Assembly (NCBI RefSeq): GCF_032854445.1
Contig: NC_088300.1
Location: 35,383,608-35,447,607 of the forward strand
From: Liolophura sinensis
Lineage: Eukaryota; Mollusca; Polyplacophora; Chitonida; Chitonidae
Length of the DNA stretch: 64,000 nucleotides
Direction of reading: 5' to 3'
In this document: in pieces, positions 1 through 64,000 of the stretch
Layout: each line of letters begins with the position of its first letter
How positions within the stretch are numbered: the stretch's first letter is position 1
Made by a program: the position numbers and the translations under genes
The notes under the pieces: model-generated
Databases searched by the model: none
The model's input: the letters and a program-made list of their open reading frames with translations, nothing else
What the model was told of the DNA's origin: nothing

Positions 1-190
1 CCAAATGGAACCCACAACCATCTGTAGGCACTCATTGTAGATGTAAACAAACCCTGTTGTTTTGCACCATAAATTGTATATGAAATAATACAGAGTAGAA
101 AAGTGGAAGAATTGTTTTATAGTCACTTTATGTGTGTGGGTCATTCTTATATGATTGATTCATATACTGTGACAAGTTATTGTTTTTCAG

Positions 191-3100
191 CCATTCATTT
201 TGGTGAAAATTCAACCATGGGCTCTCATTTATGATCGGTTGCCTTTTGTTTCAGAGAACAAGGAAAATTCCGATCAATCAAAATTGGTCGTAGAAGCATT
301 GGATGCATCATTGGATAATTACTGGCAGATCGTATCTGACAAGCCACAGGTCAACCCCAAGCCTAAAATTGCTCCTGTTGTCTTTAACCCTTGGGAAGAG
401 GGTAAGTTATTAGTTAAAGTATCTTAAGAAGTGCACTTGTTTTCTCCAGGTGATGTCCAGTACCTTGAGAGATCCTCTGGTTTTCTTCAGGTCATGAGCA
501 GTACCTTGAGAGATCCACTGGTTTTCTTCAGGTTACGTCTAGTACCTTTAGCGGTCCACTGGTTTTCTTCAGGTGATGAGCAGTACCTTAAGAGACCCTC
601 TGGTTTTCTTCAGGTGATGAGCAGTACCATTAGCGGTCCACTGGTTTTCTTCAGGTGATGAGCAGTACCTTGAGAGGTCCACTTGTTTTCTCCAGGTGAT
701 GTCCAGTACCTTGAGAGATCCTCTGGTTTTCTTCAGGTTCTGTTCAACAACTTGAGAAGTGCGCTGGTTTTCTTCAGGTTCTGTCCAGTAAGTTGAGAAG
801 TGCACTGGTTTTCTTCAGGTTCTGTCCAGTAAGTTGAGAAGTGTACTGGTATTCTTCAGGTTCTGTCCAGTAACTTGAGAAGTGTACTGGTGTTCTTCAG
901 GTTCTGTCCAGTAACTTGAAAAGTGCCCTGATGTTCTTTAGGTTCTGTTCAATAACTTGAGAAGTGCACTGGTTTCCTTCAGGTTCTGTCCAGTAAGTTG
1001 AGAAGTGCACTGGTTTTCTTCAGGTTCTGTCCAGTAAGTTGAGAAGTGCACTGGTGTTCTTCAGGTTCTGTCTAGTAACTTGAGAAGTGCCCTGGTGTTC
1101 TTCAGGTTCTGTTCAATAACTTGAGAAGTGCACTGGTTTTCTTCAGGTTCTTTCCAGTAAGTTGAGAAGTGTACTGGTATTCTTCAGGTTCTGTCCAGTA
1201 AGTTGAGAAGTGCCCTGGTGTTCTTCAGGTTCTGTTCAATAACTTGAGAAATGCACTGGTTTTCTTCAGGTTCTGTCCAGTAACTTGAGAAGTGCATTGG
1301 TTTTCTTCAGGTTCTGTCCAGTAACTTGAGAAGTGAACTGGTGTTCTTCAGGTTCTGTTCAGTAACTTGAAAAGTGCCCTGATGTTCTTTAGGTTCTGTT
1401 CAATAACTTGAGAAGTGCACTGGTTTCCTTCAGGTTCTGTCCAGTAAGTTGAGAAGTGCACTGGTTTTCTTCAGGTTCTGTCCAGTAAGTTGAGAAGTGC
1501 ACTGGTGTTCTTCAGGTTCTGTCTAGTAACTTGAGAAGTGCACTGGTTTTCTTCAGGTTATGTCCAGTAACCTGAAAAGTGCACCGGTTTTTCTTCAGGT
1601 TCTGTCCAGTAACTTGAGAAGTGCACTGGTTTTCTTCAGATTTACTTCAGTGCTCTGGATTCTTCTGGAAACCATATCCTGCTATTATCACACAACAACC
1701 AGATCAAAATGAATCCCTTTTGGTTCCATTTCTGTGTATGGTCACATTACTCTTAACTGGATCAGATGTTTACTCTCTGAATTTATCAAAAGTCTTTAAA
1801 TTGTTTGGTATAAACCTGTTACAGTTAGATGGTGGACTGCTGTGTTGTAGTTTATGGTAAATTTCAGTATGACCTGTATCAGAAAGAAATCTAATATTTT
1901 AAAATTTTGTTCAATCTTTGACATGCTGTTTCATATGTACCTGAACATTTCTTGAAATGAGTGATAGTTTAGTTCAGTTGTTATATTTCTGTCTACAGTA
2001 CTTAAGTTAAATAGGTCAGAAATTGTATCCCCATTGTGTATAAACTAGACCTACATGTAACAAGCCCTTGTTTGATGGTTACAGGTTTTGAAGTGATGTT
2101 TGACCTGTACTGATCTGAGTTTTGTGTCTTATAGGCTCAGACCAGGAAATGTACTCTCCAGAGAAGAAGGTGGAGAAGAAAATAGATCAGCTAGAGAGAC
2201 AGACAGCTCTGTCTGAAGCAGTCAGGCCTGCACCTGATATCAGGCAGATCCTGCCAGCACAGACAGGTAAGCCCAGCTCACACAACATGTTGTTAAGGTT
2301 TAGTAATTACCACTGTCCAACGGGGTGATCAGCTGGAGAGACAGATAGCTCTGTCTGAGGCGGTCAAATCTGCCTGTGATGTCAGAGAGATCCTGCCAGC
2401 ACAGATAGGTAAGCTCAGCTCACACAACACTTTAAGATTTATTAATTACCACTGTACAACGAGGTGATCAGCTGGAGAGACAGCTCTGTCTGAGACAATC
2501 AAGTCTGCCTGTGATGTCAGAGAGATCCTGCCAGCATAGACAGGTAAGCTCAGCTCTCACAACACTTTGTTAGGATTTAGTAATAACCACTGTACAACCA
2601 GGTGATCAGCTGGAGATACGGATAGCCTCATCTGCAATGGTCAGGTCTGCCCCTGATGTCAGGCTGACCTTGCCAGCACAGACAGGTAAGCTCAGCTCAT
2701 ACAACACTTTGTTAGGATTTAGTAATTACCACTGTACAACCAGGTGATCAGCTGGAGATACAGATAGCCCCATCTGCAATGGTCAGGTCTGCCCGTGATG
2801 TCAGGCAGACCTTGCCAGCACAGACAGGTAAGCTCAGCTCACATAACACTTTGTTAGGGTTTAGTAATTACCACTGTACAACCAGGTGATCAGCTGGAGA
2901 TACAGATAGCCCCATCTGCAATGGTCAGGTCTGCCCGTGATGTCAGGCAGACCTTGCCAGCACAGACAGGTAAGCTCAGCTCACACAACACTTTGTTAGG
3001 ATTTAGTAATTACCACTGTACAACCAGGTGATCAGCTGGAGATACAGATAGCCCCATCTGCAATGGTCAGGTCTGCCCGTGATGTCAGGCAGACCTTGCC

Positions 3101-6100
3101 AGCACAGACAGGTAAGCTCAGCTCACATAACACTTTGTTAGGGTTTAGTAATTACCACTGTACAACCAGGTGATCAGCTGGAGATACAGATAGCCCCATC
3201 TGCAATGGTCAGGTCTGCCCCTAATGTCAGGCAGACCTTGCCAGCACAGACAGGTAAGCTCAGCTCACACAACACTTTAGTGATTATCACAAGGATTTAG
3301 TGATAACCGCTGTGCAGCCAGGTGATCAGCTGGAGAGACAGATAGCTCTGTCCTCGGTGATCAGTTCTGCCCCTGATGTCAGACAGACCTTGTTAGCTCA
3401 GCTCATACTGTTAGTAATATTTTACTCAGCTCATTTTGTTCAGGTTTAGTAATAGGCCTGCTCAGAATTACTTTCTTTGTTACACGACAGCAACTGCAAT
3501 GTAACGCTAGGATAGGTTTTTTAGGCCTGATGCTACGAGAAGTGATACCTCGCCTATTAAAGCATGCACTATGTAGGTTATGTCACAACAGTCACAAATA
3601 TTTTCTAGACCACAGAATGTAATCTCTTTCAGAGCCGCAGAAATGTGGAGAGATCACAAATGTGGTCGATGTTTTTGAGCTTAATGGTAGAATATACAAC
3701 ATTTGACAGAGTTCGCCATAGCTGTCAATTGTATTTAATTAGGGTTTTTAATAAAAATTGTTTATCCTGGACTTTGAAACAGGTTTACAAATTTAAAAGA
3801 TGCCTTAAAGCTAGGTGTAGGTCTAACCAGCTTATTCCGCTTCAAGTTTGATACTAACCATTCTCTTTATTCTGAGGTCCCACCTAACCACAGTTTACTC
3901 CTAAAAATGCACTTCTTAAATCGAAGAGCGGCGTCAAGAAAGATAATTCGGTGCTGCTCTATTGTACAACCTGTCGACAGTTTACCATTGTAAAAATGCC
4001 AGGCCGATGCAGCCTACAAAAATGTTGGTTCTTCTAATCGTATGGCTTAGAAAATAGTAAGATCTGATGACACCACTCAGATTTCCTTCTTGGATATTCT
4101 CTGAGCAGAATTTTATGCAGTCTTATATCCTATGTAGTCATAGACATATAGAGCTATTCCAGAGCAACATGTTGAGTTTAATCTGGAAAACAAAAAACCC
4201 GTATGAAGTCGGCAGATCTTATTTTGTAAATGTTGTCATTAAAACTCAGATTGTATTTTATATTTGAATTAGATGGCCTATAATTTGAAAATTAGAAAAT
4301 AAAAATACTATTAATTATTTTCTAAGTTTTAATTAGTCTTTGATGTGTATATCAACCAGATCATATTACAGAATCAATGAAATCAAGCTGTGTACTTCTT
4401 TTCTTATCTTTGTAGAAGTGAAGTCTAACATTCTTTCAAGGCTAGGACGTAAACGTGCTGGCAGTGACACTTTAAAGGATAGCAGTGGCCCTTCTGAAGA
4501 GAAGATTCCTAAGGAATTAGGGCAAAAAGCTGCAACTAACAACAGGCTAAAAGTCACTAAGAATGTACCAGAACAAAGTAAAGGTATTATACAGTATATG
4601 GCTGATCCTTCTTTTTTAGTTTGATAACTGCATCAGAGATTTATCAAATAAAATTGGTCTTTGCCTTTTACCCTGTTTTGCTTCTTCTCCTGATGTACTT
4701 ATTTGTGAAACGGTTCCAGAAAAATTTCTTTCCTACAGATATAGAATCTGGGCCAAGAAAGTTTTCCCTTTATATCAATGGCGTCAAAGGCTAATTTGTA
4801 TATGATAGGTTTAAGAAATTAATTTATTGTATTTCCATTCTTGTATTGAACTTGGTGATTGTATTAGTAAGGTTACACAACACTTCAAACACTATTGAGT
4901 TAGTGTTTCTTTTTCATAATTTCTTTGCATACATGTAGCTTTGCGACTGAATTAATCTTATACATTGTTTTTTTTTTGAGGGTGGGGAGGGGGATTTTTT
5001 GTCGAACTTATTTATTATTCAATGTATCTTATTCTTTATTTCCAATCAGCACCAAAGAACAGTGACAGTGGATTGACGATGAAGACAAAAAGAGAGATAT
5101 ATGTGCCTCCAGCTAAGAGAAGTAAGAAATGTTAGTGCTATTGCTGTCTCCCTTTGTAAGTGTTCAACATAAAACGGTTAACCATACCTTCCATGCTGTG
5201 ACTAAGTATAAATTGAATGAACACCATATACCCATATCGCTTGTAATCGCTGTAAGGTTTTCACAGATGCATTGACAGATTGCATTTTGACTTTGGACTC
5301 ACTGAATACCTTTCTTAGGGTCACACAACATACATAATGTTCCTTCTCAGAGAGTATTCTTGTAGGATTATTAACTGTACACTGTAGGAGTATCAGCAGC
5401 TTGTCCAGAAAGTGAAAAAAAATGATAAACTTAAACTGAGAATTACACCTCATTTGGTGTATTTGTCAGGCACAAGTCCAGTCAAACCACCAGTGAAAAG
5501 CCAGAGTACAAGCCATCTGAAGGAATGTGAGAACAAATCAACCCCAGCAATCTTATCGGTGAGTTGTCAAACAGATTGCAGTTGTAATTGCTACATGTAC
5601 TTCTTTCAGAATTCCTGTCTCATGTATTTTTGAGGGATTAACATTATGCTTTTAAGCTCTCAACTAAATATAAGGTAAATGAGGTAAAATTTGGCAATGA
5701 CCCAATTGCAGACTTGCCTGATTCTGAAAGTTATGTTTAACCTAAAAGGTGTTTTAAAGATTGTTTGGAAGGATAATATCCCACTGAAAAATGGTTCAGC
5801 ACCAAAAGTAACATTCTGTTACATTTATTTTCCTTTAAGAATGCACTTTTTGGGTCAAATTTTAGGTCTTTTAGCAGACATTGCATGAAAGAGAATGCAG
5901 CATTTGGCTATATTGGTCATAGTCTCTCGAAATAGCTTTTAGAATTAAAATTATTAAGGTGGCTTAATATCCCTCAACCTGATAAAATTATGATTTGATT
6001 TTGTGGAAGAAAGTTTGGGGCATTATTGATTTCACCATTCAGTCTTCTTCAAATGCATTTGATTGTGTTAATTAGATTGAGAAAATTCAGATGTCTGGCT

Positions 6101-8405
6101 GTTATTTGTCTTGCCATTTGTCGGATTATCTGGCCTAAACCAAGTCCTACTTAATAAAAAAATAGTGCTGCTTAGAATTTGTCAACGTGTTTGAGTTGTT
6201 GTGATGTCTTTTAATGTCTTTAAGGTACTGTGGTGTCCAACAAATTATCATTTTACACCATTGATTATGTTAAGCTAGAAATTTCTTTCACAGAGAAACC
6301 TTTGCCACTTTCAGCTTAGATAAAAACTATTCCTCCTCCTTGATTTACAGGGAACATCAGAAATTGTGGTTAAATCCTTCGATGAAATAATGAGGGAGAA
6401 GCGCAAAAGATTAGCTCTTGAAAAAGCAGCAGCCAAAACGAATACGTCTACACAGAATAAAGAAACAAAGCAAACTGCAAACTCTGGTACAGTATCTTTT
6501 GTTTCCTTGCAGAATTAAGAATTGTTGGAAAGTTTGGGAATGCGTCAAAAATGTAACGAGTGTAATATCCTGTGGAACAGAAGCTAGTGCTCTTGTAGTG
6601 TAACAAGTGTAATATCCTGTGGAACAGAAGCTAGTGCTCTTGTAGTGTAACAAGTGTAATATCCTGTGGAACAGAAGCTAGTGCTCTTGTAGTATTATAA
6701 GTGTAATATCCTGTGGAACAGAAGCTAGTGCTCTTGTAGTATAACAAGTGTAATATCCTGTAGAACAGAAGCTAGTGCTCTTGTAGTATTATAAGTGTAA
6801 TATCCTGTGGAACAGAAGCTAGTGCTCTTGTAGTATAACAAGTGTAATATCCTGTGGAACAGAAGCTAGTGCTCTTGTAGTATTATAAGTGTAATATCCT
6901 GTGGAACAGAAGCTAGTGCTCTTGTATTGTCACATGTAATAGTACATGAAACAAGCTATAAAGCCTCAAATTGATTTTTTTTGTACAAATCCTGGGATAC
7001 TTGGCGAAGGTTTCACCGAGCACTCTGGTTTCCTTCACCTCTAAACCTCTAAATAATTCTGGAACATGGTGTTAAATACGAAGGAATCAATCATGTCTTT
7101 CACTGAATGGATCCATTTCACAATTGTAATATAATATATAGTAATGTAATATATCTGTAATATAGTGTTGCACATATTTAATTTTTCAAATAACTTCTGG
7201 TTTGTGGTGCTATGCCTCAACTCACTCCAGTAAAGTAATGTTGCGTAAATGTCATTATGAAAATGTCATTCATGTTATGTTCCCAAGACTTTCTTACTTT
7301 CAGTGTCTTCCACTCTTTGTGTTGATCTGGTTTAGCAGTTTGTTTAATATTTATGGTTATTTTATTCTCCTTCTAGCGGCAAAGCGGCAACCAATATCCC
7401 TCAAGAAAAAGGTCAGCGTTACTCTGGCAGCTTCTTCAAGTGCTAAAACTGTCTCAGCAGCAGTTTCATCAGAAGTGTCTGCACCAAAACAGACAGCCTC
7501 TGAAGGGGCTTCATTAAAAGCAACTGTATTGGATGGAGCCATATCTGGCAAGTCAGCAGTAAAGGGAGGCAATCCACAAGTGTCCAAATCTGAAAGTGCT
7601 ATTTCAAAGAAGACTGTGTGTTCAGGACTAAAAACAAAGGTTTCTACAGAAATTACTACTAAAGGGTCAAAACAACCAGGAGAGGCATCAAAGAGAGTAG
7701 AATCTTCTGTGTCTGTAAGAAAAGTGACAGGGGCATCTCCAAAAGGAGTCGAATCATCAGGAGGTGTTTCAAGAAAAGAGTCTGTGGAAGATTCTTCTAA
7801 AAAGTTGACTGAAGTTCCATCAACAGAGTTGACAACAAAGGAGGCTGTTATGGTGGAGAAGTCGGACAAAGGACTTGATATACCGCAAGATAAAAGCGAT
7901 GAACACAAAGCTGACAATGATAGAATATCTGTGGCATCATCAAAGTCACAACCAGATGATGTCACGAAGAGAAAACCTTCCTTTGAAACACAACGGTATG
8001 TTCATTTAGCATATTTACATGTACTGTCTATTTGTATTGTATTTACTAGTTCGCATTCATTATTCATCATGAACTGTTTTACTCCAACGTTACAGTAACT
8101 ACCTTGGTATCCGTAAGAAAATTAGTATGTACATGTATATATTTCAGACAAACCCATTTGTTGCAACTCTTTGTGTGGAAAAGGGTTTTGTTGAATTTCC
8201 AAAGATTTTCTATTACCCGAGGTTTTAAAGTGTTATAGTTGTACTGTCTGGTTTTCGCCCTTATTCTTGCAGGTCCAAGGACTCGCGGCTGTCCCTGGGG
8301 AGTGTGGGAGATGACCTGGATCTGTTTTTGTTGGAAGATGGCGACGTTAAAGATGTTGACCATAGCGAGGATATTCTTGAGAAAATTGAAATGCTGCTAC
8401 AGTAG
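191..8405 (+). CDS. ZC3H11A: ZC3H11A-like protein, 3' part of the gene (5' end outside window)
   Basis: Eight coding exons join in phase: 191-401, 2135-2266, 4416-4583, 5050-5121, 5470-5558, 6351-6486, 7377-7995, 8273-8405 (stop TAG), giving 519 aa of the C-terminal part. All boundaries are GT-AG. What is seen: a motif VKSNILSRLGRKRAG, a later VVKSFDEIMREKRKRLALEK helix, a Ser/Lys/Val-rich disordered exon (7377-7995), and an acidic end, DDLDLFLLEDGDVKDVDHSE. Human ZC3H11A has the same order of parts: repeated ERLGKR-like and IKTxxEIxxEK motifs and a short acidic leucine-rich tail. It is a nuclear, RNA-binding, TREX-associated mRNA export factor. The diagnostic N-terminal CCCH fingers would lie upstream of the window, so the identification rests on low-complexity motifs and is moderate. 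The gene converges on PIFO. Confidence 0.6.
430..1640 (+). repeat. 41-bp minisatellite with splice-site-like units (about 29 copies)
   Basis: Fills most of the first visible intron of the ZC3H11A-like gene. A typical unit joins GTTCTGTCCAGTAAGTTGAG to AAGTGCACTGGTTTTCTTCA plus G. The first six or so units are a diverged subfamily (GTGATGAGCAGTACC...). The block beginning TTGAAAAGTGCCCTGATG at 916 recurs at 1367, so a higher-order period of 451 bp (11 units) is visible. Confidence 0.95.
2135..3410 (+). repeat. Tandem array of exon-derived copies, mostly 142-bp period
   Basis: The array is made from the 3' end of exon 2135-2266 plus the adjoining intron. Exon-like copies lie at 2325-2408 (open, but GG instead of acceptor AG), 2464-2543 (4-nt deletion and frameshift), 2602-2685, 2744-2827, 2886-2969, 3028-3111 and 3170-3253 (five intact 84-nt copies), and a truncated one from 3322 without a donor. 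Each intact copy is preceded by CAACCAG and followed by GTAAGC, and reads in phase 1-1 as ..DQLEIQIAPSAMVRSA... and related sequences. Linker variants alternate (CACATAAC/CACACAAC), suggesting a 284-bp dimer. Confidence 0.9.
3458..3962 (+). mobile_element. About 505-bp non-autonomous element with imperfect inverted ends, copy 1
   Basis: Homologous along its length to 59252-59765, in the same orientation. The left end reads CTGCTCAGAATTACTTTCTT. The reverse complement of the right end reads GCAGCACCGAATTATCTTTC, so the termini are imperfect inverted repeats. Shared internal blocks include GAAGTGATACCTCG / GAAGTGAAACCTCG and TGAGGTCCCAC. No coding capacity is seen. It sits in an intron of the ZC3H11A-like gene. 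Confidence 0.75.
6553..6926 (+). repeat. 47-bp minisatellite (about 8 copies)
   Basis: The unit contains AAGTGTAATATCCTGTGGAA followed by CAGAAGCTAGTGCTCTTGTA. From 6648 on, units starting ATTATAAG and ATAACAAG alternate, giving a 94-bp dimer. It begins about 65 bp after the donor of exon 6351-6486. Confidence 0.95.
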
Positions 8406-9286
8406 CATCTTGTGTACTACATGTTTACATTTAGTTACAAGGCCTTTTTAGCCCATCATTTTGCATGGAGCTCACATCATTTCATGTATTTCATGTATTA
8501 CAGAACATCATTTGTGATTGTTGATCTCATAGCCTTATTCATTGGGAGTCTTGATGATAAGAATTTATGTGTATCATATATTTTTTTTTTTTTTTGTGTG
8601 TAGGAGTTTGAATAGTTAAGTTGAGAGGGGCAAGGTAAGGAAAGAAAAATGATACTATTTGAGTATTTTTCTAATTATTTTTTATCCTCTTCTTAACCTA
8701 GTGTGTATTCCCTGCAGTTACACACATACCCTCTGCTGTCAGAAGGAAGGAAATTAGAGCACAGATCTGACATTGTATGTATCTTAAAATTACACAAAAC
8801 ATGGAGCAATTGAAAGACCCCTCATGTTGCATGACAGTTAGAGGATTGCACACTCCGCACACTTAAGTCAACTTCAGTCGAAAACAGATTTTGGGGGCAG
8901 GAAGGTATCTATTACCTACTTAGGTGGAGTTCCTTTGAGCACAAAGCTAGTATATTGCACATTCAAAAAAAAAAAACTAATGTTAGAGAGGTTTGGTACA
9001 GGCTGCACCCTTCAGCTGCCAGGCAAGTGCTTTTATCTCTAACTAAGCCCTTGTCCATCCAATCAGAAACATTGTTCTTGCATACAAATTTGTCTACTGT
9101 CAGTGGTCATATAAGATTACACGAAAATCTCCAACTGGCTAAAAAAAAAAGGGGAACATGAATACCGACTCCATGTAACGCGAGACCAAAGCAAACATTA
9201 AACATGATTTAGTGGAATTGTGTATTGAATTAAAAGATGAAACAAATGCATAGTTGAAACAGAAATGAAAATAGAAAGTTCCTGTG

Positions 9287-9290
<4 letters not shown>

Positions 9291-9358
<68 letters not shown>
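9291..9358. repeat. (TA)n microsatellite
   Basis: About 34 uninterrupted TA dinucleotides. Confidence 0.98.
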
Positions 9359-9363
<5 letters not shown>

Positions 9364-10582
9364 TAAAGGTTGATATCAGCATTTTTTTTTTGCATGGGAT
9401 GTGGTAAAGTGGCAGCATGGCTGTTGTGATTTTGCAGAGTTAGAGGTACATGTATCTCATGCAAGTGTCTTTAATGGGATTGAAGGACAACAGATATTAG
9501 AATTGGCATTTCTTCTGGTAGCAAGTGTTTTGATCCAGTTGTTGCTGAGCAACACTTTCTGTCTTTCCTTGTTTTGATGTAGTGTCATTTGTTCTGTGAA
9601 TAAGCTTTTAATTGGAATAGATCACTGATGTCAGTGAGTAATGAAAGACTTATTCATAAATGTTTCAACACAAGTTATGTTAGGAATGATTTCGTTTAAC
9701 TTTTTCGATACAAAATTGAAAAATTACCTGTGGCTGTATGAAATTTTATTCTTTAAGTGGTTTTAGGTGTTAATGGTATTATGTAATTTTCAAACTGTCA
9801 GTTCCGATAAATTAAACATTTTTATCCAACTTATAAATTAGCAACATCCGACATTCTGGTAGATATTCCAATCTTTATAAAGTAATATCCTACATATGTT
9901 CCTCTGTCATATAGTACTACAGCAATAATACGATTGAAGAGCATTTTGTGGGAAATTAATGTGTTAAGATTTCATATTCCCAAATTAGCTTCATAAGTGA
10001 ATTTTTTAACAAAGGGAGATAACTATGACCACTAGTATTACTTCACAGCAGTTTCACAATATTATGTTATGCTCAAGTGTTCAATTCTTTTCATGGCAAT
10101 GCCACAAACTCTCAGGAATGATCATACATTTTGGTATCATTTCATGTATTTTGAATAATGCTTCAATGCTGAAATTTCTGCATTGATGACCAAAAAATGC
10201 TTTTACTTTTGTTCACGAATTTTGTTTTAAAAAGATGTCTTCAAAGCAGATAACTAATTTACATGTAATTGAACAATTCATGATTTTTAAAGCAATTATC
10301 TTTTATTTCATTTACTCTCATTTTTTTTAAGTCGATTTACTTCATGCAGGTATCATCATCGTCCGAGATTTTTTCTTTTAAATCTCAACCTGTTACAAAT
10401 GTGTGACTATCTTAATCTGTTCACGTCTATAAGTACATTGAAAGTCCCAAGCATCTTGCTTGTCTTGATTGTAATTGTGGAGAACAGTTTGTGCCTGTTG
10501 TGAAGAATTACAGAATTTATTTATGCTATATTAGACTGTGTTGCATTTGTTATGGAGCCATCCTGCGTGAAGCAGAAAAAAA

Positions 10583-10723
10583 TTATTTATTTCGGTGTTT
10601 TACGCTGTACTCAAGAATATTTCACTAATACGACGGCAGCCATCATTATGGTGGGAGGAAACCAGGCAGAGCCCAGACAAAACCATCCCACATACGGCCG
10701 GAGAGGAAGCCAGCATGAGCAGG
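10583..10723 (-). mobile_element. SINE-A copy, 5'-truncated
   Basis: Read on the minus strand it carries the core 'CTCATGCTGGCTTCCTCTCC', a diverged 'CCCACCATAATG' and the tail TATTCTTGAGTACAGCGTAA. Confidence 0.85.
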
Positions 10724-10877
10724 ACACAAAAAAAAAAAACAGTTTCCTCCTTTGGTTCTTGGCATGAAATTCATATAAAGCAATGACATGGATTAGAGCA
10801 AGATTTGTATGTTGTGAGATAGAACTGACATGTGAACACAAGTCTGTCATTCTGAAGACAATTCACATTGAGAAGCA

Positions 10878-10997
10878 CTTTGGTAGCCTAATGGTTAGAG
10901 CGTCTGGCATGAAGTCAGGAGACCTGGGATCAAACCCAAGTCAGGTGATACCAAAGACTTTCAAAAATAGTAGTTCTTGCTGCCTCTCTTTTCTTCC
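10878..10997 (+). mobile_element. SINE-B 5' part (tRNA-like head)
   Basis: The stretch 'TAGCCTAATGGTTAGAGCGT' followed by 'GGGATCAAACCCA' looks like A-box and B-box sequences of a tRNA-derived head. The same head and following sequence occur at 21876-22225. It is interrupted or followed by the inverted-repeat element at 10998-11110. Confidence 0.7.
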
Positions 10998-11110
10998 GGG
11001 GCTTGTTTTACGAAGCAGTTGCAAATGGTGTGTGGCTTTTTTTTCCATGGCCTCATATAGTGAAGAGATATGTCACCACGGTGCTGCAACGGCTTTGTAA
11101 AATGGGCCCC
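10998..11110. mobile_element. Short inverted-repeat element (GGGGC..TTTTACRAAGC ends)
   Basis: The left end is GGGGCTTGTTTTACGAAGCA. The reverse complement of the right end is GGGGCCCATTTTACAAAGCC. About 113 bp, no coding capacity. Confidence 0.65.
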
Positions 11111-11155
11111 TGAATGTTGCTTTTATAGAAGACAATAACACAAACAGAATATAAA

Positions 11156-11361
11156 CAATGTGGTACTATTTGCACAGGGCGCCAATCTTTTCCAGTAATT
11201 TGTGTGCTTCAGTTAGCTACTGGCCCCTTTCTCATATATTCCTTGTGACTATGTGGTACTATTTGCACTGGGCACCAAACTTTTCCAGTAGTTTGTGGTA
11301 AGACTTCACTAATTTGTGTGCTTCAGTTAGCTACTGATCCCCTTCTCATATATTCCTTGTG
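11156..11361 (+). repeat. Tandem duplication, about 90-110 bp units
   Basis: A segment starting ATGTGGTACTATTTGCACAG and ending CTCATATATTCCTTGTGA occurs twice in direct succession. The second unit carries about 20 extra bases. Confidence 0.9.
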
Positions 11362-11454
11362 AAAAGCTGACACTAAGTACATGAAGTAAAGATGTCATTC
11401 CTGAAGCCACACGAAATGTTGTTAGTCTCCAAAATCATGTCTTGTGAAGTACTT

Positions 11455-11643
11455 CGTCATGGATGGGAGTTCAAGTCCATCTTATGCTGCCCTCCTCTCT
11501 GGTTTACATGGGAAGGTCTGTCAGCAACATGTGGATGTTCGTGGGTTTCGCCCCAGGATTGTGTTTCCACCAGCCATGATGCTGGCAACCATCACATAAA
11601 TGAAATATTTATGAGAACAGTGTAAAACACCAATGAAATAAAT
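11455..11643 (+). mobile_element. SINE-A copy, diverged
   Basis: Contains GAGTTCAAGTCCATCTTATG, GGAAGGTCTGTCAGCAACAT, a diverged core and the tail AACAGTGTAAAACACCAATG. Confidence 0.8.
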
Positions 11644-11695
11644 AGTCAGGCCTTCCCACATACATAGGAGAGGATGCCAGCATGAGCTGGACTTG
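11644..11695 (-). mobile_element. SINE-A core fragment
   Basis: The minus strand reads AGTCCAGCTCATGCTGGCAT and then the GGGAAGGCCTG block. It directly abuts the preceding plus-strand copy. Confidence 0.6.
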
Positions 11696-11908
11696 GCGGG
11701 AAGGATTAGATTAATCTTGATCTAAAGATAAATACTCCCCTGTTAAAGGATACGCAAATAGCCCTACCAAGCCATAAAGTGGCAACATCATTCTCCACTG
11801 CGATGTTAATCCGTTGCTGTAATGACAGAACTGTATTGACAACTTTGTGGGAAAGGGCTCAAGATATGTACCAAAAACAACCTACAAAACACATTTTCTT
11901 TCATTTCA

Positions 11909-11914
11909 TTTATT
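11909..11914 (-). other. Poly(A) signal for PIFO
   Basis: AATAAA on the minus strand, about 160 bp after the PIFO stop codon. Confidence 0.6.
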
Positions 11915-12070
11915 TATAGAAATCTTCATTAATTTAAATAAACAGATATCTATATACAACAATGGAGTATTTACAAACCATGCCACACGTAAAGCAGGAC
12001 CAGCCTTCAATGGTGTTACAAGTATGTACATGTTATAAACAAGGGTGGGAAAAAGTCATTTTGCTTTGTC

Positions 12071-15000
12071 TTAATAATACAACTTCAGGTAAGCCAATTT
12101 TCTGTGATATTTCTTCTCTTCTTTTGTACTGTAAAGCTGGAAAATTAAAAGGACAATCCATTCATTAAAAGTTTTTAATATCAAAAAAACACACCAAAAA
12201 AGCAGATAATATTATCAATCATACCACACAATTTCACCACTTTCTGATAATTATCCAGTGGCATAATGTTTTGGATTTTACAAGTGCAATTTGGTTAGTT
12301 TATAATTACACATAAGTTTGGGTTTTCTTTGTGTGCTATACATTTTCTGGCATTTCTTAACAATCTTTGAGTGATGGGTAAAAATTTATTGACATTTCTG
12401 TCTCACTAAAGCATTATTTTGAAGGCATATCAGACAACACACACAATCAAAGTACATGTGCGCTGGTTGAAGTAGTCTTTGTGTTCTCCCCTTCCCCTTT
12501 TATTAATAAGCTATTCCAGTTCAAAAACAAACCAGTATGAAGGTAACTTATGGGGTACCAGCAATACATGTGATGGTACAAACACACTGTAATCTATATC
12601 ATGATTTAACCAGTAAAATTGAAGCTTGACGGGTTTCATTCAATTTGTATGACGAATGTGACATGAACATATTCCTGGTGTGAAATTGAGTGAGGTAGAT
12701 ACGACATCAAGAAATGTAATTTTGCTGCAATGATGTTTAAAACATCTGAGAATACATGTATAGCGTAATTTATAGCTAGCGGCCAGTGATGTGTTCCATA
12801 CCATGTGCTCTTGAGTGATGTTACAATGGACAAAAAACAGATTAAAAGATGTAGTTTGTTTCTGTACGATCCTACAAGATTTGTGAAAGAGGCAGTGAAA
12901 AGTTGTAAATTTTTAACAGGACTACACTTTAGAAAAGCATTCCAGATTATCCAGAGTCTTAAAATATACTTTAAAATGTTAAAGCTTCACAACTGGGTCA
13001 GCTCTTTAACGTGCCATGATTGAATATATGTAAATAGCAACTGTTTACCTTATCTGTGTTTTTCTCAATGGTGCTCTTAACCTGTACATCTGGTAACATG
13101 ATGGGAGCTCCCCCAAAGGACTGGTGCCACTGTACCTGCCGAGAGCACGGGATGTCCTGCTCGTATGTACCTGGCCTGTAACAAACACACCAGGTGTGGT
13201 TAACATACACTTGTTCGAATCTAAACCAATGGAGAACCTCTCCTTTCTGAAGTAAAACAGACCCATACAAGTAGAGAATCTACCATATTATCACAATATA
13301 TGATGTGAAATTACCACCACACCTTACTCAAGTGTCTTTATAGCTGTCTATCACCATTCCACACTGTCCATTACATGTATGATGGCTTGAACTTTTCAGA
13401 CCACTAACCCTGGACCACTGATGTAATCAAATTAAGCTCCGATTTGACTGTTGTTTAATGACAGGAGGTCTGTCAGGTACCAGGGGACTGCTGTGATATT
13501 CTCCATTTATAAAATTGATCATTGTCAATGTGAATATAACAAATAATTCAAGTAAATGCCAAAAAAAAAAAAATTAGTTAAACAAAGAATCAACTAGATT
13601 GATAAATCAATAAATAAATTCAGAAGACTACCCAGAGAAATAAATCCTCTATACAGAATACCCTAATTCTTCTAATTTTTGCAACACGTGGTTTGCTAAT
13701 TGTACTTTTTCAAACAACTGGGACACACATGTAATTCTTTGCTTTAAGGAATACTAATATCTGTCCAAAAAATCAGAAGGATTAGGTAGTGCTGTGAATA
13801 GGTGTACCAGATGACTTACATTCATAGTTGTTACATTTGTTACATACATGTATTTTCAAAATCTCTGCTATGATGTTTGAAAGTACTGGTCACTGAGAAA
13901 TTATTGCAATTGAATAGCATTATCACTTGAAAGGCTTAAGCCATACAGGCAATCTTGGAATATTCCTTGGAAATGTTATCTTCTTACCTAAGAACAACAA
14001 ATCATATCACATCACTTTTTTCACATGTGAGTGGCTTCAGCTGTACATGGCTCATGGACACATACTTTTTGACAATTGCATACCTAATACATGACAAGAT
14101 ACATGTAGCTGTTCCAACAAAAGAAGAGGGCAAGCTAATTCCAGCATTAGAGAGAACTAAGAGTTCACCTAAGAATAAGTGTACTCACCCTGGCATAACC
14201 TCTGTGAGATCCCTCTTGAACACTTGGAATCTGTCTGCAGCCACATTAAATGGTTTGAAGGATTTCGTGAACACCCTGGGCTCAGTACGATCCGTCTGGT
14301 AAGCCATAGGGCTGGGTGTCAAAAACTACAAAGGCATAAACAGAGATTAAATACACATATACAACACCTATACAAATTTTATTAGTGCTCAGACTTGTTT
14401 CATTCTTCAAAGTTGGTAATATAGCTAACAGATCTATGGGTAAGGTATTATGCGCCTTAAACCATTATGGGTAGTCACACTTGTAAGTACTATCTACTGA
14501 CAATGATTGAAAATTTCTTATCAGAATTAAATCTACTGGATTGTCTTATTACAGGACAAGTACAAACATAAATTAATCACCATCTGAACTGAGGAAAGTA
14601 ATCACAGGGAAATACTCACAGCCTTTAGCGGTGGTCCCCTTTTAGCTGTTCTGGCCCCAAGTGTGTAGCCCTTTGTACTGTTGATTTTGTTCTCAATTTG
14701 GTACCAAAAGTTAGTTTTCTGAAACATTCAGTATTTTATTATAGTTTATCTGTTTGACACTCCAAAATGAAACAGTAAATGGCGATACAAAAAAAATGAC
14801 TAGATGACTGACACAGTCGTAAAGAATCACTGGAATAACAAAACAATGCTATGTGAACATGGTAGAAAATGCTTTCTTGATCAACGTTTAGCCATTAGTA
14901 AAGATCAGGTTAAAAAAAAAAAAAAAAAAAACAGATCAAAATTACATACGTCCTCATTTTCATAACATCCAGGTCCTCTGTGTGGTGCCCCTCGGATTGG

Positions 15001-16722
15001 AATAAGTTCATTTCCAAACCGATTGGGTGGCATTTCATGAGGAAACATCTCACGGTTCATTGTGGTGTTGAACGCAACCTTTGGCTTTTTTGAGACTGAA
15101 ATGGAAACATAACTTCAGAATGACTCACTGCAACACAATACATCAAATTTTCAGTCTAATCATTGTTTTTCTTTTTAATTTCTTTTAACTTTAAACAAAC
15201 AACTGTGATGTAAAAGTAAATAAACTAGCTGCCAAGCATGTGTCATTGATGCTTGTCAGTGTGCCATTTCATCACACTTGATTCTATTTGGTCTAACATG
15301 GCTGAACATAAGTAGCGCATACTCAAGCCAAAGAAGATGTATAAGAAAATAATGCTACCATGATTGACAAGAACTTTCACATGAAGTTATGGTAAATGGT
15401 GATTCATTTAATTTTTCAGTATTAACGTTTGCCTGTCTCGTCTGACACCATTGCTGTAAAACTTTTTTGAAAATGATTTCTTATTTGAATGCTAAAGTTC
15501 TGTACAAAACACATACAGACTTGGGCACAGTCTGCCTATTATATTCAAAAGTTTTATAACACCAGCTAAATTGCAACGTTTAGTTTTTGTAAAGCAACTC
15601 ACATTTTACTTTGCTTGTGACTGCAATTAATAGAGTATGCCTCAATATTTGTTGCCACAATAGTTCTCTAAATATCCCTCCATTCCAAATAATATTCTAT
15701 CCCACTATAATGCTGGCCACCATGGTATAGGTGAATTATTCTTGAGTACAACGTAAAACATCAATCATGTCAAAGCGCTAACTCTAACCACCATTCAGTC
15801 CACACCATTATGACTAAGTTTAGATAATTTCACTATGGTAAGCCCATAAAGTAATTTTATATATATGTTTAATAATAAAAGGAAATGTTCTGTTGATTAA
15901 AAAAAAGACAGAATTAATACTGATTGGCTGACAATGGAGACGTCCAGGGGCCCCTTTCAAAAAGCGTACGCAGCGCTGTGAGCATGTAACTTCCATGGCA
16001 ACCAGTGCTTTAGATATAACGCCACCATGGCTGCTACGTGCATTTACGTGCAAATTTACCCCTGGTCACCCTTAAATAAATCTGCCATACCTAAAATTCT
16101 GCTTAGGCTAGACATTGCCTTCAGTAATGACAGAGTCTACTTTTACTCTTGGTCAAAAAATCAATGTAAACATACAAAGTCTATACCTTTAAATCACTGA
16201 GCTATATTAGATGTACATCAGATAGTATATCATACCGGTATATATCTTAAATGAACTAAAATTTCGCCACAAAGGTGCATTTTTAGAGGCAAATAAATGT
16301 CACAATATATTGTGTTCGGTGTCGAAACTTACGATTTTCCAGCAGAATATCACCCCATGCTCCAAGAAAAGCTCAAAACACCTTTCTAAAATTAACAGAA
16401 CTCTCAGACTCAGAATCAGGAAACATGGGGAAACTAGGCGCGGACGAAATTTATAGTCATTTAGAGTATAAAAGTGCATGTACATGATACAGGCTGGGGC
16501 TCCAGCTACCAATTGGTCGGCTTGATTATATATCAACGCAAAAATTAGTCGACAAATGGCAAAATAATACTGATAATCGACTTTCATATATTACCCCCAG
16601 CAACGCCTACACAACAACAACACTGAAGTCAACTGAAATCTGAAATTAGTGTCAGATTATACAAACGATTTTTTTTATATATTTTATTTACTGCATATCA
16701 TACACGTACCGACCGCATCCAT
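12071..16722 (-). CDS. PIFO: Protein pitchfork (ciliary microtubule-associated protein 3)
   Basis: Six coding exons join in phase on the minus strand: 16722-16710, 15095-14950, 14718-14620, 14325-14189, 13175-13049, 12136-12071 (stop TAA), giving 195 aa; human PIFO is about 191 aa. Recognition is by MFPHEMPPNRFGNELIPIRG with APHRGPGCY (residues 21-49), KGYTLGARTA (69-78), FKPFNVAADRF, PGPGTYEQD, and the C-terminal KKYHRKLAYLKLYY. These match the order and wording of vertebrate pitchfork. The family acts at ciliary basal bodies and in cilium disassembly (Aurora A activation), and belongs to a group of microtubule-associated ciliary proteins. The short first exon (13 nt, MDAV) is chosen because its phase and GTACGT donor fit the acceptor at 15095; it is the least certain part. 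It is head-to-head with GTF2H1. Confidence 0.88.
15701..15766 (+). mobile_element. SINE-A 3' fragment
   Basis: Contains CACTATAATGCTGGCCACCA and TATTCTTGAGTACAACGTAA. In PIFO intron 1. Confidence 0.75.
15953..16070. mobile_element. Short repeat related to the 10998-11110 element
   Basis: Begins GGGGCCCCTTTCAAAAAGCG and continues with GCAGCGCTGTG and CCATGG. This parallels the reverse complement of the right half of 10998-11110. The right end is poorly defined. Confidence 0.4.
15989..16002. promoter_or_regulatory. X-box-like (RFX) motif in PIFO intron 1
   Basis: ACTTCCATGGCAAC fits the RYYNYY-N(1-3)-RRNRAC consensus bound by RFX factors at ciliary genes. It lies about 720 bp downstream of the PIFO start codon, inside a probable repeat. 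Short motifs occur by chance, so function is only inferred. Confidence 0.3.
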
Positions 16723-18407
16723 GACTCACAGTGGTTGGAATAAATACACTGTGACACCCAGTCGCAAATTCTGTCCACAACCTTTCACATGATTTCCAAG
16801 AGCAAGGTTTTGAAACAAGAAATACATGTACGACTGTCAGATTTTCAGACGCGCGTGCCACGTTATGTCATCACTGCGCGAGATGGAACAGATGCCAGCG
16901 CCACCATGGACTTTCAGAATTCTCATTAGTTACGTTATTTTTCTCTGGGTTTACGTGATAAAAAGCTGGAATAGCGATCATAGTTCAGATTTACTATACC
17001 TTCCATGTTTGAATCTTGTCCTGGAGAAGCGAAGACAACAAAAGCCGCTGGCATCCACCATGAAATGAGTATGTTGACACACCGTTGCCATGAAGCCAAG
17101 CAGGTGAGGGCCGTAAATGAGTCTGATGTCGTTTTACCAGCCCACTTGAGGATTGTCGTAAAATGTCAGTATCACAGGAAGCAGCGTGATGAGTGGACGT
17201 GTTATAAGTAGCGGTAATAATTATTCGAAAAACGTGTTGAATGAATGTATTTGTGATGAACATTAAGACAAGGAAACTTACAGTTGGCTTTAGTATATGT
17301 TGAAGTTTATCTCAGTCGTTAATGTGGATGTCGTGGAACAGGGAATGGATCGAAATTATCAGTTTTGTTTGCATGGTAACACTAACAGTATATCCTGGGA
17401 TTAAGATAGACGGATGTCTGTCCCAGGTACATCTTATTCTGTTATGAACTTCACATGGCTACAGTGTATCTTAGGACTGTAGAATGATTCAGATGTTTTC
17501 ACTGGGATCTATCAACTAGCAGTCTGTAGCTGAAGCTGAATCCCAGTGGATGTAATAGAGTACAGCATTATGCTTAAAAGTATTACGGTTCTACATGGAC
17601 ATGCATAGTGTTTACATTTTTTTTTCCGGTTTTGGAAACAAGTAACTTAATGTTAGCAGTTTATGTGAAATTTCCAACATCAAATGGAAAGGACGGTCTG
17701 CATCTCCCTTCATTCAAGCCTTCTTTTATCAGCACACAATGGGCCTGCTGTTGGGCCCCTAACTTTACGATGTAGGCCTTCTTGTGATCTGGGTTTGGAG
17801 TGCTTCTAGGTTTTACTTGTGACTGGTGGACAGACTTAAAGATTTGAGCTCAGCAGTCAATAACAATCAAATGAAGTAGATAAAATACCTGTTGGTTGTG
17901 GATGATGGTTTAGACTCCTATAAGCTGGTAAAATAACTGAAGCATTTTTGTCAGAGGTTTATTTGCCTGTCCAGGTACAAAATTTTTCCCTAACAATTCT
18001 GGCAGCCATTACATTTCATGATAAATGAATCTTACGTCTACTGTTTTTCAGATGTAGTGGCACTGTGTAAGTGAAGTTTACTTGCTTAGTTGTACACCTA
18101 ATGGGTCTTACTTTTCTGGTTGATGACAAAAAGACTATTAGTTCATCAAGTACAAAATCATGACATTAAGAAGTTGATTTTTTGTACCATGGCCATGGGC
18201 CAGTGAGTTAGGGTTCCTAATGCTTGTGGGTGTTACATAATGAGTCAGGTCACATTCTTTGGTGGTCAGTGTTTGAATTTTCTATATTTTTGTCTGATCA
18301 TCATCATCACGATCTGTTATTTATATCCCATTTCAAGCTCATTGTGATCTTCTTTCAGATTCATGGTTGTGAGAGATTAGTGAAGACAAGGCAGAACTGC
18401 AGCCATC
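16723..18407. promoter_or_regulatory. Divergent promoter region of PIFO and GTF2H1
   Basis: The two start codons point away from each other across 1.7 kb. CpG-richer sequence lies around 16845-16890. A splice donor AAGCAG|GTGAGG at 17103/17104 and an acceptor ending at 18358 suggest a GTF2H1 5'-UTR exon ending near 17103 and an intron before the coding exon. Transcription starts cannot be placed from sequence alone. Confidence 0.45.
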
Positions 18408-21400
18408 ATGGCTAAATCCTCAGAAGATGTCCTGCTCATCATAAATGATGTGCGATGTAAAAAGACAAGTGGCGCACTCTATATGATGGGAGAGAGGATG
18501 GCTTGGATGCCAGAGAACAAAAACAGTTTCTCCTGTAGCTATATGTATGAAGATATTAAGAGTAAGTGCATGTGGTTCACAGGCACCCTGGGAGTAATTA
18601 TGACCCCTGTAATTATTTGATGTGTACCATAATGCTATTCCTGTCTTTGATCATACAAATGATGCCTGAGTGACATTTGGCCAAAATGAAACCAACATTT
18701 TCAACATCTTTGATTGACTGGTTGTAACAAGTTAAAAATTCTTTAAATGTAATATAGAATCCAGTCATTAAAGAACAAGACAGGACCTGGCTAAAACGTA
18801 TTTCAGTCGAAAGCAGGCTACTGAAGCCTTCTAAAAAGTATCATACTTTAATAGGGCTCAAAATCACCAGCAAACCTGTCCTTAGCCTATGACCAGAACC
18901 AGGAATACCCCGGGAGTACATCTGCAGGCTGTTTAAACGGTGGCTGGATTTCCTTCTGAATGAGATAGCAGGCCTAAGTACTGTATCAACAGTTCAAACA
19001 GTGGAAGAAATATCCTTACATACATTATGTACAATTTTCGAAAAAAAGTTTTTTTATCACTTGGGCCTTCACCATCAAAGTCCACAATTTTTATCTGCCG
19101 TAGGTTTCTGCTTGGAATGCTATACGGAAACTACTTTTGACGTTGGAGAGCTAGAGTAAAGGTGATATCAGCTTGCTCTCGATAATGGAGACGTGCTGAA
19201 GCTGTGTCAAGACGAAGTCTCACTAAACCTTTACTGGGTTGAAAAAAGCTAAAAAAAAATACTTAATGCCTGTTTAACATACTTTGACTGGTAGTTCTTT
19301 AGTGGACATAAACATTAGTGAGGTGTTGTCTTTCACTTTAAATAGCAATTAAATATCAATGAAGAATTATTCTCGTGTGTGCTTAGGTCAGAAGATATCT
19401 CCAGACAGCAGAGACAAAGTACAGTTACAAGTGGTGATGCATGATGGAGGGGCCAACACGTTTCACTTCGCTAACCCCATGGGACGAGATGCACAGAAAC
19501 AGGATAGAGATGGTGTGAAAGAGTTATTACTACAGCTTCTTCCAAAGTTTCGGAGAAAAGTCAGCAGTGAACTGGAAGAGAAAAATCGGTATGTGATTCT
19601 GTCAGTTTTTTTTTGCTTACATGAAAGATTTTTAAAAAGTGTATTTTTTGCTTTTGGAAGCTTAATATTAAGTCACAGTTTCCACAGTTCAGTTTTCATC
19701 AAGAACAACGGATATGCTATAATATTTGCTAAAAAAGCAATAATTTAAAGACACTGTATACATACATGTACTGTATTGTGGTTTTAAACAATCAGTAGAT
19801 GTATTGATTTTTTTGATTGGTCATAAAAGCATCACTCCAAATTTTTTTGTTTGTATGAAGGCAATCAGGTTTATGTGTGGAGGAAACAGGAGTAGACCAC
19901 TGCTCTTTATGGGATACCTGACACACCTCTGGATTAAATGCTGTAGCTGAAGTATTGAGTGCTGGATGAAGGCATGCGATCTCATTGGTCAATTGACTGA
20001 TGGTCACAGCAAGCCAGTTCTTTAACCTTATAACTAATTGCAGTGGAAGTTTTTTGGCTATGCTAGACCAGCTGTCAGAGGCTCAGTCAGCAGGGGCACA
20101 AGTGTAGGGGTGGGTTCAATTCCAGCTCCTGCTGCTTTGGTCGAGTCAAAGATTTTCAGTTATCAGGTAAAGGGTGTTGATTTCGTCTCGACTCTGACCA
20201 GTTTCCTTTAACCAAAAATCTGATTGCTGGTGTACGAGTGTTATGTTCTTGAGTATTCTTTAATACCCTTATCAAATAAAGAAATGTATAAATGTAGTCT
20301 CAGATAACATCAGCTGAGAAGGATATTCACAAGTTACAAATATGTATGAACATGTAAATCCTGCTAGAAATGGTTGGCTGACATGAGTGTTTGTTTTGTT
20401 TGCAGTCTATTTCAGGATGACCCGGTATTATATCAGCTGTACAAAGACTTAGTGGTCAGTCAGATTATCACCTCAGAGGAGTTCTGGAGAAATCGAGCCT
20501 TGGTGAGCTGGAGCGCTTATTTGAAATAAATTGCCAAAACTGAAGTGCACACATATATCAAGGACCTGTTTCTCTAAGGCCTTTTAAAGTTGGGCTTATT
20601 TCCATGTAGCTATACGTCTGTTGCAGTTCTTAACTATGGGGGGCTTCAATGACAGAGGTGGTTAGCATGCCAGCTATAACTGAGGAGCCTTCCACCAATG
20701 CAGTTGCTTTGAGTTCAAGTCCAGCTCATGCTGGCTTCCTCTCTGGCTGCATGTAGGTAGGTCTGCTAGCAACCTGCAATTGGTCGTGGGTTTCCCCCTG
20801 GGCTCTCCCTGGTTTCCTCCTATCATAATGAATAAATAAATTGTTCACTATGGCATTAATCAACGTGTTTTGGCAGTCAGCTATCACACAAAAACTTAGA
20901 ATTGTTTCTGGGAGACAAACTCGCATTTGGAAAAATTATGTGGGTGTTGTTTTTGATATTGTCTGTTGGAAAGAAATGTTTTAGTCATCATTCTTGTTGT
21001 CACCTCTGAAGACGTGTACCAGCTTCTTTGTATTCCATTAAATGTTTTAGAAAGTTTAATGTTAAGTGCTTTTTTTGTGTGTTGAGCAGAAATTGGCATC
21101 ATCTCAACCCAAAGAAGACAGCCAGAAGCAAACTGTGGGAGTGTCGGCTGCTTTTTTGGTAAGCTTTGAAACTCTTAAGGCTATGGTCTCAGTGATTGTG
21201 TTAAAAAACATAATTAAACCATCACCTGATTTTGAGCTGTATTTAACACGGAAATAAATGCATTCTAGCAGTTTGTATAATGTAAACTTTCAAGTAGTAG
21301 TTTTATCATGTTAAAATTTTGGTTAAACACTATGTATTTTTTCTTTTCTTGGGTGACTTTTATACAGGATACATGATTTTTGCCTATTACAGTATTAGCA

Positions 21401-24400
21401 TTGTTCTATACGCACTTCTAGATTTTTGCTTCTTGTTTGATGTGCAGGGCAGGGAAAACTTCCTGTTTTGACAGGATTCGGTTTCTTAGCGCAGCGCTTC
21501 ACAGGTGCAAGTCAAATTCTTTTATGGATGATTTCTCACGTAACTATATCTCTACCATTTTCTTTTTTCAGGCTGACATCAAGCCAGAAACAGATGGCTG
21601 TAATGGGGTGAACTATAATCTAACAGCTGATATCATAGAATCTATATTTAGAACATATCCCATGGGTTAGTAGGTTAATTTTCATTCATCTCAGTAAATT
21701 TCACCATATTGCACCTTAAGTTAAGTATTTTACTTGATTTTTATAGGGCCTCTTTGTGAGCTTTTTTTGTGAAATGTGATTAATTTCTTATCAGCCAAAC
21801 AAGTGTTGACAAAAAAGTGGTGTTTTAAGGCCTTTATTTGCTTCAGAAAGTGCAGTAATTATCCAACCACTAGCCTGATGTTTAGAGCATCCGCCTCGAA
21901 GTCAGAAGACCTTGGATTAAGCCTGGGTCAGTTCAAACGGAACACTTTAAAAATGGTACTTGCCGCTGCCTTTGCTTGGCGCTCACCACTGAGAGGTTAG
22001 GGCAAGGAAATGTGACTGTTTGGCCTGATGACGGTATAAAGTGACTGGGCAGAGTGTCATATCTGGTGTCTTCGTCATGATACTTCAGTGGCCAAAGCGC
22101 TTTGGCCGCATAGGCTTGCCTGCCACAAGAATCCACAGTATATGTACACACACCTAATGACTTGAGGTTGTCATATGACTGCTAATTGTTAAAGTACAAT
22201 ATAAAACCTCAAGCATACATACATACATATACATGCACACGATGAATCATCGATGAGACACACCTTTCATATTATTGTGCTCTACATGTGTGCACGACAC
22301 CTAACATTTTGTTTAACACTGCTTTCCCTGTACTTGCATACAGTAATTAGCCCAGGACTGACAAGACACTATACTGAGTCACCTGTCACAAGGAATGTTT
22401 CACACTCCTAACTGTATGACTGTGCAATGGTGAGTACTTGTCTATGGTACTAGTTGACACAAAAAAAATGGCAATCTCACAATGATATCACACAGTACCT
22501 ATGCACTACATGTTGTTGTCGTATAAGGGAAATATTCTTGAGTACAGCGTAAAACACCAGTCAAATAAATAAATAAATAAATGTTCTGGTTTCCTTTTAC
22601 AGTAAAAAAGAAACATGCTGAAAATGTACCATACAAGATGACAGAAAGTGAATTTTGGACCAATTTTTTCCAGTCACATTATTTTCATCGTGATCGAACC
22701 AGCTTGAGTAAAGATTTATTTTCAGAGTGTGCTAAGAGAGATGATGAAGGTAAGTTGAACTACATACACAGCATATGCCCTTATCAAGTTTTAAATCTCC
22801 ACAAATCGCTTTTCTTAAAAATGTTCATTGCTTCTCTTTACAGTGCATTTTTATAGAATATTCTCCAACCATTTCCACGGCAGAATTCAGGACTTAAGCT
22901 AGTTTGCCTACATACTGGTAATCGCGTTTTCCTCTCCAAAGTCAAATTTGATTGATATTTGGGGCAAGATATTTCTCTATTTGACAAGGTTTATAGTCTA
23001 GGATATTGCTTATGAGTAAGAGTGTAATGTAAATTCAAAATTCAATTCGGATGAATTTGGTTTGTCATAGCAACTGCAGCTGATTGGTCCCCGACCAATG
23101 ATCCTGCCAGTTCAACTGCTTCTGTAGGCCCAAGTTTACTCCACTCATAATGCCTGTGCATCATCCTACACCATGACAAAGTGAAAAATTCATCAATACT
23201 ACATTGAAAGCAATCAAATGCTAGTAAATGAAGTTGAATAACGAAGCAAAAGATACACATTGGGGTGAAATGACAACTGATGAGGATTCCACAAGATAAT
23301 TTGTTACTAAATATTTATAAACCACTTCATATTTTATACTTGAAAGAAAAAACCCACAATCTGCTTCTAGTCATATACTGGTATGTTATGGTAGAAGCAC
23401 AAGAAACATGTACAGGGCCCAGTTGTTCAAAAGTGTATTAGCTAATACTGATATTAAGTCATATTTTAACTTTAAAATTTTAGCCAAACTCAGCAGTCAA
23501 TGCGGTTTTCCAAAGTCAAAATATAATGGCAGCAGTTTTAGCTCATTTTTAATATACTGGTACACAATTTTTTAGGCTAAGTACAAAATTGAAAACTTAG
23601 CTTAAAGTTAAAGTTAAATCTTGTATTAAGTCTTACACCAGTTTTTGAACAACTGGGCCCTGGTCTACCCTAGCTAATTTTGCCTGTACTTAACTGAATT
23701 ATATGTTGTTAAAACATTTCTACTGGAAGTATCTACAATCTCAATTTACTTGTTATCTTACATTTTCTTTTTGATATTTTGCAGATATACGAAAAGAAAT
23801 TTCCAAAACGGTCAATAATTCTCTACTGGATTTAACTCAGTTGAAAGATAACATAACAGATGAGGTAAGTTCTGAGGTACCATACATGTATGTGGAAAAC
23901 GCTTTGGGCTTAATTTACAAGAGTAGATATCCTTATACCTAGAAGCTTGTTGAGATCACCTTTTTGACCAAATACAAGGTTGAGTATGTTTCAAAGGCCT
24001 TATCTTTTAGGTGGCCATTAGGGTATTAGTTAGCTGTATGAATATTCTCACCCCAGCCCTGACTGGTGAGGCCACAAGCTTGAAATTTTCTCGTGCTCCG
24101 TCACCTGTTGCTTCCAGGCCTGTAAATTTGTCACTATCAGGGGCAGGGCGGTTGTGCAAATATTAAATATTAAAAATTAATTGGAAATTTTACAACTTTG
24201 TTTTTACACCGAGTTGTCTATAACCCAAAAACGTCTTCATACAAACCAGAAAACTGAACTGAGCTAAACTGACAGAGACCCTCCTAGTTTTCTTCAACAA
24301 TGTGTTTGACATTTGTATTCTGCAGGAGTTTGGGAAGAATGGAGAAGACGGCAGATCAAGTAATAACTTAGCCAACTTGTCATTGATACGAAGGTTTAAT

Positions 24401-27400
24401 CATCACTCCACCATGGTATTAAAGGCATGTGAATCTCAAGGTGAAGGGCCAAGTGCATCAACGAGTGGACAAGCAAATGGTGATAAGGACACTAGTGTAA
24501 ACAATAAAAGAAAAGGGAAGCCAACTGATAATGGACTGCAGTCAAGCACCAGTGCAGATACTCAGGCTTCCAACAGACCAGCTGCTAAAAAGGTACTTTA
24601 TTGTCTTCTACTTTGAAAAGAAAGAAAAAGTATATATGTTCATCAGATTTCAGAAAGGTGAGGATTTGTCATCATCTGTACTTATGATAAGGGATAAAAG
24701 TTAGTGGATGATTTTGGGAGTTTTGCACAGGTCACCACACACTAAATAAACAAAACACTAGAAGGAACTCCTTGTAAAACTGGGTAATTTTCTTACTTTG
24801 GAACTGATTTACTGGATAAGTTTCTTTCTGAGAATCTAGGGATGTCAAACTGAAATGTTCAAAGAAATATTCTTGTTTTTGCTATCATTGATCAACTCAT
24901 GTCCACTTTACCAACGGTGGGACGATTTGGGATACCAAGTATAATGAGTTGAATAAATACAGCCTGTTGTCCGTAGTATGTGTACTGTGGAATGTTGGTT
25001 GCTTGATCTGAACATCAGTAACTTTCCTTTGTTTGTTATTTATGTTAATTAGGTCAAACTTAAAAATGCGGAATTGGAAGATTTGGTCGATGAGGGTAAA
25101 GTGCAGTCAGCTTCTTTGAGGTTATCCAAGATGGAACGTTATTTGCATGGCCCCACACCAGTTACAGCAACCACCTATACAACAGGACAAGATTTTCTAC
25201 AAGCTTCTGAAACCGTCTCAAGAGAAATCAACCAATGGCAACCTCAGATTCAACAAGTAGGTTTAGCACTGTCACACAGTGATGTGAACAGTATATGTTA
25301 TTTATTTACTTATTTATTTATTTCTATGTCACTTCTAACGGCAGCCAACGTTATGATGGGAGAGAGCCAAGCAGAACCGAGGTAAAACCCCCAAGACCAT
25401 CCGCAGATTGCCGACAGACTTATCCACTCATGAAGTGGACCTAGATTATTCTCCTGTCCTATAACATAAGATAAGTCTCTGGTCGAACAAGTCAGACGCT
25501 TGTAACGATAGTGTAAAAAAAAGTTACTCCCATGTCTCAAATGGTTAAAATAGTGTCTAGTTATGACTGTCAGTCCGTTGACTAACAAAGTCATCATATG
25601 TAAACTTTTCCATATGTGACTTGTATGTTTGTGAATAGATTTTATTTTGTGTGCTGTGTCATCATTTTCAATTACATTTGTTCTCAGAGTTTGTCAGGCA
25701 CATCAGCTTTATGTGTTCTGGGAGAATTGTCACCAGGTGGCGCCCTCATGACTACAACAAGCCAACATCAGTTACAGCGTAAGTTTGTTTGAGGTATAAA
25801 AAAGAAAATGGTAGTTAACAGGCATTGTAGTAATGCAATAAGTCAGAGATATGATCTTTATTTGATTATTTTTCCACAATATTAAAATTTCAAACATTTG
25901 TGGATTTCACTGTTCTAATTGTTCGTCGGGGACTATTTGAAAATAAGCTGTTAACAGCACTTCTAAGGTTGTTTGTGCATTCTGGATCTTGTGTTCTTCG
26001 GTTGTAGGTTTTTTTAAAACCATTTGCAAGCCTGTATGTAACACTCTGGAAAGTTCCTCATTAATTTGTCAAAAATTAATCTGGTTTACTCCATACACTT
26101 CAATTTCCCCAACCAGTAAAACTTTCCTTGTATAAGTGAAAAATTCTTGAGTATGACATTGAACCACAAAATGTCAACCAATCAAATGTTATACGGAATT
26201 GTGTGTTGCCGGAGACAGAGTATTCTTTTTGAATTTTATAACCATAGGCCGCACTGAGAATTATCAATGTATATTTTGTCTGTATTCACCTAATCTGATA
26301 CATCAGAGAGATCATCTTTATTATCTGTTAATACACCTTCTTCACATTTTGTGCAGACCTGACATACAGTCATTAATGTATGCAAATAATATGCAAGCCT
26401 GCAGTCTGAACTCGTTGAAGTGTCCGTGTGATTTGACTTCTTAAAGAATCATGATCATGTATGAATTTTGAGGTAACGAATGCAGTGTTGCTGAAGAATG
26501 CCGAGTCTCGTAGCACAAAACTGGAAATATGGTCTGTTGTGGTTCATTTTGATATTTAGTACACATTTAGTATGTGACCACTTATGTTCAGTTTCTCATG
26601 CTGGCTTCCTCTCCGGCCTTACGTGAGAAGGTCTGTCACCAACCTACGGATGGTCGCGTTTTCCCCAGGCTCTGCCTGTTTTCCTCCCACCATAATGCAG
26701 GCTGCCGTCGTATAAGTGAAATATTCTTGAGTACAGCCAATCAAACCAAATCAAATAAATAAATAAGTAAATATGTTCAGTTTGTTATTTCAAAACAGAA
26801 TGTCTAATCTAAAATGCGTTTTACCCGACACAGAAATGGTATCCAGCCAGGTACAGGTGGAGCTGCAGCAGTTATACAACGCACTCTGTGAACTACTCAG
26901 GCACTTCTGGTCCTGTTTTCCTACCTCCAACAAGTGCCTTGAAGAGAAGGTAAGAATTTTTGTGTCACGTTCAGCTCATGCTGGCTTCCTCTCTCCGGCT
27001 GGAAGGTCTGACAGCACCCTGCGAATGGTCGTGGATTTCCCTCGGACTGTACTCTGTTTCCTCCCATCATAATGCTGGCCACTGTCGTATAAGTAAATTA
27101 TTCTTGAGTACAGCGTAAAACACCAATCAAATAAATAAAGGATTTTTGTGGCTGGTCCTAGATGAACATGACAGTTAGTAAAACAATGGAAAATGACAAT
27201 ATGTTTTCACAAGCAGCGACATATGCACTTTTCAAATTGCACCACACTATCATAAACATGGAGTAAGTCTACACCAACCGTAACAACAACAACGACACTG
27301 TCTTACCACATACACGTAACTCATTGTCTCGGCAAACATTATTGTAAGAATGTTCTCTTGAAACAAGGAACTATATTTTGTACAGACAAAGTGTCAAAAT

Positions 27401-28673
27401 GCTGGAGGATATAATAAAATCTTATCATTTTTAGCTGCAACAAGTAGCTGTATAAATCACTCTTGTTTATCTGTCACTTGGTCCTTCACTTTATAAGAGG
27501 CTGAGTGCAAGAGGATATCATCTTTTGGCAAGATGTTACATTGTTGTAAATTTCTGCTCATTTTTATGCTAAAGCATATTGTCACTGGTATGCCACTGAT
27601 ATTATACTTATCATTTACCTTGGCAGGTTGTTAAAATGCGAGCCACTCTGGAGAGATTTGAAAATGCCAAGTTACAGCAGTTTAAAGATAAAATAAGTCA
27701 TAGTCACTACAATGTAAATGTAAGTATGTTTTATATTTTGTCAACACTTTTGAGTCCATATTTTCAAACTACGGATGTTGAATGGGCACTAGAAATTACT
27801 CTTTTTCAACATCTGTTGTATGGCCGTGTCTGCCTTGTGTCACCTTGTATGAAGTCTGAGCACTAGCTATATGGTAGTGGGGCCTCCGTGACTCATTCGG
27901 TTAGCGCGCTAGTGCAGTGTAATGACCCAGGAGTCTCTCACCAAGGCGGTCGCTGTGAGTTCAAGTCCAGCTCATGCTGGCTTCCTCTCCGACCGTACGT
28001 GGGAAGGTCTGCAGCAACCTGCGGATGGTTGTGGGTTTCCCCCCGGGCTTTGCCCGGTTTCCTCCCACCATATTGCTGGCTGCCGTCGTATAAGTCAAAT
28101 ATTCTTGAGTACGGCGTAAAACACCAATCAAATAAATAATAAAATAAATATCTATATGGTAACAACTCAAAAAGTTTCTAAATTCATTTTGTCTCAGAAA
28201 TGATCTTATCTGTCTGATTATGAAACATACATGTATTTGTAAACAGACAGGCCCTTGACAAATGGGAATGTGATTCCTGCCGATTTAAGTCATGAGGTTT
28301 GTGTAGGTATATGTCAAAAGAAGAACCTTAGTTTCCACATGCTCAGCAAAATGTAACTGCAGTCATGGTATGTTTGCTTAAACTGTACATCATTGCTAAA
28401 ATTGTCTCATATTTATTTATTGATTCTTTGAGTGTTTTGTCATAATCAAGAGTATTTAGCTTTCTTTGATGAAAATTTTTGAGAATGGCATGAAACACCA
28501 ATTAGGTAGTAAATAAATAAATTAATATATTTGTCAGTTACTAAGCAAAATATCTCCTACTAGTATAAAAGCCCAATCTCTTGTTTCAGTTACTGGGTCA
28601 TATGGAAGCTATGCTACAGGCTGCCTACGGCAAGTTTGACACCTGGCAAGCAAGACGACAAAAGAAGAGATGA
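18408..28673 (+). CDS. GTF2H1: General transcription factor IIH subunit 1 (TFIIH p62)
   Basis: Thirteen coding exons in phase: 18408-18561, 19387-19588, 20406-20502, 21090-21158, 21572-21665, 22603-22749, 23785-23864, 24326-24592, 25053-25256, 25688-25778, 26834-26949, 27627-27719, 28590-28673 (TGA); 565 aa against about 548 in human. The start ATG follows AGCCATC and begins [19 protein letters not shown], matching the p62 PH-like domain (about 1-108), which in TFIIH binds TFIIE, XPC and activators. BSD domains follow: [24 protein letters not shown] near 120-150, and [11 protein letters not shown]...[15 protein letters not shown] near 185-240. A Ser/Asn-rich linker (exon 24326) precedes RYLHGPTPV, then [13 protein letters not shown] and the C-terminal helical part ending RRQKKR. 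p62 is a core TFIIH subunit in transcription initiation and nucleotide excision repair. Exon 26834-26949 is flanked by two SINE-A copies. Confidence 0.97.
20045..20284 (+). mobile_element. tRNA-derived SINE, another type
   Basis: The B-box-like GGGTTCAATTCC is followed by GTCGAGTCAAAGATTTTCAG and ends GTTCTTGAGTATTC...CAAATAAAG, a tail related to SINE-A. In a GTF2H1 intron. Confidence 0.55.
20635..20842 (+). mobile_element. SINE-A copy, near full length, diverged
   Basis: Contains GAGTTCAAGTCCAGCTCATG, GCAACCTGCAATTGGTCGTG and TTTCCTCCTATCATAATG, then jumps directly to AATAAATAAAT. The CTTGAGTAC block is deleted. Confidence 0.85.
21876..22225 (+). mobile_element. SINE-B, near full length
   Basis: The tRNA-like head is TAGCCTGATGTTTAGAGCAT with GGATTAAGCCTGGG. 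The body is shared with 60955-61210 (TATGTACACACACCT.., CATATGACT, AAACC(T/C)CAAGCATAC). The tail is CATA-rich. In a GTF2H1 intron. Confidence 0.75.
22510..22582 (+). mobile_element. SINE-A 3' end fragment
   Basis: GTTGTCGTATAAGGGAAATA then TTCTTGAGTACAGCGTAAAA and an (AAAT)n tail, 20 bp before the acceptor of GTF2H1 exon 22603. Confidence 0.85.
23413..23662. mobile_element. MITE-1 with 20-bp terminal inverted repeats
   Basis: The left end is CAGGGCCCAGTTGTTCAAAA. The right end is its near-exact reverse complement (TTTTTGAACAACTGGGCCCTG without the first base). About 250 bp, non-coding. A second copy is at 38644-38882. The CAGGG...CCCTG termini are hAT-like, but I saw no clear 8-bp target duplication. 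Confidence 0.85.
25299..25425 (-). mobile_element. SINE-A fragment, diverged
   Basis: A TTTATTTATTT run, then ACGGCAGCCAACGTTATGAT and CATCCGCAGATTGCCGACAG: minus-strand core sequence. In a GTF2H1 intron. Confidence 0.7.
26580..26772 (+). mobile_element. SINE-A copy upstream of GTF2H1 exon 11
   Basis: CTCATGCTGGCTTCCTCTCC, core, CGTCGTATAAGTGAAATATT, and an AAATAAATAAAT tail, ending about 60 bp before exon 26834. Confidence 0.9.
26966..27140 (+). mobile_element. SINE-A copy downstream of GTF2H1 exon 11
   Basis: CAGCTCATGCTGGCTTCCTC through TTGAGTACAGCGTAAAACAC and an AAATAAATAAA tail. It starts about 16 bp after the exon 26949 donor, in the same orientation as the copy at 26580-26772. Confidence 0.9.
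27877..28151 (+). mobile_element. SINE-A, full length with target-site duplication
   Basis: The complete element has head GGGGCCTCCGTGACTCATTC, GTTAGCGCGCTAG, B-box-like GAGTTCAAGTCC, a central domain, TTGAGTACGGCGTAAAACAC and an AAATAAA-type tail. The 10-bp CTATATGGTA occurs at 27867-27876 and again at 28152-28161, a clear target-site duplication. In GTF2H1 intron 12. Confidence 0.95.
28470..28533 (+). mobile_element. SINE-A 3' remnant
   Basis: GAGAATGGCATGAAACACCA followed by GTAAATAAATAAATT, a decayed version of the SINE-A tail. Confidence 0.5.
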
Positions 28674-31600
28674 GAATACTGTGATTTAGCAAATTTTGAC
28701 TTCTAAACTAGCAATTTAGATTAATATAGTTATATACGAAGTGTTTGGACCAGTGCAATTTAGACTTTATTCAGTGTGTGGACGATTGTCAGAGAAGATC
28801 AGTGTTTCGATATGCCAGACCTTCACTTCAGTGGTTGAGCAAGGTACTGGTATCAGTTTGGACCAGTGCTCTGCTGAAAAAGCCACAGTCAACCAATCAC
28901 AGTATGACATTTGGTTTGAATTCCAAGTAAAATAAGTACTGTCTGGTACTATTATTGACAAAGGTCAACTTTGTGACATCACAATGAAACTGCAAGATCT
29001 AGGGTAAGCAGCCACCTCCTAGAGTAACTTTGTGGTCTTTAGAACCACATGACAGATCTGTACAGTTTAGCATGTTTTCAGTGTAGCATGGTAAATACTT
29101 CTATAACTGCTCAAGCAAGTCTGTCTCTTCCACTGACATTTATGAGGGACCTGCTTGAAAGAATGCCAAGGCCTTTCACATTGCAGCCAACGGCGCACAC
29201 ATCTGGGGATTGGAGACTCGGGTCTAAGCCAGGTTGACATTGTTCTCTTGTATTACACAAATTCTGCTTGTATTACACAAATTTTAATTTACTCACAAAT
29301 TGTCACCACAAAAGTAAGAACAAACAAAAAAAAAATACACGCTTTATCCTCCCCATGGACTCCAATGGCAAATCTATCTTGACCTGAAAAGGACAAAGTC
29401 CTTTTTCAAGAGTCCTGTAACTCTGATTGTCAGTTGTGGATGGTATGTTCTCTGTTATCTGAGAAGATGCTCAGTCTCACCCTTTCTTTGATGTTGTCAT
29501 TCATGATGAGAAGAGAACCCATTGCTGATTGGCTGAGTTACTTTCCATTCACATGCATTAGCCAATCTCTTGGGTCCTTTCAGAATAGTGTACGGTACTC
29601 CGGTCTTCTACTGAAGAGGCATTTTATGCAAGCCTTCACATTTTGAAGACAGATGTATACAGCGTCAGTATGAATAGTTAGGAACACATTACCACAGGAA
29701 TTTCAACAGGTCATAACTACTCAGCCTGACTGCCAGATGCTTTTTACCTGGGCTTGTGACTTTAAAAGGAAACAGGTAACAAATAATATAACCAGAATAA
29801 TGCAAGTCAGAGACATTGTTTTCTGATGTACTCAGTTACTCTACGAATCATCTTCAAAGAAGAAATTTTTGCGATGGACGTAGAATGCGCCGTGTTAGAA
29901 TACCACACACATATGGTTAAAAGGGCAAAACAGGGCTGGGGTAACATAATTTAATTCCATCTCTGAAGTGCTGCTTACTCCCACCCTGTATACTACAAAC
30001 ACCTCATTGGTTTGAAAGGTCAAACCCTGAATGGGTGACCTCTGGTATAACAAGAATGGATGACAGCACCTGTGACCTGAAATTATAACCTCCATATATA
30101 GTCCATGACATGATGAGTGTGAACTGTTGTCAACCCTGTAGAAGGACTAAACGTGTTGTATGGTGTTTGATTTTTGAGAGTAAAATACAATGTGTTAAAT
30201 ACATTTTTGTCTCCCACCCCCACCCCTATACAAATGGTTATTGGATCTCTCAGTGTCACTCAAGTTATTACTGTCACTCAAGTTATTACTACACCACAGA
30301 AAAATAGTTTAAGAATTCCATTGTCTAACACAAAGTTTATTAGACAAAAAGTATCACATAGGAATGCATATCATTGCATTATATTACCATGATCATCCTC
30401 CTATGTTTTAACTCAATCGTATCATACTCATTTAATACTATTCCGGCCATTATGACAGTGAAAATTCCAAGGTATCATGTACCGGTAACGTTAATAATAA
30501 TGGATGTAAAGCTAATGCTGGATATTTTTCTTGCCCATTGATTATTGGTTGCCGGAGACCTTGAATGTTATGAATTAAAAAGCTGAAATAAGCATAATTC
30601 GTTATTCCCAAATATTTTGGCTTCCAGTGGTATGCCTGAGATGGATTATATGTTCGCCTGTACATATATATTCCATAAGGAGTACACACTTCACACGGTT
30701 GTTTTGAAAGGCTTCAATTGTTTGAATTTGAATGGGGGATTTTTTTTTCTACACCTTATTTTAAAGTGCTAAAAATTCAAAAAGTATTAAGACATTTACT
30801 GATAGTGCTTACATTATGTGTTGTTTTTTTTTTCCCATCAAAAATATTGGAAGTAGGTAAAAGTGAATGAGGATTAAATATCTACATCCTTAAAACTTGC
30901 AAAACTTTTTTTTTTTAAATGAAATGAAATCCTGTGTTTGAACAGTGACTTGTTGAACAATCTTTACAGTAATTCTTATGTTAATACTTTCCCAGTTCGG
31001 GATTTTTTTTTTTTGCAAACTGCATCAGTCTAAAATAAGACAAAGAAGATGAAACAAATGAACTGTCCCAGGTTGGATGAAGATCTGATTTGGGTTATGA
31101 ATTCAGCATGACATTTTAACAGATGTGGAGCTAAATACAGATGGTTTTTTAAAATATTACCTTAGTGTTTCTAATCATTTACCTCGCAGCAAAAACAGAA
31201 TGGTTAAACTGCAAGTATTTCAACAAAATTTATAAAATGCAATTAATCAAGCTCTTTTACCAACTGCACGAGAGAAATCCCATGAAGCTATGGCTGATTT
31301 ACCATGAACTTGTGATTTTGAATGCTTGCCCTAATTACTGAGGATTAAAACAGTACATTAAGGAAGCATATATGGTCATCTAAAAAGGATTAATTCGGTT
31401 TTGCCGTACAAGTTTCTTTGCCTCTGCTGGCAGACTCAGGGAAACATGTCAAAATAGAAAATACACAGTTTCGTCAATCAGTATTATTTAGCAGGAGTTT
31501 GTGTCAGTGGTAGGCCTGCATGTAGTATATATGTTGACATTTAAGAATAAATTGCAACTCTGGTGTAAATGGTGCATACCTATGCGCATGTATATGGAAC

Positions 31601-32335
31601 AACGCTGCCCCATGTATCAGGTCTGGAGTGTTTACATACTCTTTACTGTCTACAGATTCACTGCACAGCATCATGGTTGTCTCCTCCTCAAATGTAACAG
31701 TTCAGCCTTTAGAAGCATGAATGAACCACGAAAAGGCAAGGAGTTCTAAGACTTTAAACCATGACAAACCAGGACGTTTTCAGTAGATTGTATACGTGCT
31801 GTAATTATATGGTTTGTCAACATTTTGGGGGGAAGATTTAGTTAAACCCTTCATGAAATAGACACAAGCTTTAGCAGATGTGACAGGCTGATAACCTTTA
31901 CTGTATATTTTACTGTCAGCATTGAGTCCGGTAAAAATACTTACGTTTAAACTACACTGTACTTTGCTGGGAAATGTGTGAATGCAATGTTGATTACATG
32001 TACCTCTTTTTACACCTTCACAGAACAGTGTTAGGAAATGAACTGGTGATATGAATGATATAGAATAGCAAATTTGTTTATTTGTCCATTTGTTATTGTA
32101 GTATAAAATTAAATGTTTGTTTACACCATTACGTCTGTTTTATGTGGATCATTGTTCACGAGTCCAAAGATTCAACGATTTACTAATTTCGATATATTAT
32201 CAGTATTTTATGCCAAGCCGATTGGTGTGTGTGATTGATGCAGTATTAATGTTGGTGGGTGGAGGATTCAGGCTTTGAAGGAAACCATCAGTTAGCTGAT
32301 GAAACGCAGGACCTCAAATATGTAACAGTAGTTAT

Positions 32336-32564
32336 CTTGGTAGCGCAGCAGAATGACCCAGGGGTCCCTCAATAATGCGTTCATTGTTGGCTTTTTGTTT
32401 GGTCATACCTGGGAAGGTGTACATGTACCAGGAAACTGCGGATGGTCATAGGTTGGATCGGGCTCTGCTTGGTTTCCGCCAACCATACAAGTGAACTATT
32501 CTTGAGTATGGCGTGAAAACACCAATTAAAGAAATAAAACACCAATTAAAGAAATAAATAAATC
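32336..32564 (+). mobile_element. SINE-A copy, diverged, duplicated tail
   Basis: GTAGCGCAGCAGAATGACCC head, AACTGCGGATGGTCATAGGT core, ATTCTTGAGTATGGCGTGAA. The last block AAACACCAATTAAAGAAATA is present twice. Confidence 0.85.
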
Positions 32565-32650
32565 AAACCTACAGCGGAGCCAGTAGGAGCTGGACGTGAA
32601 CGCATTACCTCATTAGTCGAGGGAATAATGGTCATCTGGGACAACTAACC

Positions 32651-32911
32651 GGGGGGGCCGCCGTGGCTCGTTTAGCGCGCTAGCGCGCTGGGTAATAACC
32701 CAGGAGCATCTCACCAATGCGGTTGATGTGAGTTCAAGTCCAGCTCATGCTGGCTTCCTCTCCAGCTGTACGTGGGAAGGTCTGTCAGCAACCTGCGGAT
32801 GGTCGTGGGTTTCCCTGGGCTCTGCCCGCTTTCTTCCCATCATAATACTGGCCGCTGTCGTATAAGTGCAATATTACTGAGTACAGCGTAAAACACCAAT
32901 CTGATAAATAA
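32651..32911 (+). mobile_element. SINE-A, full length
   Basis: GGCCGCCGTGGCTCGTTTAG head, GAGTTCAAGTCCAGCTCATG, GCAACCTGCGGATGGTCGTG, GAGTACAGCGTAAAACACCA, short tail. Confidence 0.92.
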
Positions 32912-33929
32912 GCATATCAACTTAACCGGGTGTAACGGCCCCTTAATTTCATGGGTTATCACAAAATCCAGTAATAACTCGGCACAGTTTATTCCATGAG
33001 TTTTCAGTTCTTATGCTTATATCAGAAATGCCCTTGGACTTCACTGCCATCGTGTAGGTGAAAAAATTCTTTTGTATCTTTCTTGCGTATGCGAAGGACT
33101 TCATTGATATGAATTCAAGAGTGGGTCATAACCCATAAAGCAGCAAACAAAATTCATTTAAATTGACATGGTCGCTCAAAATTTGAATTTTTAAAAAAAT
33201 TCTGAGTGCGACGTCTTAAAGTTCGTTCATAAACTAAATTACTCACGCTGAAATAAAAAGTATTCATTCAGCATGTAATTTTTAGGATCCCGAAGAAGTC
33301 TTACTGTTATTAGAATTCAACACAAAGTGGGTGCACCATTTTGCCTCATTCTCTGTGATACCGACTTTCGATCAGTCGACGAATTCGGAAAATTTCTAAT
33401 ATTTATACACATACATGCAGAGTACATCAGCGTGAGCAGCATTGAGAAAAGGTTACGAGTAATCTTTTTATTAAACTAAGAGTCAGAAAGGTTTGTCAGT
33501 TCGAAGTTTAACACCCTCTGCCTACAACAGATTCGCACCCACCTATGAAGTCGTAGTTTTGCGACAGTTTGTGACTTTCACTTCTTGATAAAAAATACCC
33601 GATAATCATATCATTCTGTAATAACCCAAAAAACACTTAATATTTGGGCGACCAAAATCACTTTAAGGGTCAAATAAAGGTCACCTATTTTAGAGCTGAA
33701 ACAGACATTTCACCACTGTGAAAATAATCTACCCTCTAATCATGCCAAACGACAACAGATCTAAGATCCACAGAACTCTGGGAATTTTGGGAAACTGGTC
33801 TTAAATGAAAATTTTAGACCTATTATGTTTATTCGAAAGGTAGTTTAGGCCTGGCTCTAGATCATGCACTTTGCCAATCAAGAAGCCCAAATTGGTTATA
33901 ACGGGACGAATTCTAGCGTAGAAAAACCA

Positions 33930-34290
33930 GTTTCAACGGACAACCTGGCTAACAGTAGGGAAACCAGTAAGGATTGGACAACATTTCCAGGGTGATGGAC
34001 ATGTTGGTTAAGTGGAAAACCCCATCGGGGTTAGGGAAGCCACATGTAACTCTGTGCTACAATCCTATCTGGTGAAGGATACCTTTGTGAAGTAAAAAAA
34101 CCAATCAAGGTTAGAGAAACTGCTTGTAGCTGAGCGGAACAATCTAAGCCGGGAGAAGGAAACCTTTGTAAAGCGGACAATTCTGTCTAAGAGGAGAAAA
34201 CATTTAATAAAGTGGCCAGCTCAGTCGGGGTTAGGGAAACTACACGCAGCTGAACAATCTGGGTGAAGCAAATCTGTTGTCGGCAATCCA
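33930..34290. repeat. Degenerate tandem repeat, roughly 100-bp units
   Basis: Three or four diverged units share GGTTAG(G/A)GAA(A/G)C, a CATGTAGCTGAGC-like block, ACAATCT and ACCTTTGTGAAGT. Boundaries are uncertain. Confidence 0.55.
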
Positions 34291-37008
34291 AACAAAGAAA
34301 AGGAAACCTTATAAAACCAGTCAACTGGAGGCCAAAATGCATTTGGTGATCCTGATAACTCCAGGAAAATAACCTGGATTTAATTCCACGTTTAATAACC
34401 CAAGTAGTTTTGGAAACCATTCTCAACAGGAAAAAAACAACCGGAGTTAATGCCAGGGCCATGATTACAGGTCATAATAACAATTAATTAGAGTAACTTA
34501 GATCAACTCCTAAAATAGGAAATTGAGAATCTTCTCACCTGTCAAGCAGTTTATTTTATTTTTTTCAACATGGTAACAATTCTTGTCAATCATCTGTATT
34601 GAGTAAAAGAGACTTCTGTCAGCAAAGCACATAAAACACATGACCACGACTGATCCACGTGGTAAAGGACCTGGTTTGGTAAGGCTGGGAATCTGCCCCA
34701 GTGCAAGAAACTGTGCGCCTCAAGCAGCGAAACTGACTATAGCTGTGAGGTACAGCTACCGACACACTCGTAAGGTTACTTCTTTTTTTCAGTTGGTTTT
34801 TGCTTTTCTTTTCCTGTTATTGACAAGCATGCGACTTGTAAAGCTCCAACCCTGCACTGACGCGATGTATAGGTCATAAAATCGAAAAACTGTAGCCGGT
34901 TTCAGTCACGCTGAAAGATCTTTTCGTTTGCATTAGACACTGAAGAATTGTGATAATCGCTATACCACAAATGTAACTTTCTGAAAAAATATGCACCAGT
35001 GAATTAAATAAATATGTAACAAATGTAGCTTTCAGCCTTATACTTCCGCTACGCATAACATGTTCATGATAGCTAGAGGGCCACACGTATTCTCAAACAG
35101 GATTCACGTATGATTTCGCTATAGTTGTCAAATGTTGCGTAATACCATATCTTATCCAGTCCGATTCATAACTATTTTATGCAAGACGCCCTTTATCTTT
35201 ACTCGCACAAAAGCATGTCTCCAAAGGAAAAAAATGGCCACAATGATTCGAACTCTTCGTACAGATGTCACCTGTTCTTTGCAACTTCATTAATCCACTG
35301 TACTGTGCAGGATGCCTGCGAGACTATGGCAGAAAGACGGATTTTAGGCTTCTAAAATATGACAAAACTGATCACATTATAAAGTTTATATTTCACATGT
35401 GAAGAAAAACTTTAACAAAAAGTAAACTTTTTCGCAGGTAGAAATACACGCATGAAAGTTTGTCAAGACACTTTTCTGGTTAACGTGGATCATTCTGTAA
35501 ATTTAAACCACAATGCCTCGTTTGAACGAAAAATTGTCGTTTTTGATCGAGAGTGCATTTTGGGCGGGTTATTACTAAGTAACCAGTCCTTTCATGGCCA
35601 TATAACTTTTATGGGTGCTTCAACCAAGATCCATTCTTCGAAATCTGCACTTTCTTATTGTACCTCTCCGGGGCCGATTTTCCCCTTTACCGTACCAGGT
35701 CCTCTACAACGGTGACCAGTGGGTCTTTCTGAAAATGCAATGTCCAACAAAAACTGGGACTTAGTGGAGTGCAGTCACTAGTGAGAAATGTTTGCTCCCA
35801 TCAGATCGGATACAATGTGATTCTCCAACACTGTCCCAGTGGCAGGAGATCCTAATCAAGGACCAGACTGAATAATGTGTCAATGCTGAGTGTTCTTTTT
35901 TTTTTTTTTTTTTTTAAGCAAAAAGATGACATGTTGGGGGGTGTGGATGGGTGTGACGTATAAAACGAAATGAGCTGCACTGAAGGGCATTTTACATCGG
36001 AGACCAGATTTTTGAGCTAGGCTGTCTCTCTCTCTCTCCAGTAGGAGAAACCATAATCTTACACACCTGTGAATGGGCTTGAGATTGCCATGTTTGGCCT
36101 AAAGAGCAATTGTTTCTTCATTCACATTGACTAGTGTTTAATGCTGTAATCTGTCACCAATGCAAAGCTGAGACAGGTACCTGACACTCCTCCTGACAAA
36201 GCAGCCAGAGTTGGAGTAAAGACTGCAGCTGGATTAGAGACTAGCTGGATTAAAGGCTGCAACTGGATTGAAGACTTAACCTTCAGAAGGAACTGCTCAT
36301 TGAGGCTGAGATACAAACCTCGGGAGGAAAATTCTGTAAAAATCACCTGGAGGTTGAATTAAATTAACCACATTTAAAACTGACATTTAAGAAATCCCCA
36401 GCGTCAAAGTGTAGTTCCTCTTGAGTTATGGTACAGGAAATCTCGCAATATATTGCTGATATTGATCTGTTTGTCTACTATAAATTTGGCACGATGAACT
36501 GGCATAAGTAGCAGGCTTACTTGATGTCGTACGTATGTCCCTTGGACTAGAGGATTTAGAGCACACTTATTCAGAGTAAGTGTGGCCATGTACAGTCTGT
36601 AGGAGTGCATTTCAACTGGCCTACAGAATGTTGCCAGATTATTTGAATTTTGTTTAACATCATACTCAAGAATTCTTCACTTACTGTAATTCTTCAACCT
36701 TTTCGCATGTTTGCAAAATGTTAATTCAAGCATATCCTAAGGGCATTATTAAAGGCATTCTAGGCTGACAAATTCCTACTTTTTGTGAAGCACTGAAATT
36801 GGACAACCCAATTAAAAAGGTGCATAAAATCGCACTGAAAGTTTCTCTTTCATATAAGAAAAGGTTGAGGAATTAGGGTATATGATGGCAATTAAGTTTT
36901 AAGGGTGGAGAAAACAGGAGTGCCAGGGATATACCACCAACCATGGACAAGTCTCTGACTAAAGCACCCACCCACCTACGACTCGCACACATTGAAAGAC
37001 AAGAGGTC

Positions 37009-37197
37009 TTTTAGAAACGTTAACACTGTGCAAATGGCTACAGGAGCATCAATGACAGCTTACTGTCACTAAGGCACCATGAACAGCAACAGTAGGAGAA
37101 TCTACTAATTCCCTGTCTAAGGCTAGGTTTGAACCTACAACTCTCGGGTCTTATCGACTGAAAGGCAAGCACCTTAATCACTCGGCCACGACTAGAT
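37009..37197 (-). mobile_element. tRNA-Ser/Leu-like SINE (SINE-C)
   Basis: The minus strand reads CGTGGCCGAGTGATTAAGGT, an A box typical of class II tRNAs, and later AGGTTCAAACCTAGC, a B box. The body continues with sequence shared with 48040-48180. This looks like a tRNA-derived SINE, not a working tRNA, because the stem pairing is not kept. Confidence 0.65.
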
Positions 37198-37881
37198 TCT
37201 GAGCAGTACTCCACTTTCTCAATGTAATGTTTCATGGCTGTTTATGAAGTATACCACTGACATGTTAAGTAACAGGTAAGTTAATGAAATAATCTACTAA
37301 CAAGATGTAACAACTTCTAAACAGGACTTCAAGGTGTCATCTTCTTGCATCATTTCTATTATTGCACCATTTATAAATACTCAACCAGCTGGGATGCCAC
37401 ACTTAAGAAAAATTCTATAAAAATCCCCAAAGTTTAAACCACTTTAGTGAGATTTCAAAAAAAATTAATGTTTATTGATGGATTTTTTTTTTTGACCAAA
37501 CTAAATAAATGTCTACGAGAAAAACAGCGCTTCACCCCAGTTTGCTCACGCAGGATTCAGCCTTCTTCAAAAATACCATTACTCATGTAGTACTGTTCTC
37601 ATACCAATACAGCACATGATAAATAAATGGTGTTTCATCCTAAACAAAAAAAAAAATGACTTCATGACTTTGCATGACAAAAAAAAAAAAAAAAAAGTAC
37701 AATTAATGTCATTTTTCTGAAACGATTCATTACAAACTGTGTTGGTTATTTATTTTTCATTTCATGTGCCATATCACTGGTTGTTTCATGAGCATGGCAA
37801 CCCTGTGGGGGGAAAAAACAAAACAAAATATATATCCAATAAGTCACAGATGACCTGCATAAAGTGTATATACAGAAAACA

Positions 37882-37887
37882 TTTATT
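37882..37887 (-). other. Candidate poly(A) signal for PHRF1
   Basis: AATAAA on the minus strand about 220 bp after the PHRF1 stop. Another lies at 37749-37754. Confidence 0.5.
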
Positions 37888-38107
37888 TCGTTGAACAGTG
37901 AAGCTCATGAAAGAAAGTACTGCATATCCTTATATCCTTAGTCAGGGGTGAGGGACACCCACCACCGTCCACTGCCCAGATATTTTAATGTACATGATTG
38001 TGTGGGCTGGATGGTTGGAACAGGTTCAGTACTGTACATGGCACTACTTGCTCCTATTGGGTACTTCAAATTTGACTACATAATTAGCACTAGAAGTCCA
38101 CAGGCCA

Positions 38108-41100
38108 TCACCTGGATATCTTGGAACGCGATCGCTCGCCATTCGATTTTGAAGTCTTTTTCTTGGCATACACAGCTTTTTCTACATATGCCTCAATTAA
38201 TGACTTAATTTTAGCTGGGTTGATGTCTCCACTTTTACTGTGACAGATCTGAAAATAAAAGAAAAACAAAAATTACTTATCTTACTAACTCTAGTATGTA
38301 AACGATCATTCCATTTTATATATTGTAAGCAGCAAATATCTAAAAAAAATTAGGGATTATCTAAAAAAACATGTGAACATTTCTTAAGTTACTGCACTTA
38401 CTGGCAATGATTTAGGATGCCATCTTGGACTGAATAGATAACTGGACAGCTTAACTTTATTTTAATCTTGCTGATCACAACAGAAAAAAAACTCTCCTTT
38501 AAAACACGGAAAATTAATCACATTCAGGTTGAGCGTAGTCTAAAAACAAATTATGGGAGGGAAAATACTGAAAAAATAATTTGGACAGGCTGATATGGTG
38601 AAGAATCTCTAAGCATGGGTAAGTTTAAATGGACAAATCATCTAGGGCCGGTTGTCTGAAAGTGTATGAACTACTACTGATATTAAGTCAATACAATTTT
38701 GGTCAAACTCAGCAACAATGGCGGTTGTCAAAAGCCCAAGCATAAAAGCAAGTGATTTACTTCATATCTAATATACTGTTACACAATTGTTTTTGAACCA
38801 CACGTAAGTACAAAATTGAAACCATGGCTTAATGTTAAATCTGGCATAAAATCTTAAAACAGTTTTGAACAACTGGACCCTGAGGATAAATCCTCGACAG
38901 TTACAAGGCAATACAGCAACAACAGGTTTTCACTTATCCTTACCTTTGGAACGGACTTCCTCAGTATATCCTTATACTCCTCCTTTGAGATCTTTTTGCT
39001 AGCATAAAATGGTTTGATGGCAAGTTTGACCTCCTCCACCACCCGTTCTTGTAAGTGAAGCTTTTTCATATACTACAAAAACAGTGACATGTAAGTCGTT
39101 ATACTCATCAGGGAAAGAAGCCAATATATCTGGTCAATGTTACAGTCAGGGGCAGGTTTCGTGAAGCAAACTTAGCTAAGTAAGCCCTAAACTATTGTAA
39201 CTATGTATGTTGTAGAGATATGAAGTGAACTTAGCTTTAAAGGGCTACTTAAGTCTAGGTACGTTTCGTGAAACTGGCCACAGAATTCTGAAAGTGACAA
39301 CTGTTAGTCTGATAATAGAGTACTGAATAACATTTCCTCTTAAACTTTGCTGGGTGTATGTAATACTGATTGCACTGTACCACACTCCCATTTCAAATAT
39401 ATTCACTTATTTGACCAGAATGCCATACCATTTTACATTTACCCACTTACTGATTAAGGCAGGAAATACATGTTAACCCTGCATCTTGCCAGGGAATTGA
39501 CATATACTCAACTTAACTAGTATTTAGTGCTTACGGTAAATGACCTAAAGTTTCGCCCCGGGACTCATGGGATCCTAGGATTCATTGTGAAGATTGTGGT
39601 TCTTACTGACTGGGCGCCGCAGGAGAGCATCTGCGATGGTCAGGGATTATATGGACAGTCCCCGAATGTAATTCACAAGCTCACACGTCATTGAGCAGTC
39701 AGTCTTTGCTCCTGCCACCAACAGTTCGTGTTTCCCTCAGTTTTACTTCCCTCAGTACATAAAGATTTACTTCACAAATGGTGCACCTTGACTGTTTTAT
39801 GATCACCATTTTATGATGAAAGGGAATTCGGGAGAAAACTCCCTGGAGATTGATGAGCGTAAGCGCGACAACCCAGTACCTGTTAATTTGTACATGTGGA
39901 GTGTCATGTCAAATATCTGTTGACATGCATGCAGAGCTCTTCATGTACAAAGCTACAATAGGGCTTAGCATTTACTTGCCAATTACCAGCAGATAATCAC
40001 TCAAAGTGTGTTTAGCATCTGTAAACAACACAGACTAATCCCGTATGACTCCCGATATGCCTGACTTGCACACAGCGCTATTGAAAAGGGGTCATAGTTC
40101 AACATGGTAGTTTTCGGAAATTGCGTTTTTTGTGCTTAATGGGGGTAACTCTTCTGCAATAGGTGGACAGTTCCGATTGTAATGAAAGAAAGCGTGCATG
40201 TAGACTGACATACCAGTACTGATTTACATGGACACAGGAAGCTGATGAAAGATGTTTCTCTGTGAATTCATTTTTAGCTGAAATACATTTGTACACATAT
40301 TCATTGCATAATGAGAACTCTCAGCAGACAACTGCTCACCAGATAAAGTGTGAGGTGACTTCCACGTAGGGCTAACCTAAATAATCGGTTTGTCTGCAGT
40401 GTATCTTGTGCATTTTGTTTGGCGTGGTCATGCTTTCAGACAGTGTTTGGAATTTAAAGGTTTGTAATAGGCATCACCTGTCTTGATACTTTCTTTGATT
40501 TTATTCATGGGTATATTTAGAGATGCACATGTAGGCCTACTAGTCGGTTGTCTTAGACCTGCACACCTCACTGTCAGTGACTTGACCCTATGTAGTGAGG
40601 ATTAGCAACTAGATCTGTGTAGTGCCATGCAGGGTAATGAAACGGGCGGGGGGCTTATCACTCTCTTTTGTCATCTTCCTGCCAACTCAGATCGTGCGAA
40701 AGTAATCAACAGTAACTCGCGTGCGAAACTTCAGGTCATTAAACGTATGCCACCTATTCCATTGACAATTTCACATAGGGAATACAAACTTTAAAGTGCA
40801 TCAAAAAGTGATTAGATACACAAATGTGGTTAAATTGATTCATGTCATAATCAAGAATTGCTTCAAGTATACAATGTTGTGCAACCATATCAGAAATTTT
40901 TTCACAAAACATTTCTATACTTGACTGTTTTTTTATCTGGCAGCAAAAACTAATTTTGTCCGGAGGGCAAGTGATCTTTTTTTTTGATCCCACGTGACAA
41001 TTAAGAAGATTGAAAGTACTAATTTTATTAAATTTTCCCTAAAAAAGGCACTTTTTCCTGAATAATTCGAGGGGTGGCAACCTGTATCAGGCTATGAATC

Positions 41101-44100
41101 AGTATTTAGCATTTAATATACGATGGCAGTCAGCTTCATGGGTGGACGTAATCAGTGTGCGTACAGTATATCACTGACCTCAAGATAGCAACTAAACAAC
41201 ACCCTCTTACATCTGATGCAGATTTTCACACGAGATATCTGACCAATTCATGTAACGCCACCTCAAGAGTCCCACTACTAGGTTTTACCACCAAGCAAGA
41301 TTCCCACTTTGTACCAAGAACAATACAGATTTATTTATTTATTTATTTATTTATTTGATTGGTGTTTTACTCCGTACTCAAGAATATTTACTTATTTGAC
41401 AGCAGCCAGCATTATGGTGGGAGGAAACCCCAGGGGAAACCCATGACCATCCACTGCTTGCTGGCAGACCTTCCCACGTACGGCCGGAAAGGAAACCAGC
41501 ATGAGTTGGACTTGAACTCACAGCAACCGCATTGGAGAGAGGCTTCTGGGTCATTGCGTAACACCACCTTGGCCCCACACTAGAGACAAAAATATCGCCA
41601 ACGCGCCCGCCACCCATCCCCCCCCACCCCCAACAACTATTTCTGGGACTGAACCTACACCTCAAATGTCTAAAAAGAGTGTTAATAATGAAAATCCCTG
41701 ATAAGTGATAGTCTGGGGAGAGACTGAGCCCTGAAAAGTGGCAACACTCAATGAGTACACTCATTGCAATCCCCTCATATACTAACCGTGCCAGCCTTCT
41801 GCTTATTGGTCAACTCCACCGCTGATGACGGAAGGTCGTCCGTTTTATTCAGAAACACCACACTGCTGATTTTATCAGTCATGTCCTCTTTTTTATCTTT
41901 TTCATAGTCCGGGGACACAACAATATTGTCATCATCATCCAGGGGAGACATGTCCATATCTACCACCTCCATTGTCTCACTCTGCCCAGAGGTCAAACCC
42001 TTTCCCCCTGGGCCAGACCGAGACGCAGACCCAGACAGAGTGGCTGTTGGGGGGAGAGGCACTTTGAATATTCCTTTAGCGCCTTCACCACCAGTTTTGC
42101 CACCTGCCTTCCCTAATCTATTACCTGCCCCATCTCCTCGTCGAGTCAGACCAACCAGCTGAGCCTGCAGGTTTAACAGCTTGCTTATTTCATTCAGGGG
42201 ATTCACCTGGCCTGCCTGGGTGGATGCTGTCTGAGCATGGCTGGTACGAGGACTGGATTCCACTTTATGTTGCTCTGGCCCATCAGCAGACTGGGGCTGT
42301 AGTGGGTTCTGCACCACAGCATGTCTCGGGTCTTCACGCACTGGAAACATAGGGGCAAAGTGACGAGGGCCTCCCATGCCTTCTGCAGGAAGCCCCTCAA
42401 AGCCACCATTCACAGGATTGGGACGGGACGGGATCGGTGACGGACCTGGGGGAAATGGACCGGGAAAGCGAGGCACCATGCCCTGCTCTTTCAATGGATT
42501 TCTTTCAAAACGGTTTTGCACTTGGATGACCCCTTGGGGGTCCACATTGGGCCAGCCAAATCGAGGCATTCCACCAGGCACTTGAGGCAGTCTTGCAAAG
42601 GGAGGGGGTCTGTTGAGGAGGAGGGGATTCACAACAAGGTGAGGAGTGGGAGGTACACTGTGTAGGCCTGGGGGAAATCCGGGAGGCAACATACCCAGGC
42701 TCATCGGAATTTGCCCAAGGCCTTGCGGTGGCAGAACGCTAATCATGCCTGGTTCTCTAGGCAGAAAAAAACTGCCGTCTCCTAGCAAACCAGTACTGCC
42801 ACCACCTGGGCTCTGTAACCTGTTGCCCATGACAAAGTCTGACCTCTGGTGGATGCCCATGGGCATGTCCGCAGGCACTTCCTCGATATTCTTCTGGTCC
42901 AACACTGGTGGGCTGGCTGTGTCCGTCGGCACAGAGGGATCATACATGGTGTCCAGCTGGGTGTGATTCACCTCCATGGACTGACTATTTTTCAGGTAGG
43001 ATGCAGGAGTCGGAAGTAAAGGAGCTGAACGAAAGGGAATTTCTTTGGGAAACACACCCTTATCTGAGTTGCTACAAAGCTGTGATTCAGAGCTTGGAAA
43101 AATTGCATTTTCACTGAAATCACCCTTAGCACTTTTTTCTGTTGACTCCTGAGGATTGTCTTTGGTGAACGGTAAACTAATTTTTGCACTCTTGCTATCA
43201 TCTAAGTCCGCTGCCTTATTTTCCAATTCACTCGGCCAGATGCCTTCATCTTTAGCAGATTTAGAGTCACCAGCAGTCCTGTCCTCACTCACTTTTTTAA
43301 TGTCTACCCTGTCTGAGGATTTGCTCACAGATTGCTTGATACTAACAGAAGTCTCACTAGGCCTATCTTTGTCTTCATCTGCCCAGTCTGTCACATGAAA
43401 CACTTCCTTGAATCCTGAATTCACCTTCAAATCAATTTTATCCTTCACCTTTGGTGTTAACTTTTCACGTAAATCTCCTTTGAATGGGCTGTCTAGTTTC
43501 TCCCTTAAGTCACTTTTACTGCGAGATTCGAGCTTTTCCCTTAAGTCTACTTTTTCTAAGGATGAATCATGTCTTTCCTTCCAGGAATCACTTCTACCTT
43601 CCTTTGAACTACTTCTGTCTTTAGATTTATCCCCAACTTTGTGGCTGGAGTCTGCTTTGTCTCTTGAGTAACTCTTAGAGTCAAGTTTACTGTTCTTGGG
43701 GCTGCGTTTCCGTCTCCCAGAAGAAGAGTGTTCGTAGTCCTCTGTTTCTTCCTCCAGTCCTTTGTCAGAGTTTCCATGACTCCTGTCCCGCCTCTTCCGC
43801 TTGTGGCGCTGCGACCTTTCGTGCCTCTCGTGGTCTGACCTTGACCCTGACCTACTTCTCACATTTCGCTCGTGTCGTCGCTTACGTCTGCTGCGATCTT
43901 TAGACCCTGACCTCTGTGTGTCTTCTTTGGACCTCCACTTGTCACGTGACCTTCGCCGATCATGGGAACGACTGCGGGATCTGTTCCGACCATGTTCCCG
44001 GGACCGACTTAGCGACCGGTCGCGTGAGTAGCGTTTGTTGCTGTGTGAGGCGTCCCCATGAGTCACAATCAAGCCTCCTTTGTCCATCAGAACAACGCGT

Positions 44101-47100
44101 CTTTTATCAGATGCACCAGATCGCCTCCGAGAATCGTCATCGTCATCGGACAAGTCTCTCTGTCGACTTAAGCGACTTGACAATTTCTTGTCCCGCCGGT
44201 CACCTTCCAATCTCTTCCCATCTTCACTTCTTCCTCTCGACTCTTTCTTCTCCCAGTGACTCTTGGACTCTGGGAACTCCAGCCTCTGTAACACACTCCT
44301 TCCCTCCTCCTCCCCAGCCTCTTCTTCGTCTTCATCCTCTATAGTGATCACCTCAATCGGATTTGGCAGCTTTTTCTTCTTGGGTATCCTAGGGAGTTCG
44401 GATATGGGCACTCTTGGTCGCGAGTCTTCTCTTGAACTGTCATCACTGTCCACAGAAAGCACATGGTCATAGTGAGCAGAGGACACAGCCTGTTCACCTG
44501 AGGCATCCTCTGCAAGTTCCTGCTCACCCTGCTCACTTTGCTCACCATCCACAGCCTGGTCTTCACCCTCCTCCACACCTCCACCAGCTTTCAAACTGTC
44601 CTCTTCCCCCTTCTCCAGCTCACTATTCTCTTGTACAGTTTGGTTTTCTTTCCCAATCTCTGGTGAACAAAAGCCCTCTGAGGAGGGCGTGACTGGAGTA
44701 GCAGGTGTTCTTCCCCCACTATTGTCAGAGTGCTGGGCTGAGAAATGGGGTTCATCCATAGTTTCATGTACAGTGGGGGACACAGGTTTATCCTGGAACA
44801 CCCAGCCTGGGGGTGGGGACTTGTTCCTGTCACGGCAAGGTGAGACTCCCCCAGGGGAATCAAATTCTCTGGCTAAGCCCACTTCGGCGACCAGCACAGC
44901 TTCCCGTGGGTCCACCTCGCTGTCTGTATATGGGGATTTATTCAAATCTGCGTCCGTATCCACAGCACTCTCCTCCTTCCTCCCTTCAGACTCCATCTCA
45001 GTATCCTCTGTCCTAGAATTCTCCCTGTTCCTGAGGTTTTCTGCCTCGCTAGGGGTGTCCTCCATGCTGATGGTTTCTGCTTTGCTAGAGCTCCCCTCCA
45101 TGCTGGTTGTTCCTCCTTTCTTAGGGATGTCCTCTTTACTGGGTGCTTCTTCATTTTTGCTGCTTCTCCCTTTGTCTTCATGTAGTGGTTTGTTTGCTGT
45201 CAGACTTCCTGTTCAAAAACAAAAACAAAAACAAAACAAAAAGTGAAAGAAAAGTATAGACAGAATAAATCTCCAGGCTTAAGTATATATTTTGTTCCGA
45301 TTTTTTTCCTCCAACCCCTGAGTTGGTTTAAGATGTAATTATTTCCATATTTACTACATGTACAATGAATGATCTATAATTTCGCCTCGGAAAAAAATGA
45401 ACATACCCTAATTCCTCAACCCTTTCGAATATGAAAGAGCTATTTTCAGTGCAATCTATGCACATTTTTAATTTGATTTTGAAGACAAAAACTACAATGG
45501 TTGGATTGGCGAGTTTCAGGGCTTCACAAAAAGTGAAATTTTATTAGTCAACACAGAATAATGCTTTCAGAATATGCTTGAATAAAAACCTTGCAAATAA
45601 ATTAACATTAATTACTTTACCGCGCTGAAATCTAGTATAGGATAGGATATCACACAACCTTTCAAACAAACCTCAAAACAACTTTTCCAGACCAACAGAA
45701 CTCATTTCCTGTATATATCTGCTACAAAGCCTAGGCATGAAGATCCATATGTTCTCATTTATCATCATCAACGGAAAGCTTACTCAGCACGTAAGACCAA
45801 CTTACCATCCCTGTTGATTGTGATATCTTTGCTGGTCAGATTGAGTAGCTTCTGCTCCTGCATGATTGAACCCAGAATGTCTATCGGTCCACAGGAAGTG
45901 GACGGTGCAACCACAGCAGGCATGGACGGCTCTTTATTGCTACAAGGTAACCATTTCAATTCATTTCAATTTCAAGCCCATTCTGTTCATGTTATGCTTG
46001 TCATGTTGAAAGTGAAATAAACTCATGTTCATGTTTGAAATATACCTTCAAATTTTAATGCCTAAGTACGACATTACTCAGTGTTTCATCATATGTAAAC
46101 TTGATGTTTAACACATACCATACGGCACATTACACAAAGTAGATATTTCAGGGTTGCAAAACACCAGAGCTTTTTAAAGATACCAAATATGTTCTATTAT
46201 TTACATGAAAAATCGTTTAGAAAATGTCAAATTCAACCACACTTTTTTTACTCTGTAACTTACCATCCCAGTCGAGGTGGTTTTTGTACAGGACGGTGAG
46301 ACTGAAGCGCTGACTTAGAGTACCTTGAGGGGCCAGGCTGTGGCTCTCCATGACCAGCTTCGTCTCTGTCACGATACAGAATATAACATGTGAGGAGCAA
46401 TGTTACAGCTTGAGCAGGAGATAAATGTCAAACACATACACCGATTGGCTGACAATGGGAAGAGAAGAAACACCAACTGACTGACACTATGGACAGAAGT
46501 ACTAACTGCCTGACTCTGGAGACTGGAGACAGGGCACAATAACATGTACAACAATGATAATTTGTCTTAAAAGAAGTGGGGGGAGGGGGGAAATTTGATG
46601 TCATTTGCAATACTTCATGTCAGGCAGCTACTAAGCAAACATGAATCATTCAGAACTAGGGGCCGATTCCACACAGCCATTTCTGACTTAAGTCAAAATT
46701 TGAAATACAATTTTAAGGCTAATTCTGGGGCCCAATAAATTAAAATTTGGTTTGTTATCTTTAGGCAAATGTGTCTACATTTCAGCTTCTAGTACCAAAA
46801 ACTAGGCATTATTGGGAAGTTTATACATTTTGGCTTAAGTCAGAAATGACTTGTGGAATTGGCCCCAGCTTCCGTGTGCGGATGCGCTTACCCGTCCTGG
46901 AACGAGAGCAGTTCATCCTTACAGCCCAAGATAGACAGAGAGGAGATACCCACTGCTGCTCGCTGCCCCTCCATGCTCTTCTCTTGTGTCATTTTCTGCA
47001 GAGGGATAGTACGACCCACAGGGGGTTTGGAAAGGCCCAGTCGGCCAGCTATTCTAGCCTTTGGTGTTACTGACGGGGCAAAAGCGGCACTTCTGGGAGA

Positions 47101-50100
47101 GTAAGAGCTAGTGCTAGGTCGCACGACCTGTCAACAAATTCAGCAGATTAGAGTAGTTATGTAACTAAATTGAGACAACAAGTATTCAATCCCTTCTTTT
47201 TCAGCAAATATGGATATATCACCAATTAAAGGCCTGAAAGATATGAACTGGTCAAAAAAATGACCTACTGGCTGTCTTTAGTGCCAGGAATTACTATTTA
47301 TTTGACATGCTACTCAATATTAAACTAACTATGGACTCATCTGAGAAAAGTCTGAATTTTTTCGCCCATTAAATAATGTACTTACTGCATATGGGCTTAC
47401 CCGTTTTTTCTTTTTTTGTTTGGAAGGTTTTTTGGTCTTCCTTTTAGTTGTCTTCCTTCTGGTGGTCTTTCCTTTGGTAGTTTTCCGTTTTGTAGTTTTC
47501 CTCTTTGTTTTTGTCTTCCGTTTACCTTTCGTTTTCCTTTTTGTTGTCCTTTTCTTTTTTACTGGTGATTTACGAGATTTGGCAACTTTCTTTGCCTCTG
47601 TATTTGAACTCCTCGGAACATCATCCTAAAGAAGAGGAAAATCAAAATGTGTAACTAGACTACAACAGCTCCCAAAATGAAATTATATTTCTGCAATGCA
47701 AATATGCCAAATTGGAGGCAAATAAACAGCCACACTAAATAACAGTATTTTTATTGAAAACAAAAGAAAATGCTCAAATCAGGTGAAGTTATACAACCAA
47801 GGCACTGAAGTGCTCAGGGTCCAACTACACGACTTGTTTGTGAGCCGAATATTGCAGTACCCATGTATATGTATTTCAGTGAGCAGTCACACTTGATTTG
47901 TATACTAATCACATAAATAAAAAACAAATACCATAAAAATTCTGAATTTTTAAGAGTGAAGTAAGCAGCATCTTCCAATATTCAAGTTACTGACGAACGT
48001 TTCCATGAGTGAAACACTGATATATGCACACTATGTAGCTCAAAGACAAGTGGTCTTTAGTTAATGTTTAATTGTGCAAACGGACATAAGAGTGTCCTCG
48101 ACCACACAGAACCAACAAACACAAGAGCACAAACTCCTTTCCCAAGGCCGTAATTGAACCTGTACAGTGTCCTAGCAATTTTAATCCTATTTAATTACCT
48201 CGGAATCTAGCATCATAGCAATAGCTGCGCGGTTGGCTTGTATGCGTGTTCTCACTCTCTCACTAGCTCGTGTACGGGGAATCCTCCGTCTTCTGACCCC
48301 TGAGGCTTGCCCAGTAGCCAGAGCCCCTTCATCCTCCGTGCTCTCTACTCGGTCCTCCAAAGATTCTGCCGAGGACCTCTCTGTACAGATTAAGTATTAG
48401 CCAGTTAAATACATCTCATCATAATCTCAGGATCAAGTTCAAAACATATGTGAAAGGAAGCAACGACAAACTAATAAGAAATGAATAATTCACTTTAATA
48501 CATTTGAGGGAGACTGGACATAGCCCCTGACGCTAGGCCATTACTAAACCAGCCAGACCTGGATATGATTTATATATTTGATTGGTGTTTTACTCCATAC
48601 TCAACAATATTGCACTTATACGATGGCGGCACTGCCCAAACCACAACCATCCGATGGTTGCTGACAGTCCTTCCCACTTAGGGATAAGGAGAGGCAGCCA
48701 CCATGAGCTCGACTTGAACTCACATTGGTGAGATGCTCCTGAGTCTGCACCAAGCTGGCATGCCAGCCACCTCGGCCCTTGTGTTTCAAGAATAAACAAT
48801 TTACAACTCAAGATTGATTAGATCACATACTTACAACACTTAAATTACAACACCTGGGGCAGATTCGACAAAGCTGTTTCTCAGCTGTCAAAACATAAAC
48901 TCTATTTACCATGCTTAATTTTTGATACTGAAAGCTGAAATTTGGATACTTTTGTCTTAAGGTAACATTGATGAGGTGGGTGTTTCAACTTCTGAAGCCC
49001 AAAAATAAGCCTAAGGATTGTAAATACTGACTTTGTGGAATCTGCCCCTGAATGCACGGTAACACTGGCTACTTCTGTGGTGATTTCCCTTGTAAGATGA
49101 TGGCAAGGCAAACATCAAAATTTGCCACCGACGTTTGATTCTCTGTAGTCAGAATGTGTCATTTCATGTGGTTTTGACCGAGTCAAGACCGAGTGGTTTT
49201 GACCGAGTCAAGACAGGATATTCGTTTAACTTTGGGAGTGGGATTTGTTACAATTTGAGGCAGAGCAAAAACACTATGGATTCTTTCAGTGAAGAAAGTA
49301 TGTTTGATCTGAATTAAACCAGCAGCATCAGCTGCTGTCAGAAGGATAGGGCATTTTCAAGCCTTGGAGTCCATTTCTAACAAAAACTGAGAACACTGAC
49401 ATCATGAGTTTACAGACCTGTTGCATTTGCGGCTGCACACTCTGGGCAGAACCACTCCTCTACTGGTACATGCTGCAGAGCGGGGTCCAGGCATTCACAG
49501 TGGTACCTGCGGAATATAACACAATCACACTGATCATAATGCAAACAATCACACTGATAATAATGCAAACAATCACACTGATAATAATGCAAACAATCAC
49601 ACTGATAATAATGCAAACAATCACACTGATAATAATGCAAACAATTAAACTGATCATAAGGCAAACAGTCAAAGCAAGTGGCTCATAGAAACATTACCTC
49701 TTGACACATTTTTCCGTGAAACGTACAACTAAAGGTCAGTATTAAGGACACATTAATGCAGCTGCTAGTCACACATGATTGACATGTCTTCTGGTATTTA
49801 TTGATCCATTGATTTATTTCATTAGAGTTGTATGCTGTACTCCAGAATATTTATTTTGTACAACAGTGGCCAGCATTATGACGGGCCGAAAACCCGGCAC
49901 AGCTAAAAAAAAAAAAGAACCCACTGGTTGCTGCCAGACTTTCCAATATATGACCAGAGAGGAAGCTGTGAACTCACAGCAACTTGACTGGTGAGAGTGC
50001 CCCAAGTTCTCCGGTTACACTTTTCAGTCTTGTCAACAATGCTTACACACTATAGTATTTCATCACCAACATCAAAACCAATTTTCAGTACTTGTTTGCC

Positions 50101-53100
50101 AGCTACATAGTGGTGATTGTTTGCTAAATTACTCACCCTTTGTCACAGCCATCACAGAGCAAAAGACGGTCCTCTCGATCGCACTGCTGACAGACTTCGC
50201 AGTACGTAACATCATTGTCTTCATCAGACTCATCCATACTCTTGTGGTCAATGGGAAACTAAATGAACAAAACTGGCAACATCATCACATTGTTTTTGTT
50301 TTTTTTCTATTTATGGGGGGGGGGGGGGGGCAAAAAAATTCCCGCACATACTTCATGTACCTCTACAAACGTTCAATTCTTTCTACCAAAAGAATGATTA
50401 AGGGTTTTTTACTTATTCAAATAAAATGAAGATGTTTTGGAAATTGCTAAGTATTAACCTGATGATTAATACTACAGATCTGGCCTAGTCAATTAAAAAA
50501 ATTACGTGAAATTCATTCATTACACATGTGGTACATTTGTGGATAATTATTCTTACTATGTACGAAAAGTTAGCTTGATGACACTAAAGCCATCAAAAAG
50601 ATCACCTACCTTATGGTAAACTTCATCACTGTTGGCATGCTTTGCAAGAACTAAAATAAATACTTGTCGATCCACTGGGCAAGTGTTTACCTTCTACAAT
50701 ACAAGAAGATAATAACAATGTAAATTATTTTGTTCCGACATCAGCCTTAATTCTTAATTACCACTCACTGATTAGACAGATTAAAATACTGATACACTTG
50801 CTTCTCAGAGCTGCTGACCACACCCACAAAACGTATATAAATCACACTGGGGCTTAAAATAGTTTATAACCTGAGCAGTATATCTACTGAATGGGCATAG
50901 AAGTTCTGCTGATCATCTTTGTGATGCTGCTTCCATAGCACGTTTTTGTGACAGGAGACCACTGTAGTGGACTTTATTATACCTAGCTTTCTTTATGTAA
51001 GTGCAAGAATGAATTATTCTTTGATAAAGACTGTAAAGACAAAAGTCGTTATATGCATACTGAGAACTGAGAATGCTGAACAAGCATCGTTGACTGTTTA
51101 CTGCCACCAACACCCCACAATCAGTGAAATTTTGGTGTTTAAATTGTTGTAAATAATAAATTACAAATGGCAACATAAATACCTTTTCTTTAAAACTTGG
51201 TCACTTTTTTCTTATTTTGACTCTTTGATTTCTGGCAAATTTTTTTTATAACTTTTCCAACAATGATAATTTAACATTATCAAGTCATGGTAAAATAAAT
51301 AATAATGATACTGGTAACCAATTCAAAATTGAAATTAAAAAGGATCAGGAATTTTTTATTTTTTCTTGGTTAATGGAAAACATAGTAATTTTAACAAAAA
51401 CCAACATTTGATAGAAAATAGAATAAACAAAAAATTCCATCAGAAGTTCTACAAAAATTTAGATTAGGACCCACTTTTGGAACGATCGGTCAGGTTACCC
51501 CCAACTTATGTATTTTTAAAGATGGCCCAACTGAAAGTCGCCCCTTCTTGCACACAAGTCTTGCTTATCGTTAACTGAGTACAGTGTGAGGCAACATTCA
51601 ATGTATCTCTTCACATGTAGCCAGATATTACAAATAACAGAACTTGACAATTGTTTTAATAATACACATAAATATACATAAGATTAGCAAGTTACTTTTA
51701 CACCTTGATAGTTATGTGTTTGCCAATGTTGAGACACTGAAATCTAATCATGGCACAATTTTGGAAGAGAAACAAAACTCAAAAAAAAAAAAAAAAAAAA
51801 AGCAAAAGCAAGCCCTTACAGTAGCCCATTCCATGATACAGTCCAGACAGAAGTTGTGGTCACATGTCTCAGGATTGCCGATATCCTGACCTCTGAACTT
51901 GTTCAGACAGATGGGGCAGTTCTCTGTCTCATCCCCAGAGTCACTGTCTTGGTGGACTTGATCCAGGGGCTCCTCCTCACCATCTTCATCAGTCTCCCAT
52001 TCTGAAAACAGACATCACCGCTTCTGAACCCCTTCACACCAAACTATTTACAAAAATGCTAGTATGTGTACTGAAGAAAAATGCACAGCATAAGTATGTG
52101 ATGTAATACTTTCTATGCCATAAAGCTAAACTGCAATTAGCAGAGTTTGAGGTAGCATTGTCCATCCAAGTAACATTTGTTTAAAGCACACATGAAATGC
52201 TTGGTTTTTATTTCTTCATACGTATTATATGATGTGACCAAACATATAAAACTTCAAAGCAGTTCATAAGCTTTCTTCTTGAGGTAAATAAATGGATTCA
52301 ACCTTTGTTGTAGTGTTGTATCATCATTGGAGATAGCTGTCAAAACTACTTTGTTGGCAGGAAAGCCTGAACTGAGGGCACTCAGATGATCTCACATTTC
52401 CAAGTATGTTCATCCAAAATATGCATAAAATAGAGGGATTAAGAAATATAAAATACGCCTCAAAAATGACTTTTTTTTCCTCATTTTTTTGAGGCATACC
52501 TTTTTTCATCTTCCTTATGACACAAAACTTTTATAGTATGCTTTATGTCAGTTTTATGGATGGGAAATCAAGGATGGCGTGGACAGGCAACATCCAGGCT
52601 GTAGGCTAGGTAAGTTTCTCAACAATTTTAAACTTCATAAATATTTCTTCTATAAAGAACATTTTTATACAACCAAAGTCTGTTAATTAATTATTTATTT
52701 ATTTGACAGGTGTTTTACACCGTACTCAAGAATACAAAGTGTGTGAACAACCGACATTTTATGGTCACATAATCATAACATAATCTGTGTTTGTATTTAC
52801 TACCTTCTCCTGCATCGCTCTCTTCATCTGCGGAGTTATCTCCCTCTTCTTCCTCCCCTTCACTTCTGCTGCAATCTTCCTCCTCGTCCTCGTCTTCACC
52901 ATTATCATCCCCATCTTCACCATCATCTCCATCCTCATCGTCTCCATCCTCCTCATCACCATCGTCATCTTCACCATCATCACCATCCTCGCTCTCCTCA
53001 TCCTCACTACCTTCCTGTGCACTGTCAACACCTCCAGTATCAGCATCTGCCAGGTCCATGTCATCCAGTTTACCTGCAGTAGCTTCCTGTTCAAATGCCT

Positions 53101-53191
53101 GGCTCTTTTCTTCTTTTTCTTCATAAGCCTCATCTATAACCATTGCATTTTCATCAGAGCTGGCATCAGAGTTTTCGCCTCTGCTATCCAT
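38108..53191 (-). CDS. PHRF1: PHD and RING finger domain-containing protein 1
   Basis: Thirteen coding exons in phase on the minus strand: 53191-52804, 52001-51820, 50693-50610, 50258-50137, 49506-49418, 48380-48199, 47625-47401, 47127-46892, 46365-46264, 45939-45806, 45208-41787, 39072-38944, 38248-38108; 1811 aa against about 1650 in human. Domains: acidic N-terminus (1-157); RING 158-198 (C158, C161, C176, H178, C181, C184, C195, with CPVD in place of CPxC); PHD 238-282 (C4HC3); basic KRKT-rich stretch (350-424); a DILGSI..ITINRDGSLTA block; [12 protein letters not shown]; a long RS-rich region; and a C-terminal SRI-like domain (1723-1811), [23 protein letters not shown], then [14 protein letters not shown]. 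Human PHRF1 is a nuclear ubiquitin ligase linked to TGIF turnover and to methylated H3K36 in DNA repair. The ATG at 53191 heads the acidic exon; any 5'-UTR exon is unplaced. It is head-to-head with LYAR. Confidence 0.96.
38644..38882. mobile_element. MITE-1, second copy
   Basis: Left end AGGGCCGGTTGTCTGAAAGT, right end TTTTGAACAACTGGACCCTG. The interior matches 23413-23662 (ACTGATATTAAGTCA, CAAACTCAGCA, TAATATACTG.TACACAATT). It lies about 60 bp downstream of PHRF1 exon 39072-38944. Confidence 0.85.
39149..39281. mobile_element. Small inverted-repeat element
   Basis: Left end GGGGCAGGTTTCGTGAAGCA. The reverse complement of the right end is GGCCAGTTTCACGAAACG. Both ends also share an ACTTA..TAAG.AGCCCT block. 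About 133 bp, in a PHRF1 intron. Confidence 0.6.
41330..41581 (-). mobile_element. SINE-A, full length
   Basis: A (TTTA)n tail at the left, then GATTGGTGTTTTACTCCGTA, core, GGACTTGAACTCACAGC and CCAAGGTGG-type head sequence at the right. It lies in the PHRF1 intron about 200 bp after the big exon. Confidence 0.92.
46659..46866. mobile_element. MITE-2 with long terminal inverted repeats
   Basis: Left end GGGGCCGATTCCACACAGCC then ATTTCTGACTTAAGTCAAAA. The reverse complement of the right end gives GGGGCCAATTCCACAAGTCA and ATTTCTGACTTAAGCCAAAA. About 208 bp. It ends 25 bp from the donor of PHRF1 exon 47127-46892. Confidence 0.85.
48040..48180 (-). mobile_element. SINE-C fragment
   Basis: Shares CAAAGACAAGTGGTCTTTAG and GTGCAAACGGACATAAGAG-type sequence with 37009-37197, and ends at AATTGAACCTGTAC, the decayed B box. 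Confidence 0.45.
48570..48780 (-). mobile_element. SINE-A copy
   Basis: GATTGGTGTTTTACTCCATA, GCACTTATACGATGGCGGCA, core with a deletion, CGACTTGAACTCACATTGGT, CCACCTCGGCCC. In a PHRF1 intron. Confidence 0.88.
48856..49048. mobile_element. MITE-2 family, diverged copy
   Basis: Left end GGGGCAGATTCGACAAAGCT. The reverse complement of the right end is GGGGCAGATTCCACAAAGTC. About 193 bp. The ends resemble those at 46659-46866. Confidence 0.75.
49520..49665 (-). repeat. 24-bp minisatellite next to the PHD exon
   Basis: Five to six copies of AATCACACTGATAATAATGC plus AAAC on the plus strand. It begins about 14 bp upstream (in transcript sense) of the acceptor of PHRF1 exon 49506-49418. Confidence 0.95.
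49795..49996 (-). mobile_element. SINE-A copy, diverged
   Basis: GCTGTACTCCAGAATATTTA, GTGGCCAGCATTATGACGGG, a core interrupted by a poly-A run, and GTGAACTCACAGCAAC. In a PHRF1 intron. Confidence 0.8.
52684..52735 (-). mobile_element. SINE-A 3' end only
   Basis: TTATTTATTTATTTGACAGG then TGTTTTACACCGTACTCAAG. About 70 bp from the donor of PHRF1 exon 53191-52804. Confidence 0.8.
52850..53030 (-). repeat. PHRF1: Acidic trinucleotide-like repeat within PHRF1 exon 1
   Basis: GAT/GAA/GAG-rich coding repeat giving runs such as [19 protein letters not shown] in the N-terminal tail. On the opposite strand it produces spurious Ser/Pro- or Ile-rich frames. Confidence 0.9.
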
Positions 53192-55781
53192 GACATCCAA
53201 TGAAATATTCACAATTATCTGCTTATCCCTTCATTTATTCAGTCAGGCAGTTGCAATGCCTTGTTGGGAACTTTTCTCTTTGCTGTGAGACATGAATAAT
53301 TATGATTTCCACTACTATAGAAGTACATGTATCTTGGATTTTAATCCAGAGTTCTTAGATTTTCTGATGGTATTTGTTGTCTGAAACAAAGACATTTAAA
53401 TAAATGTAAAAACATTCAGCAACATTCAAAAATGAGTATTCAATGTAGTTAATGTTTTGACTGTTTACAATTGTCTTTCGCACTTTGCAGAAGCTTATTT
53501 CATATCTACTACCATCACAGTCAAGAATAACCATTATGAAATTCCTTCATTATGATCACCGTCTGCTATTGCAGTTCCAATCTTCTATTTCTACACAGAG
53601 TGATGTGCCAAATTTGAGTTCGGCTTACTTTTTCAAAACCTCACATACAACACGAAAAGGCATTTACAACAGTACATTAATGTTGATATTGAAAGGACAG
53701 CAACTAGAGTGTTTTTAATTTCTTTTTTATTATATTACTTTGTATTAAATATATATTGGTTTGCACATACAAAAGTCAGTTTCTGAGTAACACAGCATGG
53801 ACTCTTTGTTTTGGTCAGCATTTGATACTCTGTACAATCTGACAGGAGATAGAGGAGTTGTGTTTAGTTCAGAGAAGTTGAAGACTTTCATTTCACTACA
53901 GGAAAAATTGAGGTAATGTACTGGTCTTTCTGTTTATGAAATGACTGAAATGGCATTTCTTTTTACGTGTGCTGCTTGAGGTTTATGTTCTGCAATTTAA
54001 AATCATCATTGATTATCGTTTCGCTGAACCAGTCCTTTCATGCAGAAAAGCCGTTTTCAAAGCTTAAACCATCATCATCATCACACCATCCCGATTTTAC
54101 GCTCTACACATCAGCCATCAAGGAGATTGTGTGTATTTAGCTCTTGGTATGCACCTACAAGGAAACCAAGCCAGTTCGGCGAGTGTTTTAAGTTTATTAC
54201 AAAATAAGGCCGTATTAAATGTTGTCTGTTGCAAATTCCGGTACAGGGTTAAAATTATCTGGAAGTGACACTTGCCGACACGAGTTAGTAAGGCATTGTT
54301 GCTTTAATGCTTTTTGACTGCACGTGAACATTGCTTTAAACATCACGTTGTATTCAACGTTTCCACGCAAATGTAATCTATCCAGCTCTGACAATATACA
54401 CTGCAACTGCTGGTTGGGTCAATCTTGTATTGGCCGGGTCGTAAATTTGCAAATACAGGTAAAAATCTTCAAGAATTTCGACCCACCTCTCAACAGTCTC
54501 AGTTCCGCCATGTCGTCAATATTTATGCAAGTGCCCGGATGTTAAGCGGAAATGTCGGTACATTTTATTACGAGCATGCGTGTTTAATTCAAGACAGTTA
54601 TTGCTTTATCGAGGGTGTTCGTGTATGACGTTTAGTGTTGTAATTCGCCGAATGTGAACAAAAAATCTAAATCTGATTCTACTTAAGACAGTGACCATCG
54701 ATATCAATGCTAAAGATGGAGCGGAAGAGAATAAACTGGAGCTGGCTTGTTGTAGCGGAGATCTTTGCCTAAGGGAGGTAACCTGGGAACGGCTCATTCC
54801 TCGTGGACGAAATTTGTGGATCGGTAACTGTCTTTGTTCGTTCTTATTGTGTGCTGCATTAACTAATGACATGATAAATATTTATTTCACACAAGTGAAG
54901 GGCTATGATTGTCTTCTAAATTGTACATTGTTCTGCTGACACACTGGCACAGCGATGATAGGGTATTATCATCCGTGATTGATTATGAGAGGTCCAATTC
55001 CCGAGGTAAACCAGCCATCCCAAGCTAGACCGAGAAAACTACTAATGTAGCGCTCAACATCGGTGTAACCTACGTCCTCTAGACACTGTACATCTATAAT
55101 GGCTTTGTATCTTGGACTGCAATGGTTATAGATGATGGTTCTTTCCCTAGCCCAATACAGTGTGACTGTTTTATACTGACTTGAGACTCGAGATACATGT
55201 CGATGTTTAAATACACCTACCTCCCAACCACAGTAATAGCCGAAAAGAGCTAGAATTGGCTAAGGCAATGCCCACGCAACTAAAACCCACCTCCCACCAT
55301 AAATAATGGTGGACATTGGATGAGTGAAATATTCCATTCGTACGGCGTAAAACACCAATCAAAAAAATAAATAAATAAAATTCAGCTACAGTAAATATTT
55401 AAATCGTATCACACATATACTTGTTCATGTTTGTAACCTGTTTACATATGGAAACAGACCAAGTTTAAATAAATATCCAGCACGTAAATATCATGACGGC
55501 TGATACAGTGAGAGATTGCAGAAAAATGCAAATGATAAAATTGGCAGATATGATTGCTCACAATATGGTAGTTCAAGGCAAAGTTTTCATTACACAGGTC
55601 ACAGGCATTCTTAAAGTTGTTGACTTTCATTATGAACTTGATGTCATCTAAAACTGTACTGGCACTTACAATGAATATTTGCTTTCTTTTTGACTTGGAA
55701 GATAATAGCACCTTATATAGCATTTTATAAATCAAATGTACACAGTAACAAAAATAATACAATTTATTTTTTTTTCTACAG
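53192..55781. promoter_or_regulatory. Divergent promoter region of PHRF1 and LYAR
   Basis: The 2.6-kb gap between the two start codons. The LYAR coding exon begins at an acceptor (CTACAG ending 55781), so LYAR has at least one upstream non-coding exon. The stretch near 54650-54823, ending in a possible donor GATCG|GTAACT, is a candidate. A SINE-A remnant sits at 55290-55380. Confidence 0.4.
55290..55380 (+). mobile_element. SINE-A 3' remnant
   Basis: CCACCTCCCACCATAAATAA, GTGAAATATTCCATTCGTAC, GGCGTAAAACACCAATCAAA and an (AAAT)n tail. Confidence 0.8.
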
Positions 55782-55793
55782 TTTGCTGACAAA

Positions 55794-58700
55794 ATGGTAG
55801 TTTTCAACTGTAATGCTTGTGGCGAGTCCTTGAAAAAGAACCAGGTGGAGAAGCACTACCTGACAATTTGTCGTCGCTGTGAAGTTTTGTCTTGTGTGGA
55901 TTGTGGCAAGGACTTTTGGTAAGCAAAACATGCCTGGGTGAGGTGTCCACAGTCATGTCTAGTCTAACACCAGTGAGACCATTAAATAATGTGGAGTGTG
56001 TAAATTTGTATTCAAATAAAATATGCTACTGCGTGTATTATGTTTCCTGATTAAATTGTATGGGATGTACATGTATATGCATGAAGCACAGTATCATGCC
56101 TTGAATGTGTGAATTCTATCCAAAATAACCACCACACCACAGACAGATGCATTTATGGGAGAACTAAGAGCCAATGTGCATAGTATCAGTGCAGCCACGG
56201 ATAATGAGTATGGTAAAATACAAAATTTTTGTCAAAGCCTGTTGCTGCTTCAACCCCGGTCTTGGACATTGAACTTTTGGTTTGCGCTGCGCGAAGCATT
56301 TGTTGGTGATGATTGAGTTGTCTGATGCTTGTTATAGGCCACTTGTTGTCCACCAATATGGTTTGCATATATATATATGTCACATGCCAGAAAGTTCATC
56401 AGTAATTTACCAGACGTTGGTAAAGGCACTCCGGTTTCCTTCACCCATAAAACTTGACAGTTTTGTAACAGTGAAACATTCTTGTGTGTGACATTAAACG
56501 GCAGACGAATAAGTACTTTTATTGGCTCCAGCCGATGTCCACAAAATATAGCCCAGTCAGTACTGATCATCCTTGGCCTTTTCTGGCATCTAATTGCTTT
56601 GCCAGGTCTTGCTTGTAAAGGAATAAAAACTGCTTTAGGCGATGTGGTGAACAGACAAATAATAACAATGTACAAAAACCAAAAAGAAAAATTTAATGAA
56701 CTCATACCTTAAACAAGGCAGCCTATATTTCTGGAAATGATTCAGGAAGTTTGAATGGCTTTTAATACTTCTTTGTGGGTGTGTGTTTGCAGGGGAGACG
56801 GGTACAAGGAACATACTAAATGTATCAGTGAAGAAGAAAAATATTCTGGCAAAAATTACAAACCTAAGGCCAATGCCAACAAGGGAGAGGCCAAACAGGA
56901 GGCCTGGCTTGAGGTGAGAACACACAAAAAGCTGGGCTTGCATATATCTATTGTGAAGGACTGTAAGAGCTGTTAAAACTTGCATGGATATGGTGCAAGC
57001 ATAGGTTTAAGAACTTGCATAGGTCTGGAGCAGTTGTAGCTGTAAGGCCTTACATAGTGCTAGGAAGATTGTAAGAGCTGTAAAGCCTTACACAGAGCTT
57101 GGAAGATTGTAGAAGCTGTAAGGCATTACATTGAGCTAGGAAAAGTGTAGCTGCTACGCCTCACATAGAGCTAAGAAGATTGTAGGAGCTGTAAGGTCTT
57201 ACATAGAGTTAGGAAGATTGTAGGAGCTGTTAGGCCTTACATAGAGTTAGGACGAATGTAGGAACTGCAAAGCGTTACATAGAGCTGATGGGGGTGTAGA
57301 TGTAGTTGTATAGAGCTAGGTGGGATTGTTTGTGTTGTAAGAAGTAAATGTAAGTTCCTATCTGACTTTTGTGATCTGTGTAATACAAAAGTATTAGCAA
57401 ATAAGCTGTTGTTGCCAGACATCTAATGCCAAATAAAGACACAAACTTAAATCAAGCTCTTGTTGGTTTGGCTGCAGCTTAAAATCAGTTTAATTAATTT
57501 AATAATCCCCAGGTTCTGTCAGGATCTTCAGTACAGCGTAAAACACCAATGAAATAAATAAATATTTTAATAATTATTTTCCAGTATTTTTTACAATTAA
57601 GAGGTGTAAATACTAGGAAGTGCATATATTAAGAATTATGTTTTGTTTGTTAAAGCGCATATGCTCTTGTTTGTTTCCAGAAAGTTCAATCAGCCATAGA
57701 TCAAGCTAATACAGAACCAAGAGTAAAGGCCGTGTTAGAAACACTTAAAGATTACCCCAACATTCCACGGAAAAAGGCGAAATTTGAGGTACTTTTGTCT
57801 CTTACTTTCAAACATTACCTCCCTTGTCATCGAGTTTGTATAAAGTAAAATATTAGGACTTTTGCACAGAAGAAAATATTTTCTAGGTTACATTATAGAT
57901 GTGTAAGTCCAGTAGCAATCATAATGGGGCTCACCAACCTTTTAGAAAGAAAGAAAAACAGTGTAACCCATGGAACAGCAGTGCTGCCTTCTTGAATAAC
58001 AATACAATTGAATAACAAGGTTATTCTTGATGACTTGGGCACTGTATTGTTAATGAAATCACTATTGAAGCAGTTACATGTCTTCTCAGTGAGGTGCAAG
58101 ATTTGCCTCCCTTTGTAGCTGGTTGGAGAACACCCAACTAGTTGCTCTGTTCAGGTTGTATTGATGTTGATAATTCCTCGTTCAGCAGTGATGTAGACAC
58201 TAAAATTGAAATGTGAAAAAGTTAAATTAGAATCAAATCTGGAAATCTGGAGGGATGCATTTTAGAACCGTGGAATAAAAGGAGAAATAACGAAGGTGTT
58301 TCTTGTAAATCTTCGCGCAGAACTTCCTTGGGAACAGCCTGAGAGTGTGGGACAGGTCACTAAGCTCTAAAGTCTGGAATCTTCTGATGGAGAACATAGA
58401 CCAGGTAAGTATTTTTGATGTACAGTTTTCAAATGGCCCCAGTAATCAGTTTGGAAATTAAGAAGCCGTTTCATATATCCTTGAAACAGTTTGTATCTGG
58501 AGATAACTATCCTTGCACAAAAAGTGTCTGAGTGCGATCTTAGCTTGAAATGAGTTTACTGCATGAAAGTCAGTTTGGGCCTTATTTTGTCCATGGAGGT
58601 ATATGGATATTTTAACAGTATTGCTATTGTATAAATTTGTGCTCATCATTTTATGAAATGGTTTCTGGAAATTCAGGATGAACTTCTGTTGAATGATATT

Positions 58701-60816
58701 GATACCTGTTTTCATGAAATGCTTTCTTGCAGAAAGACAACACTGCTCCGTCACAGACCAACTACACTGCCGATTCAGGTTTGTGCACAGACAGCAGTTC
58801 CCGTAGAAACAAGGACAGTAACTCATCAAACAAAGATGTCCAGAAGCAGCCAGAGAAGGAAAACAATGAGAGTGAAAATGTGGACACCAATGTGCCAAAC
58901 AGTGGAAAAAATAAAAAAGAAAGAAAAAAGAAGAGGAAACATAAAGAGAAAGAGGACATTAATGATGAAGAGGCCAGTGATGAAAAGAAGGATGATAGGA
59001 TTTCAGAAAGGCTAGGGGATAAAATAAAAAATGGCAAAAGTAAGTGGAAACTAATTATTGGAAGAAATAACAAAAATGTTGAAGGAAGAATTTGCAGTTG
59101 GTGAAGGAGCTTGCCATGTAAACTTCAAATAGAACTTTACAGATGACCTTTTTACAGTTTTCTGTTTGACCCTGATCTCATGTTTCAGAAATGGCTGTGG
59201 CCGAGTTGATAGGGTGCTTGACTTTTAATCCTATTCTTAACCATGGAATAGTCCTGCTCAGAATTACCTCCCTTGTATGGCAGCTACTAGGATGTAACGC
59301 GAGATTAGTTTTGAGACATGAAACTGCAAGAAGTGAAACCTCGTCTATTGAACCATACAGTATGTAGGATATGTCACGACCAAGGACAAATATTATCGAG
59401 GCAACAGAATGTAAAAAAACAACATATCAGCCTCTGAGAGTCGCATAAATGTTGAGAGATCTTGATTGAAGTCGATGTTTTTCACTTTATGACTTTACCA
59501 AAGATGTCTATTGTATTAAATTTGAGCCAGTATTTTGAAATTACCTACGAATAGATTCAAAAAAATATATAACATTTATCCTTGGCTTTCTAAATGTTTA
59601 CAAACTTAGGATGTGTTTTAAAGCTAGATCTTCAACTAGCCTATGCTGCTTTAGCTCCAAAACTTGATAATAAGCCTTTTTGTGAGGTCCCACTGCTTAC
59701 TCCTAAACATGCACATTTGTAAACCTGAGAGTGACCTCAAGGAAGGTAATTCAGTGCGTCGCTATTTGGTTATTAAATGGTCAACAGTGCTCTCATGTAG
59801 TCTTACATGAAGTTCATCAGAGACAACTTGTTTTCCACCAGTATGAATTATTGTCACAATTTCCTCATATGTAGGCTTCCCCCACCCTTGAAATTGACCA
59901 CCATCATATAAGGAAAAATTCTTGAACGTGGCATTAAAGCAGTCATTTAAATTATAGTTATTAATTACTCAGCTTTAATGTTGTAGGAAAGGCTGATAAA
60001 GTGGACCATTCAGATGCTGTGGAAGGGGAAGGCAGCCCCAGTTGTAAGAGGAGTAAAACCAAAATCCATTTTGATTGGTCAGAGGTCATATGTGACATTC
60101 TTCGATCAAGGAGTGATCAAGAAATTTCCGTGAAAAAGTTGAAGAAAAAGGTAAGTACATTTAAGGAATCAACAGTTCAGGATTTTTCTTGGTATAAAGT
60201 TAATTTTATCACAGTGGGTCTTGAAAAGTTTCCGTTTGACTTTTGTGCCTCTTTTCAATGTTAACAAAATTATGTCCTTCGTTGTTCTGTTCTGGAATTG
60301 GACACAGCTATTATTTGGACTGCTCAAACCAATACGGGACATATATTGCAAAAGCAATACTCGTGCTCGTTAAGAGTGCATCAGAGTGCTCGTTAAGTTA
60401 AGATTGAAATAGATATGAAAACATGCAGTATGGATTGTCCCAACTACACAAATATACTTCATGTTTTAAAATTGTTTTAGTTTGACAGTAAAGCTGGGGC
60501 ATGTGGTTAACTGTGGAAAACACAATAACTAAATAAAATTCTCAATATGTTTCAAATTATTGTTTGATGTACAAAAAGATTAAGAAATCCTGGTAAATAG
60601 ATTGATTTGAGAAACTCTATTTATAGGTACTATGTGATGGTCGCTATAGTTTCCATTTGTTTTTATCCTTTGTTCTAGGTTATTGCTGAGTATCTATCAC
60701 AAGGAGGATTTGTGAAATCGGAAGAAAAACTTTGGGCAAAGTTTCAGAAAAAAGTGACGAAGAATCCCAATTTGAAAGTGTTGAAAGACAGGGTGAAGTT
60801 AGTACATGTACAGTGA
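55794..60816 (+). CDS. LYAR: Cell growth-regulating nucleolar protein
   Basis: Seven coding exons in phase: 55794-55918, 56793-56913, 57681-57788, 58321-58404, 58733-59039, 59987-60150, 60679-60816 (TGA); 348 aa against about 379 in human. The N-terminus MVVFNCNACGESLKKNQVEK gives a first zinc finger (C6, C9, H21, C26) and a second (C29/C34/C37, H49, C52) with CVDCGKDFWGD. IPRKKAKFENFLGNSLRVWD follows, then a highly charged Lys/Glu stretch (KKERKKKRKHKEKED) that would serve as nucleolar targeting, and the C-terminal domain FDWSEVICDILRS...ISVKKLKKK ... NPNLKVLKDRVKLV. LYAR is a nucleolar protein in rRNA processing and proliferation. The ATG is the first after an acceptor at 55781. Intron 2 holds a minisatellite and intron 5 a copy of the 505-bp element. 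Confidence 0.96.
56960..57310 (+). repeat. About 42-bp degenerate minisatellite in LYAR intron 2
   Basis: About eight diverged units with TAGGAAGATTGTAGGAGCTG, then TAAGGCCTTACATAGAGCTA. It starts roughly 50 bp after the donor of exon 56793-56913. Confidence 0.85.
57520..57567 (+). mobile_element. SINE-A 3' end fragment
   Basis: CTTCAGTACAGCGTAAAACA, CCAATGAAATAAATAAAT. In LYAR intron 2. Confidence 0.8.
59252..59765 (+). mobile_element. About 510-bp inverted-end element, copy 2
   Basis: The left end is CCTGCTCAGAATTACCTCCC. The reverse complement of the right end is GACGCACTGAATTACCTTCC. It aligns along its length with 3458-3962, sharing blocks such as GAAGTGAAACCTCGTCTATT and TGAGGTCCCACTGCTTACTC. 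In a LYAR intron. Confidence 0.75.
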
Positions 60817-60866
60817 TGATACAACAGAAAGTTAGTTAGGATTTAGATGTGTATTATAATCATGAA

Positions 60867-60872
60867 AATAAA
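60867..60872 (+). other. Poly(A) signal for LYAR
   Basis: AATAAA about 50 bp after the LYAR stop codon. Confidence 0.75.
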
Positions 60873-60954
60873 AAAAAGAATGCTTGAGCAAAATCTTCAG
60901 TTTATTTTGGTCTTTTTCTAACTACATGTATGAACTCATTCTCCTCCTAAGATG

Positions 60955-61210
60955 GAACTTATTGCAGCCTCGCATGGCACTCAGCACTGAGAATTTAGAT
61001 CAAGGATGGTTGGCCTGGTGTCAGCATAATGTGACAGGGTGGAGTGTCCTATCTGGTCTCTGCGGCGTGATGCTTCCGTGGCAGCAGCATGGACTGTCAC
61101 AAGAGGACACTTTACATGTATATGTACACACACCTATTGACTTGTCATTATCATATGACTAAAAAAATTGTTAAGTTTGACATAAAACCCCAAGCATACA
61201 GACATACATA
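60955..61210 (+). mobile_element. SINE-B copy lacking the tRNA-like head
   Basis: Shares GGAGTGTCCTATCTGGT.TC, CGTGATGCTTC, ATATGTACACACACCTATTG, TATCATATGACT and AAGCATACAGACATACATAC with 21876-22225. Confidence 0.75.
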
Positions 61211-61578
61211 CACAAATTGGAAGCTGGATTCAGTCTCAGAACCGTGTTATGCCTTAGAGTGGTACTTTTCCTAACTTGACACTGCATCAAAAGGAATGCC
61301 CATCAGTTTGGTGTAAGCACTAGGTCTGACAGTGAGTGAGAAGGTGTCGTGTGCAAGGCATTTGAGTCAGGAAGCTGTGGGACTGGCCTGCTGCAAGAAG
61401 ACACTGTTGTGACATGACCAAATAATTGTGAAAGTGATACAAACAAGTCAGCACCAGTTAACAATAAATGTAGCCTATTGGTAAACACTTGGCCAAACTT
61501 GACTAAAATTAATTTGAAGTTAAAGCAAGAGAGCATGGGACTTAATGCATATATATACATCAATAAAGTATCCCACAA

Positions 61579-61715
61579 GGTCTGACAGCAAACTGCGGAT
61601 GGTTGTGGGTTTCCCTACGCTCTGCCCAGTTTCCTCCCACCATAATGCTGGCCGCCGTCGTATAAGTGAAATATTCTTGAGTATGACGTAAAACACCAAT
61701 CAAATAACTAAATAT
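61579..61715 (+). mobile_element. SINE-A 3' half
   Basis: AAGGTCTGACAGCAAACTGC, TGGCCGCCGTCGTATAAGTG and GAGTATGACGTAAAACACCA, ending CAAATAACTAAAT. Confidence 0.9.
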
Positions 61716-61989
61716 CCTACATAATGTTCAAAAAGCATATCTTTTTATATTTGTGGTTTTGCATAACTGAACAGTCAGTTCAAAGTTCACAAAAAATCAC
61801 CCACATTGAGAAAATAGAAAGAGCAGCAATGTTATCGATTTTTACCATTATTTCTCCAACCTGAGAATGCAGCTGCTTCTGTTAAGGTCCCGTGAACCCT
61901 GTTTTCCCTGTCAGCCATGTGAGCTTGGGGTACGAGTGGCCCTAAATCATGTTTCCAGTTTGTCTATCATGGCGTATCCCACAGCCTTA

Positions 61990-62064
61990 TATTTATGTAT
62001 TTATTGGATTGGTGTTTTACGCCGTACTCAAGAATACAGCCGGAGAGGAAGCCAGCATGACCAC
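61990..62064 (-). mobile_element. SINE-A with internal deletion
   Basis: TATTTATTGGATTGGTGTTT, TACGCCGTACTCAAGAATAC joined directly to AGCCGGAGAGGAAGCCAGCA; the core between them is missing. Confidence 0.85.
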
Positions 62065-63841
62065 AGCCTTATAAGATTCCACATTAAGCATGTCTGGACA
62101 AAATATGTGCAGCTGGTTGGATCTGTTTCGGCCTCTAGTCCAATATAAATGAGGTTTTATTATTTGTTCTTCTCTTTTAAATTATAATTGTCTTGTAAAG
62201 GACATCTATATGAACATCACAAAAAATCACTGTTGAAAGGCGACCTTCAGTTAAAACACATTTTACAACTTGGCCAACTGGTATACCTGACAAGTGAGCT
62301 AACAGTGTACTAAAACACTTCTGCTATAAAACGGACAGTATTCTGGTCCAGAATATAATTAAAACCCAATATTTTTTTCATTTATTATCGGATATGCAGG
62401 AAATGTAAATTTTCAGAAAAATATCGACAATCCAAGTGTATCATTTATTTTTTCCTTTTTGCAGCTATTAACAATTTCTTTGATAACTTCCTATGCTACA
62501 AACAACACTGCCCAGTGCTGACTGTTGAGCAAGATGTCACCACGAACAGAAGTATTTTTAGTGCACCTAGAGATTTGGTAACATAGCCATTGATTGGCCA
62601 ATTCCTGGTTGGGGCATTAGGCACCAATGGCGCTTGCTTGAAACAGTGCACGAAGAAATCCTGTTGCATGTAACATGAAATACAAAAAAGAAATCAACTA
62701 CATATATGTTCACATTTCTTACTTTTATTTGCAACGCCACATTTTAACAACTTAGCTTTTGAAATGTGTAAATATATATTACAGTATATGTTTCATCCTA
62801 GATAAAGTTGCACAAATTCAATATTACAATGTAGCCAGCTAGATATGCTTTATGTTTATCTGAAAACGTTTTAATTCATGATATGTGTAAATAATGTATA
62901 AAATGAAAAAAATTGCGATGCGATATGCAGTAGTTTGTGGCATGAAGAAATCTTCAAGCGAATAAAAGGATGTGATAATTAATAGAAAATTGGTAACTTC
63001 ACAACCTAATGAACTGTATGTAATGTCTTTTGCTCCAATTACATTTCAATGATTTTACAACCAATGTTCATCTCTTGTAAAAAGCTAGATATAAATACAA
63101 TTGAATGCGTTTTCATGAAGTTGCCCTCTATAAATCAGTTGTATGCATATCTATATTAAGAAAACTACCAATACATTAAAGAGTGTTTAAAAAAAAAAAA
63201 GATGTAGAATGGTACAATAAATATATGAAACAAATTTAAAACATCTCTGCTAATTCCTCCCACTTTTTAACACACAGGTCTGTTTTACTGGTGTAATTGC
63301 ACTCAAATTGTTTCTTGTAGAATTTGTAACTCCAATCTCTTCACCAACTCTTTAGCTTCATTCAAAACATAACTTTGCCAGGTTTAGGGCTAGAATAATG
63401 TTGAACATATATGTGCATGTATAGCATGGTGTGTATTTTGAAAATGTTAAAGCATATAAATATTGAAAAATTACAAAATGTGAAGATCTATGCCTATGCT
63501 AAGTCTAATCAAAGGCACATTTACAATGCTGCAAGAGTATGACATCAAAAATCAGGGCAGTTCAACACAAACTTGCAGATACATGTACAGAACAATTACT
63601 ATAGAGCAGTGCGTTGGAGAAACGTAATGAGCAATGATGATTACAGATTTCACACATAGAAAAAATCAGGAAAAAAAGTGTAAACCTGCTCTCAAAGCAC
63701 CAGATCGAATCTTCCAGTTTTGTCCCATAAAAATGTTTAGTCCATGATGATTTCATGATTCCAGCTGACAATGCCATACTGTTTTGCTTTGGTCAAATTA
63801 CAGTTTGTGTGAGCCATTTGATTAAAACTGTAAGTTGTAGA

Positions 63842-63847
63842 TTTATT
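63842..63847 (-). other. Poly(A) signal of the last gene
   Basis: AATAAA on the minus strand about 13 bp after the stop codon, implying a very short 3'-UTR. Confidence 0.6.
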
Positions 63848-63859
63848 GTCTCTCAGTCT

Positions 63860-64000
63860 TCACCCAAGCTCTGTGAATTCACTCAGAGCTTTGACAGGTT
63901 CAATCTTCTTCTTGCGAGCACTTTTACGGACCTTAGCATGGCGCTCATCCGGATCTTCTCGCCTTACCAATGGCTTCTTCTCTGGGGCTTTCATCTTCCA
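63860..64000 (-). CDS. Terminal coding exon of an unrecognised basic protein (partial)
   Basis: On the minus strand a frame runs from the window edge to a TGA, giving 46 residues that include EKKPLVRREDPDERHAKVRK and SARKKKIEPVKALSEFTELG. It is rich in Lys and Arg with a nuclear-targeting-like SARKKK. An AATAAA follows immediately, which supports a true 3' end. I do not recognise the family. A donor-like CCATTG|GTAAGG lies inside the frame; the frame is open past it, so alternative splicing cannot be excluded. The gene converges on LYAR and continues beyond the window. Confidence 0.55.
   Translation of the reverse strand, partial: WKMKAPEKKPLVRREDPDERHAKVRKSARKKKIEPVKALSEFTELG

Follow-up and report, generated by a model that had tools for sequence, protein, structure and literature searches.

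A minisatellite of exon-like units at an exon–intron boundary in a ZC3H11A-family gene of the chiton Liolophura sinensis

What is one to make of an intron that appears to hold a row of ready-made exons? The question is raised by a gene of Liolophura sinensis lying in the window analysed here, a stretch of 64,000 nucleotides, in which five consecutive copies of an exon end follow one another inside the adjoining intron, every one of them framed by an AG and a GT and free of stop codons. Our answer, to which we would attach a probability of roughly 0.82, is that the array is an exon–intron-boundary minisatellite of the 'mirage' type, and that its copies are discarded in normal splicing.

The array and its copies

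The host gene carries a match to zf-CCCH_3 (PF15663) of 110.9 bits, above the curated cut-off of 31, and this, together with profile matches in the genome, agrees with the ZC3H11A-like host named in the initial annotation; judged by its sequence, the gene belongs to the ZC3H11A family. The parent of the repeat is a coding exon at 2135..2266 (132 nt, phase 1-1; this and all other features lie on the + strand), whose last 82 nt (2185-2266) supply the repeat unit with its exon part. TRF places the array at 2185..3392, with 8.5 copies (about 8) and 89% matches, running from that exon's tail into the intron directly 3' of it, and the 142-bp unit consists of the 82-nt exon tail, its donor and 58-60 nt of intron. 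The seam between units reads CCAG/GTGATC (the slash marks the seam). Searching the genome with one unit gives nine matches, all at C6:35385792-35387008 and all belonging to the array itself, although such a search may miss matches; the idea that the unit travels on a mobile element was considered and rejected, a second locus not being found in this search. Upstream of exon 2135-2266 there is another array, with acceptor-like sites.

Copies 3 to 7 are the ones that look like exons. At 2602..2685, 2744..2827, 2886..2969, 3028..3111 and 3170..3253, each contains a symmetric cassette of exactly 84 nt, phase 1-1, which is open for 28 residues in the phase-1 frame, is preceded by ...TACAACCAG and is followed by GTAAGCTC (CAACCAG before, GTAAGC after); the units of copies 4 and 6 start at 2746 and 3030. 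The edges are less orderly. Copy 1 (2327..2465) keeps an open frame and has GG in place of the AG acceptor, copy 2 (2466..2603) has a 4-nt deletion in its exon part and hence a frameshift, copy 7 has a diverged downstream intron part that is 10 nt longer, and copy 8 (3324..3430) is degenerate, with its donor deleted. In the alignment, copies 4 and 6 are identical at 142/142 nt and one exon sequence is common to copies 4, 5 and 6. The array is thus recent, its inner copies homogenised and its edge copies diverged. The joined frame of the gene, as we infer it, runs from two zinc-finger exons to a stop at 8405, the last exon starting at 8273, and stays open with 0, 1, 2, 3, 4 or 5 cassettes inserted. 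Much of this had been anticipated: the initial annotation described the amplification of exon tail plus intron at a 142-bp period, the five stop-free copies, their possible inclusion in any number without shifting the frame and the broken copies at the edges, all of which hold up.

Splicing and coding constraint

How might such an array arise? We propose that a segment reaching from the 3' end of the exon across its 5' splice site to 58-60 nt beyond was tandemly duplicated into the intron, and that unequal exchange or slippage probably went on to multiply the unit and homogenise its copies. At the 5' edge of the array both parent exon and donor are intact, and for this reason normal splicing would most likely run from the parent donor (2267) to the acceptor of the next inferred constitutive exon (4416..4583), which is of ordinary strength (7.5 against 2.0-3.6 for the cassettes), so that the array would be discarded. 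The copies resemble ready-made exons because the parent passed on to them its open frame and strong donor, and also because an AG at the seam between repeats chances to be in the right phase. A phase-matched open cassette arises in 56% of units shuffled by dinucleotide and in 37% of those of random composition, and in neutral simulations allowed 16 substitutions the frame is still open 60% of the time. A recently homogenised array with frames open by chance was one of two possibilities offered in the initial annotation; homogenisation is borne out by the identity of copies 4 and 6, but the frames are open mainly by descent from a coding exon. One point against the mirage reading is how tidy five consecutive complete CAG/84/GTAAGC sets are.

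The first cassette acceptor scores 2.0 bits and the other four 3.6, where real acceptors have a leave-one-out median of 7.6 in a model built on 28 sites (n=28), and the weak pyrimidine tract pointed out earlier is confirmed; 3.6 bits is reached by 17% of 180 decoy intronic AGs, and the cassette acceptors outscore 7-32% of the real acceptors sampled, i.e. they fall in the weak tail. The cassette donor ties the highest score among 27 sampled donors, being itself one of those 27. Including copy 3 alone would leave flanking introns of 335 and 1730 nt, which are feasible lengths, and introns between neighbouring copies would be 58 nt. Of 25 inferred introns, in a sample biased against short ones, the smallest measures 269 nt, and three shorter introns of about 150-230 nt are inferred from interrupted profile matches (in one set of 19 inferred introns, one was dropped for a 10-residue misfit).

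It is conceivable, if unlikely, that splicing noise now and then brings in a single copy, inserting 28 residues in frame and providing a sequence open to later recruitment as an exon, and this can hold alongside the mirage explanation. A donor equal to the top of those sampled, an acceptor overlapping the weakest real ones and a preserved frame are all consistent with it, and the published mirage model proposes just such recruitment (PMC3087553). On the other hand, the acceptor is not distinguishable from many decoys, and amphioxus mirages are reported not to disturb splicing (PMC3087553, PMC3902484).

Decidedly improbable, in our opinion, is a functional bank of cassette exons, from which 0-5 copies would be spliced in to give a variable ZC3H11A linker differing with array length between individuals. 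This corresponds to the new variable-copy protein repeat offered as the other possibility in the initial annotation, and it would be well served by the strong donors, by cassettes that are open and symmetric in phase and by a joined frame that is complete with 0-5 copies; however, shuffling produces the same property by chance in 37-56% of units, the acceptor is weak, and introns of 58 nt compare poorly with a shortest found of about 150 nt. Coding constraint on the copies is likewise without consistent support. Exon divergence exceeds intron divergence in 17 of the 36 copy pairs, equals it in 2 and falls below it in 17; with copies 7 and 8 left out (21 pairs) the counts are 15, 2 and 4. For example, the parent and copy 4 differ at 16/82 exon and 8/60 intron positions, and copies 2 and 5 at 16/78 and 2/60 (Fisher p 0.004). 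What does speak for a cassette bank is that the exon part is less divergent than the intron part between copy 7 and each of copies 4-6 (2/82 against 9/60 for copies 4 and 6, p 0.009; 2/82 against 7/60 for copy 5, p 0.04). To us this pattern looks like edge decay, because copy 7 or the truncated copy 8 figures in every significant case in which the intron part has diverged more, though exon constraint would look alike.

Codon changes give no better support to a new protein repeat. The comparison of dN/dS between copies, suggested in the initial annotation and run here without copy 2 (because of its deletion) and with copy 8 cut to 72 nt, finds no pair departing from neutrality at 0.05, the lowest p being 0.06 for the parent and copy 8, and there is no significant synonymous excess. 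Parent–copy values of 0.38-0.64 are below 1, but not significantly (0.56 for copy 4, p 0.34), and the differences of copies 3 to 7 among themselves are all nonsynonymous. Nor did the 28-residue unit reveal a protein domain, a Pfam query with a typed triple repeat returning sub-cut-off matches only (best RseC_MucC, 20.2 bits against 24.4), which we take as chance.

Boundary arrays elsewhere in the genome

The array in the ZC3H11A-family gene is one of many exon-boundary minisatellites in the chiton genome. Across 149 other exons, with boundaries inferred from profile matches, the donor junction lies inside a tandem array in eight and the acceptor junction in five, and at 8 donors and 5 acceptors the junction 20-mer is found again close by; control 20-mers recur in 16/148 cases when intronic (searched over a shorter stretch), in 2/149 when internal to exons and in 0/149 shuffled introns. 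The sample comprises 43 of 50 CCT, 46 of 81 myosin and 60 of 132 kinesin exons, each among the matches listed. Of the CCT exons, 13 have internal stops, one of them (C8:53412069) running through an intron; the myosin exons were taken down the table with gaps, and so not at random, one of 47 being dropped because no retrieved piece covered it entirely; and the kinesin exons are the first 60 listed matches without internal stops. Boundary-spanning arrays are present in all three families. Three arrays in the ZC3H11A-family gene and four in the CCT and myosin sample sit at donors or just past them, but special targeting of donor sites was dropped because the wider sample shows no significant imbalance (binomial p 0.58 for the eight donor against five acceptor junctions) and because intronic controls recur more often than junctions.

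Tandem arrays also occur in introns of unrelated genes, at 10 of the 12 loci looked at, and no special role is needed to account for one more. This makes it very improbable that the amplified donors serve as decoys tuning the splicing of the host intron, an idea with which the several strong-donor copies in one intron and the acceptor-like sites of the array before exon 2135-2266 would be in keeping. A false tandem expansion in the assembly, which two identical 142-nt copies might bring to mind, is barely credible, given HiFi reads stated in the assembly description to average 8,347 bp (PMC11068029), well beyond the 1.2-kb array, and differences among the remaining copies.

Lancelet mirages and a probable counterpart in a chiton

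The closest parallels come from amphioxus, where the accounts of mirages cover the globins BflGb6 and BflGb9, Adh3, troponin C and PGBD5, and report length variation between haplotypes together with normal mRNA splicing; in BflGb9 it is the 3' boundary of an exon that is duplicated, in a 157-bp unit (PMC3087553, PMC3902484). Like these, as there described, the chiton unit is a tandem duplicate of an exon–intron boundary, many units carry AG/GT splice signals, and the array is homogenised inside and degenerate at its edges (PMC3087553, PMC3902484). It differs in belonging to a mollusc and to another gene, and in having an in-phase AG as well in each of five units. Boundary tandem repeats able to create splice variants are likewise described in human segmentally duplicated genes, but in that case transcripts back them up and they differ from one paralogue to another, whereas the chiton array is a single locus known from genome sequence (PMC2812944). 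The Rogers model of intron gain by tandem duplication, as presented in PMC3087553, likewise involves AGGT-type sites, of which the chiton seam is reminiscent, but it yields a new intron, and none is known to be spliced in the chiton array.

Against its genome, then, the single array in the ZC3H11A-family gene is ordinary, and it is the recurrence of such arrays in a chiton that is of more interest. In the cited literature, as far as its treatment of mirages goes, they are described from lancelets only (PMC3087553, PMC3902484), and the new aspect here may be the frequency of boundary minisatellites in a mollusc. A word of caution is in order, since descent and chance lead one to expect exon-like units in boundary arrays. 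One might nonetheless imagine, as a long shot, that minisatellite-rich chiton introns have about one exon end in 20-30 duplicated into them, continually furnishing in-frame candidate exons, and that the ZC3H11A batch is already included at a low level, in numbers varying between individuals. If the recurrence extends genome-wide, chitons would be well suited to testing whether boundary duplications become exons or introns, as has long been proposed.

The host gene and its repeats

The 142-bp array lies in a gene of the ZC3H11A family, whose two zinc-finger exons immediately upstream of the window match Pfam PF15663 (zf-CCCH_3). To these we link eight plus-strand exons (255-401, 2135-2266, 4416-4583, 5050-5121, 5470-5558, 6351-6486, 7377-7995 and 8273-8405), with junctions inferred from sequence rather than from transcripts; the joined frame is open through to a stop codon, and the first 347 residues of its protein score 110.9 bits to PF15663, against a cut-off of 31. 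The array follows exon 2135-2266, its parent, and TRF reports it at 2185-3392 as 8.5 copies of 142 bp with 89% matches. All 9 matches of a genome search with one unit fall within it.

The repeat unit starts within the parent exon, with an 82-nt exon tail followed by the donor and by 58-60 nt of intron. The initial annotation had pointed to ready-made exons here, and its coordinates are exact: copies 3 to 7 (2602-2685, 2744-2827, 2886-2969, 3028-3111 and 3170-3253, plus strand) each hold 84 nt preceded by CAACCAG and followed by GTAAGC, with an open phase-1 frame. It was also right that they could be included without a frame shift, the joined gene frame being open with anything from 0 to 5 cassettes added. 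The cassette donor is the parent exon's own, inherited. Copies 4 and 6 are identical across the full 142 nt and copies 4-6 have one exon sequence in common, so the five open frames cannot be counted as independent of one another.

The same gene carries further repeats. A 41-bp array of 29.8 copies (418-1639) starts 17 nt beyond the end of exon 255-401 and has TTTTCTTCAG/GT at 15 of its 28 scored sites, its top acceptor score of 11.8 exceeding all sampled real acceptors; a third array, of 7.9 copies of 47 bp with 95% matches (6554-6926), starts about 70 nt beyond the end of exon 6351-6486. Elsewhere in the window, an open frame of 1145 codons, read from the minus strand (41778-45212), has no convincing Pfam match, the best reaching 14 bits where the cut-off is 27.

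A probable mirage rather than a protein repeat

We think that this array is best read as a mirage, the existing name for a minisatellite that repeats an exon–intron boundary in tandem (PMC3087553; PMC3902484), and that its copies are most likely spliced out together with the intron. The 157-bp unit described for amphioxus BflGb9 duplicates an exon's 3' boundary and has the same structure (PMC3087553). For amphioxus mirages, these sources describe AG/GT signals in many units, cite transcript data suggesting normal splicing, and propose the structures as a source of new introns; in BflGb6, copy number varies among haplotypes and edge copies escape homogenisation (PMC3087553; PMC3902484). Exon–intron boundary repeats in human segmental duplications are reported to create splice variants (PMC2812944).

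The other reading in the initial annotation, a new variable-copy protein repeat, seems unlikely and is not supported by the sequence, which offers no consistent exon constraint, a weak acceptor and a cassette to be expected by chance. When the intron part of the unit was randomised, at least one AG yielded a phase-matched open cassette in 56% of dinucleotide-preserving shuffles and in 37% of units with random bases of genomic composition, so that a ready-made cassette is not surprising; the real unit has two AGs of this kind, for cassettes of 84 and 105 nt. In neutral simulations that started with the parent frame, 60% of the copies given 16 substitutions were still open.

Against a matrix of 28 acceptors from this genome (18 from chaperonin genes and 10 from the ZC3H11A-family gene), the acceptor of the first cassette scores 2.0 bits and those of the remaining four 3.6. 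These lie within the leave-one-out range of the real sites (median 7.6, minimum 1.2, n=28) but are matched by 17% (at least 3.6) to 27% (at least 2.0) of 180 other intronic AGs in the same gene, making the acceptor weak, not impossible. Inclusion of a single copy would use introns of normal length, while joining neighbouring copies would require introns of 58 nt. None near that size was seen among the inferred introns, though the profile-match method would hide them: the shortest of 25 was 269 nt in a sample that misses short introns, because a match can run through them, and three matches with internal stops suggest introns of about 150, 170-180 and 230 nt.

The sequences do not consistently point to constraint on the exon part. 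Comparing the nine units (the parent and copies 1-8) in all 36 pairs, we find greater divergence in the exon part for 17 pairs, greater divergence in the intron part for another 17 and no difference for 2; once copies 7 and 8 are left out, 15 of the 21 pairs have the more divergent exon part, 4 the more divergent intron part and 2 are equal. The parent and copy 4, for example, differ at 16/82 exon and 8/60 intron positions. Copies 1 and 2 are far more divergent from the young copies in the exon part (six such pairs at p < 0.05; copies 2 and 5, 16/78 exon vs 2/60 intron differences, p 0.004), an excess that could come from exchange limited to the intron part. The pairs with a more divergent intron part include eight with copy 8, which is truncated, its intron part mostly absent or misaligned, and five with copy 7, whose intron part sits at the array edge. 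The contrast between copies 4 and 7 (2/82 exon vs 9/60 intron differences, p 0.009; copies 5 and 7, p 0.04) is, taken alone, what exon constraint would give and counts against a mirage with decaying edges; we nevertheless read it as edge decay.

The dN/dS comparison between copies that the initial annotation had proposed found no pair off neutrality at 0.05, the lowest p being 0.06 (parent and copy 8). Parent–copy nonsynonymous/synonymous ratios of 0.38-0.64, below 1, are compatible as well with constraint acting on the parent lineage, and differences within the young cluster are nonsynonymous only (4/0 between copies 3 and 4, 2/0 between copies 4 and 7).

Exon-boundary arrays elsewhere in the chiton genome

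The locus is not special in its genome. We fetched, with flanks, 149 exons of three unrelated families found by profile search (43 of 50 listed chaperonin matches, 46 of 81 myosin, not a random choice, and 60 of 132 kinesin), and the junction lay within a tandem array at 8/149 donors and 5/149 acceptors, the latter an upper figure since two calls (C10:35282571 and C10:8002604) seem by eye to stop short of the likely acceptor. Junction 20-mers recurred in the adjacent intron, with up to 4 mismatches, again at 8/149 donors and 5/149 acceptors; controls gave 16/148 for an intron-internal position (over a shorter stretch searched), 2/149 for an exon-internal one and 0/149 when shuffled. The two lists have seven donors in common, and identical acceptors; the entry at C8:53412069, on both, is dubious because its profile match passes through an intron. 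We had first suspected that donors attract duplications, an idea not borne out in this wider sample (8 vs 5, p 0.58).

Clear cases are a chaperonin exon in which the last ~90 nt, the donor and 16 nt of intron occur several times over, and the end of a myosin exon repeated with a 31-bp period. Boundary-spanning or abutting arrays occur in chaperonin, myosin and kinesin genes at sampled loci L002, L006, L011, L024, L028, L034, L056, L092 and L094; of 12 long loci that were scanned, L001 and L003 lacked an array of the chosen size. On the donor side, arrays cover 2.6% of positions lying 20-60 nt inside the profile match, and their coverage climbs to about 16% at distances over 220 nt outside the match; on the acceptor side the climb is from 0.5% inside to 14% outside. 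At 180-340 nt outside the exon matches of this sample, some 9-16% of positions are under tandem arrays. The repeat table published with the assembly lists 0.08% 'other (simple repeat, microsatellite, RNA)' and 14.04% unclassified (PMC11068029), and may under-annotate minisatellites.

That assembly appeared as Liolophura japonica (632 scaffolds, longest 96,433,062, N50 37,343,639; PMC11068029), a name since corrected by its authors to L. sinensis (PMC12441733). Its contig C99 bears seven COX1 matches at ~15.5-kb spacing, one of them shorter, and is a mitochondrial concatemer remaining as a contig; C632 likewise carries COX1. The mitochondrial frames, read with table 5, run in the order nad3-nad2-cox1-cox2-atp6, the gene names being our own assignments from the translations.

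Among the literature matches listed, a part of the whole literature, there is no report of exon-boundary arrays in chitons; a 27-bp intronic minisatellite of variable copy number is described in abalone (PMC6905558). Exon-boundary minisatellites seem to be common in the chiton genome, and it is this broader point, their frequency, that we consider the part worth following.
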